Part shown: positions 1-64,000 of the stretch, in pieces
Layout of the letters: the number at the start of each line of letters is the position of its first letter
Position numbering within the stretch: the first letter of the stretch is position 1
From: Candidatus Anammoxibacter sp.
GTDB lineage: Bacteria; Planctomycetota; Brocadiia; Brocadiales; Anammoxibacteraceae
DNA: 64,000 nt
Assembly: GCA_021777105.1 (NCBI GenBank)
Contig: JAIQZQ010000004.1
Location: 34,451 to 98,450, forward strand
Reading direction: 5' to 3'
Translations under genes and position numbers: made by a program
Notes under the pieces: model-generated
Database searches by the model: none
Told to the model about the DNA's origin: nothing
The model's input: only the letters and a program-made list of their open reading frames with translations

Positions 1-2276
1 ACCTCTCCGCCAAGGCTTTCGAGATAGGCGACTATCGCCAAAAGTTCCGGTTGCGTAAATGAAATAGGAGGTTTGTCGGCGGCCGGCATTATAGGGCCAA
101 ATCCTTCAACCACGTAAACTGTCGGGTCCAGAAGGGATTCCATTAAATAATCTTTTGCGGAAATGCCGTCTTTTCGGCCGGCGGCTAGTTCGCCGACTCT
201 GTCAAGATTAGGGCCGCGTCCGCCGTCATCTTTATGACAAACCTTGCAATTGCCTTTGCCCTGATAAAGAGCCTCGCCCATCTTCACAATGCCGCTTTGG
301 GTTAAACCTTCCGTGGAAATTACAACCTCTTCGGGAACTTTTGATTCAAGTTGAGGTATGCTGTTTGAATAGAGTGTAAAGATGCCGATAAGCGCGGCGG
401 CAAAGCCTAATTTGCGTAAAAGTATTACTGTCGTGCCTGAAGACTCTGCTTTTGTCAGGTCTTTTCCGGTTTTGGAGACCCTCTTCTTTTTATCGCCAAG
501 CGATCCAATCCAGAAAATAAACAGAAGCATCCCTATAAACACAATAGTTACAACGGACACAACGTTTGCCGCGTAACCTAGAGCCGGGGTGTACGCCTCG
601 GAAGAGGTGTCTTTTAACACGCCGTAAACATGCCAATGCTGCCGTATTGCGGAACGGGCAAAGCCCATCAATCCCATAAGCCATGTGAACGTAACCGCCA
701 CGGCAAGGAGCGTGTATTGCGACCGTGGCGGGATGGATCCCCATTTAATTTGGCCCTTAATGCTTGCCTTGCGGAATAGAAATAGATCAATTGTAATTAT
801 TAAAATTATAGCGGCGATCACTGCTGAAACCTGATACACTGAAAAGCCTACTCTTACAATAGCCTCAACCATATAACCGTATATTCCATAGAATATGACT
901 ACTATGCATGAGACTGCCAATATGGCGATCTGGATATACATGCCAACTTTTGCCCAGCTGACCGTGGCGACCTTGTTTCCCCTGCGGTACAACAAAAAGC
1001 TGACAAATGTGGAGAGTATCATTAGATTTACCGCAGTGTTCTTTGCGGACATAACGCCTAGGAAACCAATTAGAGGATGATGCGAACCGCCCATTCGTTG
1101 TGTTTCCACAAAACTTGCGATCAGGGTGTGCGGGGTGGCCCAAATCATGAAACTCAGAGTTAGAACGCCGACCAGATACTTTATATATTTGCGGTATCTA
1201 TCGGCCCCGGGTATCCTCTCCATCCCCACCCATAGATAATAATTGGTGCACATAAACAAGATGCCGATAAGCACTGCCTGGATAATCCAGAGCCAGGAGA
1301 GAAAACCGCCCATAAGGCTTATGCCGAGTTGTTGGTTGTATCCATAAATCTCCCTTGTCAATAAATAGCCGGCAAACGGCAGCGCAAGGAATGCGGAAAT
1401 TGCTATGAAATTGCCTATATAGCCTTCCCAATCATAAAAGGCCCGTTCCGCCTCTGTTCTGGCCGTCATAAATTTAAATCCGGCAAACGCGGCAACCACC
1501 GCTCCGCCAAAGCAGATGTTGGCAATAAATCTGTGTATATTTAGCGGCATCCATGTGAAATTGGCAGTGGCTTCCCAAAGGCTCAGGAGGTTTCCGTTTT
1601 GGTCTATGCCGGCGGGGCTCATAGTAAAACTCACCCATGAATTGGCTATTACCATAATAGAAATGCCGAAGAGGTTTAGGAGTATGCCTAAAATGAGATG
1701 TTTTACCTTGCTATGTTTTAACCTGTCCCATGTATACCAATAGAGGTAGAGCAGAAATGTTTCGCCAAAGAAAAGGAGGGCGTATATCCAGAATGAGCCG
1801 TAAAAGATGCTTGAAAAATAACTCATGAACTTTGGATAAAATCCTATAAGCAGAAAGGCCAGCAAAGCTCCAAGAATGGCCGTGGTTGAAAAAGCGGCTA
1901 GCGTAAGTTTTGTAAATTCCTTTGCCATGCGGTCAAAGCGGGGGCTCTTGGTTCGTATGCCTATAAACTCGGCTGTTACAGCAAAAATAGGCACACCCAG
2001 GATGAAAGCCGCAAACATTAAATGAAGCTGCGCAACAAACCATACTGCAACCCTGCTGCCGAATACCGGAAATGAACGGTAATCCGCGGAACTGCCGGAT
2101 TTGGTTTTATTTATCGCTGTTTCGCCTGCGTTTGTGGACGGGGGTTTAACGGCAACTGAATCCGGTTCATGAGATTCTGACGCATAGGCATGTGTATTGG
2201 AACTAAACGGGCTCGCAATTTCGCTGCTTATTACAATTATGCCGACAAATAAAAACAGGTATATTAATTTTTTCAT
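1..2276 (-). CDS. Cytochrome bd-like oxidase subunit I (CydA-like) fused to a C-terminal c-type cytochrome domain; 3' end truncated by the window edge
   Basis: Open minus-strand frame from ATG at 2276 to the left edge. Signal-like N-terminus (MKKLIYLFLFVGIIVISSE), CydA-like multi-TM region (RVAVWFVAQLHLMFAAFILGVPIFAVTAEFIG; NSWVSFTMSPAG), then a CXXCH haem c motif (GNCKVCHKDDGGRGPNL) and a distal Met region (GFGPIMPAADKPPIS). Confidence 0.8.
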   Translation of the reverse strand, partial: MKKLIYLFLFVGIIVISSEIASPFSSNTHAYASESHEPDSVAVKPPSTNAGETAINKTKSGSSADYRSFPVFGSRVAVWFVAQLHLMFAAFILGVPIFAVTAEFIGIRTKSPRFDRMAKEFTKLTLAAFSTTAILGALLAFLLIGFYPKFMSYFSSIFYGSFWIYALLFFGETFLLYLYWYTWDRLKHSKVKHLILGILLNLFGISIMVIANSWVSFTMSPAGIDQNGNLLSLWEATANFTWMPLNIHRFIANICFGGAVVAAFAGFKFMTARTEAERAFYDWEGYIGNFIAISAFLALPFAGYLLTREIYGYNQQLGISLMGGFLSWLWIIQAVLIGILFMCTNYYLWVGMERIPGADRYRKYIKYLVGVLTLSFMIWATPHTLIASFVETQRMGGSHHPLIGFLGVMSAKNTAVNLMILSTFVSFLLYRRGNKVATVSWAKVGMYIQIAILAVSCIVVIFYGIYGYMVEAIVRVGFSVYQVSAVIAAIILIITIDLFLFRKASIKGQIKWGSIPPRSQYTLLAVAVTFTWLMGLMGFARSAIRQHWHVYGVLKDTSSEAYTPALGYAANVVSVVTIVFIGMLLFIFWIGSLGDKKKRVSKTGKDLTKAESSGTTVILLRKLGFAAALIGIFTLYSNSIPQLESKVPEEVVISTEGLTQSGIVKMGEALYQGKGNCKVCHKDDGGRGPNLDRVGELAAGRKDGISAKDYLMESLLDPTVYVVEGFGPIMPAADKPPISFTQPELLAIVAYLESLGGE

Positions 2277-2277
2277 A

Positions 2278-2586
2278 TTAACTCTTTAACTTTTTGCCTA
2301 ATTTACTTTCAACGCTTTCAATTTTTGAGGCAATCCTGCCGCTTTTGCCTTTTCTGTAATCGAGTTTCATTGTCGTTATAATACGGTTGCAATCATTCTG
2401 CATTACACTAAAACATTGTTTGACAACGTCAAGAAGCTCGTCTATTTCGCCTTCAATAACAGTGCCCATTGGGTTAAGTTTGTATTCAAGGCCGCTTTTA
2501 TCAATAACATCCAATGACCTTGCCACATATTTGCTTACGCTTTCGCCTTTGTCAAGAGGCGTCATACTAAATTCAAGAAGCGTCAC
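2278..2586 (-). CDS. MTH1187/YqgV-like (DUF77) thiamine-binding-type small protein
   Basis: 102 aa; EFSMTPLDKGESVSKYVARSLDVIDKSGLEYKLNPMGTVIEGE is typical of the family; overlaps the next gene's stop. Confidence 0.8.
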   Translation of the reverse strand: MTLLEFSMTPLDKGESVSKYVARSLDVIDKSGLEYKLNPMGTVIEGEIDELLDVVKQCFSVMQNDCNRIITTMKLDYRKGKSGRIASKIESVESKLGKKLKS

Positions 2587-3563
2587 TGTTTTCTCTCCTT
2601 TAAAATGTGTTCAATTATCTTTTTACCGTGAAATCTGCCTGTTTCAATAAATATCTTGCCTGTTTGCCTGCCGCCTATAATGGAGCCCGCCAAATATGCC
2701 CCTTTTATGTTTGATTCATAAGACTCTTCAGAGAATTCCGGCTCCAATGAATCCGGGTTAAACCTGATTCCGCATTTTTCCAATAGATTTGTGTCCGGCA
2801 TATAACCAACAAGCGCAAATAAAAAATCGTTCTTTATTTCAACCGCGCCGGAATCATTGTTGTTTATAACTATGGAATTTGGCCTTATTTCAGCCAATTC
2901 TGAGTTAAAAAACGCATTTATTGAACCGTCGTTAATCCGTTTTTCCAATTCAGGCGCGATCCAGTATTTTACCTTTTTGCCCAGATCATTTCCACGATGA
3001 ACTAAAGTTGTGTTTGCGCCGTGCCTGTATAGGTCAAGCGCGGCTTCAACAGATGAATTATTTGCGCCCAGAACCGCCACGTCCATTTTATAGTATTGAT
3101 GGCCCTCTGTGTAATAATGAGATACTTTAGGGCTCTCCTCGCCTTTAATATTCAGCTTCTTTGGAATGTCGAAATAACCGGTGGATATTATGATATTTTT
3201 AGCATAATATGACTTTTCTAAAACATTTAACCGTTTGACTGAGATTGTAAATGCGTTATCTTTCCGTTTAATGTCAACAACCTCTTCATAACAATTAACA
3301 TTTAAATCATGCCGCTCCGAGACTGTTCTATAATAATTGAGTGTTTCCCTCCTTGACGGCCTGAAATTAAGGCTTGCAAACGGCGCATTCCCAATCTCCA
3401 GCAGATCGGGGGTGGAAAAAAATGTCATATCAACTGGAAAGTTGTTTATAGAGTTAGTCAGGCATCCTTTTTCAACAACGGCATAATCCAGCTTGCGCAA
3501 CCCTGCTTCAATCGCGCACGCAAGCCCGGCCGGCCCGGCTCCAATTATAACTACGTCTTTCAT
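2583..3563 (-). CDS. ypdA: YpdA-type putative bacillithiol disulfide reductase (FAD/NAD(P)-binding oxidoreductase)
   Basis: 326 aa; N-terminal GAGPAGLACAIEAG dinucleotide fold, NFPVDMTFFSTPDLLEIGNAPF, second nucleotide-binding fold AVLGANNSSVEAAL; lacks the CxxC of TrxB. Confidence 0.75.
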   Translation of the reverse strand: MKDVVIIGAGPAGLACAIEAGLRKLDYAVVEKGCLTNSINNFPVDMTFFSTPDLLEIGNAPFASLNFRPSRRETLNYYRTVSERHDLNVNCYEEVVDIKRKDNAFTISVKRLNVLEKSYYAKNIIISTGYFDIPKKLNIKGEESPKVSHYYTEGHQYYKMDVAVLGANNSSVEAALDLYRHGANTTLVHRGNDLGKKVKYWIAPELEKRINDGSINAFFNSELAEIRPNSIVINNNDSGAVEIKNDFLFALVGYMPDTNLLEKCGIRFNPDSLEPEFSEESYESNIKGAYLAGSIIGGRQTGKIFIETGRFHGKKIIEHILKERKQ

Positions 3564-4157
3564 TTCTTAAGAATTGCAAATTAAGGGTTTGTAAAGAATT
3601 GATAATGCCGTATGTTTTATTAAATTCTTGAGACAACTTCGCTTCCGGCATACTGTTGGAAGACGCGGAAAATATGGCAAAAAGAGGGTTTAGGATAACG
3701 CAAGTAGCGCTGTAAATCAAGTTAAAACAACGCATACAATCCGGCGTTTTATAAATTTTTCCTATAATTATTCTATTAATTCGTTCAGCCGAATTATTTG
3801 TTAATATGAGCTCATTCTTTTATGCCGGCAACCTGGAAAGCTCTGTGATGAAATTTTCAACTAATTGTATAACCGTTTGCGTAATTTAACGTTATAAATC
3901 AAACACGATTCTTCATGCTAAGATTGTCGTAACTTGTGATATAATATAAGATTAGATTATTTAATAATTCTTAATTTAGAAAGGGGTTTTTAAATGGAAA
4001 ATTTAAAAAATCAACAACTAATGCTCAATATTCGTCCAAATATTATTAATTGGTTAAAAATTTATACACAATTTCAAAAATATTAGTAAATTTTAAATTT
4101 TTTTGCCGATACATTAATAATGTATAGTTGTTTATCCACAAAGATTGCGCTTGTAAG

Positions 4158-4188
4158 AAAAATTTTCCTAAACTATGGGAAAATTTTT
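4158..4188 (+). terminator. Rho-independent-like hairpin
   Basis: AAAAATTTTCC / GGAAAATTTTT 11-bp perfect stem, 9-nt loop, T-rich 3' arm. Confidence 0.45.
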
Positions 4189-4388
4189 ATTTAGAGCGGT
4201 TAATGCGCAATTTTACGGTTAAGATATTAAAGGGGTTTATAAAGAAAATTAAGTTTATATTGATAATGGCATGCAATGTGCTTTAAATACTTTTGAGATT
4301 TAAAAGTGTTTAATTTTTGTCTAGTATTTATTAACAAAATAACCACTATAGCCTATATTTAATGATGAAAAGGAGGGCTTGTTTAGAG

Positions 4389-6548
4389 ATGAATAAAAAA
4401 CCTGTTTTATTGATAGCCGGCATAATCGTCTTTTTTTTAAACAGTAGCGCCGATATTTATGGCGGCTCAAATGATCTTGAAGCTGTTTTAAAGAATTCCG
4501 ATGGCACAAGCGCCTTTGAGGTGCAGGATTCAACCGCAAAAGCCCTGGTCAGGATGCAGTCTGACGGCAAGGTTGGCGTAGGAGTAACTGTTCCTGAAGC
4601 GTTTTTGCATGTAAAGGGGACATCTTCCACCGCATTGAAAATAGAAGGCAACGCTATAGTCATGGACGGTAATTTAGGAATTGGAACCGCGTCGCCCGCA
4701 AACGCGTTGGAAATTGCCGGCGCGGCTGTTATTACCGGCAGCGTCACGGCTTCCGCTTTTATTGGCGACGGTTCAGGTATAACAGGCATTTCATCCGACG
4801 CATTTGCCGTTATTAGCAGCAATATTACAGACGGCACGATTGCGGGAGCCGATTTGTCGTCCAGCCTTGATTTGACAACCACGGGAACTATATCGGCAAA
4901 CAGGCTTGCTGTAACGGGAGATGGTTTTGTTGTGGACAGTACAGGTTCGGTTACAGCTGCGCTTATTACAACAACAGGCTCAATAACGGCTAATAAACTA
5001 ATAATAACAGGCAATGATTTTGCTATTGATAACGCGGGTTCAATGACGGCTCTTGCAATTAAATCAAGAGGTTCGATTACTGCGGCAGGCACTGTTACGG
5101 CCTCTGCGTTTTCATTTGCGTCAGGCCAGGTTGGCGGGACAATTTCTGCCTCTACCGGCACAATAACGGTCTTGTCCTCATGGATGGACGTGCGCGGCAC
5201 ATTGACCGCTATGTCGTTTATTGGCGACGGCTCAGGCATAACCGGCATTTCATCCAGCGCAATTGCCGTTGTCAGCAGCAGCATTACAGACGGCACAATC
5301 CAGAGCGTTGATTTGGCTCCAAATATTAGCATAAATACAATGGGCACAATCTCGGCAACACGTATAGCAAACGGCAGCGATACTTTTGTTGTAGATAGCT
5401 CCGGATCAATGACTGTATCAACTCTAAAATCAACAGGCTCTGTGACTGTCACTGGAACTGTGACTGTAAGCAATGATTTAGTTGTGGATACGAGCACGTT
5501 ATTTGTGGATTCAACAAATAATAGGGTAGGCATAGGCACAATAACTCCCGCATTGAAATTGCATATAGTGGGTTCTTCAACAATATCTGGCAGAGTAGGT
5601 ATTGGAACTACGACTCCAAATGCAGCATTAGATATAGTAGGCTCACCGGCAATTGCGCTTACAACTTTAAATGTCAGCGGCACCACAACTATAACCGGAG
5701 GCTATTCCGGTATAGGCACTACAACACCGGCAATGCGGCTGCACATAGTAGGCTCTTCAACAATATCGGGCAATGTGGGAATTGGAACAACCACGCCATC
5801 TTCACCGTTGCATGTATCCGGGGCCGCTACGATATCGGGCAATACAGGGATAGGCACAACCACCCCCGCATTGAAATTGCATATAGTGGGTTCTTCAACA
5901 ATATCGGGCAATATAGGAATTGGAACAACCACGCCATCTTCACCGTTGCATGTGGCCGGGGCCGCTACAATATCGGGTAATACAGGCATAGGCACAACAA
6001 CGCCGTCATTGAAACTGCATGTCGTAGGCTCGTCAACAATATCGGGTAGAGTAGGTATTGGAACTACTACTCCTAGTGCTGTCTTGGATATAATAGGCTC
6101 ATCGACAATTGCGCTTACAACTTTAAATGTCAGCGGCACTACAACTATGACCGGTGGCAATGTAAGCATAGGCACGACCACAACTTCGGTGGATTTGCAT
6201 GTTGAGGGAACCGTCACCGTTTCAAACAGTTTAAATATAGGCACAACTACTGCGGGGGCCGCTATTACTATGCACCTCTCAGAATCGTCGCTTATTACTT
6301 TCGGGTCTATTTCCAATAATTCGTGCGCTGACAAATTTTTCAGCGTGGCAGGCGCATCTGACGGCGACACTGTCTTCCTTGGCGTGCCTGCGGCTATGGT
6401 AGGAACAGGTTCGCCAACGTCCGTAGGTCTGGCTTTCTTTGGATATGTAATTGAAACCAATAGCGTGGCAGTGAGGGCGTGCAATTTTACAGGCTCTGCG
6501 GTCACACCGACTGCCGGCACGGTTACCGCCGATGTGTGGAAGCATTAA
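4389..6548 (+). CDS. Secreted repeat protein with tail-fibre-like GIGTTTP...LHV.G repeats
   Basis: Signal peptide (MNKKPVLLIAGIIVFFLNSSADIYG); repeated FIGDGSGITGISS and GIGTTTPxxxLHxxGxxTISGN units. Start at 4389 preferred over 4362 because GGAGGG lies upstream. Confidence 0.8.
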   Translation: MNKKPVLLIAGIIVFFLNSSADIYGGSNDLEAVLKNSDGTSAFEVQDSTAKALVRMQSDGKVGVGVTVPEAFLHVKGTSSTALKIEGNAIVMDGNLGIGTASPANALEIAGAAVITGSVTASAFIGDGSGITGISSDAFAVISSNITDGTIAGADLSSSLDLTTTGTISANRLAVTGDGFVVDSTGSVTAALITTTGSITANKLIITGNDFAIDNAGSMTALAIKSRGSITAAGTVTASAFSFASGQVGGTISASTGTITVLSSWMDVRGTLTAMSFIGDGSGITGISSSAIAVVSSSITDGTIQSVDLAPNISINTMGTISATRIANGSDTFVVDSSGSMTVSTLKSTGSVTVTGTVTVSNDLVVDTSTLFVDSTNNRVGIGTITPALKLHIVGSSTISGRVGIGTTTPNAALDIVGSPAIALTTLNVSGTTTITGGYSGIGTTTPAMRLHIVGSSTISGNVGIGTTTPSSPLHVSGAATISGNTGIGTTTPALKLHIVGSSTISGNIGIGTTTPSSPLHVAGAATISGNTGIGTTTPSLKLHVVGSSTISGRVGIGTTTPSAVLDIIGSSTIALTTLNVSGTTTMTGGNVSIGTTTTSVDLHVEGTVTVSNSLNIGTTTAGAAITMHLSESSLITFGSISNNSCADKFFSVAGASDGDTVFLGVPAAMVGTGSPTSVGLAFFGYVIETNSVAVRACNFTGSAVTPTAGTVTADVWKH
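5529..6263 (+). repeat. Tandem coding repeat of about 69 bp (23 aa) within the tail-fibre-like protein
   Basis: Repeated units such as GIGTTTPALKLHIVGSSTISGNI and GIGTTTPSSPLHVSGAATISGNT, with near-identical DNA blocks (e.g. ccgcattgaaattgcatatagtgggttcttcaacaatat). Confidence 0.85.
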
Positions 6549-6657
6549 TATAAACTCAATATTTTTAGAGCATAGTTATACATAGCGGCAAGCAAATGTT
6601 TTTAAAGAATTTGCGTGATATTTACAGACTAAAAGAACAGCTTTTGAAAGTTGTAAA

Positions 6658-9600
6658 ATGAAACAAAAAGAGAGATTGTTTACAATATATAAACCAAACA
6701 TGATTGTGTTATTGCTGTTGGCTCTTGTTTTGGTTTTTACGGCAAGAGTTGGCTATTCCGACGGGTTTATTATTAATTCAGGCCTAAAACTTGATATTAA
6801 CGATATCGTTCTGAATGTCAACGGCTCTATGACTGTCAGCGGGAATTTGGAGAGCGGCAACGGAACTATAACTGTCAGCGGAAACCTCGTGAATACCGGC
6901 ACAATTACGGCAAGCTCCGGGTTTATTGAGTTTACAGGGCTTAGCGGAACGCAAACTTTTAATCCCGGCTCATCCGGCAGCGTATTTAATAATGTCACGT
7001 ATTCAGGCACAAGCACGTTAACGCTGGCCAATAATATTGATATAAACGGCGCATTTCTCAATAAAACCGGCGCCTTTGACGCCGGCTTGTTTAACATGAA
7101 CATTGCCGGTGATTGGAATAATGAGGGTACTTTCCTGCCCGGTTCCAGCACCGTTACTTTTGACGGTGTAAATCAAACAATAAAAGGCTCAAATACTTTT
7201 TATAATCTTGCAAAAGTCGCTTCATCGCCTGTCACTTTGACGTTTGAGGGCTCAAAATCACAGACAATAACAAACAATTTGATATTGCAGGGTATTCCAG
7301 GCGTTCTTATATCTTTAAGAAGCGATGCGTCTCCCACTCAATTTAAGATAGCTGTCACAGAAACCGGCAGAAGTATTTTGTCATTTTTGGATGTTAAGGA
7401 TTCAGATGCTTCAGGCGGGAAACTGTTGGAGGTAGGCGACGATTCCGTCGATTCAGGCAATAATACAAATTGGCAATTTTTCGTGCCCACAACACCCACG
7501 CCTCCTCCAGCGGGAACGCCTGTGCCAACTCCTCCGGGAGGCGGTGGCGGTGGCGGCGGGCCGGTCGCAACTCCGGCGCCTACTCCGGCTCCGGCTCCAA
7601 GCGGATCGATTATAGGCAATGTTGCCGACTCAAAACTGCGGCCGATCAAAGGAATCTTTGTCGATGCTTACGATTTCTTTAGCGGTTTATGGATTGGCGG
7701 CGCGAAAACGGATGAATTGGGTGATTATACTATAACAAATATTGCCGCCGGCACATATAAGGTCGGTGTTGACGTTTCAGATACCGCTTTTGTTGAGCAG
7801 TTCTTCAACAAGGCGAATTGGGCGACTGCTGATAAAGTCATTGTAACTGAGACCGCCGGCAGGAGCGGCATTAATTTTATTTTGACAAACGGCAATTTTA
7901 TTCGCGGCAAAGTTTCTGATTCCGCAAGCAATCCTGTGCCGGGGATATTTGTTGACGCGTTTGACTCTGTTACAAGGGAGTGGGTAAGCGACAGCCTTAC
8001 CGACGGGCAGGGAAATTATTCCATTACTGTTCCGCCGGGAAGTTATAAAGTAGCGGTTAATACTTTAGGCACAGATTTTTTGCGCGAATTCTTCCTTGAT
8101 TCAGGCTCCTTTGAGGACGCTCTGGAAATAGTGGTGACTGCCAATAAAAATGCCGAGAACAAAAACTTCTCCCTTTCAAAAGGGAACACTATAAAAGGTC
8201 AAATAACCGATATTTTCAACAACAAGTTGCAAGGGGTCTTTGTTAATGTGTTTGACGCGTCGTCCGGCGAATTAGTTAATTTTGGCGAAACCGACTCTGA
8301 CGGCAATTATGAGGTTGCTGTTTTGCCGGGCAGATACAATGTGGTTGTGGAGGTGTTCGGCACTAATTTCTCCCCGGCGATACGGGAAAGTGTTGTTGTT
8401 AAAAGCAACGGCGAATCTCCTATTATCAATTTCATCCTTAATGTCTCCAATTTTGTCAAAGGCAAGGTTGCAAGCTCCACCGGGGCTCCATTGGCGAACA
8501 TATTTATCGAAGCTTTAAATTCAGAAACAGGGGTGTTTGTGGATTTTGGCGTCACAGGTCTAACAGGCGAGTATTCCATACCATTGCATCCGGGGGGCTA
8601 CACTATTAAGGTGAATACCGACGGCACAAATTTTCTGGAGTCTTCCCAAGATATTAATATGGTTGCCTCTGATGTGACTGTTGATTTTACTTTAAAGTTC
8701 GGCAATTTGATACACGGCAATGTTACGGACAGCTCAAATGCGCCTGTTTTTGGAGTTACTGTAAACGCTTTTGATTTTAAGACCGGTGTTTGGGCCGGCG
8801 CCGGGGCTACGGATATAAATGGAGATTATTCGATTCCGGTTGTTCCAGGCTCATATAAGGTCGGCATTGATCCGTTTGGGACAAATTTTGCTCCAATATT
8901 TTACGACAATGTTGATTGGGACAACGCTGAATCTGTAACGGTTTTTGAAGTGGGCGACACACTGGATATTAATATTGTTGTGCCGGAGGGCAGTTTTATA
9001 GAGGGAAAAGTCACAGCCGGCTCTAATCCTATAAGCGGCGTAATAGTGGAAGTGTATGATTTTCAGAGCGACACGTGGATTAACTCGGATAAGACAGATA
9101 ATGACGGCAACTATTCCGTCCCAGTTATGGCCGGGCTATACAAGGTCGGCACATTTGCCTTAAAACAGGGATTTGCGGACGAGTTTTATAATAATACGGG
9201 GGTTAATTTTGCCGATAAAGTTACTGTTATCCCCGGCAAAACAGTTTCACGGATTAATTTTGAACTTGATCCGGGTGGGTCTATTTCAGGCCTTGTAACT
9301 AATGGATCAACTCCTATAAAAGATATAGAGGTTAACGCTTTTGAATTTGAAACTAACAGGTGGGTTAGTTCCGGCCTAACAGACGCAGACGGAAACTATA
9401 AAATAAGTGGGTTGACTGAGGGGAATTATCGCGTATGGGCGTTTGATCCAGACGGATTTACGCCACCGCCGCCTGTAGTGGCAACGCCTACTCCGCAAGC
9501 GCCTTCAGCAACGCCGACGCCGGCTCCAATTTCTGGAGGAACGCCAACTCCACCGGGGCCAACACCGGCTCCTACACCACCGCCACCGGGGCCGCCACCG

Positions 9601-12126
9601 GCGCCAACACCGCCGCCGCAACCAGGAGGACCTCCGCCGAGAGATCCGCTAGGGTTTACAATTGCAAGCGTTCGGCCGGAAGGTCGCTACACCAGCAAGT
9701 TTTTTAATAACGGCATTAGTTGGAGTCAGGCTACGCCGGTTGCCGTTGTTAACGGGGCCGATACTCCGAATATTGATATAAACTTAAGTCTGGGAGGCAA
9801 AGTATCGGGAAAAGTCCTTAATTCTAAAGATTTTGAACTTAGCGGCATAGTTATAGAAGCGTATGAATCCGACACTGGTTTATGGATCAATTCAGTTACA
9901 ACTGATTTGTCCGGCAATTATACTATTAGCCTGCGGCCTAACGCTGATTATAAACTGAAGGCGTTTGATCCTAACGTAGTGCATAATGCGCTCTATTACC
10001 AAAACGTTTCAAGTTGGCATCAATCCGACAGAATACATATAGATCCGGCTGATAACAAGTCGGGCTTTGATTTCTCTATGGTTGATGATGGAGGTTTTAT
10101 TAGCGGCAAAGTAACTGATGAAAAAAACAGGCCTGTAAGAGAAGTGGAAATAGGCGTGTTTAATTTCGACACAGGGTCGTGGTTTGATTCGACAATAACA
10201 GACGTGGACGGTCTGTATAAAATAGTTGTTCCTTCAGGAAAATACAAAGTAGGCGCTTTGCCTGTGGATTCAAAAAGTCTTTCTACTTTTTACAACAATG
10301 CTTCAAACTGGAAAGACGCTGAGGCTGTTTTTGTGCCAAAGACGCAAGGAACCGGCAATATAAATTTCAAACTATTTAAAGGCGGAAATATTGAGGGCCT
10401 GGTTAAGGACAAATCAGACAATGCATTGCCGCAAATAAATATACAGGTTTTTGATTTTGCAACGGGGTCGTGGGTTAATGAAAGCATTACAGATAAGGAA
10501 GGCAAATATAATGTTGCTGTTCCGGCAGGCAAATATAAGATCAGGGCTGAAGCCCTTGACGTTAAATCCAAATTTGCCGGCCAGTTTTATAAAAACGCGT
10601 TTAATTGGAACCAAAGCGAGCCTGTTGCTGCCGCTAATGACGCGACTACGACGCTTGATGATATAGAGCTGACAAATGGAAGTTCAATTTCCGGTAAAGT
10701 TGTGGACGGCAATAGTTTGCCTTTGTCAAACGCAAAGGTTGATATATATGAATTTGACACCGGTTTTTGGGTTGCATCCACAAGTTCAGATAAAAATGGG
10801 GATTATACCGTAAAAGGGCTGCCTAACAATGATTTTCGGGTAAAAGCGTCGCCTCCGCCTGGAAGAGGCTTGTCTTGCGTGTTTTATAATAACGCTGTTG
10901 AATGGGATAATGCCTGGCGCGCAGTAATTAATAACAAGGATTTGGATAATATTAACTTTACCCTTGTTGCCGGCGGGTTGATTTTAGGCAAAGTAAGCGA
11001 TGATGTTACCGGAGATGGTATTTCCGGAGTGGAAGTCGGCGCTTATGACTTTGGATCAGGCAGTTGGGTTGGCAGCGGTATTACCGATGGAAATGGGGAT
11101 TATTCGATACAGGCTCCATTTGGCGTTTATTTGCTTCATACCGCCGCAAGCGGAATAGACTATGTGGATGAATTCTATGATAACACCTTGAATCTGGACG
11201 AGGCTAAACCTGCAATCGTTACGGCCACGAAGAATTTTAACGCAAACTTTCAATTGGGCACAGGTGGAAAGATAAGCGGTAAAATAAGCGATTTTGAGAA
11301 TGAGGATATTTTTGGGGCTAAAATAAGCGCTTTTAATTTTGGGACTGATTTATGGGTTAATAGCGGTCTTACAAACATTGACGGCGAATTTACAATAAAC
11401 GTGCCTGTTGGCAAATACCGCCTTGAAGTTAACGCTCCTGTTAACAGCGACCTAATTGACGCGTCGTTAGACTCGCCAATTAAGGTTGGCGAGGATGAGA
11501 ATGTGACTATTGCCGGAATAGCTTTGCAAAAAGGAAGAGGCTCTGTTATAGGCATTGTTAAAGATGACACAGGGCCGGTTTTGGAAGGTATAAAAGTAAT
11601 CGCTGTTAACGCTATTTCAAATGCCATTGCTGGTTCTGATGTCACAGACAGCAAGGGCGCTTATAAAATTAGCGTTCCTCCTGGAAGTTATCGGATAAAA
11701 ACAGTCTCCGGGCTAGGTGATGACAAATTTGTTGATAAATTATTTGATAATGTTATCAGCTGGGATGACGCTTCGTTGGTTAATGTAAGCAAAGATGTTT
11801 TACGCACTGTTGATTTTGTGCTGAATAAAGGCGTCAAAATTAGTGGAAGGGTCAGGAAGGCGACAGGCTCGATTCCATTGCCGGGTCTTGAAGTGCATGT
11901 TTTGCAATCCGACACGGGAAAATGGATAAACAGCGGTAAAACCGACGGAAATGGAAATTATTCGATAACTGTTCCTGATGGAGTTTATCGTATATGGGCT
12001 GATAATAAAGGCGTTAATGTTAATTCGCAATTCTTTAGCTCTACAAAAAGTTTTGACAAAGCGAAGAGAATTGTTGTCAGCGGGACTGATATAAAGGGTG
12101 TTGATTTTGATTTAACGTCTAAATAA
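6658..12126 (+). CDS. Giant (1,822 aa) secreted protein with about 16 carboxypeptidase-regulatory-like/CnaB-like beta-sandwich repeats and Pro/Thr-rich linkers
   Basis: Signal/TM N-terminus; repeated ~95-aa unit (I.GKV.D....I.GV.V.A.DF.TG.WV.SG.TD..GNYSI.VP.G.YKV......F...FY.N...W..A..V.V). PTPTPP-type linkers at about aa 280-315 and 940-1000. Confidence 0.85.
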   Translation: MKQKERLFTIYKPNMIVLLLLALVLVFTARVGYSDGFIINSGLKLDINDIVLNVNGSMTVSGNLESGNGTITVSGNLVNTGTITASSGFIEFTGLSGTQTFNPGSSGSVFNNVTYSGTSTLTLANNIDINGAFLNKTGAFDAGLFNMNIAGDWNNEGTFLPGSSTVTFDGVNQTIKGSNTFYNLAKVASSPVTLTFEGSKSQTITNNLILQGIPGVLISLRSDASPTQFKIAVTETGRSILSFLDVKDSDASGGKLLEVGDDSVDSGNNTNWQFFVPTTPTPPPAGTPVPTPPGGGGGGGGPVATPAPTPAPAPSGSIIGNVADSKLRPIKGIFVDAYDFFSGLWIGGAKTDELGDYTITNIAAGTYKVGVDVSDTAFVEQFFNKANWATADKVIVTETAGRSGINFILTNGNFIRGKVSDSASNPVPGIFVDAFDSVTREWVSDSLTDGQGNYSITVPPGSYKVAVNTLGTDFLREFFLDSGSFEDALEIVVTANKNAENKNFSLSKGNTIKGQITDIFNNKLQGVFVNVFDASSGELVNFGETDSDGNYEVAVLPGRYNVVVEVFGTNFSPAIRESVVVKSNGESPIINFILNVSNFVKGKVASSTGAPLANIFIEALNSETGVFVDFGVTGLTGEYSIPLHPGGYTIKVNTDGTNFLESSQDINMVASDVTVDFTLKFGNLIHGNVTDSSNAPVFGVTVNAFDFKTGVWAGAGATDINGDYSIPVVPGSYKVGIDPFGTNFAPIFYDNVDWDNAESVTVFEVGDTLDINIVVPEGSFIEGKVTAGSNPISGVIVEVYDFQSDTWINSDKTDNDGNYSVPVMAGLYKVGTFALKQGFADEFYNNTGVNFADKVTVIPGKTVSRINFELDPGGSISGLVTNGSTPIKDIEVNAFEFETNRWVSSGLTDADGNYKISGLTEGNYRVWAFDPDGFTPPPPVVATPTPQAPSATPTPAPISGGTPTPPGPTPAPTPPPPGPPPAPTPPPQPGGPPPRDPLGFTIASVRPEGRYTSKFFNNGISWSQATPVAVVNGADTPNIDINLSLGGKVSGKVLNSKDFELSGIVIEAYESDTGLWINSVTTDLSGNYTISLRPNADYKLKAFDPNVVHNALYYQNVSSWHQSDRIHIDPADNKSGFDFSMVDDGGFISGKVTDEKNRPVREVEIGVFNFDTGSWFDSTITDVDGLYKIVVPSGKYKVGALPVDSKSLSTFYNNASNWKDAEAVFVPKTQGTGNINFKLFKGGNIEGLVKDKSDNALPQINIQVFDFATGSWVNESITDKEGKYNVAVPAGKYKIRAEALDVKSKFAGQFYKNAFNWNQSEPVAAANDATTTLDDIELTNGSSISGKVVDGNSLPLSNAKVDIYEFDTGFWVASTSSDKNGDYTVKGLPNNDFRVKASPPPGRGLSCVFYNNAVEWDNAWRAVINNKDLDNINFTLVAGGLILGKVSDDVTGDGISGVEVGAYDFGSGSWVGSGITDGNGDYSIQAPFGVYLLHTAASGIDYVDEFYDNTLNLDEAKPAIVTATKNFNANFQLGTGGKISGKISDFENEDIFGAKISAFNFGTDLWVNSGLTNIDGEFTINVPVGKYRLEVNAPVNSDLIDASLDSPIKVGEDENVTIAGIALQKGRGSVIGIVKDDTGPVLEGIKVIAVNAISNAIAGSDVTDSKGAYKISVPPGSYRIKTVSGLGDDKFVDKLFDNVISWDDASLVNVSKDVLRTVDFVLNKGVKISGRVRKATGSIPLPGLEVHVLQSDTGKWINSGKTDGNGNYSITVPDGVYRIWADNKGVNVNSQFFSSTKSFDKAKRIVVSGTDIKGVDFDLTSK

Positions 12127-12224
12127 CAGCAGTTTCTAAATTTAGGCGGATAGCGAATAGCAATTTAATAAAAACGGTTTTACGTTTGCGTTAAATCTTT
12201 TATTGCGTCCAGAGGTTGAAAGTT

Positions 12225-13097
12225 ATGAAGAATCCAAAAAAAATTATAAGAAATTCAATGACGGCTATGTTTTTAATTCCTATATTGGCGTTGTTTGGGA
12301 GCTTTATTATAGGGTTGGCCAACAACGCTTTAGCTGAGGTTAGGGTTGGCACAAATTCCAGACAAACTGAGAAGATTGTAGGCGCTCAGGAAAGCACGCA
12401 TAAAACTACAAGTTCATTGCCTGGTTTTGTCACAGGCAAGGTTTTTGATAATGTCACCGGCTCCGGCATTCCAGACGCTGAAATTAAGCTTTTGCAGTCG
12501 GGCGAAACTGTAGTCTCTGATCGAAGCGCCGGCGACGGGATGTTCTTTTTGAGAATTGCTCCGGGTAATTATAATATAAAGGTAGTTAAAAGCGGTTTTG
12601 AAAACAGGAATGACACTGTAGAAATTGATCCGTTCGAAACTGAGTTGAAGAATATGAATATGGCTCCGTCAATTTCGTCGCCTCCAACGCCGCCGGATTC
12701 AAACGACCCTAATTTAGAATGCGCCCAAGGAGGCGCTCCAAGCAGAGTTGAAATACTGCCAAGTTCACTAAGCGTTAGGCCTGGAGGCGCAAAATTGGTA
12801 AGAATTCATGTCCTGAAAGACAAAATAGGGGGGTGCTCTATTGATGTTAATATTAAATGCGTTGCCGGTTGCGAGAAGATTGAGTTAAAAGAAGAAACCG
12901 TCACAACTAACAAAAGAGGCTTTGCGGTGGCTTCAATAGGGGTGAAGAAACTAAAAAGGGGCATTGCTGTTCTGCGGTTTGAAGCGGGTAAAGTTAAAGA
13001 TGTATTGCCTGTAAAGATCGAAAAATCGTCATATAGGCCTGTTATTGATATTGATAAACCAAAATTGGGAAAATTATTAAAAAAAGTCAATAAATAG
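12225..13097 (+). CDS. Secreted protein with one carboxypeptidase-regulatory-like domain
   Basis: Signal-like N-terminus; FVTGKVFDNVTGSGIPDAEIKLLQSGETVVSDRSAGDGMFFLRIAPGNYNIKVVKSGF; ATG at 12225 preceded by AGAGG (track start is TTG 12216). Confidence 0.75.
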   Translation: MKNPKKIIRNSMTAMFLIPILALFGSFIIGLANNALAEVRVGTNSRQTEKIVGAQESTHKTTSSLPGFVTGKVFDNVTGSGIPDAEIKLLQSGETVVSDRSAGDGMFFLRIAPGNYNIKVVKSGFENRNDTVEIDPFETELKNMNMAPSISSPPTPPDSNDPNLECAQGGAPSRVEILPSSLSVRPGGAKLVRIHVLKDKIGGCSIDVNIKCVAGCEKIELKEETVTTNKRGFAVASIGVKKLKRGIAVLRFEAGKVKDVLPVKIEKSSYRPVIDIDKPKLGKLLKKVNK

Positions 13098-13203
13098 CGG
13101 CAGGCTTCTTTTGAGCGGCTTTAAAATATTTACAGTACTTATATTGATGCAGCAGTTTTTGGAGCTTTTAAACAGGAGAATCTTTAAATCTATGCGCAGG
13201 ATC

Positions 13204-14466
13204 TTAGTTGTCAAATACGGTGTTTGATATTATTTTAAAGTTTGAGCCGGATCTGTAAAACGGATGGTAATGCAACCCACAACATCTTGAACAAATTGGC
13301 AGAGTATTGCCTTTTATAAATTTCCTGAACTTCCTCGCCTTTTCGTTATTCCACATTTCGTGAAAATTCTCTTTATTTATATTGCCTAAAATGTAATCAG
13401 GGTTGTCGTTACAAAACATAGCGTCGCCATTTGGGTAAACCATCAAATGCGTCCACGGCGCTATGCATTTAAAATTCTTGTCGTTAAACGATCCTTTAGA
13501 AACGGTTTCGTTTGTTTTGACCGGGTAGAATAATTTTGGGTCTTTAGAATAATATTTTGGAATGTCGTCAATTTCCACATGAGGGAAAAACGACAACAGA
13601 AATTTGTTTTTGCGGTCATGAATATTTCTTAGCGCTTGTTGAATGTAATCCAAATCCATTCCAAAGTCGTCCCGCGCCCAACCTTTCCATGATGTTGCCC
13701 GGCAGTTAAAATGCTTTTCCATTACTTTTTCGTACATCTCGCCGGCTTCGCTTAATGTAAAGTATGAATGCTTTATAATCAACATATCCAGACCTAGCTC
13801 TTCAGTAATTTCCGGTAGTTGGCTTATATTTTTGTATGAATGGTCTGATATTGTTGAAATCTGGCATAGTTTAGGTTTGTCTGCGCCGTATTTTACCTTT
13901 AGCTTTTTTATCTTTTCGATTCCGGCTTTTACTTTTGCGAAGCAATCTTTCATTCCCCTGATTTCATTATGTTTATCGCCTGGGCCGTCTATTGAAACAT
14001 ATAAAACATCTACTCCGGCTTTAACAATATCTTCCGCGTATCGCTCAAACATGGTGCCGTTTGAGACAATCCAGCAAACCATGTTTTTTGATTTGATGTG
14101 GTTGATTAATTCGATAATGTCTTTATGTAAAAACGGCTCGCCGCCGGTAAGGAATATGGTAGGTTTAAATCTCGATACCTGATTTATGAATGATTTAAAT
14201 ACATTCTTGTCCAATGAACGTTCTTGTGTTTCTTTTTGGGCGTCTTTTAAGAAGCCCGTAGATCCCCATTGTCCGCAACTTTTACAGCGCAAATTACACG
14301 CTTGCGTAGGCATCATATGTATAAGATACGGCATATAGCTATAGCCATCGGCAAATCTGCCGTCTAACTGGAGCGAAAATAATCTTGTGACCCATCGGAT
14401 CATTTTTTTGTCGCCAAACGGGCTTTTGTTTAAAACTTTATAAAATTGCAGAGCTTTTTTGAGCAT
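13204..14466 (-). CDS. Radical SAM protein with C-terminal SPASM-like Cys motifs
   Basis: CNLRCKSC (CX3CX2C), TGGEPFLHKD, C-terminal CIAPWTHLMVYPNGDAMFCND...CSRCC. Confidence 0.9.
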   Translation of the reverse strand: MLKKALQFYKVLNKSPFGDKKMIRWVTRLFSLQLDGRFADGYSYMPYLIHMMPTQACNLRCKSCGQWGSTGFLKDAQKETQERSLDKNVFKSFINQVSRFKPTIFLTGGEPFLHKDIIELINHIKSKNMVCWIVSNGTMFERYAEDIVKAGVDVLYVSIDGPGDKHNEIRGMKDCFAKVKAGIEKIKKLKVKYGADKPKLCQISTISDHSYKNISQLPEITEELGLDMLIIKHSYFTLSEAGEMYEKVMEKHFNCRATSWKGWARDDFGMDLDYIQQALRNIHDRKNKFLLSFFPHVEIDDIPKYYSKDPKLFYPVKTNETVSKGSFNDKNFKCIAPWTHLMVYPNGDAMFCNDNPDYILGNINKENFHEMWNNEKARKFRKFIKGNTLPICSRCCGLHYHPFYRSGSNFKIISNTVFDN

Positions 14467-14724
14467 ATTGTTTTGTTTGTTTTTCGTATATACAAAAAAA
14501 TAGGAGAGAGCACAATACGTTAATCAATAGAAATGGTCAAGTGAAATTTAAATGGTTTTGTTTTGCTTGAAGCTAAATGCCTCAAGTTAAATTCTTTTTT
14601 GTTGAAGCGGTAAACCGAAACCTCTGTTTTTAACCGAAAATAATGGTATAATTTTCGAAAACAAGAAGCCGCAAAAAGGGTTTGGTTCGCAAAAAAAGCG
14701 GGTTATTTCTTAAAAAATAGACAT

Positions 14725-15129
14725 TTATTTTGTTGTGTCGTTATTGGCAACCTTAATGCCTAAAACGTCTTCTGTTTTTTTTACAATATCGTCAGGATCA
14801 AACGGTTTTGTCACATAATCGTCGGCGCCTACTTTAAAGCCCATATCTTTATCAAACTCTTGGCCTTTTGCGGTTAGGAAGATAACGTAAATATCTTTTA
14901 AATTAGGATCGCTTTTGATTTTTTCACAAATATCAAAACCGCTTAGTTTTGGCATCATAACATCTAAAAAAACCAAATCAGGTTTTGCCGTTTTAGACAA
15001 TTCCCAGGCTTCATCGCCGTCCTCAGCAAACAAAATATCTACGTCAAAAGCCCTAAAACTCCTTAAAGATCGATTTAAAAGCAATCTGATATGAAATTCG
15101 TCGTCTACAATTAATATTTTTTTTGCCAT
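14725..15129 (-). CDS. Stand-alone response regulator receiver protein
   Basis: KKILIVDDEFHIR, LVFLDVMMPKLSGFD, FLTAKG, DDYVTKPFDPDD; no output domain. Confidence 0.93.
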   Translation of the reverse strand: MAKKILIVDDEFHIRLLLNRSLRSFRAFDVDILFAEDGDEAWELSKTAKPDLVFLDVMMPKLSGFDICEKIKSDPNLKDIYVIFLTAKGQEFDKDMGFKVGADDYVTKPFDPDDIVKKTEDVLGIKVANNDTTK

Positions 15130-15186
15130 TATTATTGTTCCACGGAAAAAATAAAAATTTATAAATTAGTATAATTTTGTAAAGTC

Positions 15187-15573
15187 CTATTCTACTTTAA
15201 TATCTAAAATCCTTTCAACTTTATTAATTAAATCTTCCGGATCCATGGGTTTTGTAAGATATTCGTTAGCGCCTGATTTAAACCCCTCCTCTTTGTCAAA
15301 ATATTGCCCTTTCGCTGTTAAGAATATTATATAAATATTCTTTAGCTCTGGATCATTTTTTAACTTTTTGCATACATCGAAGCCATTTATTTTCGGCATC
15401 ATAATATCAAGAAAGATTAAGTCCGGTTTTTCTTTAATTGCTAATTCTAAAGCTTGTTCGCCATTCCTTGCAATTAAAATATCAACGCCTAATGATTGAA
15501 AACACTTAAATGACCTTTTCAGCAACAGACAAATAAGCTCTTCATCTTCAGCGATTAAAATTTTTTTTGACAC
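15187..15573 (-). CDS. Stand-alone response regulator receiver protein (paralog)
   Basis: KKILIAEDEELIC, LIFLDIMMPKINGFD, FLTAKG, NEYLTKPMDPED. Confidence 0.93.
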   Translation of the reverse strand: MSKKILIAEDEELICLLLKRSFKCFQSLGVDILIARNGEQALELAIKEKPDLIFLDIMMPKINGFDVCKKLKNDPELKNIYIIFLTAKGQYFDKEEGFKSGANEYLTKPMDPEDLINKVERILDIKVE

Positions 15574-15811
15574 TTTCTATATCCTCCTTCAAAAAAACAG
15601 GAAAACGCAAATGAAATTGTAATGCTACAATTCTGTTTTTTTTATTTTAACAAGAACTTTTCCTTATAATCGTTTTTAGTAGAATACAAATATAAAAACC
15701 AAAATTTGCTGGATTGTCTAGCTTTCATATTGTGTGAAATTGTAATACAATACGATGGCGCTTAAAACTAAAAAATATGATATGGAGCCGGAATATGAAT
15801 ATATCCGCAAA

Positions 15812-17581
15812 TCATGCTATTTTTCCATGCATTTTTTGTTTGTTTACGTCCTCGTCCTCGTCCTTTTTATTAAAGTTAAAGCTTTGAGCCGTATTTCTAA
15901 TTGCTAGTGTAAAAGTGAAGGACGTTCCTCTTCCAAGTTCGCTTTCAACCCAAATTTTCCCGCCATAATGCTCAATTATTTCTTTACAAATCGGCAAACC
16001 AAGGCCTGTGCCGGTTGGTTTGTCTGTTAATGTATTTCCAACCTGTTTGAATTTGTCAAAAATTTGAGAAATTTCTCTTTCGTCAATGCCGGTTCCTGTG
16101 TCTGTTATTCTTACTTCAACAAATTGTCCTGTGTTGCGTAAACCCCAGGTAATCAGACCTTGATTGGTAAATTTTAGAGCGTTGCTTAATAAATTTAATA
16201 TTACTTGTAAAACCCTATCCTTATCGCAATAAATATTAGGGATGTTTTCTTCCTTATTAAAGACAATTTCCAGGCCTTTTTCCTCTAATATGCATGTTGA
16301 TGTGTTTATAGCGTAGTCAATTATTTCAATTAATGAAATCATCTCATCGTTCCAGTCTACTTTGCCTGCTTCCATTTTAGCTATATCCAACACTTCATTT
16401 ATTAATCGGGCAAGCCGGTCGCCTTCGCTAACAATGATTGCTATTTCTTCCTGGGCTTCATCTATTTCATTTTTTAAGATGCAATTGTCTTCGTCGTTTA
16501 AATCAGCTAAATTTATTCTGGGGATAATGTTCTTTTTAAATGACGAATTCATAAGTTTTGCAAATCCGACAATTGATGTTAATGGGGTTCGCAATTCATG
16601 TGACACTGATGATATAAAGTTGGTCTTCATTTCATCCAGTTTTCTTAAATCCTCATTAGCTTTTTCTAATTCCATAATTGCGTAATTTAAGTCTTTCGTT
16701 CTTAATGCGACTTTATTTTCCAGTTCATCCTTAAGTTCTTCAAGCTCTTCAATTGTGTTCTTAAGGCTTGTTGTCATCCTATTGAAGTTGTCAGCCATAA
16801 CGCCTACTTCATCAGAAGATTGGACTTCTACGATTTTAGTTAAATCGCCTTTAGAAATATCCATAGCGGTTTGCGCTACGTTGCGAATTGGAGTTACTAT
16901 CTTTTTAACAAAAATCAGCGCAATAATTATAGCGATAGTTATAACGACAAAAATAATTAGAACGTTAATAAATAAGATCTCCATCATCCTTGTCTCCATA
17001 TTTTTTAGAGACATGCCAATCTTTACGATTACTTTTGTTTGCGCGTTGAGCTCCTCCTCAGGTTCATCTTCATCAATAAATAGGATGTCTTGAAAAAGAT
17101 CTGAATCTTCCGGTCTTACCTGTTCTTCCATAACTATTGGAGTTGAAAATTCATAAATTTTTTCTCCTTTATCTGATATAAACGCTAATCTGTGGACATT
17201 ATCTTCCATTTGTACTTTTGGCATTTTTTTGTTAATTTGCAAAATGTATTCGCCTTTGCTCTCTTTTGCAAGAATTTTGCCGTCTTCCCTCTCGATTGTT
17301 ACATAAACGATATCTGACTTTTTCATCCTGCCTGAAATAAGCCTGCTAAGTATAATTGTGTCTTCTGTAAAACCTCCATACTTGGCGTCATACGCAAGGC
17401 TTTTTGCTTCAGAAATTCCTCTTTTTTCAATTTCGTTTTCCAATTCCCTTTTAGACAATAGCATTGATGAAAAAACAATGCTGGTGCTTACAAAAATTAT
17501 TATGGAAATAATGGCAATAAAGAATTTTAGTCTAATACTAAATTTTACGCCTTTGTTTATTCTATTCAATTGTTCGTCCAT
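15812..17581 (-). CDS. Membrane sensor histidine kinase (periplasmic sensor, HAMP, HisKA, HATPase)
   Basis: Two TM segments, HAMP, FISSVSHELRTPLTSIVGFAKLM, GTGLGLPICKEIIEHYGGKIWVESELGRGTSF. Confidence 0.95.
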   Translation of the reverse strand: MDEQLNRINKGVKFSIRLKFFIAIISIIIFVSTSIVFSSMLLSKRELENEIEKRGISEAKSLAYDAKYGGFTEDTIILSRLISGRMKKSDIVYVTIEREDGKILAKESKGEYILQINKKMPKVQMEDNVHRLAFISDKGEKIYEFSTPIVMEEQVRPEDSDLFQDILFIDEDEPEEELNAQTKVIVKIGMSLKNMETRMMEILFINVLIIFVVITIAIIIALIFVKKIVTPIRNVAQTAMDISKGDLTKIVEVQSSDEVGVMADNFNRMTTSLKNTIEELEELKDELENKVALRTKDLNYAIMELEKANEDLRKLDEMKTNFISSVSHELRTPLTSIVGFAKLMNSSFKKNIIPRINLADLNDEDNCILKNEIDEAQEEIAIIVSEGDRLARLINEVLDIAKMEAGKVDWNDEMISLIEIIDYAINTSTCILEEKGLEIVFNKEENIPNIYCDKDRVLQVILNLLSNALKFTNQGLITWGLRNTGQFVEVRITDTGTGIDEREISQIFDKFKQVGNTLTDKPTGTGLGLPICKEIIEHYGGKIWVESELGRGTSFTFTLAIRNTAQSFNFNKKDEDEDVNKQKMHGKIA

Positions 17582-17718
17582 ATTTTTACTTGCGCCTTAA
17601 ATTTAAACTTGCTTCGTTCCAAGCTACCTAAAGAAATTATTGACCGTTTTTTTATAATCTAAGCTTGCGATATGATTTCTATAGTTTTTTGTTTATCTAT
17701 ATTGACTGTGTTTGGACT

Positions 17719-18657
17719 CTATTCAAATACTTTTGATGAAGATTTTGCCACATGTTCAGGTATATTTATGCCCATTTTTTTTGCTGTTTTCAAATTAATT
17801 GTAATGTTGGCCGCGTCAGGCGGTATTATATTTTTAAAATCAGATTTATTGTCTGTATAGTCTAGGACTTTGCGTGTGAATCTGGCCGCTTGTTTCCCTA
17901 TATCAAAATAGTTAGGCGATATTGACAAAAGCGCTCCGGCCTGCACAAATCTTTCCGAATGTGTAATTATAGGCATATTATTTCCAAATGATGATAGAAG
18001 CAAGAAGTCAAAAGATTCCCTTGTTACAACGGTTGCGTCGGCAATTAACCAAAGGGCGTCAATTTGTTTTATTAAATCTCTAATTGCTTTTGGAACAACT
18101 TTTTTTGACTTAACTTTTACAGACAATAATTTAATTCCAAATTTTTCCACAACCGAATCTGCATTTTTAATAATATGGCCTGTATTTTCCGGGTTGTAAA
18201 TGACGCCCATGGTCTTTATCATGGGCAAAACAGTTTGCATTTTTTGTATCTGGTCATTTACGGTGATTCTGAGTGTTATTCCGTATATATTGCTCAATTT
18301 ATCGTCTATTAAGCCGTGTTTTTCCGGGTTCATTACCATACAATACATTATAGGTGTATTTGTAAAATCCTCTTTAATAAGCAATGTGGCATTTAGACCA
18401 ATGGTTAATAACAGATCCGGGTTAATATCCTTAATTTCTTTTATTATACTTCTATTTTCAGCCTTTTTTGGGCTTATCAGGTATTCAGTGATTTTAAATT
18501 TGGAATCGCTTTTGAATCCTTCCACTGCCTGGTTATATGGAGCAACATTTTTGCTTTTAATGACTACTATATTATTTGCCGTTGCGTCAAATATCGGCAA
18601 ACAAAATATGAAAAACAAAATAGTTGGTTTTAAGTAAGATTTCATTTTAATAATCAC
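17719..18657 (-). CDS. ABC transporter substrate-binding-like protein (ABC_sub_bind family)
   Basis: Signal peptide; LLTIGLNATLLIKEDFTNTPIMYCMVMNPEKHGL; GVIYNPENTGHII. Confidence 0.85.
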   Translation of the reverse strand: MIIKMKSYLKPTILFFIFCLPIFDATANNIVVIKSKNVAPYNQAVEGFKSDSKFKITEYLISPKKAENRSIIKEIKDINPDLLLTIGLNATLLIKEDFTNTPIMYCMVMNPEKHGLIDDKLSNIYGITLRITVNDQIQKMQTVLPMIKTMGVIYNPENTGHIIKNADSVVEKFGIKLLSVKVKSKKVVPKAIRDLIKQIDALWLIADATVVTRESFDFLLLSSFGNNMPIITHSERFVQAGALLSISPNYFDIGKQAARFTRKVLDYTDNKSDFKNIIPPDAANITINLKTAKKMGINIPEHVAKSSSKVFE

Positions 18658-18703
18658 GACAAGAAATAAAGAATTATTTTGTTACTATTTCTGGGTATAT
18701 AAT

Positions 18704-19636
18704 TTATTCAAAGATATTTTTAGCTGAATTTATTAGATCATCAGTAATATTGATTTTTATTTTTTTTGCTGTTTTCAAATTCATATCTAAATTAACAACT
18801 TTAGGCGTTATCACGCTTTCTTTTGGGAAATTATTATTATGAATTATATCTTTGGCAATTTCGCCGGCTTGCGCGCCAACCGCAAAATAATCAGGGGAAA
18901 GAGATAACAGCGCTCCTGCTTGCACAAAGCTCCCCGCGTATGTCATTAAGGCGATATTGTTTTCTATAGATAGTAAGATAAGGAATTTGCAGGAATCTAT
19001 TGTCACAATGGTTTGATCTGGCGGAAGCCACAACGCGTCAACGCCTTTTTTGACTAATCGCCTTGCGGCTTTTGGAACGGATTTTTTTAACGATATGTTT
19101 TCAAATACAAGGTCAATATTCTTGTCTTTTAAAAATCGCCTGCCCTCTTCAATTAACAATCCGGTGTTATTTTCATTGTAAATTACACCGATTTTTTTTA
19201 TGTTTGGAATAACTTCTGCTAATTGGGCGAGTTGTGTTTTTGCGGGAACTTTTAGTGTAATGCCGGATATGTTGCTGTGTCCTGATTCAATCAAACCATG
19301 TTTTTCAGGGTTCATAACCATGCAGTATAATATTGGTATATCATCAATCTCGTCTTTCACTAACAATGTGGCGTTTAACCCTATTGTTAGAACAAGCACC
19401 GGCTTTTTCGATTTTATTTTCTTTAATACTTCCCTGTTTTTTTTGAGTTTACTCTCGACAAAGAACGTGGTAATTTTAAAGTCGCATTCGCTCTTAAACC
19501 CTTCTAATGCTTGAGTGTATGGGTGTATATCTTTGCCTTGCACCACCACTATTTCGCTATTATCCGCTAGAGCCTCTGTCAATAGCATAAAGGGGAATAA
19601 TAGTGATAAGAATATTATTAAAAATTTATTTTGCAT
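18704..19636 (-). CDS. ABC transporter substrate-binding-like protein (ABC_sub_bind family), paralog
   Basis: Extensive similarity to the adjacent 17719-18657 product (LTIGLNATLLVKDEIDDIPILYCMVMNPEKHGL; GVIYNENNTGLLI). Confidence 0.85.
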   Translation of the reverse strand: MQNKFLIIFLSLLFPFMLLTEALADNSEIVVVQGKDIHPYTQALEGFKSECDFKITTFFVESKLKKNREVLKKIKSKKPVLVLTIGLNATLLVKDEIDDIPILYCMVMNPEKHGLIESGHSNISGITLKVPAKTQLAQLAEVIPNIKKIGVIYNENNTGLLIEEGRRFLKDKNIDLVFENISLKKSVPKAARRLVKKGVDALWLPPDQTIVTIDSCKFLILLSIENNIALMTYAGSFVQAGALLSLSPDYFAVGAQAGEIAKDIIHNNNFPKESVITPKVVNLDMNLKTAKKIKINITDDLINSAKNIFE

Positions 19637-20633
19637 TTAAGTCTGCTGTAAGCGTTTTTCAATTAAAACTAAAATGTTGTTATTAAAAATTGACGCGCAT
19701 TAATTGAAAAAAACGGCGTTTAAACTATTAATTGATGGCGGTAAAATAAGCTCTGTTAATCTTAAAAAATTGTCGCTGAAGATAGCTTATTCTAAAAAAA
19801 ATATCCCTGTTGTTAAAATTGATTAGATTATATCAAATGGCAATAAAGAAGCATACTAAAAAGTTGGCTTTTGTTTTAAAAATGTGCCACTACAAAGTGT
19901 ACTATAATCGCTTACATTACGTAGTGTATTGGTTGTAATCAAGGTTTTTTTTTAGTGGTTCCGTTAAACATGCCGCAACATAACGATTCGAATATATTTT
20001 TATCCGCTTCTTTATTTGTTGTTGTTTATAATTAATATTGTATATTATTTACTTTAATGGAAATTTGTCGTAAAATGTTTTGTGCCAAATAGTAATGGCT
20101 TTAATTGTAGATTCATCAATTGCGATTAATATGTCAGTATAATGTTGCTTTATGCATATATGTTATAGAGATGAAAAATTGATATAAATCTATTATTTAC
20201 AATAAATTGTTACGAACCTTTTGCAAATTAAATGCAGATTTTACGTAGAATGATAGAATGTAATCAGTAATATGGATGCAGTTTTTATAAAGCGACCGGC
20301 TTGGGGCGCTTTTAAGTCAAATTTTTGACATATAATGACGATCTGAACTAGTTAAACAATTTAATTAAGAGACAACTGTTGCGGCAATATGTATATAACG
20401 AAGTAAAGATCCCGGCTTTTTTCGAAGAATGTGATACATCTACAAAGGAATGGGGATATATTGTTGCTATTTAGATAGTAAACAATATAGTGTGTGGACT
20501 ACTTATATTTAATAATGAGGAATTTTAATTGAGAAGGCGGTTTAAAATTGCGTTTAACCTGTTCTCGCATAGTCTGTGTTTGTATTCTTTGCGCTTTCAA
20601 GCATTATGCTTAATGCCTGGTTTTTACGGAAAG

Positions 20634-20726
20634 TTGGCAAGGTGTTGCAGGTATAAGACAGTTTAACGTCTTATACCAGCGCTACACTCGGGATAGTATG
20701 CACCTTGCCAATAATGACTCGCCCGA
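20634..20726 (+). ncRNA. Candidate structured RNA: long closing helix, internal hairpins, possible pseudoknot; strand uncertain
   Basis: Perfect TTGGCAAGGTG (20634-20644)/CACCTTGCCAA (20701-20711) enclosing perfect GGTATAAGAC (20650-20659)/GTCTTATACC (20668-20677) and ACT-CGGGAT-AGT; TCGGG (20688-20692) can pair with CCCGA (20722-20726). Lies in a ~1.5-kb ORF-free interval. Confidence 0.4.
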
Positions 20727-21180
20727 AAAATACGTTGATACTACAAATTTGCTCATTTACCTAGTTAAGTTAATAAAGGCAAGGCAATTTCAGTTTAATT
20801 TTTAAGTATCGGATATTTTTAAATTTAATTTAACTGAAAACATCAGGTTTTCTGGAAAAATTGCAAACCCATTTTTCTTAGCGCGGTATAGAGAAAAAAG
20901 CGCTATTTGACGATAATTTGGGAAAATAACAATACTTAAGGTTAAAAAATTTTTAAATGTTTTAATTTAAGATCTAATAAAAGCCTCAACTATTCATTGC
21001 CAAATATATTGATATAAAAATAAAGCGGGAAATAAGTTAATATCTACTATAATGGCGGAATAATTAATTCTTGATCTTTTTCCGATATATGGTGTATTAT
21101 TGAACGTCTTTATTTTACATTAGCAGAATCTAAGGCTCTGTTTTTCTGCGTTTTAAATATTTTTTTTAAAAAAGATAAAA

Positions 21181-23124
21181 ATGGAAGAAGTTAAATATAC
21201 AACTTGTCCGAGGGATTGTCCTGATTCATGCGGGATCGTCGCCACGGTTGAAGACGGTAAAATTGTTAAACACACAGGGCAGCCTGATCATCCTATAACG
21301 CGCGGTTTTTTGTGTTATAAGGGCACAAACTATCTTAAACGGTTCTACAGCCCAAATAGGATCTATAATCCTATGCTAAAGAAAGACGGCAAATGGAACG
21401 AAATCAGTTGGGAAGAAGCTTTTAACATAGCGGCGGAGAAGTTGAGTTATTACAGGGACTCTTTTGGCCATAAATCAATTCTTTTTGTCCAATATGGCGG
21501 GATTTTGGCTTTTGTAAATCAATTGGCGGGAAAGATGTTTTTTAACGCTTTTGGAGGGGCCACTTTTGTTAGCGGCGGTTTGAGCCACGACGGCGGGGCT
21601 GCCGGCCAAAAACTTGATTTTGGAACTGTAAGTTGCCATGTGCCTTCTGATATGGTTAACAGCAAGAATATGGTTATTTGGGGCAGAAATCCGGTGGTGA
21701 CAAACCTTCATATGGTGCCGTTTATTAAGGAAGCCAAAGAGAAGGGGTGTAAAGTGCATCTAATCGACCCCATTAAGACTGAGACTTCAAAACACGCGGA
21801 TAAACACTACCCAATAAGGGCCGGCAGCGACGGTTTGCTGGCGATCGGCATTGCAAAGCTTCTTTTAGAGTCGTCTAAAGCTGATGAAGATTTTATAAAG
21901 GAAAGAACAGAAGGTTTTGAGGGGTATAAAAAGATCTTAGATAGCTTTGAGCTTGAACAGATTACGGTTGAGACCGGCCTTAGTATAGATGCTATTAAAG
22001 AATTGGCCGTAATTTATTCTGACGGCAAGCCCACTTCAACCCATCTCGGAATAGGGCCGCAATACTGGCGAAACGGAGCGTCTCATTTTAGGTTAATAGA
22101 TGCTATGGTAGGTTTATCAGGAAACTTGGGCATAGAAGGGGGCGGCGCTAATTACATGCCTGATAGAAGGTCTCATATAGACACCTCGATAGCTGCAAGC
22201 ATAAAACCTAAGGAGAGCCGGACTGTTTTGTTGCCGCAATTGGGCAGGGGCATTTTGGAAGCCGATAATCCTAAAATAAAAATGGCATGGTTTATCACTT
22301 CTAATCCAGTGTCAACCGCGCCTAATTCAAATTTAACGGCGCAAGCCCTTAAAGCTCTTGATTTTGTGATAGTTTCAGACAATTTTATGACGAGCACTGC
22401 GGAGCTTGCCGATCTTTTCTTGCCTATCACCACATATCTTGAAAACACTGACATTACAACTAGCTATTGGCATAATCTTATTGGGTTTGTAAACCCTGTA
22501 ATAGAGCCTCAAGGCCAGGCAAAATCTGATTTGGAAATTTTCACGACTTTGGCTAAAAAAATGGGGATAGACCAGATGGCGGATCTTTCAGGCGATGATT
22601 GGGTTAAAAAGTTATCCCAAAAAATGGTTAACGCTGATCCGTCGTTTTTGTCCGAGAACGGAACGGCCCGGAAAAGCCCGCTTCAGAAAGAGATTCCATT
22701 TGCCGACGGCAAATTTTTAACGGAATCAGGCAAGTTTAATTTTATTCAGGAGTACAAGTATTCGCAAAGGGAGTTAAGCCCTGAATTCCCATTTAATTTA
22801 ATTGCGCCCAAGACTGGCAAGTTGATAAACCTGCAAGCCCTTGAAAAAGACGTTCCTGATTTCCCTACTCTTGAAATGCAACAAGAGAAAGGGGATGCGC
22901 TTAATATAACTGAGGGCGAATTAGTGCGTGTTGTCAGCAAAGTGGGCGAAATTAAGGCGAAAACCATGTTTTCTACAGATGTTTTGCCGGAAAATATAAA
23001 GATAACTCCGGCTGTGTGGAAAGATGATTTAAAAGGCGTTAATGTTTTGCGCGAAGATTTTGTCACAGACAAAGGCAACTGCGCGGCTTTTCATGAGACG
23101 TTGGTAAGGGTAGAAAAAATTTAA
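21181..23124 (+). CDS. Molybdopterin-dependent oxidoreductase (DMSO reductase superfamily)
   Basis: N-terminal CPRDCPDSCGIVATVEDGKIVKHTGQPDHPITRGFLCYKG [4Fe-4S] motif; MoCo-binding regions; C-terminal molydopterin-dinucleotide-binding-like domain. Confidence 0.92.
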   Translation: MEEVKYTTCPRDCPDSCGIVATVEDGKIVKHTGQPDHPITRGFLCYKGTNYLKRFYSPNRIYNPMLKKDGKWNEISWEEAFNIAAEKLSYYRDSFGHKSILFVQYGGILAFVNQLAGKMFFNAFGGATFVSGGLSHDGGAAGQKLDFGTVSCHVPSDMVNSKNMVIWGRNPVVTNLHMVPFIKEAKEKGCKVHLIDPIKTETSKHADKHYPIRAGSDGLLAIGIAKLLLESSKADEDFIKERTEGFEGYKKILDSFELEQITVETGLSIDAIKELAVIYSDGKPTSTHLGIGPQYWRNGASHFRLIDAMVGLSGNLGIEGGGANYMPDRRSHIDTSIAASIKPKESRTVLLPQLGRGILEADNPKIKMAWFITSNPVSTAPNSNLTAQALKALDFVIVSDNFMTSTAELADLFLPITTYLENTDITTSYWHNLIGFVNPVIEPQGQAKSDLEIFTTLAKKMGIDQMADLSGDDWVKKLSQKMVNADPSFLSENGTARKSPLQKEIPFADGKFLTESGKFNFIQEYKYSQRELSPEFPFNLIAPKTGKLINLQALEKDVPDFPTLEMQQEKGDALNITEGELVRVVSKVGEIKAKTMFSTDVLPENIKITPAVWKDDLKGVNVLREDFVTDKGNCAAFHETLVRVEKI

Positions 23125-23183
23125 CAATGGATTACTCATATTTTATTTCAAAAAACCTGATTAGAAATTGGTAATTTGAGATA

Positions 23184-23609
23184 ATGAAAAAAGGTTTTAT
23201 TGCCAGTCTACACGCGCATCCGATCTCTGCTCATTTCCCCAGCGCTTTTTTTCCATTCTCCGCTGTGTTTTTGATTCTATTGATGATTAAGGGCGGCAGC
23301 GCCTTTGAATTGGGCGTTAAATATGCGCTTTGGTGCGGAGTTTTGACAAATCCTGTTGCCTTGGCGTCCGGGTTTTATGATTGGAAGACAAGGTATAAGG
23401 CTGCCCGTGTGCCTATTTTCAAGAAAAAGATAAAGTATTCCATTGCCGCTCAGACACTGGCTATTGTATGCGCTGTTTGGCTATGGTTTGAGCCTGATGT
23501 TTTAACGGCAAGCTCTTATTTGCCGTATATATTTTTAGCGTTGCTTATAACTTCTACTGTTTTTACATTTTTGGTCGGCAGATGGGGCGCGCGGCTTGTT
23601 TATTTGTAA
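23184..23609 (+). CDS. DUF2231-like membrane protein
   Basis: 141 aa, four TM segments; HAHPISAHFPSAFFPFSAVF; ALASGFYDWKTRY. Confidence 0.7.
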   Translation: MKKGFIASLHAHPISAHFPSAFFPFSAVFLILLMIKGGSAFELGVKYALWCGVLTNPVALASGFYDWKTRYKAARVPIFKKKIKYSIAAQTLAIVCAVWLWFEPDVLTASSYLPYIFLALLITSTVFTFLVGRWGARLVYL

Positions 23610-23658
23610 TACCGGCGTTTTTAACTGCGCACAAAATGCAAGAAGAGAAAACTTTCAA

Positions 23659-23889
23659 ATGAACATTGAAACAAAAAAAGATATTAATCGCGCAATAGAA
23701 GCTCTTGTCATGGCAATGGGACGCGAGCAGAACACTCTTGAGTTTTACGAATTTCTTGCTAAAAACAGCCAACACCAAGCTACTAAGAAGTTTTTTGAGG
23801 ATATTGTTGAAAAGGAAGCCGTGGATATTAAACAAACGGAGGATTTCCTTAAAGAGCTTGAAGATTATAAGATGAAGGTTGAAAATTAA
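23659..23889 (+). CDS. Small ferritin-like/rubrerythrin-like protein
   Basis: REQNTLEFYEFLAKNSQHQATKKFFEDIVEKEAVD helix with E..EFY motif; start at 23659 chosen. Confidence 0.6.
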   Translation: MNIETKKDINRAIEALVMAMGREQNTLEFYEFLAKNSQHQATKKFFEDIVEKEAVDIKQTEDFLKELEDYKMKVEN

Positions 23890-23954
23890 GCGCTATGTAA
23901 AAGCGCAAATTAAATGGAATTAATTTATCTGCATTGTATGCGGATTGGTTGTAT

Positions 23955-24893
23955 ATGGAACTTGATGAAAAATACGATGTTATTATGATCGGCGGCGGCG
24001 CCGGAGCTTTGGCTGCGTCTATCTACACATGCCGCGCAGATCTCAAAACGTTGATTCTTGAACGCAAGTATGTTGGAGGCCAGGTTATTATAACGACTGA
24101 TGTTGATAATTACCCTGGGTTTCCTGACGGTATTAACGGCGTGGAATTGATTCAGAGGATGGAGATGCAGGCTAAAAGATTTGGCGTTGAAATAAGGAAC
24201 GAAGAGGTTGTAAAGATTGATGTTGAAGCCGGCAAAAAAGTAGTGACAACTGATTCCGCTGTGTACGCCGCGCCTATTTTGATACTTGCCATGGGCGCTG
24301 ATCCGCGCAAACTGGACGTGCCCGGAGAGAACGAGCTTGTAGGCAGGGGGGTTAGCTATTGCGGGACCTGTGACGGCCCGTTTTTCAGGGATAAGGATGT
24401 TGTTGTCGCCGGCGGTGGCGACTCGGCGATAACCGAAGCCATATTTATTGCCAAGTTTGTTAAAAGCATGACTATTGTGCATAGACGCGACACATTAAGG
24501 GCTGAAAAGATTTTGCAAAATGAGATTACAAGCAACCCGAAAGCGAGTTTTATGTGGAATAGTAAGATTGAGAAAATTTCCGGAAATAATAAAGTCGAGG
24601 AAGTTTCCATAGTTAACGTTGTTGACGGCGGGAAGAAGAATCTTCCATGTGGAGGTGTGTTTATTTTTATTGGCAATGAGCCGAACACTGGATTTCTAGG
24701 CAATTTGTTGCCGGCCGACGCCGGGTCGCATATTGAGACCGATCAAACAATGGAGACTGCCGTAAAAGGTATTTTTGCTATCGGTGACGTTAGAAAGAAC
24801 TCATTCAGACAAATTGCGACTGCGGTTGGCGAGGGTGTCACGGCGGCAATTGCGGCTGAGCATCGACTGGGCGATATGAGAAATAAAGGATAG
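23955..24893 (+). CDS. trxB: Thioredoxin reductase
   Basis: IGGGAGALAASIYTCRA, CGTCDGPFF redox CxxC, VVAGGGDSAITEAIF, FAIGDVRKNSFRQIATAVGEG. Confidence 0.93.
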   Translation: MELDEKYDVIMIGGGAGALAASIYTCRADLKTLILERKYVGGQVIITTDVDNYPGFPDGINGVELIQRMEMQAKRFGVEIRNEEVVKIDVEAGKKVVTTDSAVYAAPILILAMGADPRKLDVPGENELVGRGVSYCGTCDGPFFRDKDVVVAGGGDSAITEAIFIAKFVKSMTIVHRRDTLRAEKILQNEITSNPKASFMWNSKIEKISGNNKVEEVSIVNVVDGGKKNLPCGGVFIFIGNEPNTGFLGNLLPADAGSHIETDQTMETAVKGIFAIGDVRKNSFRQIATAVGEGVTAAIAAEHRLGDMRNKG

Positions 24894-25039
24894 GCATAAT
24901 GAAATCTCGACATATTTGTTAAATACCTTGAAAACAATGTTTTATACCTGTGACTAAATGGACAATCAGGATTGCGAATGGAATAGTGATACCGGAAGTT
25001 ATCAGAAAAGCTTTTAGGTTGGCGGAGTTGGAAAAACTA

Positions 25040-25179
25040 AAGATTTTTTCTGCGTGTTGAGAAAGAGTTTAAATCACGATAAGCCTGTTATAATTGAAGT
25101 TCCTGTTGACTATAGCGAAAATTTAAAGCTTAGCGAAAACTTGGCAAACTTGTGTGTCCGATGTGATAGTAACGGATAA
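25040..25179 (+). pseudogene. Decayed 3' fragment of an acetolactate synthase-type ThDP enzyme gene
   Basis: Frame from 25072: NHDKPVIIEVPVDYSENLKLSENLANL..., the C-terminal signature of acetolactate synthases; upstream sequence is frameshifted or lacks an ORF. Confidence 0.5.
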
Positions 25180-25205
25180 CTTTGAGTATGGGGGGGAGGG
25201 GAAAT

Positions 25206-26630
25206 ATGGCGCAAAAATATAAATATCTTGTGGGAGGCGACAGGGAAGAGTCGAATGAAGAGCTTGTAGTTAAAAGCCCTTTTGACGATTCCATCGTTGG
25301 CGTTACTTATAAAGCTACGGCAGGTGATGTTGAAAATGCCGCAAAGCTTGCGGTAGAAGCGTTTGAACAGACAAAAAAGATGTCAGGTTATGAAAGGTCT
25401 CAGGTTTTAGCAAATATTGCCGGCGGACTCGAAAAAAGAAAACGGGAAGTTGCCGAAGCAATAGCGGGAGAGGCCGGAAAACCTCTGAAATATTCATTGA
25501 TTGAAGTCGAGCGCTCTATTTTCCTATTCCAGATTGCGTCTGAAGAGGCTAAACGGATTACCGGCGAAACAATTCCTTTAGATATAATTAAGGGCTCTGA
25601 AAATACGTTTGCGATAAATAAACCGTTTCCGCTTGGGCCGATTTTTGGAATTACTCCATTTAATTTCCCTTTAAATCTTGTTTCCCACAAAGTTGGCCCT
25701 GCATTTGCCGCAGGGAACACTATAATTATTAAACCTGCTTCGGCTACTCCAATTACCGCTATTCTTTTAGGTGAGATTGTGGCTGATTCGGGCCTGCCAA
25801 AAGGGGCGTTTAGCGTGTTGCCGATGTCGGCCACGCTCGGCGAAGAACTGGTAGCCGACGATAGATTTAGGATGGCCAGCTTTACCGGCAGCCCTAAAGT
25901 GGGTTGGCATTTAAAGGCTGTTGCCGGCAGAAAGAAAGTTACTCTGGAATTGGGCGGCAACGCCGGTTGCGTTATAGATTGCGACGCTAATCTGGATTAC
26001 GCGGCAGACAGATGCTGTTATGGCGGCTTTGTTTATAGCGGCCAAACGTGCATTTCTCTGCAAAGGCTTTTTGCGCATGAAACGGTTTATGATGATTTTG
26101 TCTCAAAATTTGCCGAACGGGTGAATAGTTTGAAGCTCGGGAATCCGCTTGATGAAACAACCGATATAGGGCCGATGATTAATCAGAAAGAGACGGCCCG
26201 CGCTGAACAATGGATAGCCGAGGCTGTTGAAGGCGGCGCAAAAATATTGACAGGCGGCAAGCGTAATGGCACAATATTAGAGCCTACTGTTCTTGAGAAC
26301 ACAAGTTCTGATATGAATGTAAATTGCAGCGAAGTGTTTGGGCCAATTGTCACTGTGACAAAATTTGCGGAATTTAAGGACGCAATCAGGCAAATTGATG
26401 ATTCCGCGTTTGGTTTGCAGGCCGGCATATTTACAAAAAACATTGATAATATTTTTATGGCCTACAATACGCTGGATGTGGGCGGTGTTATTGTGAATGA
26501 TGTTCCAACTTACAGGTTGGATAATATGCCGTATGGCGGCGTTAAAGATTCCGGAACCGGCAGGGAAGGCGTTAGATACGCAATGGAAGAGATGTCGGAG
26601 CCAAAGTTGATGGTATTTAGAAATTGTTAA
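25206..26630 (+). CDS. Aldehyde dehydrogenase family protein
   Basis: GITPFNFPLNLVSHKVGPAFAAGNTIIIKPA; TLELGGNAGCVID; YSGQTCISLQRLF catalytic Cys; EVFGPIV. Start 25206 follows GGGGGAGGGG. Confidence 0.95.
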   Translation: MAQKYKYLVGGDREESNEELVVKSPFDDSIVGVTYKATAGDVENAAKLAVEAFEQTKKMSGYERSQVLANIAGGLEKRKREVAEAIAGEAGKPLKYSLIEVERSIFLFQIASEEAKRITGETIPLDIIKGSENTFAINKPFPLGPIFGITPFNFPLNLVSHKVGPAFAAGNTIIIKPASATPITAILLGEIVADSGLPKGAFSVLPMSATLGEELVADDRFRMASFTGSPKVGWHLKAVAGRKKVTLELGGNAGCVIDCDANLDYAADRCCYGGFVYSGQTCISLQRLFAHETVYDDFVSKFAERVNSLKLGNPLDETTDIGPMINQKETARAEQWIAEAVEGGAKILTGGKRNGTILEPTVLENTSSDMNVNCSEVFGPIVTVTKFAEFKDAIRQIDDSAFGLQAGIFTKNIDNIFMAYNTLDVGGVIVNDVPTYRLDNMPYGGVKDSGTGREGVRYAMEEMSEPKLMVFRNC

Positions 26631-26659
26631 TTGTTTACTTTTAAAGGAGGATTTGCAAT

Positions 26660-27286
26660 ATGAAATGGATTTGTAGAGTTTGTGGATATATGACTGACGC
26701 TGTGGAGCCTCCAAAGGAGTGCCCGGTTTGTTTTGTTGGAAGTTACGCGTTTGACAAAATGGACGATGATTCTTCAGGCGCCGCGTCTGCTGATGATGCG
26801 AAAGCCGAAGCAACAAAAATGCCTGAAGATGAGATTATAAAGAAATCAGCGGATGAAATAATGAAACAGGCGATTATAAAAGAGCAGGAGTCTTTTGAGT
26901 TTTATAGGGACGCGTTAAATATAGTTAAAGACGCCGGAGCTATACAGTTGATTGACGAGCTTGCCAAAGAGGAGCTTGAGCATAAAAATAAGCTTGAGAA
27001 TTTTAAGCCGGAAGATTTAAAGGATTATGAATTAAAGAAAATAAGAGACCTCCGCATTGCCGATTTTCTGGTTGATGATGAAATAACGGATAAGACGGGA
27101 TTCCAGGGCGTTCTAATAAAAGCAATGAAAAAGGAGCAGCATGCGTATGAGTTTTTTACCCGCATGGTTGACTCCGTGGATGACAAAGACGTAAAAAGGT
27201 TGTTTGAAATCATGGCAAATGAGGAGCTTAGCCATAAGAACAAACTTGAGAAATATTATGATGATGTTGTCTATGCTGAAAATTAA
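26660..27286 (+). CDS. Rubrerythrin-like protein (N-terminal rubredoxin-like CxxC pair + ferritin-like domain)
   Basis: WICRVCGYMTDAVEPPKECPVC then EQESFEFYRDAL...EELEHKNKLE...EQHAYEFFTRMV...EELSHKNKLE. Confidence 0.85.
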   Translation: MKWICRVCGYMTDAVEPPKECPVCFVGSYAFDKMDDDSSGAASADDAKAEATKMPEDEIIKKSADEIMKQAIIKEQESFEFYRDALNIVKDAGAIQLIDELAKEELEHKNKLENFKPEDLKDYELKKIRDLRIADFLVDDEITDKTGFQGVLIKAMKKEQHAYEFFTRMVDSVDDKDVKRLFEIMANEELSHKNKLEKYYDDVVYAEN

Positions 27287-27334
27287 TTTCTTTAAAATCA
27301 ATTTTGTTGTTAAACATCTATAAACTGGTTAGTC

Positions 27335-27363
27335 AAAACGGCGCACATATAGTGCGCCGTTTT
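27335..27363 (+). terminator. Rho-independent terminator
   Basis: AAAACGGCGCAC-ATATA-GTGCGCCGTTTT, followed by GTTTT. Confidence 0.85.
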
Positions 27364-27471
27364 GTTTTGGGTATTTATTTGAATTTATAAAATTTACTTT
27401 TCTTTATATTGCGCCTTGTTTATTGGACGCTCAAATTCAATGCTGGTTGTCCTTAAAGGGTTTTTTGTATA

Positions 27472-29286
27472 ATGCCGCAAAAAATAAAACTAAATTTATT
27501 AATTTCAACTCTGTTGCTGCTGCTAATTCCTGCGTTATCGGCTTTTGCGCAGGAAGATCCTTTTGCCGCAAGTGTATCTCCATTAACGAAATCAATACAG
27601 CCGGGCTCTGAGTTTGAGATTAGCGCCCTCATTAAAATCAAACCTCACTATTTTATATATAAAGATAGAACAAAAATTGAGGTTGAGCCAAGTGACGGCT
27701 TTGCATTTGGAGACGTCATATTTCCAAAAGCTGAAACCAAATTTGATAAATTTCTTGAACAGAATGTTGATATTTACAAAGGCTCCCCGTCATTTAGCTT
27801 AAAAGCTTCCGCTAATAATGAAATAAAACCTGGTCAATATGACGTTAAATTATTTGTGTATTATCAGGGCTGTTCTGAAGAGACTTGCTATCTACCCCAA
27901 AGAAAAGAATTTACAATTTCAGTGACGGTATTGGAAGGCAATGCCGCCGGCGGCATTAGCGGCCCTAAATCTTCTTTAAATAATAAACCGGATATATCTC
28001 CTAATAATCCGTTTGCCAACAAAAGCTTGTTGGGGGCATTGGTTCTTGCTTTTATAGCCGGCATTGGGGTAAGTTTTACTCCGTGTATTTACCCTATGAT
28101 ACCTATAACCGTGGCTATTATAGGAGGTCAGGCAAGCCATAGGCCTTTAAAGGGTTTTTACCTTTCGCTTTTCTACGTGCTTGGAATTGCGGTGGTTTAT
28201 TCAGCTTTGGGCGTGGCAGCCGCGTCAACAGGCGCGTTATTCGGTTCCGCCGTTAATAGCCCCTGGGTTGTTGGGTGTGTGGCGGCGGTGTTTATAGCCC
28301 TAGCTTTTAGTATGTTTGGCGTGTATGAATTAAAGATGCCGACCGCAATGGCTGAGAAATTTGGGGGCAAAAAAAAGGGCGGAGGCGTACTGGGAGTTTT
28401 TTTGTTGGGTTTAATTTCCGGCACGGTCGCTTCTCCATGTGTTGGGCCTGTTTTGGTTAGTTTGCTTGTTTTTATAGCAGGCACGGGCAGCAAGGTTTTG
28501 GGGTTCTGGTTGTTGTTTGTTTTTTCGTGGGGAATGGGTTTAATTCTAATCGCAGTAGGCACTTTTTCCGGCGCTATGAATGCGATGCCTAAATCCGGCA
28601 CATGGATGGTGATGGTCAAGAAAGTCCTTGGCGTGCTTCTGCTTGGGGCTGCTTTGTATTATTTGAAAGCAATTATCCCGGAACAAGCCTTCCTTATAAT
28701 ACTCGGCGTATTTTTAATTGTAGTCGGCGTTTTTTCCGGAGGGTTTGACAGGCTTGTCTCTGAAAGCTCAGTCATGCCGCGGGTTAAAAAAAGTTTCGGC
28801 ATATTATGCGTTATATTTGGACTCTATTTTCTTGGAGGCACGCTGCTGACAAAAGGCCTAATCTTGGGACCTTTTGCGTTTTCATCCAACTCTAACGCGA
28901 CTATTGACAATGAAGTTGCGAATCCCGATAAATTCGGGATTGAGTGGATGTTGTCTGAAGAGCAAGGGCTTAAAATGGCTCAAAACATTTCAAAGCCGGT
29001 AATGATTGATTTTTGGGCTGAATGGTGCTCTGTCTGTAAAAAACTTGAGAAGAAGACCCTTTACGACCCAATTGTTATAAACGCTTCTAAAAATTTTGTG
29101 AATATAAAGATTGATTGCACGGATGTTGACGACTCAAAAATAAAGAGTTTGTGGAAAAAATATGGCATTGTTGGGCTGCCCACTATTATTTTTGTTGATA
29201 AAGACGGCGCGGTTTTAAATGATAAAACAGTGAACGGTTTTGTTAAACCAAGCGAATTTAAAAAGATTATGGATAGTGTTTTGTAG
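27472..29286 (+). CDS. dsbD: Thiol:disulfide interchange protein DsbD
   Basis: Signal peptide, N-terminal DsbD alpha domain (CSEETCYLP), 8-TM CcdA-like core, C-terminal thioredoxin domain FWAEWCSVCKKLE. Confidence 0.95.
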   Translation: MPQKIKLNLLISTLLLLLIPALSAFAQEDPFAASVSPLTKSIQPGSEFEISALIKIKPHYFIYKDRTKIEVEPSDGFAFGDVIFPKAETKFDKFLEQNVDIYKGSPSFSLKASANNEIKPGQYDVKLFVYYQGCSEETCYLPQRKEFTISVTVLEGNAAGGISGPKSSLNNKPDISPNNPFANKSLLGALVLAFIAGIGVSFTPCIYPMIPITVAIIGGQASHRPLKGFYLSLFYVLGIAVVYSALGVAAASTGALFGSAVNSPWVVGCVAAVFIALAFSMFGVYELKMPTAMAEKFGGKKKGGGVLGVFLLGLISGTVASPCVGPVLVSLLVFIAGTGSKVLGFWLLFVFSWGMGLILIAVGTFSGAMNAMPKSGTWMVMVKKVLGVLLLGAALYYLKAIIPEQAFLIILGVFLIVVGVFSGGFDRLVSESSVMPRVKKSFGILCVIFGLYFLGGTLLTKGLILGPFAFSSNSNATIDNEVANPDKFGIEWMLSEEQGLKMAQNISKPVMIDFWAEWCSVCKKLEKKTLYDPIVINASKNFVNIKIDCTDVDDSKIKSLWKKYGIVGLPTIIFVDKDGAVLNDKTVNGFVKPSEFKKIMDSVL

Positions 29287-29361
29287 TTTTGACGAGCATT
29301 TAAAGCGGTTACAATAGTTGAGATGATTAATTTTTTAACCTTTTGTTAAGGATATTTAATT

Positions 29362-29742
29362 ATGGAAACATGGAAATGTGAAAACTGCGGATACCAGTAC
29401 GAAGGGGAATTCCTCGAAGTGTGCCCATCATGTGAAAAATCATGCGGGTTTGTTGACGCGACTAACTATGTTCCAGAATCTTTTAATGCCAAAGGAGAGC
29501 TTGATATGGCAAACGCCACAATCTATTGCGACCCGTTTTGTCCGTCGTGCGCGGATTTAGCGGAATTTTTAAAGGAAAAATCTGTTAGTTTTGAATTTAT
29601 AAATATAAATGAGAACAAAAACGCGGCTCATGACGCAGTTTCCATTTCAGGTCAAGATAAACTTCCGGTGGTAGTTGTTGGGAAGGAAGTTTTTACACCT
29701 CCCATTGACAAAGAAAAGTTGATGGCGATTCTTGAGAAATAA
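29362..29742 (+). CDS. Rubredoxin-like + glutaredoxin-like fusion protein
   Basis: WKCENCGYQYEG...CPSCEKSCGF zinc-ribbon/rubredoxin-like, then ATIYCDPFCPSCADLAEFLKEKSVSFEFININ...LPVVVVGKEVF glutaredoxin-like. Confidence 0.8.
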   Translation: METWKCENCGYQYEGEFLEVCPSCEKSCGFVDATNYVPESFNAKGELDMANATIYCDPFCPSCADLAEFLKEKSVSFEFININENKNAAHDAVSISGQDKLPVVVVGKEVFTPPIDKEKLMAILEK

Positions 29743-29861
29743 AAAACGATTAACTGAAAATATTTTTCGTTTCAGCCCTTATCTGTTCTGGATTCTAGAC
29801 ACAAATCGCGGTATACTGGTAAATTACAAAATATTGTCGCCACAATATCTGGAAAGAAGCA

Positions 29862-31499
29862 ATGCTTGAAAAAGTAAAAACATTTAAAGGCGGGCACGCC
29901 TTTGGGACTTTAAATGGAATGCCAAAAGCGCGTATAAGGCATTGCGGCGTCCCAATGAAAGTCGTTATACCTTTGCGCCAGGGCTTTGGCGATGAGGTTA
30001 AGCCTATAGTCAAAAAAGGCGATAAAGTAAAAGCCGGCCAGATAATTGCTATTGACGACAATTCCATCTCCTCGCCGATTCATGCTTCGGTTAACGGGAC
30101 TATTTCGGATTGCGAATCTAAAGTTGTCTGTTATGAGAATAACAACAAATGTATGTCCGAAAATCCGGCGGCGGAAAATCAAAATATTGAGATAAGCTCC
30201 GTCACAATTGAGTCTGATGGATTGGCCGACTGGCAAAACGTTGAAAATTACGTGGCGGATGTTGACCTTGCGACAGTTGAAGGAGCCTTTAAGAAACTTT
30301 ATATGTCAGGCGTGACCGCTTTAGGCTTATCCGGTATTCCCAGTCCTCACAACACTTCTCCGGTAGAGCCGGATAAAGTGACAAATATAGTTATTAATGC
30401 TACAAATTCCGAGCCGTTTTCATTGCCGGTTTCCGCTGTAGTTAAAACAAGGGAAAAGGCGTTTATTACAGGCCTGAACATACTGAGCTTTTTATTTCCT
30501 GACGCAGAGATTGATATTGCCATAGACAGCGGCCAGGAAGAGTCAATTTATGGGCTTTTTAACGCGTTAAACGGCAAGGAAGACTTTGTGATGAAAGGGG
30601 TTTACTCAGACGGTAAACTTCCTGATAAACTCCACATTAACCCCGTCAAACCGAAATATCCGCAGGGAAACGAGACCGTGCTGGTTGAAACACTTATTGG
30701 GGTTGCTCCCGGGCCAAAGGGCGATTTCTCAGCTATTGAGCATGGCGTTATTGTGCTTGCCGCTCAGGATGTTCTCTCTATTTATGAAGCGGTAATAGAA
30801 GGCAAACCATTGATTGAGCGAATTGTCGCCCTTGGCGGCGCCGGGCATAGTGTAAACCATTGCGTAGGCGTCCGCATTGGCTCGTCGCTTAAAAGTGTCA
30901 TTTCACATCGTCATAAAGCCGGTGTTGAATCAAGGATTATACTTAACAGCATTATGACCGGTCCAACATTGCAAAATCTTGACATACCTATAACAAAATC
31001 GACAAATTCCATAATTTCACTGCCTGAAAACAAGGATCGCGAGTTTCAGTCATTTTTGAGGCCCGGCATTGATCGTGGCTCATACTCAAAAACATTTTTG
31101 TCTGCCATTTTCAGGAAATCTGTTAGAAGGGCCGATACAAACATAAACGGCGAGCCTCGCCCGTGTATTTCATGCAATTACTGCGAGTATGCCTGCCCTG
31201 TAAACATATTGCCGTTTTTAATTAGCAAATATGTGGAGCATGATATGGTGGAAGAGACTGAAGGTTTAAATATTTTTGATTGCGTCGAATGCGGTCTTTG
31301 CAGTTATGTTTGCCCATCAAAGATTCCTATTTTAAAACACATTGCGGAAGGCAAGCAAAAGATTCGAATCGCCGCGGCTGAAGACGCTGCGGCAGAGGTT
31401 GAGGCTGCAGCGGAAGCGCTTGCCGCCGCAGAAGCTGTATCTGCCACAGAAGCAGAAACAGTCGCCGACACAGAAGCAACTGCGGAAGCGGTCGTTTGA
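29862..31499 (+). CDS. rnfC: Rnf electron transport complex subunit C
   Basis: GTLNGMPKARIRHCGVPMKVVIPLRQGFGDEVKPIVKKGDKVKAGQ; two [4Fe-4S] motifs CISCNYCEYACPV and CVECGLCSYVCPS; Ala/Glu-rich tail. Confidence 0.92.
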   Translation: MLEKVKTFKGGHAFGTLNGMPKARIRHCGVPMKVVIPLRQGFGDEVKPIVKKGDKVKAGQIIAIDDNSISSPIHASVNGTISDCESKVVCYENNNKCMSENPAAENQNIEISSVTIESDGLADWQNVENYVADVDLATVEGAFKKLYMSGVTALGLSGIPSPHNTSPVEPDKVTNIVINATNSEPFSLPVSAVVKTREKAFITGLNILSFLFPDAEIDIAIDSGQEESIYGLFNALNGKEDFVMKGVYSDGKLPDKLHINPVKPKYPQGNETVLVETLIGVAPGPKGDFSAIEHGVIVLAAQDVLSIYEAVIEGKPLIERIVALGGAGHSVNHCVGVRIGSSLKSVISHRHKAGVESRIILNSIMTGPTLQNLDIPITKSTNSIISLPENKDREFQSFLRPGIDRGSYSKTFLSAIFRKSVRRADTNINGEPRPCISCNYCEYACPVNILPFLISKYVEHDMVEETEGLNIFDCVECGLCSYVCPSKIPILKHIAEGKQKIRIAAAEDAAAEVEAAAEALAAAEAVSATEAETVADTEATAEAVV

Positions 31500-31569
31500 T
31501 TATAAAATTAGTTATTAAGAAGACGCGGATAAAATATGTTTGTCCGCCGGTTAATTAAAAGCAAACTAT

Positions 31570-32658
31570 ATGATTAATATTTTACGAGCTATATTAGACG
31601 CGGTTGGGGTCAAAATTGAGCAAAGCAGCTTAAAAAATGTTCTTAAACCGCCTTTTGAAGCAGCCGACAGCTTCTTTTTCGGCAGGCCGATTGTAACTGA
31701 CAGATACCCGCATATACGCGATTATGTTGACATAAAACGTTTTTTTATCACTGTCGTTGTGGCTATGATGCCTTGCTCAATTGCCTCTATATACTTTTTT
31801 GGCTGGAGGGCGCTTGCCATAATCGCCACTTCATACGCTTTCGGTCTTGCCGCTGAAATGGTCTTTGCCATTTTAAGGAAAGAGGAGATAACCGAAGGCG
31901 CATTTGTTACATGCATGATATTTCCCCTGATATTGCCGCCAACAATACCTCTATGGATGGTTGCGTTAGGCATTGTTTTCGGCATAGTCTTTGGAAAGGA
32001 GGTCTTTGGAGGCACGGGCAGAAACATATTTAATCCCGCAATGGTAGGCAGGATATTTATTGCCGTTACATTCCCCTCCACAGTTACAACAAGCTGGTAC
32101 GAGCCGATTAAAGGCGCGGCCGGCGGGTTTGTCGCATATACGGTAGACGCTGTAGACGCCGTCACTTCCGCCACTCCGTTAATCAAATATTACGGCTCCG
32201 GCGAGCTGTCTAATTATTGCGATATGTTTTTCGGCAATGTTTCAGGCTCATTGGGCGAGACGTCAAAATTGCTTATTATAATCGGCGGCATATTTTTGAT
32301 GGTTACAAAGGTCGGCAATTGGAGGATACCTGTTTCATATCTGGCAACCGTAGCCGCTTTTTCAGCCATAGTCAACGCAATAGCGCCGGGCGCGTTTGCG
32401 CCACCGGCTTTCCAGCTGTTGTCGGGCGGTCTTTTGTTTGGAGCCGCGTTTATGGCTACCGATCCTGTTTCAGCCGCTTTTACAGGCTGGGGCAAATGGA
32501 TTTACGGTTTTTTGCTTGGCATATTAACCGTGCTGATCAGGGAGCTTACCGGATATGTCGAAGGCGTTATGTTTGCCATTATATTTATGAATATTTTCGC
32601 GCCATTGATAGATCAGATTGTGATTTTGTTGGGTTCAAAAAAAGCAAAGAAAGTTTAG
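31570..32658 (+). CDS. rnfD: Rnf complex subunit D (RnfD/NqrB family)
   Basis: Multi-TM; GTGRNIFNPAMVGRIF; VTSATPLI flavinylation-type motif. Confidence 0.92.
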   Translation: MINILRAILDAVGVKIEQSSLKNVLKPPFEAADSFFFGRPIVTDRYPHIRDYVDIKRFFITVVVAMMPCSIASIYFFGWRALAIIATSYAFGLAAEMVFAILRKEEITEGAFVTCMIFPLILPPTIPLWMVALGIVFGIVFGKEVFGGTGRNIFNPAMVGRIFIAVTFPSTVTTSWYEPIKGAAGGFVAYTVDAVDAVTSATPLIKYYGSGELSNYCDMFFGNVSGSLGETSKLLIIIGGIFLMVTKVGNWRIPVSYLATVAAFSAIVNAIAPGAFAPPAFQLLSGGLLFGAAFMATDPVSAAFTGWGKWIYGFLLGILTVLIRELTGYVEGVMFAIIFMNIFAPLIDQIVILLGSKKAKKV

Positions 32659-32670
32659 AACGGCATATTT

Positions 32671-34476
32671 ATGTTAAAAAAAAACAAAACGCAAAAAACG
32701 CGCTTTAAAATCTCTTTATTGCTTGTGTTTTTAACTATAGCAGTCACTCATGGGTTGTTTAATGTATGCGCATTCGCAAAAAATGACAAACAACTTGAAA
32801 ACGCAATGGAACAGCTGATTAATAAAGATTTTGCTGGTGCGGAAAAACTGTTTAATCTAAATTTAAAAGATAGCAATATTGACGTTGATGATAATTTGAA
32901 AGCCTTGTTGCATGAGCCGTTCTTTGTTAATGATGATATAGTTGGAAGAAATGCCGTTTCAATTGAAGAACTTGAATACATTAGAAAGGTTGCCGTCTAT
33001 AAAAAGCTGGCCGACTCAGTTACAAAAGGGATAGATTCGGAACGTGAAATTGTTTTTGCTTTGTTTGATTGGGTAGTCAGAAATATTGCTATAAATTGCG
33101 GCAAAAAGGAGACGAATATCGGCAAGGAAACAACGGCGTTTCCTTATGATTATATGCTGAGAGGATTTGGCGGCTGTGACAGAAGCTCGTGGGTATTGGC
33201 CACTCTGGCTAGCCAGGCCGGTTTTCACGCAAACAATATAGCTCTGCCAAACCATTCAATGACACAGATATATGTTGAAAACGGCTGGGCATTATTCGAT
33301 CCGTTTTATAACGTAATATTTATGAATGACGGCAAGTTGTTGGGCCTTGACGATCTGAGTGAACTTAAAGGGGTAATAAATAGCAATGATAGCTATATGC
33401 GCAAAGAACAAATTTTTGACGATTTAAAGCAGTGCAGAATTGAAATTATCTGCGATCCGTTTTCTCTTTTGCCGAAAATAAAAAATTTAGATGGTTTGCT
33501 TAAGGAAAATTATGATATTGCGCCTAATATTTATTACGATATTTTAGAGGAGTTGTCGTTTACCATATCATCCATGAGCGAGGAGGATATAGTCGAAGAT
33601 GGCATTGTCTCCATTCCTCACAAAATAGACGGCACAATGCATAATGTCTATATATCAATGTATCCGTTTGTTGAAAGGATAACTTATACTTTTGGAAAAT
33701 ATAGCAATAATATTGAAAGAAATTATCCTTATTTAAAATATTTTGCAGCAGCCAGAGAGTTTCAGATTAGCGGAGCTTATTTAAAAGCTATAAATGAGTA
33801 CGAAAGGCTAATGGCTTTGCCGGCTCATAAAGATATTAAAGATAAACTTATTTACAACCAGGCGTTATGTTTTTACGAGATAAATAATCTTTCCGCCGCT
33901 AAGAAATTGTTTAAACGTTTCAGAAAAGAGTATCCTGATAGCGAAGAATTAAATGGCGTTGATCATCACTTGAAATTAATAAATAAACGGTTGAATGGAT
34001 CGGAAATAAAACCTCATAAATTAAAAAAAGAATCGAAAGGCGTTCAGGTTGCAGAGGGAAAATATTGTAGCATTAAAAAGCAAATACTTATTAATGTTAA
34101 CGACCCTATTTATAAAAGCGCGTTATATGATGGATATAATGATTTGGGAAAGTCATATGCCAAGTCCGGCAGGTTTGACGACGCTATTTTAAATTATAAA
34201 AAAGCTTTGCGTGTGAATCCTGAACTGTTAACCGCTTACTATTATTTAAGCTCAACATATATTAATCTAAGAGAGCTAGACAAGGCTATTAACGAGCTTT
34301 TAAAGGCTTTATTGATTGCTCCTGATGACTCCGACGCTCATTATCTGCTTTGCATAGCTTATTATAATAAAAAAGATTTTCAAAATTCAAAATTTCATTG
34401 CGACAAAGCTGTCTTATTTGGAGAAAAGGTTTCCCCTAAGCTTATAGATAAAATTGCAAAAAAATTAGCCGGTTAA
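32671..34476 (+). CDS. Secreted transglutaminase-like + TPR protein
   Basis: Signal peptide; RGFGGCDRSSWVLATLASQAGFHANNIALPNHSMTQIYVENGWALFDPFYN (Cys-His-Asp); C-terminal TPRs (YKKALRVNPELLTAYYYLSSTYINLRELDKAI). Confidence 0.8.
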   Translation: MLKKNKTQKTRFKISLLLVFLTIAVTHGLFNVCAFAKNDKQLENAMEQLINKDFAGAEKLFNLNLKDSNIDVDDNLKALLHEPFFVNDDIVGRNAVSIEELEYIRKVAVYKKLADSVTKGIDSEREIVFALFDWVVRNIAINCGKKETNIGKETTAFPYDYMLRGFGGCDRSSWVLATLASQAGFHANNIALPNHSMTQIYVENGWALFDPFYNVIFMNDGKLLGLDDLSELKGVINSNDSYMRKEQIFDDLKQCRIEIICDPFSLLPKIKNLDGLLKENYDIAPNIYYDILEELSFTISSMSEEDIVEDGIVSIPHKIDGTMHNVYISMYPFVERITYTFGKYSNNIERNYPYLKYFAAAREFQISGAYLKAINEYERLMALPAHKDIKDKLIYNQALCFYEINNLSAAKKLFKRFRKEYPDSEELNGVDHHLKLINKRLNGSEIKPHKLKKESKGVQVAEGKYCSIKKQILINVNDPIYKSALYDGYNDLGKSYAKSGRFDDAILNYKKALRVNPELLTAYYYLSSTYINLRELDKAINELLKALLIAPDDSDAHYLLCIAYYNKKDFQNSKFHCDKAVLFGEKVSPKLIDKIAKKLAG

Positions 34477-34489
34477 AATGACGCAATAG

Positions 34490-36151
34490 ATGTTAGTTAA
34501 CAAAATTATGTTTAATAGATATGTTTTGTTTGTTGTTATAGGCGCAATTATATTTCATGGGTTGTTTAGCCGGCTTGCTTACTCACAAAATGAAACAAAA
34601 TTTGACATTGCGCTGGAACAATTATTAAATAAAGACTATGAAAACGCAAAAAAGCTGCTTAGCATAGAATTGCAAAAACAAACTGTTGATATTCCAGAGA
34701 ACCTATCTCCATTATTAACAGAACCTTTTTTTGCTATTAACGAGATAAATGAACAAGATATAGTTGCGCTTGACGATCTGGACTATATTAGAAAAGTTGT
34801 TATATACAAAAAATTAGTTGAAACGATAACTAAAGGTTTGCGTTCAGACAGGGAAATTATATTTGCTCTGTTTGACTGGGTCTATAGAAACATTACTGTA
34901 TCATGCGGGATAAAGGAAAGAGGGCTTGGCAGAGAAACAACCGCCTTTCCATATGACTATATGATGCGGGGGTTTGGCGGGTGCGATAGAAGCGCGTGGG
35001 TGTTGGTTGCATTGGCCAATCAGGCCGGTTTTCATGCCAACATTGTAGCAATGCCGTCTCATTCAATGACGCAAATATTTTTTGAAAACAAATGGGTTCT
35101 GTTTGATTGTTTTTATAACGTGATTTTTAAGAATGAGGAGAATTTGTTAGGTTTAGATGATTTGCCTGCAATAAAAACAGTTATAAAGGAAAGTAAGTGT
35201 TATTATAAGGAAATTTATAACGATTTAAACAAATATAATATTGAGGTTATATGCGAGCCTTTATCTATTCTGCCTAAAATGGCAGTTTTACAAACAACCT
35301 TAAATAGGAATTGTTGCAACCCTCCGATAATTTATTTTGACATTATGGATGAATTATCCTTTGCTATATCATCTATAGTTCCGGAAATTGCAATAAAAAG
35401 TGATTCGTACATATCAGTTCCTTACGCTTTTCAGTCAAAAAAACATAAAATTTATGTGGCGTTGAATCCGTTTATAGAACGATATCCTTATATTCTTGGA
35501 GCATATAGAAAAATTATAGAAGAACATTACCCGTATTTAAAATATTTCACTAATGCCGGAGAATTTCAAATTATGGGCGCTTATACAAGCGCGATAAAGG
35601 AGTATGACAAAGTAGTAGCAATGCCGGCGCAAAATAGTATTAGCTCTAAATTAATATACAACAAGGCTTTGTGTTACTACGAAATGAAAGATTTCTCTAA
35701 AGCTTCTCGTCTTTTTAAGCTTTACCAAAAAAATTATCCCAATGGGGAAGATGCAAATGGCGTGAATTATCATTTGAAATTATTAAATAGAAGTATTTCA
35801 GTTTATGTAGAGCGAACAGAAACTGAAAAAGAGAAAGATATTATAAACAATAATTATAAGCGCATAATAAGATTGTTGCGTTTTAACATAAAAGATCCAT
35901 ATTATAAATCTGTTTTGCATGAAGGTTTTTTTAATTTGGCAGCTTATTACAAAAAGATTGACAAACTGGAAAATGCGTTGTTAGCGTATAGAAAGGCTTT
36001 TGATGCTGATTCAGATTTGAAAGATGATCCAAATTTAATAAAGGCGATTTATGGCCTGGGATTAAGTTTTCAAAAACGTAGTTTAAAAAAAGCTGAAGCT
36101 GTATTTTCATGGTATATGGAACTAGCGCGCGCCTCGGATAGCGCTTATTAA
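34490..36151 (+). CDS. Secreted transglutaminase-like + TPR protein (paralog)
   Basis: Same architecture: RGFGGCDRSAWVLVALANQAGFHANIVAMPSHSMTQIFFENKWVLFDCFYN. Confidence 0.8.
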   Translation: MLVNKIMFNRYVLFVVIGAIIFHGLFSRLAYSQNETKFDIALEQLLNKDYENAKKLLSIELQKQTVDIPENLSPLLTEPFFAINEINEQDIVALDDLDYIRKVVIYKKLVETITKGLRSDREIIFALFDWVYRNITVSCGIKERGLGRETTAFPYDYMMRGFGGCDRSAWVLVALANQAGFHANIVAMPSHSMTQIFFENKWVLFDCFYNVIFKNEENLLGLDDLPAIKTVIKESKCYYKEIYNDLNKYNIEVICEPLSILPKMAVLQTTLNRNCCNPPIIYFDIMDELSFAISSIVPEIAIKSDSYISVPYAFQSKKHKIYVALNPFIERYPYILGAYRKIIEEHYPYLKYFTNAGEFQIMGAYTSAIKEYDKVVAMPAQNSISSKLIYNKALCYYEMKDFSKASRLFKLYQKNYPNGEDANGVNYHLKLLNRSISVYVERTETEKEKDIINNNYKRIIRLLRFNIKDPYYKSVLHEGFFNLAAYYKKIDKLENALLAYRKAFDADSDLKDDPNLIKAIYGLGLSFQKRSLKKAEAVFSWYMELARASDSAY

Positions 36152-36262
36152 GAAAATGGCGCGCTTCTTTTGAAAGAAAAAGAGTTTCAAAATGTGTATA
36201 CCTGATAAAATCCAGAAAAAATCTTAAGATAGTGTAATGATTAACTAGTAAAATAAAATAAA

Positions 36263-36856
36263 ATGAAAGAAAAGATATGGATGGTCGCGTTGCTTGTTAT
36301 CACCGCGTTGATTTCAGCGGCAATGTTGGCTGTTATTAATATAAAAACTGCGCCTGTCGTGGCAAAAAATAACGAGATAAAGCAGAAAAAATGCGTGCTC
36401 GACGTATTTAATGTTAAATACGACGACTCTAATGTTGAGTCTGTTTTTGATGAAAAGGTGCAAATTGTTAGCGATCAGGATGCGGCATATTACCGCCTGA
36501 AACAGGTTGGCGGCGGCGCTGGCGGGGATTCTTCCATTGCGTTTTCAATTGTCGGGCCAGGTTTTTGGGGGCCGATTAGCGCGTTTATCGCAATGCGTAG
36601 CGACCGCGAGACTATTGAAGGGCTCAAGTTTCTCAAACACGATGAGACTCCCGGACTTGGCGGCAGGATAGATGAAGAGTGGTTCTATTCCCAATTCATG
36701 GGTAAAAAGATAAAACCAAAACTTGTTAAAATGCCGAACAATATGGCAAAGGCTGACAATGAGTTCGACGCAATCACCGGCGCGACTCAAACCAGCATGT
36801 ATGTTGAAGCTTTAATAAATAATGGGGTGACCTCTTTTATGGAAAAGCTGGAATAG
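36263..36856 (+). CDS. rnfG: Rnf complex subunit G (RnfG/NqrC family)
   Basis: N-terminal TM, FMN-binding motif DAITGATQTSMYVEALIN. Confidence 0.9.
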   Translation: MKEKIWMVALLVITALISAAMLAVINIKTAPVVAKNNEIKQKKCVLDVFNVKYDDSNVESVFDEKVQIVSDQDAAYYRLKQVGGGAGGDSSIAFSIVGPGFWGPISAFIAMRSDRETIEGLKFLKHDETPGLGGRIDEEWFYSQFMGKKIKPKLVKMPNNMAKADNEFDAITGATQTSMYVEALINNGVTSFMEKLE

Positions 36857-36899
36857 ATTAATATATGTATTTTTAATATTTTTTGTTTAAATTAAAACA

Positions 36900-37526
36900 A
36901 TGGCTATAAAAGTAACACAAACACGCAGTTTTAAGACGCTTATTGAAGGCATATGGGAAAACAATCCCACGTTCAGGATGATATTGGGCATCTGCTCCAC
37001 CCTTGCCGTAACCAACAGCGTTAGAAATACCATAGCCATGGATATCGCTGTTATTTTAGTTATCATGGCAAGTTCGGTGACGGTTTCGCTAATGAGGAAT
37101 ATTATTCCCCGCCGCGTAAGAATGGCTGTTTACACCCTTATTATTGCCACATATGTTATTTTCGTTGATCAATATTTGCGCGCTTATTACATGGATATCA
37201 GCGAACAGATAGGACCTTATGTTGGGCTTATTATTACAAATTGCATTGTTATGGGGCGTTGCGAGTCTTTTGCTTCAGGCAACAAACCATGGCTTTCCAT
37301 TCTTGACGCATTGGGGGTTGGAGTAGGTTACGCGTTGTCGTTGATATTTATTGCCATGGTTAGAGAGCTTTTGGGATTCGGCTCAATACTTGGCGTTAAT
37401 ATTTTAGGCGCAAATTGGGAAGGTTGGGTTATTATGATTATGGCCCCGGGAGCGTTTATAGTTTTAGGGGTTTTCATATGGGTGTTAAGAGCCATTGCAA
37501 AACCGCAAATGACAAAAAGCATGTAA
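36900..37526 (+). CDS. rnfE: Rnf complex subunit E (RnfE/NqrD family)
   Basis: ENNPTFRMILGICSTLAVTNSVRN; IITNCIVMGRCESFA; VRELLGFGSILG. Confidence 0.93.
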   Translation: MAIKVTQTRSFKTLIEGIWENNPTFRMILGICSTLAVTNSVRNTIAMDIAVILVIMASSVTVSLMRNIIPRRVRMAVYTLIIATYVIFVDQYLRAYYMDISEQIGPYVGLIITNCIVMGRCESFASGNKPWLSILDALGVGVGYALSLIFIAMVRELLGFGSILGVNILGANWEGWVIMIMAPGAFIVLGVFIWVLRAIAKPQMTKSM

Positions 37527-37582
37527 TTTTGAAATCGGTTTTTACCTGAAAATAATCGGCTAATAAAAACGGAGTAAATGGT

Positions 37583-38158
37583 ATGGATATATTTATAATA
37601 TTTTTTTCGTCAATATTTGTTAACAATCTTGCGTTAACTTACTTTTTAGGCATGTGTCCATTTATCTCTGTCTCAGGCGACTTAAAGACGGCGTTCGGCA
37701 TGGGTATGGCGGTAACGTTTGTAATTACGCTTACAGCCGCTTTAAACTGGCTCGTTTTCCATTTTCTGTTGGTTCCGTTTGACGTTGAGTATTTGCAATA
37801 TGTGACATTTATAATTGTAATTGCCGCTACCGTGCAAATCGTAGAGTTGGTTATTGAGCGTTTTTCGCCTGTTTTGTACATAAATTTAGGCGTTTTTCTG
37901 CCGCTAATTACCGTAAATTGCGCCATACTGGGTTTGTCCCTGTTTATGATTGTGCGTGAATACTCATTTGCGCAAAGCGTCGTCTTCGGCTTTGGCGGTG
38001 GGATAGGTTGGCTGGTTGCCATAATGGCAATGGCCGGCATCAGGACAAGACTCAGGTTTTCAAACGTGCCTGAAGCGTTGCAAGGCCCGGGCATCACCAT
38101 GATTATTACCGGCATAATGGCTCTTGGTTTCATGGGTTTTGCCGGCATGGGCAGTTGA
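37583..38158 (+). CDS. rnfA: Rnf complex subunit A (RnfA/NqrE family)
   Basis: FVNNLALTYFLGMCPFISVS; LPLITVNCAILGLSLF; MAGIRTRL. Confidence 0.93.
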   Translation: MDIFIIFFSSIFVNNLALTYFLGMCPFISVSGDLKTAFGMGMAVTFVITLTAALNWLVFHFLLVPFDVEYLQYVTFIIVIAATVQIVELVIERFSPVLYINLGVFLPLITVNCAILGLSLFMIVREYSFAQSVVFGFGGGIGWLVAIMAMAGIRTRLRFSNVPEALQGPGITMIITGIMALGFMGFAGMGS

Positions 38159-38208
38159 TAGAATAATTTAGAAACAAATATATACCTAACTTTTTACTTT
38201 TATCTTTT

Positions 38209-39291
38209 ATGTTATACGCGAATCCTTTAATAGTTTTAATAGGCGTTGCAGGTGTGCTTGGCATCATACTAGCCCTGGCGGACCACTTTTTTGCAAACTA
38301 TGGCGATTGCAAAGTAAAGATAAACAATGATGAAGAGCTGACCGTCAAAGGCGGCAACACGCTTCTTGCCGGTTTGCTGGACAACAAGATCTTTCTGCCG
38401 TCTGCCTGTGGCGGCAGAGCAACCTGCGGTTTTTGCAAATGCGGCGTTAAAAGCGGAGGCGGCGCGGTGCTGCCTACGGAACTGCCGTTCTTGTCAAAAC
38501 AGGAAATTAAGCAGGATATCAGAATGGCGTGTCAGATAAAAGTGCGCTCCGATGTTGATATAACCGTTCCCGAATTCCTTTTGTCTGTTCAGGAGTTTAA
38601 GACCGTTGTCTCAAAAATAAAGGATTTAACACATGATATTAAGGCCGTGGAGATGAAACTTACCGATCCCACAACCATATCGTTTAAACCGGGACAATAT
38701 GTCCAGTTCCAGATCCCAGGCACATCCGAGTACAGGGCTTACTCCGTAGCGTCCCAACCAAGCTTGCATGACCGGGTTGAACTTATTACAAGGCTTGTGC
38801 CGGAGGGTGTTTGCACCACTTACATACACAATATTCTTGAAGAAGGCGATGAAACAACGCTTACAGGTCCTTATGGAGAGTTTTTCCTGCAGGAGGATTC
38901 CGATAAAGAGATAGTGTGCATCGCCGGCGGATCAGGCCTCGCCCCAATCAAATCAATAGTCTACCACATGTTTGAAAAAGGCACAGATCGCAAGATAACA
39001 TTCTTTTTCGGCGCAAGAGAGGTTAAAGACCTCTATTTTAGAGAAGAGTTTGAAAGGATAGACAGAGAACATGAGAATTTTAGATACGTCCCGGCTGTTT
39101 CAAGCCCTTCCGCGTCAGACAACTGGACCGGCGAAACAGGATTTGTGCATCTCCTACTGGATAAATATCTCGATAAAGATACCGAAAAAGAGGCATACCT
39201 CTGCGGCCCTCCCATAATGATCGACTCGTCGGTTGACCTCCTTTACGGTTTAGGCGTAAAAGAAAAAGATGTCTATTTTGACAAATTTTAA
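38209..39291 (+). CDS. NqrF-like subunit (TM anchor + 2Fe-2S ferredoxin + FAD/NAD reductase domain)
   Basis: N-terminal TM; CGGRATCGFCKC...MACQIKV 2Fe-2S motif; RAYSVASQP FAD motif; AGGSGLAPIKSIV NAD motif; C-terminal aromatic YFDKF. Confidence 0.88.
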   Translation: MLYANPLIVLIGVAGVLGIILALADHFFANYGDCKVKINNDEELTVKGGNTLLAGLLDNKIFLPSACGGRATCGFCKCGVKSGGGAVLPTELPFLSKQEIKQDIRMACQIKVRSDVDITVPEFLLSVQEFKTVVSKIKDLTHDIKAVEMKLTDPTTISFKPGQYVQFQIPGTSEYRAYSVASQPSLHDRVELITRLVPEGVCTTYIHNILEEGDETTLTGPYGEFFLQEDSDKEIVCIAGGSGLAPIKSIVYHMFEKGTDRKITFFFGAREVKDLYFREEFERIDREHENFRYVPAVSSPSASDNWTGETGFVHLLLDKYLDKDTEKEAYLCGPPIMIDSSVDLLYGLGVKEKDVYFDKF

Positions 39292-39367
39292 ATGGCATTG
39301 GAAATTCAGGTTAAAGTGACAATCTAAAAAATATGGGTTATTATTTTAGGTGTTTTAGGAGAAAAAA

Positions 39368-39820
39368 ATGATTAAAGAAGGCGATAAAGCTCCAAATTTT
39401 ACAGTTGCCTCGGATAGCGGTGAAACGATTTCTCTAAAGGATTTTAAGGGAAAGAGTATTGTTATCTATTTTTATCCAAAGGATAATACGCCTGGTTGCT
39501 CTAATGAAGCGCAGGATTTTAGAGACAATATTGATAAATTTGAAGAAAAAGACGCGGTTATTCTTGGCGTTAGCAAGGATTCCGTTGAATCGCACGTAAA
39601 GTTTAAGGATAAATTTGACCTGCCTTTCGCGCTTTTAAGCGATGAAAGCGGCGAAATGTGCGAATCATACGGAGTTTGGCAGGAAAAGACCATGTGCGGT
39701 AAAACGAAGATGGGTATTGTTCGTTCAACATTTGTAATTGATCCCGCCGGCAAAATAAAAAAAATCTTTTCAAAAGTTAAGGTCAAAGGCCACGTTGAGA
39801 AAGTTCTGGAAGAACTTTAG
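39368..39820 (+). CDS. bcp: Peroxiredoxin, thiol peroxidase Bcp type
   Basis: YFYPKDNTPGCSNEAQDFRD; SKDSVESHVKFKDKFDLPFALLSD. Confidence 0.93.
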   Translation: MIKEGDKAPNFTVASDSGETISLKDFKGKSIVIYFYPKDNTPGCSNEAQDFRDNIDKFEEKDAVILGVSKDSVESHVKFKDKFDLPFALLSDESGEMCESYGVWQEKTMCGKTKMGIVRSTFVIDPAGKIKKIFSKVKVKGHVEKVLEEL

Positions 39821-39844
39821 CGGGAAATCATATTATTTCCCGCT
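39819..39844 (+). terminator. Hairpin terminator after bcp
   Basis: AGCGGGAAAT/ATTTCCCGCT 10-bp stem just after the stop. Confidence 0.6.
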
Positions 39845-40123
39845 TCCTATTCAACTTTGGATTCATTTAAGGGTATAAAAAACAGCAACATCCTCGCCGC
39901 AAACTAATCATTCCACACATCTTTTCGTTCTAGAGTAAGCAACAGCAAATGACATCCCCCCTAAAAAGAGAGGGGATAAAGTGGTGTTTTTCCATTTTGA
40001 CATGTCACATCTCCGTATCCCCATCTGTTTTCCATGCGAATTCCACCCCCTCCAATTTGCCAAGTAATTATATGTGAGGTAGAATTTTAATAGAAGCAAT
40101 GTATTAAAAACTTCTAATATGGC

Positions 40124-40146
40124 GGGGCAAACCTTGTGTTTGCCCC
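40124..40146. terminator. Terminator-like hairpin
   Basis: GGGGCAAAC-CTTGT-GTTTGCCCC, then ATACATTTTT. Confidence 0.55.
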
Positions 40147-40260
40147 ATACATTTTTGGTGTATAAATGAAAACTGAGCAGCTTGTCTGCTCTAGTGAGAA
40201 TTATCCTCGGAGGGGATAATAATTACAAAGGGATATTGCCAACTATTAAAGGAGGTTAAA

Positions 40261-41391
40261 ATGGATGCTGAAAAGTCAATAGCGGCAGGGTTAGAGGGTA
40301 TAGTTGCCGGCAGATCGTCAATTTGCGAGGTGGATGAGGAACGATCCGAACTATACTATTATGGGTATTCTATTGCGGAATTAGCTGAAAAATCTACTTT
40401 TGAAGAGGTTGCGTACCTTTTGTTGTACGGCAAACTGCCGGCCAAAGCGGAGTTGACGTCATTTTGTGAGAAATTGGAACAAGAAATGGAGGTTCCTGAT
40501 GAGGTTTACGATGTGATAAAACTGCTCCCGCGTCGCACAGACCCAATGGACGCCTTAAAGATCGCTATTGGCGTTTTACATACAGTCGATCCCGACTCCG
40601 CATCAAATGAAAATGACGCAAATATACGTAAATCCATGCGTCTTATTGCCAGGATTCCAGCCATAATCGCCAATCACTACCGTTACGCCCATAGCGAGTC
40701 CACTGTAAAACCAAAACCCGGCCTCTCAATTGCCGCCAACTTTCTTTACATGCTCAGGGGAAGCGAGCCGGGCGGTTTTGAGTCAAACGTCCTGGATAAA
40801 TCATTAATACTTTACGCGGAACATGAGTTCAACGCTTCAACTTTTGCCGCCCGTGTTATTGCTTCAACCTTGTCCGATTTGCATTCAGCTGTCATTGCCG
40901 CAATTGCCGCGTTAAAAGGTCCATTGCACGGCGGCGCCAATGAAAGGGTTATGGAAATGTTGCTTGAAATTGGCTCCACTGAAAATGTTGAACCATGGAT
41001 ATCAAACGCATTGTCCAATAAAACGAGGATAATGGGATTTGGCCACAGAGTCTATAAAAAAGCCGACCCGCGCAGTCCTGTTATTAAAGGTTTGGCAAAA
41101 GAGTTGAGTAAAAAGGGGGGCGATGACAAGTGGTATGAAATGTCTGAAAAGATTGAAAAGATAATGAATGATGAAAAAGGCCTTCACGCTAATCTCGACT
41201 TCTATTCATCTTCCGCTTATTACCTTTTAAAAATGCCGGTGTCTATTTACACCCCTGTGTTTGTCGCTTCAAGGGTTACAGGTTGGGTCGCGCATATAAT
41301 GGAACAGTATAACGATAACAGGCTAATAAGGCCAAGGTCTGAATACATCGGGCCTGAAAGAAAGGCTTTTGTGCCAATTAACGACAGATAA
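40261..41391 (+). CDS. gltA: Citrate synthase family protein
   Basis: GYSIAELAEKSTFEEVAYLLLYGKLP; HEFNASTFAARVIAST; GALHGG-like GPLHGGANERVMEML; MGFGHRVYKKADPRSP. Confidence 0.92.
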   Translation: MDAEKSIAAGLEGIVAGRSSICEVDEERSELYYYGYSIAELAEKSTFEEVAYLLLYGKLPAKAELTSFCEKLEQEMEVPDEVYDVIKLLPRRTDPMDALKIAIGVLHTVDPDSASNENDANIRKSMRLIARIPAIIANHYRYAHSESTVKPKPGLSIAANFLYMLRGSEPGGFESNVLDKSLILYAEHEFNASTFAARVIASTLSDLHSAVIAAIAALKGPLHGGANERVMEMLLEIGSTENVEPWISNALSNKTRIMGFGHRVYKKADPRSPVIKGLAKELSKKGGDDKWYEMSEKIEKIMNDEKGLHANLDFYSSSAYYLLKMPVSIYTPVFVASRVTGWVAHIMEQYNDNRLIRPRSEYIGPERKAFVPINDR

Positions 41392-41426
41392 TATCTAAAT
41401 TTAACGATCTAAAATTAATATAAATA

Positions 41427-41485
41427 GTGGCGCAGGTATCCTTGCCTGTGTTTCAACTGATCACAGGCAGGGTGACTGTGCCGTT
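41427..41485. repeat. REP-like inverted-repeat element, copy 1
   Basis: GTGGCGCAGGTATCCTTGCCTGTGtttcaactgatCACAGGCAGGGTGACTGTGCCGTT. Confidence 0.65.
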
Positions 41486-41561
41486 TTAGTTGTTAGTTAA
41501 TTTAAGCGTTACGCATAATGTGTCATGCCAAACGCAACTAATATTTTCACGGAAAATCATT

Positions 41562-42512
41562 ATGCACCGTATCAGATTTCATGGGCGCGGCGGCCAGGGC
41601 ATGAAAACCGCAAGCCGCATTTTAGGCTCCGCGTTTTTTTTAGAGGGTTTCGAGGTTCAGGACGCGCCGCGTTATGGGGCCGAACGCAGGGGGGCTCCTA
41701 TTTTCGCGTACGTCCGTGCGTCAAAAAAGCCTGTTTATGAGCGTGGAATTATTGATAATCCTGATCTCATTATTGTTGCGGACGACTCCCTTGTGCCTAT
41801 TCCCGTCGCTAATGTTTTGGCAGGCGTAAAACCATGGTCCACGATACTCATTAACAGTTCCGAATCATCAGACACCTGGCGCAAAAGGCTCAATGTGTCA
41901 TGCAATATAATTTCACTTCCTATTATTGATAATAATGGCGACAACGGTTCCCTGGTTCGCCAATACATTGGCGTGGCTTGCGCGGGAGCGGGCGCTAAAC
42001 TGCTCGGCGCAATATCAGCCGCAACGTTGGAGCAGGCAATTAAACAGGAGCTGTCGCGTCTTGGCGATAATATTGTGAGTGAAAATATAGACAAAGCCTT
42101 GACCTCTTATGAAATGGCGGCAAAAGAGACCGATGTTATAGTTGCGGAAGGCGAGGAGATCTCCGCTGTAAATTATAACAAACCAGACTGGATTGAGCTT
42201 CCATTTGAAAAGGCCCGCTTTTCCGCTCCGATTATTCACGCCGGTTTAACCAGCTCTAAAGTTAAAACCGGTCTTTGGCGCACAATGCGGCCTGTTATTG
42301 ATCATGAACATTGCAACCATTGCTGGTGGTTGTGCGGCTGTTTTTGCCCAGACGGCGCTATTAATATAAAGGACAACTCGCCGCAAATTGATTACGACCA
42401 TTGTAAAGGCTGCATGATTTGCCTTGCCCAGTGCCCGCCTCACGCCATTCAGGCTGTTTCTGAATCTGAAGCTCTTAAAAATGAATCGGGAGGAGCTTGC
42501 GATGACACATAA
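41562..42512 (+). CDS. 2-oxoacid:ferredoxin oxidoreductase, fused gamma + delta (ferredoxin-like) subunit
   Basis: HRIRFHGRGGQGMKTASRILGSAFFLEGFEVQDAPRYGAERRGAPIFAYVR (gamma) plus C-terminal ferredoxin-type Cys clusters (CKGCMICLAQCPPHAI). Confidence 0.88.
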   Translation: MHRIRFHGRGGQGMKTASRILGSAFFLEGFEVQDAPRYGAERRGAPIFAYVRASKKPVYERGIIDNPDLIIVADDSLVPIPVANVLAGVKPWSTILINSSESSDTWRKRLNVSCNIISLPIIDNNGDNGSLVRQYIGVACAGAGAKLLGAISAATLEQAIKQELSRLGDNIVSENIDKALTSYEMAAKETDVIVAEGEEISAVNYNKPDWIELPFEKARFSAPIIHAGLTSSKVKTGLWRTMRPVIDHEHCNHCWWLCGCFCPDGAINIKDNSPQIDYDHCKGCMICLAQCPPHAIQAVSESEALKNESGGACDDT

Positions 42513-43749
42513 ACTTTTAACAGGCAATGCGGCCGCGGCATGGGCCGCGCGTTTGGCCGGAGCCGAATATGTGCCGGCTTTTCCCATAACTCCTCAGACG
42601 GAAATAATTGAAACCCTTTCCCGATGGATAGACGCCGGCGAAATGGATTGCAAAATGACGATGCTTGAGTCAGAACACTCAATGGTTTCGGCCGCCGGGG
42701 CTGCGGCGGCAACCGGCGTTCGCGTGTTTACAGCCACCTCAAGCCAGGGTTTGTTATACGCCATTGAGATGCTATACACCGTGGCCGGTTGGAGGGCTCC
42801 GTTTGTTATGGTCAATGTTTCGCGCGGCATAGCATCCCCGATTACTCTGGAGCCCGACCACAACGATATATTGGCGGCGCGCGATTGCGGTATTTTGCAG
42901 ATACATTGCTCAACATGCCAGGAGGCGCTGGATTTAGGGTTAATTGCCTACAAACTGGCAGAACATGAGCGTGTGCGGTTGCCGGTAATTGTGAATCAGG
43001 ACGGCTTTTATCTCTCATTTACCCGCGAACCTGTTGAATTGCCGGACCATGAAAAATGCCGCGAATTTGTCGGTGTTTTTGACGCTGAAAACGTCTGCTT
43101 TAAGGCCGGCGAGCCTCAAAGCCATGGCATAGCCGTGTTCGGCGGCGCCCCATACTCATATTTTAGATATGAAACTCATCTGGCGGTTATGGAGGCTGTG
43201 TCTGTCTTTGATGAGATAACGGAACAGTTTGCAAATATCTTTGGCAGGAAATATGAGGCTATAGAAAACTATCGGGCGGATGACGCTGAGTTTGTGTTTG
43301 TAATGATGGGGTGTTATGCGACAAAAGCAAAGGACGCTGTAGACCGTTTGCGTGAAGCCGGCTGGAAAATTGGTTTGGTTCGGCCAATGTTGTTTAGACC
43401 GTTCCCTGCTGCCTGCTTTCGGAAATCTCTTGCCGGCAAAAAGGCCGTAGCTGTAATTGACCAGAACATATCAATGGGCAAAGGAGGCGTTCTGTTTGCT
43501 GAATTAACGTCTGAGCTTTATGGCCGGTCTGACGCGCCTCCGATTGTCGCGAGTTTTATTGGCGGGCTTGGCGGTCGCGATATCAGCCAGGAAGAGTTTT
43601 TTGAAATAGCCGAGCGCTTAAAAAAGGGCGTTGATGAAAACTGCGCGCCACCGCCGCGATTGTTGTACACGCAAAAAGAGTTGAGAGAGGTTCGACAATT
43701 GCAGGCTATTGCTCATGCTGAGCTTCAATCCGGAGGGCAAATGTTATGA
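42502..43749 (+). CDS. porA: 2-oxoacid:ferredoxin oxidoreductase alpha subunit
   Basis: GNAAAAWAARLAGAEYVPAFPITPQTEIIE; SSQGLLYAIEMLYTVAGWRAPFVMVNVSR; start 42502 after GGAGGAG. Confidence 0.9.
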   Translation: MTHKLLTGNAAAAWAARLAGAEYVPAFPITPQTEIIETLSRWIDAGEMDCKMTMLESEHSMVSAAGAAAATGVRVFTATSSQGLLYAIEMLYTVAGWRAPFVMVNVSRGIASPITLEPDHNDILAARDCGILQIHCSTCQEALDLGLIAYKLAEHERVRLPVIVNQDGFYLSFTREPVELPDHEKCREFVGVFDAENVCFKAGEPQSHGIAVFGGAPYSYFRYETHLAVMEAVSVFDEITEQFANIFGRKYEAIENYRADDAEFVFVMMGCYATKAKDAVDRLREAGWKIGLVRPMLFRPFPAACFRKSLAGKKAVAVIDQNISMGKGGVLFAELTSELYGRSDAPPIVASFIGGLGGRDISQEEFFEIAERLKKGVDENCAPPPRLLYTQKELREVRQLQAIAHAELQSGGQML

Positions 43750-44663
43750 CGGACACTGCATTTAAAAGGATGAAGGATCTGCCTTCAAGGCATCTTTTAG
43801 GCGCCGGCGCCCCAATGTGTTCGGGGTGCGGTGGACTTGAGGCGTTTCATGAGATATACGATATCCTTGGCGGCGACACCGTTTTTACAAACGCCGCGGG
43901 ATGCATGACCATGCTGTCTATATATCCGTTTACCGTGTTTCGAGGTTCGTGGCTTTACTCCGCCATGGCGTCTGCCCCGGCCGCTGCTCAGGGCATACGG
44001 GACGCGCTGGATATTCTTCTTGAAAAAAAGCGGATTAAGCCTGAAGAAGATTTGAATGTCGCCACATTAACCGGCGACGGCTCGGCAAGCGGCATAGGCC
44101 TATCATCAACTTCCGGCGCGATTGATCGCGGCCTTGATTTTTTATATTTGTGTTATGATAACGAAGGTTACGGCAACACCGGCCAGCAAACTTCCGGCGG
44201 AACTCCCCATGGCGCAAAAACAGCCACAAACACAGGCTCGATTGGATTTGAAGGATATAAAAAAGACCTTTTTTCAATCTGGACTGCGCACAGGCCTGCA
44301 TATGTGGCGACTGTTATAGGTTCAGAGCCTCTTGATCTTGCCCGGAAGATAGAGAAGATTAAAAGAAAGAAAGGCCCTAAATTGATTATCGCTTTTTCTC
44401 CGTGTCCAACAGGTTGGGGATACGATCCAAAGCTATCAGTAGATATTGGACGCCTGGCTGTTAGAACTGGCGTATGGCCGCTTAAAGAGTATGAAGACGG
44501 CAAAATTACACACACCAAAGTTCCTGAAAATCGTAAACCAATTGAAGAGTACCTAAAACTTCAAAAACGTTTTGCCCACCTTTTCAAACCCTGCCGTAAT
44601 GATAAATTAATAAGTGAAAAACAAGCGGCGATTGACCAATATTGGCAAAATATTGAAAAATAA
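43746..44663 (+). CDS. porB: 2-oxoacid:ferredoxin oxidoreductase beta subunit (ThDP-binding)
   Basis: CSGCGGLEAFHEIYDILG; TLTGDGSASGIGLSSTSGAIDRGLDFLYLCYDNEGYGNTGQQ. Confidence 0.92.
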   Translation: MTDTAFKRMKDLPSRHLLGAGAPMCSGCGGLEAFHEIYDILGGDTVFTNAAGCMTMLSIYPFTVFRGSWLYSAMASAPAAAQGIRDALDILLEKKRIKPEEDLNVATLTGDGSASGIGLSSTSGAIDRGLDFLYLCYDNEGYGNTGQQTSGGTPHGAKTATNTGSIGFEGYKKDLFSIWTAHRPAYVATVIGSEPLDLARKIEKIKRKKGPKLIIAFSPCPTGWGYDPKLSVDIGRLAVRTGVWPLKEYEDGKITHTKVPENRKPIEEYLKLQKRFAHLFKPCRNDKLISEKQAAIDQYWQNIEK

Positions 44664-44702
44664 TGATCAGTTAAACCTCCTAAAGCTGTTAAATAAAATA
44701 AT

Positions 44703-44746
44703 ACCTAAATAGTGCAGTATTAAATTTAAAATCGCACTATTTAGGT
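44703..44746. repeat. 13-bp perfect inverted repeat downstream of the POR operon
   Basis: ACCTAAATAGTGC (44703-44715)/GCACTATTTAGGT (44734-44746). Confidence 0.5.
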
Positions 44747-45793
44747 AATATGGAAACGGCTGCTATGCTTAGAAACGCTTGTTTTTTGAAAACAGGGTTT
44801 CTCCTTTCCGGCTCAAGGCTTGTTCCTTGAGCCAACGCGACTGTTAAAAATAGATAGAAGTTTAAAATTTTATTAATAAATAGCGGCGCAGGCACCCTTT
44901 ACATGATTTGAAAATATTCATAACTATCAACCCTACAATAGTTTAAGGGCGATTGAATAAAAATTGCTCCATTTTGGAACAAAGAAGCCATTATTTGTTA
45001 TTTCTTGGCTTTTCTTTATTTTATATAGAAGTTTTGGTCAAAAAAATACCGATGTTGGACAAAATGGTTGAAACAGGCTTAAAAATAAAATCAATTCAGG
45101 TATTTTTGTTGTCTAAACGATAGTCGGTTTCAAATAAGTGGGATATGTTACCAAAACAAATTATTTGGCGCAAGTCGGGGGAAACACTACATGGGGTAGT
45201 AGGGGATTCCCCTACGTAGACGCATCAAATTTTGTAAGGTGTGGCTAACTTCATTAACAGCTATATGTTATGATGGGTTTTCATGTTAAATTTATTAAGA
45301 AAATATGCCGAAACTAAGTAGTTGTTAAACTTTTTGCATTAAAAAAAATTTTATTTTTTTTATTTTAAGAGATAATTTTTAAGCAGACAAATAATCAGGC
45401 TATTTGATTTGTAATGGATTGCCGGTTTGGTTCTGTTTTACGGTTACAATATATTTGGAATGCAAAAATTAAATAAAACCGGACATGCCAATACTGTTTG
45501 GCATAAGCCAAACCATTATGTAGCAACATGTTAGATGTGAATGAAATCAGGTGTAAAACGATAATTTAAAATATGTTAAAAAAAATAATTAAACATAATA
45601 AATTTGATTTGTTAGGTGTGATAAAAGGTGGGTAATTTTTTTTTCGTTAAAAATAGGGCTCCTACACAGTTTTTTCGTAGTTTGTAGGGGGGCTTTTGGA
45701 ACGGTGATTAAAAATAAATAGAATTAAAGCCTAGTCAAAGATATTTTGAAATTTTTTTGGTTTAAACTGTGTTTAGATGTTTACTCGTTTTTT

Positions 45794-46011
45794 AAGTGAC
45801 TAAAGTGATCTAAAGTTAAAAGTGACTAAAGTTTCGGTATTTTGTTTATTTTAAAACCATCGCCGCAGGCGGTGGTGAAGACGTATAAGTCAATCTTCCT
45901 AATAAAGCGCAATGGACGCTCCCAGAGCCAAACGTTTAACTCGCCACCAAAGGTGGCGAGTCTGGTATATATAAAAATATTCCGAAACTTTAGATCACTT
46001 TAGTCACTTTA
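45794..46011. repeat. ~218-bp palindromic MITE-like element with nested hairpins
   Basis: Outer arms AAGTGACTAAAGTGATCTAAAGT...TTTCGGTATTTT and AAAATATTCCGAAACTTTAGATCACTTTAGTCACTTTA; inner hairpins ACCATCGCC-GCA-GGCGGTGGT and ACTCGCCACC-AAA-GGTGGCGAGT. Confidence 0.7.
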
Positions 46012-46570
46012 ATCTCGTAACCGTAATCCATTGATATATAAGACTTTCTACACATTCTGAGAGATAAATCCTCAGAATCACGGAGTAAGAATCTAAATTG
46101 AGCGATGCTTGTCACCTTCGCCTAACCCCTCCTATCAATGGCATTGGGATTAGGGGAGTGGGTATTTAAAATCGCTAAATTTAGGAGCTTACAACGACAA
46201 AAGACCAACATGTTGTCGCTAATTCCGTAAGTTGGTGTTATATTGCAGGTTACAACACGCTAAAAGCGTTTTTTTCAAACTTGCTTTAGAAAAAATTTAG
46301 TATCTTATTAGTGAAGTTTTGACAAATTTTGACAAGATATTTAAATGTGTAATCCTATTCAAGGATTAATTCGTTAAGTTTTAATGGTAACAGTGATCGC
46401 AAAACAAAAACGTTTTGAAGCAGTCTGCAAGACTGCTCCGGCTTTAAATATTGTTTTTTTTGCTTTTAATCTGTGAAATCTATTGTTGCTTTTTAATCTG
46501 TGAAATCTGTGGTTTATATTGCTTTTGCTTTTCCGGTTTACCCGGGTTAGGTCTTATAGAGATGAGGAGG

Positions 46571-47197
46571 TTACAGCTTGTTTCCGTACTTTTCATAATA
46601 CGTTATTTCGTCAAGTTTAAGGCGTGGTCTGGGATTTGGGGCTTCGTCGGGCACGCCTATTGCCAGCAGGGCCTGAACTTCAACGTGGTCCGGTATTTCA
46701 AGTATTTCGTTGACTTTGTTGTTGTCAAACCATCTGACCCAGCATGTTCCCAGTCCTAATTCCGTGGCCTGGAGCATCATGTTGGTTATCGCGATTGCCA
46801 CATTGCCGGCGGCGGCAATTTGCAGGCTGCTTTTTGGGGTTGCGTTCATCCTCTTTTTTAAGGATGGGACAAAGAATTTGCGGCTGTTTTTAGGCAATGC
46901 GCCGGCTTCGATAAGTTCGTCGATGCGTTCTGGGAATTCGGCGAAAGATTTCATATCCGCGCAACAGGCTATAACTACCGGCGGGCTTCCCACATGGCGT
47001 TGGTTGTTTGCGGCGCGCTGCAACTCCTTCTTGGTTTCGTCATCCTTAATTACAATGAATCGCCACGGTTGCGAATTGGTGCCTGATGGGGCTTTTCGTG
47101 CGCTTTCAAGCAGCTTTGCAATGTGCTCGTCAGGTATTGGATCGGGTTTAAACCGCCTTATGCTTCGCCTTTTGTTTATAGCTTCAAATACGTCCAT
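46571..47197 (-). CDS. Nitroreductase family protein
   Basis: INKRRSIRRFKPDPIPDEHIAKLLESARKAPSGTNSQPWRFIVI; LGLGTCWVRWFD; LLAIGVPDEAPNPRPR. Confidence 0.93.
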   Translation of the reverse strand: MDVFEAINKRRSIRRFKPDPIPDEHIAKLLESARKAPSGTNSQPWRFIVIKDDETKKELQRAANNQRHVGSPPVVIACCADMKSFAEFPERIDELIEAGALPKNSRKFFVPSLKKRMNATPKSSLQIAAAGNVAIAITNMMLQATELGLGTCWVRWFDNNKVNEILEIPDHVEVQALLAIGVPDEAPNPRPRLKLDEITYYEKYGNKL

Positions 47198-47447
47198 TTT
47201 AAAAAATGTAATTATGCAGCGTGTAGATTCAATAAATCATCATGTAAACGGCTATTCAACGCAACTATTAACGGCCGGCTGGGCAATTTTGGAATGATGG
47301 AGTCTTGGACTTCAGACGGCGCGTATGCGCTATTGAATTTCCACTACTCCATTATTCCAAAACTCCAGGCTTGCTTTGTAGATAATGCGTTTTGCTTAAT
47401 CGTTTTAAATCAATATGTTCAAACCCGCTGAATGGTTGAAAAAAAGG

Positions 47448-48284
47448 CTAATATATGCCGCCAATAGGTATAATCTCGGAATTGAGGGGCTTATTAAAGT
47501 CGAATATTTTGTCAGGCAGTTCATGATTAACCGACAACTCTCTAAAGTCCAGTTGGAAAGTGGTTTTGTCTTGCGGCCAGTCGATCTCTATAGTTTGCGG
47601 GAAGCTGCAATCTGCAAATTCTTGGTAATCGGAGAATTTAAAGATTGTGCCGAGCTCGCCCGTGTCCGCAATTAATTCGTATTTAAGCATCAAATACCCT
47701 CGGTCAAAATAGAGGTTTGCCAAATGGCGGGCGGGTTCAACTTCTGTGTCAATTATGCGAATTACCCAGTTGTCGTCGTCTTGCTCCATGTATAAAGTTT
47801 TGTCTTTGAAAATGTTGTTATAATTAAAAATGTTGACAAGATCGTAAGGCTTGAATGTTATGCCCATTCCGCCTACGCTCATTGTTTTGTCAAAATAGCC
47901 GGCGTAGACCCTGTTTTCCTGCGGGACGTAAAGCCATATCTGGTTGTCGGCGTGCGTCATGTCAAATATGGTAAACGTTAATTTGCTTACAATCATCCTC
48001 ATTACATCAGGGCGTTTAAACCGCAGGATGCTGTTAAGTTTTGTGGACGTCCTGAACGCGGGATTTCTAACCTTAATTACAACCCTGGCTTTTATGGTCC
48101 GTATCTTTGATTCGTTGGCCAGCAGGGCGTTGCGCGCTTCGGTAACAAGCTCAGGAGTGACTTTAGGCAAAGGGTCTATAATCGCATGTTTGGTTGCATC
48201 GCAACCTGTAAACCAGCCGGCGATAATTATCAGGAAAAGGGCGGCAATTATGCGGGTGTAATTTTTAAATACTCTAGTGGTCAT
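47448..48284 (-). CDS. Outer-membrane lipoprotein, LolA/LolB- or DUF4292-like
   Basis: Lipobox FTGC; KTKVVI-like beta-rich body; RPDVMRMIVSKLTFTIFDMTHADNQIWLYVPQENRVYAG. Confidence 0.6.
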   Translation of the reverse strand: MTTRVFKNYTRIIAALFLIIIAGWFTGCDATKHAIIDPLPKVTPELVTEARNALLANESKIRTIKARVVIKVRNPAFRTSTKLNSILRFKRPDVMRMIVSKLTFTIFDMTHADNQIWLYVPQENRVYAGYFDKTMSVGGMGITFKPYDLVNIFNYNNIFKDKTLYMEQDDDNWVIRIIDTEVEPARHLANLYFDRGYLMLKYELIADTGELGTIFKFSDYQEFADCSFPQTIEIDWPQDKTTFQLDFRELSVNHELPDKIFDFNKPLNSEIIPIGGIY

Positions 48285-48488
48285 TGTCTACATCTACTAT
48301 AGGCAGGCCGGCAATGTCAACGCTGTTAAGTGTATGATAAAAATCAATCTAATGCCGTTTTTCAAAATGGGTGATTTGAATTGCGCGTTAGGGAGCTTTT
48401 ATTATATTCTTAATATTTATAATTGTTTAACCCGGCTGCAATGGGTAATTAATAATAAGTTTTTAGTGTTTATATACGAATGTTTTCT

Positions 48489-48959
48489 TTATACGGATTT
48501 ACCTTCAGATGTGTCGTAAATCCATTTAAGGTCGATGGTGTCGTAATCAAGCAACTCTTCTTTTCTGAAAAAGAGATTTATCTCCTTTTCAGCGGATTCA
48601 GGCGAGTCTGAACAGTGGATTATATTGTATCGATTGCTTATTGCATAATCGCCTCGAATAGTGCCCGGTTCGGCGTCATGGCCAAATGTGGCTCCTAATA
48701 ATTTGCGGCCCACTTTTACTACATTTACTCCTTTTAGCGCCATAATGACTACCGGGCCGGAAGTTATATACCTAATAAGGGGATCATAAAAATCTTTGCC
48801 TTCATGGACGGCGTAATTTTCCTGCGCCAGCTCTTTTGAAATATAGGTCATCTTCATTCCAACAATTAATATGCCTTTCTCTTCAAAACGGCTAATTATC
48901 TTGCCGATAAGTTTGCGTTGAATTGCGTCCGGTTTAAGTATAACCAAGGCGTGTTGCAT
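48489..48959 (-). CDS. ndk: Nucleoside-diphosphate kinase
   Basis: ALVILKPDAIQRKLIGKIISRFEEKG; SGPVVIMALKGVNVV; GTIRGDYAISNRYNIIHCSDSPESAEKEI. Confidence 0.93.
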   Translation of the reverse strand: MQHALVILKPDAIQRKLIGKIISRFEEKGILIVGMKMTYISKELAQENYAVHEGKDFYDPLIRYITSGPVVIMALKGVNVVKVGRKLLGATFGHDAEPGTIRGDYAISNRYNIIHCSDSPESAEKEINLFFRKEELLDYDTIDLKWIYDTSEGKSV

Positions 48960-49101
48960 TTAAAATACCTCCTTGTTCTTATTTATATGGCAGAGATATG
49001 CCGTTTTCGTATCTTCTATAAATGGTTTGAATTTATCATTTTAACAATAATCCCGCATGGCGCAAGTTGTTTTATTTTTTATGATATGAGTCGCTATTAT
49101 A

Positions 49102-50298
49102 TTATTTACGTCTATTTATAAGGTTTGCGCATACTTTTTCAATATTTTCGGCGGTTTTTCGCCATGTCCTGTTTTCGCGGACGAATTTAAGGCCGTTTTT
49201 GCCGGTTTGTTCAAGTTGCGAGGCGTTATTAAGGCCGTCAATTATTGTTTGGGCGCTTTGTTCAGGTTTATTGAGATCAATTACAATGCCGGCCCCGGTC
49301 TCTTTTGCCAGTTCGCTAATCGCGGTATTGTTGTTAGTGACAACCGGTTTTGAGCATGCCCAGTATTCGTGCAACTTTATTGGATTTAAAAGGTATCTGT
49401 TGCCGCCGGTAAGAAACGCAAGGCAAATGTCGGCGGCGTTTATAAATAAGGGGGTTAATGAATGCGGCGTTTCTCCCTGGAAGATCACTGAATCGGCAAT
49501 GCCTAGTTCAACGGCGCGTTTTTCAGCCTTTTTCCGCAAATAGCCGTCGCCCACTAAAACAAGCTTTACATTGTCAATCGTCTTTAATATGAATTTAAAT
49601 ATAATTAGGAACTCAAGTATGCCGTGATGCGGGTAAAATCGGCCTATAAAGACGATGTGGCGGCTATCCCGAGGCAGGTTGAGCTTATGTTTGCATTCGT
49701 CTTTGTTAATTGGATAAAATTTGCCGATATTTGCGCCGTTTTCAATGTGGATTATTTTGTTTTGCGCTATTCCGTATGATTTTACGAGCAAATCTTTTAT
49801 CCCTTTTGCCGGGACAATGATTGCGTCTGCCGTGATAGTGTTGAATTTCTGGAACGCTCCATACATGAAGAGCTTCCAGGATAGCTCTTTTAAACCGGCG
49901 AAGTCGCCTGAGATGATCCCGTTTACTTCAACGACGCACGGGACCTTGAATAGTTTTGAGAATATGGCCGGCGCCAGTGATATCGCCATTTCGCGAACGT
50001 ATAAGAGATCGGTTTTTCGTCTACAATGGCTGTATATGAGGGCGCAAAACAGAAAGAAGTAATAAGAGTATTCTCTGATAATTTTTATATTAATTAGCGG
50101 CAGGAAAAGCGTGGCGACTGTTGTTTTATATTGGCGGTTTGCTATATTTGGGGCAAACAGGGTGACGTTATGGCCTAGTTTTTCAAGGTTTTCCGTTATC
50201 TCGCGCACATGCGTCGTCCATGCCGCCGGAGCCCCTAGATCATCATAACATATATAAAAAATTCTCATGAAAAACTTTGTAAACAGTGGCGCAGGCAT
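49102..50298 (-). CDS. Glycosyltransferase, GT4-like
   Basis: HVREITENLEKLGHNVTLFAPN; HIVFIGRFYPHHGILEFL; KLHEYWACSKPVVTNNNTAISEL. Confidence 0.9.
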   Translation of the reverse strand: MPAPLFTKFFMRIFYICYDDLGAPAAWTTHVREITENLEKLGHNVTLFAPNIANRQYKTTVATLFLPLINIKIIREYSYYFFLFCALIYSHCRRKTDLLYVREMAISLAPAIFSKLFKVPCVVEVNGIISGDFAGLKELSWKLFMYGAFQKFNTITADAIIVPAKGIKDLLVKSYGIAQNKIIHIENGANIGKFYPINKDECKHKLNLPRDSRHIVFIGRFYPHHGILEFLIIFKFILKTIDNVKLVLVGDGYLRKKAEKRAVELGIADSVIFQGETPHSLTPLFINAADICLAFLTGGNRYLLNPIKLHEYWACSKPVVTNNNTAISELAKETGAGIVIDLNKPEQSAQTIIDGLNNASQLEQTGKNGLKFVRENRTWRKTAENIEKVCANLINRRK

Positions 50299-50344
50299 CC
50301 TGCCTGTGTTTTAATTTATCACAGGCAAGGATGCCTGTGCCGTT
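50286..50344. repeat. REP-like inverted-repeat element, copy 2
   Basis: GTGGCGCAGGCATCCTGCCTGTGttttaatttatCACAGGCAAGGATGCCTGTGCCGTT; same family as 41427-41485. Confidence 0.65.
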
Positions 50345-50398
50345 AACAAGCTCCATATGGGTAATTTTAAAATATTTTAAGAGCTTTTTGCGCCGCCT

Positions 50399-50584
50399 CT
50401 AAGGGCCTGCGCAAAAATAACTTGGTTTAGACGGGCTCAAATTTATGTTAAATTTGGACAATCTGATTGTGCCGAACCGGATGCGCAGCCTTAGCCGCGT
50501 TGAGGATTTGGCGATTGAAGATAGTTCAAAGTTGGCCTGAAGATGGGTGTGTCTAGACCAAGTTATTTTTGAGCAGGCCCTTAG
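50399..50584. mobile_element. MITE-like element with ~34-bp terminal inverted repeats
   Basis: CTAAGGGCCTGCGCAAAAATAACTTGGTTTAGAC (50399-50432) vs reverse complement of 50551-50584, CTAAGGGCCTGCTCAAAAATAACTTGGTCTAGAC; two mismatches. Confidence 0.75.
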
Positions 50585-50658
50585 CTAAAAAAACGCACAA
50601 ATCAGGTTGTTTTTATCATCTGAATATTATATGACATAAGCGCATGTTTATACGCCGG

Positions 50659-53013
50659 CTAATAAGCGTTTGATTGCCCCACGTGAATGTTGGTTGACCA
50701 TGTTTTTGTTTTTCGTTTCGTATTTTTGCCGTAAAACGCCTGGCCCATGTCGTAAATCGAATTGTCGAGTTTAAATGGGATGACTATGCCTTTATCTTTA
50801 ATATCCGTTATAATTATTTTACAGATTGTGCCGAAGTCGCCAAATTCAAGGTTTTGTTTTGGGTCTGCCTTATCCGGCGATGTCAGTTTGTGCCAGCCGT
50901 CCTGCCCTCTTTCCAGAATCCAGTCCTGGCAGAGCCCGCCGTCTTTAAACGACGTGAGCTCTACTTTGCAGTTTTTGCCGGCGCCTATCCAGAAGCGGAA
51001 TTCATTAATATATCTTGGAGCGTGTTCGCACCATAAAAAGACTTCAGCCCTGTTATATTTAATTACCGAGGGGGCTGAAAAACGCAAGACTCCGTTTATT
51101 GTCTTTGTAAAAATGGTTTTTGGCTCTATTTCGTCATACAGTACTGGATCGCCGATGACGTCCTTGTAAGTAATCTCGCTTCTTACGGTAAATGTTCCGT
51201 CATCAGGCTTTTTAGGCGTTATGTGTTTAATTTTATATTGCCCTTTCAGGTCTTTGATTGATTGTTTAAACCTTTGGCGCAATACATCTATATTCTCAGC
51301 GTGAACATATGTGCCGCCTGTCATAAATGCAACGCTCTTAAGCCTCTCCTCTTCATGCACTTCTCCAACTCCCACAACAAAGATGTGGACGTCTTTCGCC
51401 TTTGCCAGCTCGATAATCTCCTCCGGGGAGCTGTAGCTGCTGTTGTCAAAACCGTCTGAAAGGAACAGGAGGGTCTTGAAAACGTTCGGGTCCGACTTTT
51501 TCGGGAACTGATTCAGCCCTTTTTTCACCGCGTCCCAGCAGATTGAGAAGTCGCGGTAAACCTTGCCCGCGCTAAATTTGTCAATAGCCTCTTTTGCGGC
51601 TTCTTTATATGTTGTAAATGTTTGAAGGAGGGCCGGCGGGGTGTCGGGCCTGTGGAACTCGATCACTCCAACCTGATGAGTTTCGTTAAGGCTGTCGATC
51701 AGATCCTTAGCGCTAAGGATCATCTTGTTAATATCCGCCTTGGTATCGTACATTGAGGCTGAGAAGTCCAACACGAGCATTGTCTGTAACTGGAAATCGT
51801 CCTGAGTGTAAAGCAGGGCATGGCTTTCAAGGTAGTCAATTTCCTCGTCGTTTTCCCATATCTTAATATCCTTCCAGTCTACTTCGCTTGGGTTAAACAA
51901 AATTGCGTGGTTGTTTTGATTGCGCAATGAGAATATGAATTGAACCGTGCTTGGCGTCTGGTGATTTGTTGTTTCGTTTAATACGCTGATTCCGGTAAGC
52001 GGTTGCGTAATCTTTAATGGGCCTACTTCATCAAAAGTTTGCGGTTCATTAGAGTCTACAATCTTTATAGAGTAGTTGCTCCCTTCTCTAACTGCATTTC
52101 CGCCGACCTTCCAGGCAAATTGGCCCGTGCCTGTGTTTTTTTTGCGGAATTTATAATTGTTTACGATAGTTTCAACTTTTGAGCCGTTTAGATATAGTTC
52201 AATATCCACGGAATTGGAAGCGCCGGCGGACGCAGTCCAACCAATTGTCACCTTCTTGTTTATTGCCGTTGAATAACGCGTGGTTGGAAACGTAATGGTT
52301 ATCTTTTCCCTATCTTTTTGCGCCAGCGCTCTAACTATCTCATCGCCGCCGTTTGATGATATCCTCAACTCGCCAACGTGATTGCCGGGGGTGATCAATT
52401 CGCGGTTTATAGACACGTCAATGCTCTTTGTCGTGCCGTCGCAAACGCCCGAATCAGGGTTTACCTTTATCCAGTTGTCAATGCCTTCGGTTTTTATCTT
52501 AAATTTCAGAGGTTTTACGCTCTTTTTAAAGAAACTGTCGGCTGTGGCCGCGTTTTTAATAGTAAACGTCATTCCCGCGTTGCTGTTTCCAAAATCCAGA
52601 TCAGTGGTTGAAAGGCCGAGGCGCGGTTGCGCTTCGCCCCGCATCATCATCAATATGACGACTACCAATATCAAACCGGCCGGTACGGCTATGTACATCA
52701 GCATTTTCTGCTTCTTTTTCTTTTTCTCTTCCGGTGTTAGTTCCGGTTTAGGCTCTTTAGCCTCATCCGCCTCTTCTCCGCCGCTTTTGCCGTCTTCTTT
52801 TGTGTCGTCATCCGCGTTTTCCACGGTTTCATCGCCGCCTTTATTATCGGATTCCGTATCTTCTTCGTCGCCGTCTTCATCCGCGTCTAAATTATCAACA
52901 TAGTCATCATCATCTTCCTCGTCGCCATCATCATCTGCTTCCATCTCCTCGTTTTCAAGCGTTTCGTCGTCGTTTTTCTTGTTTTTTTTCTTCTTTTTCT
53001 TTCTAAAGAACAT
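50659..53013 (-). CDS. Membrane-anchored von Willebrand factor A domain protein
   Basis: Lys-rich then strongly acidic cytoplasmic N-terminus, one TM, VWA MIDAS region (LVLDFSASMYDTKADINKM; FLSDGFDNSS). Confidence 0.85.
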   Translation of the reverse strand: MFFRKKKKKKNKKNDDETLENEEMEADDDGDEEDDDDYVDNLDADEDGDEEDTESDNKGGDETVENADDDTKEDGKSGGEEADEAKEPKPELTPEEKKKKKQKMLMYIAVPAGLILVVVILMMMRGEAQPRLGLSTTDLDFGNSNAGMTFTIKNAATADSFFKKSVKPLKFKIKTEGIDNWIKVNPDSGVCDGTTKSIDVSINRELITPGNHVGELRISSNGGDEIVRALAQKDREKITITFPTTRYSTAINKKVTIGWTASAGASNSVDIELYLNGSKVETIVNNYKFRKKNTGTGQFAWKVGGNAVREGSNYSIKIVDSNEPQTFDEVGPLKITQPLTGISVLNETTNHQTPSTVQFIFSLRNQNNHAILFNPSEVDWKDIKIWENDEEIDYLESHALLYTQDDFQLQTMLVLDFSASMYDTKADINKMILSAKDLIDSLNETHQVGVIEFHRPDTPPALLQTFTTYKEAAKEAIDKFSAGKVYRDFSICWDAVKKGLNQFPKKSDPNVFKTLLFLSDGFDNSSYSSPEEIIELAKAKDVHIFVVGVGEVHEEERLKSVAFMTGGTYVHAENIDVLRQRFKQSIKDLKGQYKIKHITPKKPDDGTFTVRSEITYKDVIGDPVLYDEIEPKTIFTKTINGVLRFSAPSVIKYNRAEVFLWCEHAPRYINEFRFWIGAGKNCKVELTSFKDGGLCQDWILERGQDGWHKLTSPDKADPKQNLEFGDFGTICKIIITDIKDKGIVIPFKLDNSIYDMGQAFYGKNTKRKTKTWSTNIHVGQSNAY

Positions 53014-53515
53014 TTTAAACTCCTGGGTATTTCTATTGATTGCTCAAAGCAACCACTATACAGACCGGAATACTGCCGGATTTATCTTATTTTAAGCCAT
53101 AAAATATAACAAAATAGAGAATGAAAGTCCAAGAACTATCGGCAAAACGAAAAATATCTCAAATTGTAGGCCGATTATGGCGGTTTTTAAGTGAAGAAGA
53201 CTCCTTGAGGGCGGAGTAATTTTGCAGGTTGTTCCTTTTTCGAGGCTGGGATTGCTTTGAAACGTTTAAAAATCATTCACGATTTGCTTCAGGCTGCATC
53301 AATCTTGTAGATTGCTTCACTGTTTTTTTGATCGTGAAAAACATTTGCAATTTGTTGGTAATGTTGTGTCTGGCGCGATCAAAAAACAGTGGAAGTCGTT
53401 TACAAGGTTGCGCCGGCAAAAAAATAGGTTTATTTTATCCCGAATAAGGTTGTCGCGTATTTCGGGATTACAAAATTCCAGCGTGTTTTAGAGCCTTCTT
53501 CAATCCGTGGCAATC

Positions 53516-53860
53516 CTAAGAGTACTCAATTAAGGCATTACTCATTGCCTCATTTCTTTTCACTGCCGGGGCAAGCTCCGTCCTGCGATCCCAAAGCACA
53601 AAACCTATCAATGCAAATATACCGATAAACATAACACCAAATCCCCACAAGACCAAATTGCTTAACTGACCAATTCGATTTCCCATATCGTCAATTCGGT
53701 TATCCATATCATCAAAACGCTTATCAAAACCGGCTTGACCTGCTTTCAATTCAACAAGCGATTCAATTATTTCTCTGTCTGTTAAGGCTGGGCCGGGCTC
53801 AAAAGCCAATGCGGCCCCGGCATATACAAATAAGATAAAAAAAACTAATAAATATCTCAT
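53516..53860 (-). CDS. Small secreted/membrane coiled-coil protein
   Basis: 114 aa; signal peptide, DDMDNRIDDMGNRIGQL heptads, one TM, RRTELAP. Confidence 0.55.
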   Translation of the reverse strand: MRYLLVFFILFVYAGAALAFEPGPALTDREIIESLVELKAGQAGFDKRFDDMDNRIDDMGNRIGQLSNLVLWGFGVMFIGIFALIGFVLWDRRTELAPAVKRNEAMSNALIEYS

Positions 53861-53926
53861 AATATACCTCCTGTTGAGAAAAATTTTTCTTTATTGTAAA
53901 CAATAGAGGATTAAAAAGAATTTGAT

Positions 53927-54018
53927 CAATCTGATTGAGCCGAACCGGATGCGCAGCCATAGCTGCGTTAAGGATTCGGCGGTTGAAGAACGGGCAAATC
54001 TTGCCTGAAGACGGATGT
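53927..54018. repeat. ~92-bp segment homologous to the core of the 50399-50584 element
   Basis: CAATCTGATTGAGCCGAACCGGATGCGCAGCCATAGCTGCGTTAAGGATTCGGCGG... aligns without gaps to 50459-50550, roughly 80% identity by eye. Confidence 0.7.
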
Positions 54019-54114
54019 GAGATGGAGCGTTTTATTTTTTCCGCGTTCCTTAAATGTTAATATGAATCCGATAAAATTAGATTTCCTTTGTAACTGCGCA
54101 TTATATGATTTCTT

Positions 54115-55041
54115 TTATGTCTTATTTGATAACCGTTTAAGTGAATAAACACCATCCAATCCTGCTACTCTTTTCGGCGTTTTAGACTTGTCCGATCCAA
54201 AATTGACCTTAAACATATCGTAATAATTATTTACAAATGATTTTGTCCCTATTATGCCGCTATCAGTAAAGTATCTTGTCCTGAATCTCAGCCGGTCCAT
54301 GGTCGTAAATTCATAATTTTTGTTTCTCTCACTGGCTATTATCTTCTCATCAATGGACGCCCCTTTCTCGGTATCCAATCCTCCTTTTTCATACAAGTAT
54401 TCCCTGTAATCAGCAAACCTCTCCTTATCACTCATATCGTTATATCCCATCAACCCTAAATCCATTGATAAAAAGTCCCCCTTGTTCCCGGTCTGCGCAT
54501 GATAACCAATCGAACTCCACCTATAATCTTCCGGTTTATCAACCATATACGCCCGTACAGGATTCAAATCAATATAAGCAAGCAAATTTATCAAAGTATC
54601 CCCATTTTCAACCAAAACGCTCTTAAACCTGTCTCCCCAGAAATAACCTTGCCTGTTGTTTGCTCTATTATAATAACGGGAAAACCGCTGCTTAATCTCC
54701 TTTACATATTCCGATAAATTCGAAAACTTATCCCGGAAATAGGGGAGTCGGCCATCCTCAACGAACCTTTCATCCTTGCGAAAAAACAATGCAAGCCTTT
54801 TTTTCAGCTCAACATCCGAATAATCATCCGGATTTTTCATCCTGACAAGCAAATGGAAATGGTTCCCCATAATACAATACCCAAACACTTCCACAAAAAA
54901 CACCTTGCTCATCCATTTAATAAGGTTAACCAAATAATCCTTTTCCAAATCCCCCAAAACATACCCCGACAACGTGCTTTTAGTAATAACATGATATATA
55001 GCATCTTCTCCTTTTACGACCATTCGTGGTATTCTCGGCAT
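54115..55041 (-). CDS. REP-associated tyrosine transposase-like protein (RAYT, Y1_Tnp HUH)
   Basis: MPRIPRMVVKGEDAIYHVITKSTL...GYCIMGNHFHLLVRM (HxH); SRYYNRANNRQGYFWGDRFKSVLVENGDTLINLLAYIDLNPVRA. Confidence 0.9.
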   Translation of the reverse strand: MPRIPRMVVKGEDAIYHVITKSTLSGYVLGDLEKDYLVNLIKWMSKVFFVEVFGYCIMGNHFHLLVRMKNPDDYSDVELKKRLALFFRKDERFVEDGRLPYFRDKFSNLSEYVKEIKQRFSRYYNRANNRQGYFWGDRFKSVLVENGDTLINLLAYIDLNPVRAYMVDKPEDYRWSSIGYHAQTGNKGDFLSMDLGLMGYNDMSDKERFADYREYLYEKGGLDTEKGASIDEKIIASERNKNYEFTTMDRLRFRTRYFTDSGIIGTKSFVNNYYDMFKVNFGSDKSKTPKRVAGLDGVYSLKRLSNKT

Positions 55042-55316
55042 TTTAATTTCTCCTTTTTATAATAGGTTAACAACATTTTGATGTGCCTGGTTGTATCTTG
55101 CTTTACCCTGCCCTTGCTTTTAATTTAAAATCTAAAATCCAAAATTTCATCTTGCCATCCGTGGAATCCTTGGCATATCTAACCCTCCTTATAATAGTAA
55201 TTTAAGATATAAAAATACAATTTCACAAGTATACAAAATTAGCAGCTAAAAATCAACATATTAAGCCTGTCCCAAAAATACTTCTTCCGCGTTCCTAATA
55301 AAAAGCGCCTAAACAA

Positions 55317-56240
55317 TCATTGTGACAAGTTCTTAAGGGAATATATTTCAGCGCATTCCGATATCTTTTTAGGCTTTTTGGTTCTCTTTGTGTTAAAGTA
55401 ATCTTTAAATTGCTCATAGTAGTGGCTAACAAACCCCTTTGTTCCGATTATTCCGCTGTCGGTAAAATATCTCGTTCTATATATAAATCTGTCAATATCG
55501 GACAACTCATATTTTGCCGCGCGTTCTTTCTTCACTATACCCTCATCAATTGCCGCGCCTTTTCCCGTCTCAATAGCCCCGGTTTCATACAAAAATTCCC
55601 TGTAATCGGCAAACCTCTCTTGCTCCGACATCTCATCGTATCCATTCAACCCAAAATCAGTCGAAAGCAACCCGCCTTGATTGCCGGTTTGTGTATAATA
55701 ACCTATTGAACACCACCTGTAATCCTCAGGTCGGTTTACAAGCCTCGCCCTAATAGGATTCAAATCAATATAAGCAAGCAAATTTATCAAAGTATCGCCA
55801 TTTTCAACTATAACGCTTTTAAACCTCTCACCCCAGAAATACCCTTTGCGTTCATGCCGCTTATTGTAAAAACGTGAAAACCTTTGCTTTATTTCGCGCA
55901 TATATTCAGACAAATTTGAAAATTTTTCTCGAAAATAGGGGACCTGTCCATCCGTCACAACCTTATCCTTATCGTTATTCAAAAGCCCAATACGCCTTTT
56001 CACATCCGAGTCTGAATAATTGTCTGACGTTTTCATTTTTACCGCCAGGTGAAAATGGTTTCCCATAATACAAAACCCAAACACCTCGGCAAAGTATATC
56101 GCGCTAAACCGCTTAATCAAACCAAACAAAAAATCCTTCTCCACATCCCCCAAAACAAACCCATCCAACGCCGTGCGCGATATAACATGATAAATCCCCT
56201 CCTCGTTTTTAAGCATCATCCTTGGTATCCTCGGCATCAT
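55317..56240 (-). CDS. REP-associated tyrosine transposase-like protein (RAYT), paralog
   Basis: MPRIPRMMLKNEEGIYHVISRTALDGFVLGDVEKD...FCIMGNHFHLAVKM...GYFWGERFKSVIVENGDTLINLLAYIDLNPIRA. Confidence 0.9.
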   Translation of the reverse strand: MMPRIPRMMLKNEEGIYHVISRTALDGFVLGDVEKDFLFGLIKRFSAIYFAEVFGFCIMGNHFHLAVKMKTSDNYSDSDVKRRIGLLNNDKDKVVTDGQVPYFREKFSNLSEYMREIKQRFSRFYNKRHERKGYFWGERFKSVIVENGDTLINLLAYIDLNPIRARLVNRPEDYRWCSIGYYTQTGNQGGLLSTDFGLNGYDEMSEQERFADYREFLYETGAIETGKGAAIDEGIVKKERAAKYELSDIDRFIYRTRYFTDSGIIGTKGFVSHYYEQFKDYFNTKRTKKPKKISECAEIYSLKNLSQ

Positions 56241-56460
56241 AACCCCCCTTTGAATAGATAGTTAAGCAAAATACACCGCTAAATTTTTAAGATATCCAGA
56301 TTGTAATAAATTTATAGCAGAATGTCTATTAATTTTACCTGTCCCAGATATTTCATTCTGTTTGTAGAGAATGTTGATTTAGATATTATTACCTTTGATT
56401 CGGCAATCGTCAATTGAAATTTATAGTTTTATGTGTCAAAAAACATTGTTTATCAATAGA

Positions 56461-57074
56461 TTAGGTTTGACCCCATGGGTTTTTCATCATCATATAACAT
56501 ACTCGCCTATAACCGTCCTCTGGATGTCTAACATAAAAATTTATTATTGATTGTTTTTCCCACTCTTCAAGCCAATTGTCCCGAGGCACTAATCCATTGT
56601 GTTCGTTTAATTTGCCATAACGTTTCTTCCAATCATTAAATTTTACCGCTGAGATACCTATCCAACTTAAAAGCTGTTTTACTCTTATTTCGCATTTAAG
56701 GCTCCATGAATTTACAAAATCTACCACTTCATCACGTTTATCAGGTTCTACCCATTTGGTGTTTAATTTCCCCCAAGCTTTTTTTTTAATGATACATGCT
56801 CTTCCATTAGTTCTGAAAGGACTTCATTTTTACGGGTTAATTTGGACTCCAGTTCGCTTATCTTTTTCTCTTTCGCGCGACTTTCTGTTCCTCTGTCATT
56901 ATCAAATACTTTCACCGAATTATCAAAAAATTTAGCCTGCCATTTATAAAATAAGGTTGGATGAATTCCATTTTCTTCGCATATTGCTGATACTGGTTTT
57001 TTGCTTAAAAAGTGTTCTTTTAGAAGGATTACTTTCTCTTCACTGCTAAATTTACGGCGGGTTTTCTTCTCCAT
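56461..57074 (-). pseudogene. Truncated IS3-family transposase: OrfA (56763-57074) plus N-terminal OrfB fragment (56461-56727 and upstream open frame)
   Basis: OrfA: RRKFSSEEKVILLKEHFLSKKPVSAICEENGIHPTLFYKWQ. OrfB start reads on in -1 frame after an A9G run (T9 at 56779-56787) as KKKAWGKLNTKWVEPDKRDEVVDFVNSW...; ends prematurely at NPWGQT*. Confidence 0.85.
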
Positions 57075-57155
57075 TATTTTCTCCTTTTCTCGCTATTAAT
57101 TGATATTTTATTTATCATAATTTATAGCTTAGAGTTTAGGTAGAAAATTATGTTT

Positions 57156-57302
57156 TCATCTGAGGCAATACAATAAACCAATTACGATAAATATAGCTGT
57201 TAATGTTAACTTACCATTTTGATTACGAAAATTCGTAATCAAAGCAAAAACACCAAAAAATCCCGTGCTAATAGAAGCTACAATTGAAAAAATTGATTCC
57301 AT
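57156..57302 (-). CDS. Small hydrophobic protein, possible terminal cassette ORF
   Basis: MESIFSIVASISTGFFGVFALITNFRNQNGKLTLTAIFIVIGLLYCLR; two TM segments; begins ~55 bp beyond the attC R' end. Confidence 0.4.
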   Translation of the reverse strand: MESIFSIVASISTGFFGVFALITNFRNQNGKLTLTAIFIVIGLLYCLR

Positions 57303-57356
57303 AAATTTAACACAAAAGTAATTATAAGAAAATTTATTGACACAATAAATTTGAAC

Positions 57357-57443
57357 AGCTAACGTCAAGCATCACCGGCAAAATAAAGGTGCAGATAGAA
57401 GCGGCGCAGCTTTATTTTGTCCGAGTGCATACGTTTGTTAGAG
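57357..57443 (-). other. attC-like integron recombination site A
   Basis: Minus strand: CTCTAAC (R'') ... GTTAGCT (R'); inner arms CAAAATAAAG/CTTTATTTTG; directly downstream of the HerA stop codon. Confidence 0.75.
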
Positions 57444-57447
57444 CCTA

Positions 57448-59205
57448 TTATTCTTTTTTCCATCGTTTTATCACATCGTCAAAGGATATATCTTTCCAAT
57501 CCTCTTTCCATTCATTATGAAACTTTATACTTTCTGATTTCGGTTCAGGATTTGGCCTTTCCATTTTTACAATTGCTGGCATTGGTGTAGCATCTCCAAC
57601 AACTAAACATTCACCTGCTGATAATGTTGGGAGAATATCTGTTATTGAAATAGCATTATTTGGTAATAAATTTTTGATGTAATTCTGGTCATTAATATTT
57701 GTTAATCTTAATGCGACAAAATTATTACATTGTGAAAAAATAGTGTCCGATACTTCGGATGGTCTTTGACTAACAACCATTAAGCTCAAACCGTATTTTC
57801 TTCCTTCTTTGGCAATTCTTTCAATTGATTTTTTAGACGCTTTATATTCTGCGCCACCTGATTTAGGTATATAATTATGTGCTTCTTCGCATACAATCAT
57901 AAACGGAATATCATTTTTCTCATTATTTGAGTGTTTGAGTTTTGAATAATGAAAAGTAAAATCAAATACTAACCGTGAAATAAGGCTAACAGTAATACTT
58001 AAAACTTCAAAAGGAACACCACTTAAATCAATTACAGTAATATTAGATTTGTCTATATATCCTAAAAATTGTTTCAGAATATCTATAAAATCATCAGTAT
58101 CGTATTTTGAACCATCAGCCTTATTGGGTTTTAACAAAAATGATAATCTTTTATCACTAATTTTTGTTTCCAATCTTGAAATAAATCTATTAAATTCACC
58201 GTTAAAAGCTCCATTACTTGCCTTTGTAGCTTTTGCGGTTGATGGTGTAATAAAATCTAAAATCTTATCAAAGTATTCTGTCCTTTCATCAATTAATGAA
58301 CCATCACTTAATTTTGGTTTTTGTTCTTCATTCTCAATTTTATTTATAACTTCATTGTTCATATTGTAAATGTAGTTATAAACTTCTGCTATGCTAAAGT
58401 ACACAGGTGTGTCGTAAGTAATATTATGTAATGTTGGGTTATGCTTTTCCTTATTTACGATAACCGATTTTTTAAATTGGGATACTTGATTATGTGAATT
58501 TTGTTCATTACTCTCAATAAACATTGCTTCCAACTCTTCTGAATTCATTAACCAATAAGGAAGTTTTAATTTATCTACATCAAGAATGTTTAAATTAAAT
58601 TTTTCTTCATCTTCTATTGTAAATGCAGACTTATATTCGGAATGAATATCAAAGATTATAATATGAGGGTTTTTAAGTTGTTCCTTATTTAAGTTTTTCT
58701 TATCAGAGATACCTACGACATCTTGTAATATTTTCGCAACAGAACAAGATTTTCCAGACCCCGTTGAGCCAACAATAGCAATATGTTTACTAAAAAAACT
58801 GTTTCCGTTAATATGGAAAATTATTTTTTTGTTTTGTATTAATTGACCTAATTCAAAAGAGTAAACACTATCTTTATTAAAGATGTTTTTCATAACATAT
58901 TCGTCAATAATGTAAACAAATTCAGTTGGCGAAGGTAAAGATGCACTCCCTTGCTGAAATTGGTTATTAGAAAATATTCCAATAGGTTGTGTACTTATAA
59001 TATATTGTTCGTTTTCATTTACCTTGATGTTTTGAATTACACAAATAACAAAATCCAAATTACCTTCTTTAACCTGTAAGTACTTGCCTATTTGGATTTC
59101 CTTTTTGTTTTCCTCGAAAGATTTATCGTTATCTATTTTTACAAGAATAGAATTCGAAGCACTTTCAATTACGCTACCAATTTTTTTTAGTTTAGTTTCA
59201 TCCAT
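57448..59205 (-). CDS. herA: HerA-like hexameric ATPase (predicted defence system component)
   Basis: 585 aa; Walker A HIAIVGSTGSGKSCSVAKIL, FDIHSEYKSAF, Walker B PFMIVCEEAHNYIPK, VVSQRPSEVSDTIFSQCNNFVALRLTN. Confidence 0.92.
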   Translation of the reverse strand: MDETKLKKIGSVIESASNSILVKIDNDKSFEENKKEIQIGKYLQVKEGNLDFVICVIQNIKVNENEQYIISTQPIGIFSNNQFQQGSASLPSPTEFVYIIDEYVMKNIFNKDSVYSFELGQLIQNKKIIFHINGNSFFSKHIAIVGSTGSGKSCSVAKILQDVVGISDKKNLNKEQLKNPHIIIFDIHSEYKSAFTIEDEEKFNLNILDVDKLKLPYWLMNSEELEAMFIESNEQNSHNQVSQFKKSVIVNKEKHNPTLHNITYDTPVYFSIAEVYNYIYNMNNEVINKIENEEQKPKLSDGSLIDERTEYFDKILDFITPSTAKATKASNGAFNGEFNRFISRLETKISDKRLSFLLKPNKADGSKYDTDDFIDILKQFLGYIDKSNITVIDLSGVPFEVLSITVSLISRLVFDFTFHYSKLKHSNNEKNDIPFMIVCEEAHNYIPKSGGAEYKASKKSIERIAKEGRKYGLSLMVVSQRPSEVSDTIFSQCNNFVALRLTNINDQNYIKNLLPNNAISITDILPTLSAGECLVVGDATPMPAIVKMERPNPEPKSESIKFHNEWKEDWKDISFDDVIKRWKKE

Positions 59206-59217
59206 TATTAAAATCCT

Positions 59218-60549
59218 TTAACCAATATTATTAGTTATACTTAATAAGTATTTAAGCTCTTTAAAATTTGAAACTTCAACTCTTTCAATATTAATGTCTT
59301 GAAAATCCAATTGTTCATTATTGATATTGCCAATCAAAAACAAATCATCACATTTTTTATTATTTATTGCATTTATTGGCTCTGTACCTAATTTAGACAT
59401 TCTCAACCTAAATTCAAACCAATCGTCCTTTATTATTCTTTTAGGTTCTCTTAAAAAATCTTTTTCAAAAAAAGTATTTCCTTTATAACCAGTTGTTACA
59501 GATATCCCTTTTGAATAAAGCCTACTTTCAATATTAGACAATAAATCAAGTTTTGGTGTTTTAAAACAAAATATTGGTGTTTTTGAGTGAAGCTTAATTT
59601 TAAAATGGTATTTATTCAAATAATCAATGATAAAATTAACTATCTCATCTTCAAATTTATCAATGTAATCTGTGTCATAAATAAAATATCTTAATCTATG
59701 ATTTTGTTTTAAATTATCGGATAATTGAGTTCTTCTTGTTTTTAATAATTTCTGATAGCTTAATAGTTCTTTTGTCCATCTTGAAATTGCAACTTTCTTT
59801 GTTTTTTCTAATTGAAAAATGAAGTCCTTTTTTTCAACATTTCTATTGCTTTCATCTTGCTCAATACTTTTATCCGCAATTATTTGAATGGCGTTAGGGT
59901 AAAATAAATCTTCAATATCTTGTTGTGTAAAGCTACTATTCTCTTTTAAGAGTTTTTTTATATCTTCCACTAAATTCTGAAATGATTTGCCAATAATGAA
60001 TTTAAATTTTTTAGGTTTTAAAAATCCTTCGATGTCAATTGACAAAGTCAAATCTGTTTTTGTAGAATAATAATCCTTAATTCTTTTTAAGTCATCTTTG
60101 CTTTTTCTTTCTTTCGAAATTAACACTTCTATATCACTATCATTGGGGGGCATAATTTTTGAAATGTAATTAGAAATATATTTTTGATTTTTGGTTTCAA
60201 GTATATTTTCAATATCAGCTTTATTAATCGTTTTTTTGCCTACAGGTTCATTTGGAAAGTGTGCATAAAGAATATATTGAATGTTTTTATCTTTATTTTC
60301 AGAAAAATGAGCTAACATTTGCAGAAGTGGTTTTGAAATATCCGATATATTAAATGTCTTTTTCGTTTCGTGATATTTACATTGTATTGCTTTTATAGTA
60401 TCTGACGAAATAACATCAATATCTTCAACAATTCCTTCAACTTTTACATTCGTACCATCATCACTATTTAAAAGTTCTTCAAGTGTTTTGTTAAATTGGT
60501 AAACAAATCCTTTAATTGTATGGTCTGCTTCTCTATTCATTGTTTCCAT
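59218..60549 (-). CDS. DUF4297/Cap4-like predicted PD-(D/E)xK nuclease, partner of HerA
   Basis: HTIKGFVYQFNKTLEELLNSDDGTNVKVEGIVEDIDVISSDTIKAIQCKYHETKKTFNISDISKPLLQMLAHF: E...ED...QxK nuclease core; 12 bp upstream of herA. Confidence 0.75.
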   Translation of the reverse strand: METMNREADHTIKGFVYQFNKTLEELLNSDDGTNVKVEGIVEDIDVISSDTIKAIQCKYHETKKTFNISDISKPLLQMLAHFSENKDKNIQYILYAHFPNEPVGKKTINKADIENILETKNQKYISNYISKIMPPNDSDIEVLISKERKSKDDLKRIKDYYSTKTDLTLSIDIEGFLKPKKFKFIIGKSFQNLVEDIKKLLKENSSFTQQDIEDLFYPNAIQIIADKSIEQDESNRNVEKKDFIFQLEKTKKVAISRWTKELLSYQKLLKTRRTQLSDNLKQNHRLRYFIYDTDYIDKFEDEIVNFIIDYLNKYHFKIKLHSKTPIFCFKTPKLDLLSNIESRLYSKGISVTTGYKGNTFFEKDFLREPKRIIKDDWFEFRLRMSKLGTEPINAINNKKCDDLFLIGNINNEQLDFQDINIERVEVSNFKELKYLLSITNNIG

Positions 60550-60557
60550 TTATGTAG

Positions 60558-60687
60558 ATCTAACGTTGCGATCAGGTGCGGCGCACTACCACAGTAAAGA
60601 TTTACGTTTAAATATATAAAATACTTACAATGAAAACATTTGCAAACAAGAAGACTATAGCCGTCACCTGGATTTGCCTTGTTAGAA
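60558..60687 (-). other. attC-like integron recombination site B
   Basis: Minus strand: TTCTAACAAGGCAAATCCAGGTGACGGC...GCGCCGCACCTGATCGCAACGTTAGAT; R' matches GTTRRRY; CAGGTG/CACCTG arm pairing; 9 bp from the next gene's start. Confidence 0.88.
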
Positions 60688-60738
60688 AATAGAATTTTGA
60701 GGGATTCAGGTTTTATCTTCTTATTTTGCTTATATTAT

Positions 60739-60945
60739 TCATTTGTTCGCGTTAAGTTTATCCTCTACACTGTCAATAATATTGCAAATCATTTCTAAGA
60801 TTATAGACAAACCTAATGTGCCATCTTTTGAGAATGACAGCTCATTAACGCTTTGGTTTGTCAAATCGTTTAGAAAAACTGTTAAAGACTTTGCGTATGC
60901 AAGCTCATCCGCTGGATTATTTATGGGTTCTTTAAATTGAAACAT
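60739..60945 (-). CDS. Small acidic protein of unknown function (cassette-borne)
   Basis: 68 aa MFQFKEPINNPADELAYAKSLTVFLNDLTNQSVNELSFSKDGTLGLSIILEMICNIIDSVEDKLNANK; GGAG-like RBS upstream (aaaaggagaaaaacaATG on minus). Confidence 0.6.
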   Translation of the reverse strand: MFQFKEPINNPADELAYAKSLTVFLNDLTNQSVNELSFSKDGTLGLSIILEMICNIIDSVEDKLNANK

Positions 60946-60985
60946 TGTTTTTCTCCTTTTTGATTTACTTATTTGAAAAGGCTTA

Positions 60986-61026
60986 AACGGTTCTTTTAGA
61001 TGATAATATCATCTAAAAGAACCGTT
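60986..61026. promoter_or_regulatory. 41-bp perfect palindrome between divergent genes (candidate operator)
   Basis: AACGGTTCTTTTAGATGATA-A-TATCATCTAAAAGAACCGTT; 20-bp arms, no mismatch. Confidence 0.75.
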
Positions 61027-61059
61027 GTCAATGTTTATCATTTAGTTATAATGAAACTC

Positions 61060-61236
61060 ATGATTAAAAATAAACCAAAAAAGACTGAACGCTATACGCT
61101 ATCAACCACTCCCATAATTATGAATACGCTTCGGGAAGTTGCTGATAAAAATGACCGTTCTCTCAATTGGCAAATTGAAAGAATTTTCAAAGATTGGCTT
61201 ATTGAACACGGTCATCTGAAAAAAGAGACAATTTGA
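61060..61236 (+). CDS. Ribbon-helix-helix (Arc-like) DNA-binding protein
   Basis: MIKNKPKKTERYTLSTTPIIMNTLREVADKNDRSLNWQIERIFKDWLIEHGHLKKETI; start at 61051 or 61060, downstream of the palindrome. Confidence 0.65.
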   Translation: MIKNKPKKTERYTLSTTPIIMNTLREVADKNDRSLNWQIERIFKDWLIEHGHLKKETI

Positions 61237-61972
61237 TTCTTTTTTCTGTATCATAAATCATATCTTCAATTATTTTTAGTAATGCGGAAATTTCGTTTTC
61301 TTCTAATTCTATCTCTCTTCCGTCGTATCTTGCACTAGACCTATTTTCCCTTAATTTATTCAAGGTATCACAATATTTAGAATTAATGTTTCCAAGTTTA
61401 TGGTGCAAATTGTACTGAACGTGAATTCTTTTGTGGTTCATTGACTTATTTTGTTTACTAGGAATTGTTACAATGAAAGCTTTTGCTGCAAGTTCTACCG
61501 AACTAAATGCATTATCTATAAAAGAGTTTAAATTTTTCTGTTTTGCCGCATATTTAGCTGTATCTAGAAATTGTTTCGAAACACGGATGAAATTTTTAGC
61601 ATCTCCTTTATTGTATATGCTGTCAAATGCGAGTATCCATTTATTTCCGAACTTACATAAACTAATATGACAAGCATTTGGATCTTCATCTTCTCTAAGA
61701 TTCAAGTTTTCAATTTTTTCCGTTTCATGTAAATAAATAGGTTCACCTATTTGTTTTTTTACATTTTTTTTTATTTTAGCTTGTACATTAATTTTAACTT
61801 CATCATTAATACGTATTTCATCAGGTTTGCCATCACTATGAAAAATAATTTGGGCCGCTTGCAATGCTAATGGTTTTGGCAGATTCCCTTTTTCCTGTCG
61901 TCTTTTAACTTCTGGTGTTATCCAGATATCCATTGCTTGTTGAAATACTTTTTCATTAAACTCAATTGTCAT
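61199..61972 (-). CDS. Protein with C-terminal HEPN-like domain (cassette-borne)
   Basis: FIDNAFSSVELAAKAFIVTIP...HKRIHVQYNLHHKLGNINSKYCDTLNKLRENRSSARYDGREIELEENEISALLKIIEDMIYDTEKRI resembles HEPN helical bundles. Confidence 0.55.
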   Translation of the reverse strand: MTIEFNEKVFQQAMDIWITPEVKRRQEKGNLPKPLALQAAQIIFHSDGKPDEIRINDEVKINVQAKIKKNVKKQIGEPIYLHETEKIENLNLREDEDPNACHISLCKFGNKWILAFDSIYNKGDAKNFIRVSKQFLDTAKYAAKQKNLNSFIDNAFSSVELAAKAFIVTIPSKQNKSMNHKRIHVQYNLHHKLGNINSKYCDTLNKLRENRSSARYDGREIELEENEISALLKIIEDMIYDTEKRIKLSLFSDDRVQ

Positions 61973-61982
61973 AATAATGAGA

Positions 61983-62112
61983 TGCCAACGACACGATCAG
62001 GGGCGGCGTACTGCCACAATAAAGATTTACGTTAAAATTTATAAAACACTTACAAAGAAAGCAATTTAAAACCGGACGGCAATAGCCGTCACCTGCATTG
62101 GCCTTGTTAGAA
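61983..62112 (-). other. attC-like integron recombination site C
   Basis: Minus strand: TTCTAACAAGGCCAATGCAGGTGACGGC...ACGCCGCCCCTGATCGTGTCGTTGGCA; nearly co-linear with site B including the central loop. Confidence 0.87.
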
Positions 62113-62184
62113 AATAGAATCATAAAAATTGCGTTTTTGTTCAAGGTCAGGCCCTGACCCTTTCCCCTTGTTAGGCAATTCGAT

Positions 62185-62898
62185 TTACGTCCAATTTGGA
62201 AAACTAAACTTACCATCCTTTCGAATCATAATGTTCGCCTTCATTGTATTAGTTGGCACTAAATCGTCGAAAAGTACGGGCATTTTATGCTGCTCTGATG
62301 GAATGGACTTGTTGAGGCTATAACCAGATTTGATCTTTTGTAAGGTCCAAAGTTTGTTTCGTGAACTTCCTTCTGGTGGCTCTGCTACACTTCTGATATT
62401 ACCTTTTAAATAAGTCACTGCATGATCAGAAGACGAACCAATTATTTTTTCTACCTTATCAAGAACACCATTTTCATTTAAATCATCAAAACAAATTATT
62501 AGTCCTACTCCAAGAAGTACACCGTCAATGTCCATTAATACTTCATTTGGTGGAGGCTCTGAAAAAGTAATTGTATATGAAAGCTTTCCTGTTGCAGTGT
62601 CTACATTTGAAATATTGGCTGATTGAAAACTTGTGTCATCTCCTGATCTATCAACAGCCCATAATACAGACACCATAATGTTTTTTGGAGTCGTCGTACC
62701 ATGTTCTGGTATGATTACACCGCTCAGAATGAAATCTTTTGAAGGAATTATCTTTTGCACAAAAGAAAGAGTTTTTGTTATTCCATCTGTGAATGTTCCA
62801 ACACCGCCTATCAAAAGACTAATAACTATAAAAATTGCAACTATTTTGTTATTTTTCAAAGTGTCCAGATACTTATATACTTGGTTTTTTTCTGTCAT
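62185..62898 (-). CDS. Cassette-borne single-TM protein of unknown function
   Basis: 237 aa; N-terminal TM (IVAIFIVISLLIGGVGTFTDGI), beta-rich ectodomain, DLNENGVLD Ca-loop-like motif. Confidence 0.6.
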   Translation of the reverse strand: MTEKNQVYKYLDTLKNNKIVAIFIVISLLIGGVGTFTDGITKTLSFVQKIIPSKDFILSGVIIPEHGTTTPKNIMVSVLWAVDRSGDDTSFQSANISNVDTATGKLSYTITFSEPPPNEVLMDIDGVLLGVGLIICFDDLNENGVLDKVEKIIGSSSDHAVTYLKGNIRSVAEPPEGSSRNKLWTLQKIKSGYSLNKSIPSEQHKMPVLFDDLVPTNTMKANIMIRKDGKFSFPNWT

Positions 62899-62931
62899 AT
62901 CTCTTCTCTAGAAAATAATGAAAAACAAATA

Positions 62932-63042
62932 ACTAACGTTGTGGTAAGCCGCCCGAAGCAGCTAAATAAAATAAATACGAATACTAAAAAACAAATAAAA
63001 AACCGGCAAACTTGAGGGTCGGCTTTAGCGGCCTTGTTGGAA
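62932..63042 (-). other. attC-like integron recombination site D
   Basis: Minus strand: TTCCAACAAGGCCGCTAAAGCCGACCC...GGGCGGCTTACCACAACGTTAGTT; arms TAAAGCCGACCC/GGGCGGCTTA. Confidence 0.82.
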
Positions 63043-63242
63043 ACGAGATACTCAAAAAACATTGACAATCAGAGAAAGCTATGTTTTTACATTTCAACCG
63101 GAAATATCATTTCGATTGCTGCTTTTTTGTTTCAACTTCAATTGATTCTATGATAAATACTTTCATTTTATCAATCTGTTATTGAACAAGTATCTCTTTC
63201 CATTTGTTAACTGTTTTTAGCTTTTGACCTTATTTCTGCCTC

Positions 63243-63330
63243 TTCCAACGTTTCCCGTAACAAGCACGCCCCACAAGTCTATGCAACCTCGGTGCTTTCC
63301 GCATACTTCCACCGAACTGGATGGTTAGAA
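63243..63330 (-). other. attC-like integron recombination site E
   Basis: Minus strand: TTCTAACCATCCAGTTCGG...AAGCACC...GCGTGCTT...AACGTTGGAA; 15 bp downstream of the 63345-63815 stop. Confidence 0.65.
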
Positions 63331-63344
63331 GTAGCGAGTAGGCG

Positions 63345-63815
63345 CTATGATTTTCGTAATTTGGCTAGGTTTTTGCGAGCGTTTTTCACTTGATATCGGT
63401 GACCATGAGAGTCCTCGATATACAAATCGACAAAGTGCATAGGCGTATTTGGCGGGCCTCCGGTAAGATGTTGTTTGTTCCATACGATTTCATGCTTCTG
63501 GCCCTCAGTCAAGTTAATTGATGGCGATCCTGCGATAAATACTACACTCTCATAGTCTCCATTTTCCGTCATCTTTATTAAACTGGCAAGGCCAAGGGGG
63601 CGGCGACCGACGTTGGTCATCAATATGGCTACCTTGGCATGTGTCGTAGAGGACTTGCTGTAGAACGTAGAGTGAGCACTAAGTTTTGTACGATCGCGGC
63701 GCAGATTAATATATGAAACGGCAAGGCTTCCGAGCGCAACCAAGAAACTAAGACCAGATAGAAGCAAGGCTGCAATTGCGATTTCGTTTGTGGAGTAAAG
63801 ACTGATGTTAAACAT
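63345..63815 (-). CDS. Cassette-borne single-TM protein of unknown function
   Basis: 156 aa; N-terminal TM (IAIAALLLSGLSFLVALGSLAVSYI), beta-rich C-terminal region; flanked by attC-like sites. Confidence 0.6.
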   Translation of the reverse strand: MFNISLYSTNEIAIAALLLSGLSFLVALGSLAVSYINLRRDRTKLSAHSTFYSKSSTTHAKVAILMTNVGRRPLGLASLIKMTENGDYESVVFIAGSPSINLTEGQKHEIVWNKQHLTGGPPNTPMHFVDLYIEDSHGHRYQVKNARKNLAKLRKS

Positions 63816-63855
63816 TGTGACTCCTGCGAAAGTTAATAACGATAAATTAATCCTT

Positions 63856-63914
63856 GTTCAACGAAAAAATAACGGGCGGCGTTTTTTGCCGTCCGGTTGA
63901 TTTACTTGTTAGAA
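63856..63914 (-). other. Short attC-like integron recombination site F
   Basis: 59 bp. Minus strand: TTCTAACAAGTAAATCAACCGGACGGC-AAAAAAC-GCCGCCCG...GTTGAAC; plus-strand GTTCAAC fits RYYYAAC. Confidence 0.75.
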
Positions 63915-64000
63915 AAGCTATTCCTCGAATAGTCAATACTTAACGGTTTGTTGTCCAAAACAAATTAACTCGTATTTTAAACAATTTTTCATTTGAAAAC

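Follow-up and report, generated by a model that had tools for sequence, protein, structure and literature searches.

In the usual picture of an integron, one recombinase (IntI) is encoded beside one attI site and one array of gene cassettes. IntI folds the bottom strand of an attC site into a hairpin and recombines this hairpin with attI or with another attC, and insertion of integron cassettes at secondary sites is known experimentally. The sedentary chromosomal integrons of the Vibrio type have an IntI with an IntI-specific insertion, an attI, attC sites that are similar within the genome, and cassettes that carry mostly unknown genes plus defense and toxin-antitoxin genes. All of these were found in the genome studied here, a 7.65-Mb draft of a Candidatus Anammoxibacter species in 142 contigs. 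Unlike the single large array of the Vibrio type, this genome has many small arrays, nine attI copies, and one intact intI. Its IntI also differs in carrying an extra N-terminal region of about 180 amino acids, which is shared by relatives from Brocadiales, Desulfobacterota, and Nitrospirae.

The locus lies at the right end of the 64,000-nucleotide stretch that was analyzed (the window). Clusters of attC sites lacking an integrase are termed CALIN in IntegronFinder (PMC9024848). Contig C66 ends inside the array; as assembled, it resembles a CALIN in carrying five attC sites without an intI. It differs from a CALIN in that an intact IntI is present elsewhere in the genome and several sister clusters retain their own attI. 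The HerA-DUF4297 anti-phage system (PMC11291478; PDB 9c1m) is matched in both genes and key motifs by a gene pair of the window; unlike the described system, this pair is packaged in a single integron cassette of a planctomycete lineage. Further resemblance was found to the Delta-attI-type cassettes of mobile class 1 integrons (PMC12901181). On contig C123, outside the window, attI blocks alternate with genes in an attC-like manner, and a gene is bounded at its 3' side by an attI block in the place of attC and in the same orientation. Unlike the Delta-attI type, the C123 blocks are chromosomal, are about 300 bp long, and include an intI 5' stub. A full-text literature search found no paper dedicated to integrons of anammox-lineage bacteria.

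attC sites and gene cassettes at the contig end

Four complete gene cassettes, all on the minus strand and bounded by attC sites, occupy the right end of the window (Table 1). A preliminary description had proposed six such sites. We scanned for R''/R' boxes plus complementary arms, with the background taken from dinucleotide shuffles. In the last 7 kb, six matches were obtained, compared with 0.4 expected per 7 kb, and these were sites A, B, C, D, and F plus one chance match at position 60424. Every real site has both boxes, complementary arms, and an unpaired (extrahelical) A on the L'' arm; this base is present on one arm only and gives the attC its polarity. The sites terminate in a GTTRRRY-like end, with unrelated sequence beyond GTT, and the coordinates first assigned to these five were right to within 1 to 2 bases. 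Site E did not survive. Its boxes are present, but the arms are not complementary, the fold z scores were unremarkable, and the model gave no match, so that five of the six sites have the full set of attC features. Site E may be a decayed or very divergent attC.

Covariation was assessed in six sites, four from the window and two from a different contig of the assembly. In the arm helix, 13 two-sided (compensatory) changes were counted compared with 5.4 expected; none of 500 shuffles reached 13, and arm pairing was 86.5% in the true register and fell to 21 to 42% when the register was slid. The attC character of the sites is evident in their sequence, structure, and polarity. Folding of the bottom strands, one of the checks suggested beforehand, gave by itself a strong signal at A (z, -4.7) and a marginal one at B and F (z, -1.9 and -2.0), and it was uninformative for C and D, whose loops are long and AT rich. 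The other, a covariance model, was productive in part: a model built from the sites found further sites genome-wide (best E value, 4e-13) but missed site A when it was held out, and B and C were recovered through DNA similarity only. The DNA of site B has 19 further matches in the genome, 10 of these nearly full length, and site F has about ten relatives on other contigs with E values below 1e-6. The close relationship of B and C noted earlier is borne out by their DNA identity. An Rfam search of the last 14 kb gave no match.

The spacing of genes and sites also was examined. Genes start 9 bp (DUF4297), 11 bp (HEPN), 34 bp (237-aa protein), and 41 bp (156-aa protein) after the preceding site, in agreement with the range reported originally. 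The accompanying statement that genes end just before the next site holds for three distances (5, 52, and 73 bp) and fails for the 156-aa gene, which ends 303 bp before the next site once E is discounted. The predicted polarity, with attI to the right, is consistent with the orientation of the sites; attI itself is not visible because contig C66 stops exactly at the window's right edge, and it would lie beyond the contig end.

The largest cassette of the window (3.2 kb) contains adjacent nuclease and ATPase genes with their key motifs, including an EDID...QCK motif conserved between the DUF4297 protein and 9c1m_A. This cassette is predicted to encode a HerA-DUF4297 ATPase-nuclease defense complex close to the solved complex. 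PADLOC and protein-family searches found defense families in cassettes, and the accessory genes stored in the cassettes include many with phage-defense and toxin-antitoxin functions. Broken IS3-like transposase ORFs were observed just past the last attC.

Table 1. Features of the cassette array and its left flank (window coordinates)
Feature	Position	Strand	Evidence
Broken IS3-like transposase ORFs	56461..57074	-	HTH_Tnp_1 7.4e-11 on 56763-57074
attC site A; 3' end of DUF4297-HerA cassette; leftmost site found	57357..57443	-	Arm score 12.5 (0.01 expected per 7 kb); bottom-strand fold z -4.7
HerA-type ATPase, 585 aa; second gene of two-gene cassette	57448..59205	-	PADLOC HerA 1.5e-177; PDB 9c1m_M E 2.7e-267
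443-aa nuclease-like DUF4297 protein; first gene of HerA cassette	59218..60549	-	PADLOC DUF4297 1e-41; PDB 9c1m_A E 2.2e-130
attC site B; about 130-bp family	60558..60687	-	Arm scan, folding, covariation, genome-wide DNA matches
68-aa ORF; family with 9 genome copies	60739..60945	-	No Pfam or PADLOC match
Perfect 19-bp inverted repeat, 3-bp center, between two divergent genes; candidate operator	60986..61026		Read from sequence
Small ribbon-helix-helix-like protein, against cassette direction; ORF also open from 61000	61051..61236	+	Weak Arc-like domain match, E 0.036
257-aa protein with C-terminal HEPN domain	61199..61972	-	Pfam PF05168 1.2e-8
attC site C; family of B	61983..62112	-	85% identical to B; arm scan
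Cassette protein of 237 aa; a single transmembrane segment, N-terminal, by eye	62185..62898	-	No Pfam or PADLOC match
attC site D; family of about 110 bp with conserved 65-bp block upstream	62932..63042	-	Arm scan, model search
Proposed site E; unsupported as attC	63243..63330	-	Arms not complementary; fold z -0.1 and +0.8; model search without match
156-aa cassette protein; N-terminal membrane segment by eye	63345..63815	-	No Pfam or PADLOC match
attC site F; most frequent family of the genome (59 bp)	63856..63914	-	62.4 bits in model (one of its six seeds)

Integrase and attI copies in this and related genomes

An intI with the IntI-specific insertion had been named as something to be sought in the genome. 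No intI is present on the 98-kb contig C66, and one intact long IntI was found, together with attI, on contig C15 (TIGR02249, 364 bits compared with a cut-off of 265). It aligns over the whole of Vibrio IntI4 (PDB 2a3v), including the IntI-specific segment and the catalytic residues. This intI sits on a contig other than that of the window array; the C15 IntI is likely to be the recombinase for that array. We found no end overlap of C66 with C15, C87, or other contigs, and the C66 array runs off the contig end, beyond which its attI would lie. In polarity, the array would suit a reversed join to C15 and a direct join to C87 equally well.

The genome contains about 50 attC sites, which belong to three families and are found on 22 contigs. 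With nhmmer, seven contigs were seen to carry at least nine attI copies in all (E values, 5e-17 to 1e-27), and the intI beside eight of these copies is truncated or absent. Over the 83 bp up to GTT, the nine copies are 79% identical on average, compared with 45%, the level of shuffled sequences, over the 83 bp after GTT. Cassettes starting at the GTT of attI, as expected of an integron, were found at C15 and at eight other copies, and homology stops at this GTT. intI 5' stubs adjoin attI on C94, C102, C123, C47, and C1; the attI-proximal half of intI alone remains on C64; and the intI of C87, beside an attC cluster, is dead (stops). One idea for the origin of the stubs, recombination always at codon 45 of intI, was rejected because their lengths vary (about 43 to 57 codons; longer on C47). 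In the flanks read of many attC clusters there was no match to attI. Both the intI on another contig and the place of the window array as one of many scattered arrays lay beyond the view of the preliminary description.

Related genomes also were searched. Besides 3 intact intI genes, the sister genome carries about 8 partial ones. About half of the related genomes gave no match at all and serve as a natural negative control. Another member of the order, with a complete chromosome in one contig, has one intI and 13 attC matches in at least 8 separate regions, with an intI remnant beside the attC cluster at 2.62 Mb and weak intI-like fragments some kilobases from two other clusters. One of its cassettes occurs twice, at the distant positions 0.69 and 4.18 Mb; the two copies are 95% identical over 666 bp, and their homology begins no more than about 6 bp from the attC crossover.

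Alternative explanations and a proposed history

The sites, their covarying arms, and the intact IntI in the genome support the original reading as an integron cassette array; for five of the six sites, the conditions named beforehand as refuting it turned out in its favor. The window feature would be the distal part of a chromosomal array whose attI lies beyond the contig end. We consider it very probable that this array is part of a scattered integron with multiplied and decayed platforms, possibly served in trans by the C15 IntI. A plain CALIN, that is, a stranded attC cluster of an old integron without a working recombinase serving the window array, would fit the lack of intI on C66 and the clusters elsewhere that adjoin dead intI genes (C87 and the stubs). 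This seems unlikely given the one intact IntI, the intact boxes and arms of sites B, C, D, and F, and the close relatives of the window's attC families found genome-wide. Some of the scattered attC sites are at contig ends and could be parts of one larger broken array. C101 and C133 have single attC sites inside the contig with no attI match in the flank read. These, and the two-locus cassette of the complete chromosome, are what would be expected if single cassettes had been inserted at secondary genomic sites, of the type named attG (PMC12901181), rather than spread with multiplied platforms. We find this doubtful as the source of the scattering, since nine attI and the intI remnants lie beside many clusters in this genome, with the like in the sister genome and near clusters of the complete chromosome.

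Two other explanations fare worse. Several related organisms binned together would yield many attI and attC copies, and the assembly is a draft with a reported contamination of 5.5%. The chance of this is slim: six attI-bearing contigs span 50 to 228 kb and one further contig holds three attI copies; the copies differ from each other by 4 to 31% and hence are not strain duplicates; the sister genome is equally multiple; and scattered attC clusters occur in a one-contig genome. The repeats also are dispersed and hairpin forming, and RAYT-like genes (recognized by eye at 54115-55041 and 55317-56240) lie within 3 kb of the array, as would suit REP/MITE-like hairpins moved by such neighbors. That reading is ruled out, to all intents, by the attC-specific extrahelical A on one arm, the GTTRRRY-like end, and the unrelated sequence past GTT, as well as by genes that begin 9 to 41 bp past the GTT end and by the presence of IntI in the genome.

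For the scattered integron, we propose that the window's plus strand is the attC bottom strand that IntI would fold. With each attC folded and recombined by IntI, each gene plus its attC would therefore be excisable and movable. In the most likely history, intI-attI platforms increased in number across the chromosome, after which decay reduced the majority of intI copies to 5' stubs, with attI and cassettes left behind; the surviving IntI may serve these in trans. We infer both recombination activity and action of IntI in trans on orphan attI. A distributed integron, in which one trans-acting IntI serves many platforms that kept attI and the intI 5' end and in which some attI blocks themselves act as cassette ends, is a tentative proposal that deserves serious consideration. 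If many intI-less platforms are served by one IntI, cassettes could therefore dock at many points of the genome.

What is new in this finding is the scattered architecture with multiple platforms: one intact recombinase, nine or more attI copies, and small arrays spread over the genome, with a sister genome rich in intact and broken intI genes. It makes it possible to test how platforms of integrons increase in number and decay, whether an attI can function when it lacks an intI of its own, and how defense genes are stored and spread in anammox-lineage bacteria.

attC sites of the window and genome

Six attC sites had been proposed near the right end of the window (A to F), and five of them stand. 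A scan of the last 7 kb for R''/R' boxes with complementary arms recovered A, B, C, D, and F plus one chance match, where 0.4 matches were expected in shuffles. In each of the five, the L'' arm carries an unpaired A; an unpaired base in this arm is the asymmetry that gives attC its orientation. Site E has the boxes, but its arms do not pair, and it was rejected. As the cassettes sit on the minus strand, the attC bottom strand is the plus strand of the window. The bottom-strand hairpins anticipated in the preliminary description were borne out in part: single-stranded DNA folding gave a clear hairpin for A (z of -4.7 versus shuffles) and less marked hairpins for B and F, while C and D, with long AT-rich loops, and E folded no better than shuffles. 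Arm pairing is more telling than folding as a test of attC. For covariation analysis, window sites B, C, D, and F were trimmed of their variable loops together with two sites of contig C87; the six aligned with one single-base gap, and the register of the arm helix was sharp. Thirteen two-sided changes were observed in the helix compared with 5.4 expected, a number reached in none of 500 shuffles.

Coordinates of features in the window and at loci outside it
Feature	Location	Content
Site A	57357-57443	
Site B	60558-60687	about 130-bp family
Site C	61983-62112	about 130-bp family
Site D	62932-63042	about 110-bp family
Site E (rejected)	63243-63330	
Site F	63856-63914	59-bp family
Cassette 1	site B to A	3.2 kb; DUF4297 and HerA, two genes, one attC
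Cassette 2	site C to B	HEPN-domain protein; opposite-strand small ribbon-helix-helix-like gene; 68-aa ORF (60739-60945)
Cassette 3	site D to C	237-aa protein, N-terminal membrane segment (by eye)
Cassette 4	site F to D	156-aa protein, N-terminal membrane segment (by eye)
Perfect 19-bp inverted repeat	60986-61026	
Tandem RAYT-like (REP-associated transposase-like) genes (by eye)	54115-55041, 55317-56240	near array's end
D-type module	62932-63110	
B-type attC on C64	L216 203-333	
Intact intI	C15:38136-39077, minus	
intI-attI inverted repeats	L009 ~11690-11730; L206 2768-2812; L252 4900-4944; L213 ~3660; L256 near intI start	13- to 21-bp arms
Broken tyrosine recombinase beside IS91-like transposase (by eye)	L010 1-2600 (C14); L256 near attI	

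A model built from the window sites gave about 30 matches across the host assembly, in agreement with the attC assignment, and searches with site DNA added others. Iterated nhmmer profiles run on the regions fetched yielded 55 matches, a few of them partial, on 22 contigs. The assembly is a draft (7.65 Mb, 142 contigs, 93.6% complete, 5.5% contamination), and the window covers positions 34451-98450 of contig C66 (98,450 bp), so that its right edge coincides with the contig end; many sites elsewhere are contig internal, single or paired. Three attC families were distinguished, and a conserved 65-bp block lies upstream of D-type attC. Block and attC together form a dispersed module of ~175 bp, found at site D and at other sites, which is a possible clue to how genes turn into cassettes. 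On C64, a B-type attC has upstream of it the block otherwise seen with D-type attC, which would fit an exchange of attC modules at the R'' box.

Integrase genes and attI copies

The integrase that the preliminary description placed outside the window was sought, and one intact IntI is present in the assembly, on C15 (364 bits, TIGR02249). Its alignment with Vibrio IntI4 spans aa 188-489 and takes in the IntI-specific segment; the protein has about 180 extra N-terminal residues. Its named relatives are from "Ca. Anammoxibacter" (63%), "Ca. Scalindua" (62%), Brocadia, Nitrospirae, and many Desulfobacterota. A second intI, on C87, is short, classical, and broken by stops, with attC sites alongside.

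Using the first 187 aa of IntI as the query, intI 5' stubs were found on C94, C102, C47, C1, C105, and C123 (three). DNA alignment revealed a common attI block that extends from the 5' end of intI, across an inverted repeat, as far as CTTGTTA. Nine copies are good (C15, C94, C47, C1, C102, three on C123, and C64), and one, on C105, is degenerate. Mean identity is 79% before GTT and 45%, the shuffled level, after it; therefore, each copy leads into different cassettes. Read in the direction of the cassettes, C123 has the elements gene, attI, gene, attI, gene, attC, gene, gene, attI, gene, with attI standing where attC would otherwise be.

The inverted repeat has 17- to 21-bp arms in C15, C94, and C47. 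Both arms differ in sequence in C102 and one sister-genome locus, which suggests that the repeat is maintained for its symmetry. At the L loci of the table (outside the window), the repeat lies between intI and attI, its symmetry kept despite a different sequence in several copies. It may be an operator or a hairpin through which intI or the cassettes are controlled. The end sequence of the broken tyrosine recombinase element, GTTGAACGAAACCGC, recurs after attI in the sister genome, which might reflect targeting of attI by the element.

Cassette genes

The DUF4297 and HerA proteins match PDB 9c1m over their full length (E values of 2e-130 and 3e-267, respectively) and retain the nuclease motif (EDID...QCK), Walker A, and Walker B. 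Phage defence by the two-component HerA-DUF4297 system is established (PMC11291478). HerA is up to 62.5% identical to plasmid relatives (Peribacillus). Family searches gave no match for the cassette 3 and 4 proteins. Genes picked by eye from the clusters sampled encode TIR, BrnT, HicA, AbiTii, bSEFIR, a DruA-like protein, PDC-S02, and an AbiP2-type reverse transcriptase (7.5e-190), a selection that gives no rate of defence genes.

In cassette 2, the ribbon-helix-helix-like gene and the 68-aa ORF lie around the 19-bp repeat. This ORF is one of nine copies in the assembly of a 68- to 71-aa family (MFQFKEP...), the others being on C94 (two), C64, C36, C13, C19, C41, and C30. Several are in cassettes and adjoin an opposite-strand ribbon-helix-helix or XRE-like gene, possibly as a regulatory or toxin-antitoxin pair.

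Mechanism and related genomes

The attC structure, the polarity, the presence of an intact IntI, and attI copies with homology ending at GTT are established here. Folded attC bottom strands would be recombined with attI by IntI, and the surviving IntI may serve the orphan attI sites; the platforms probably multiplied first and lost intI afterwards. Each component has precedent (chromosomal integrons, CALINs, defence cassettes, and attI-ended cassettes), and it is the combination that may be new. Full-text searches found no dedicated paper on anammox with integron and attC and none on orphan or multiple attI, which is weak evidence because the searches were confined to open-licence literature.

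An attC search (R1) gave matches in 10 of 19 genomes, the host included, and none at an E value of 0.001 in the other nine. A complete chromosome of the same order (G012; one contig, 4.4 Mb) has one intI and 13 attC matches in at least eight regions on both strands, with weak intI-like fragments near clusters at 2.62, 0.69, and 1.54 Mb. One of its cassettes is present twice, at 0.69 and at 4.18 Mb; the copies share 95% identity across 666 bp, and at one locus the homology begins no more than about 6 bp from the attC crossover. In the sister genome (G001), three intI genes are intact and about eight are partial. Scattered sites and several platforms thus characterise the lineage and are not peculiar to one draft assembly.
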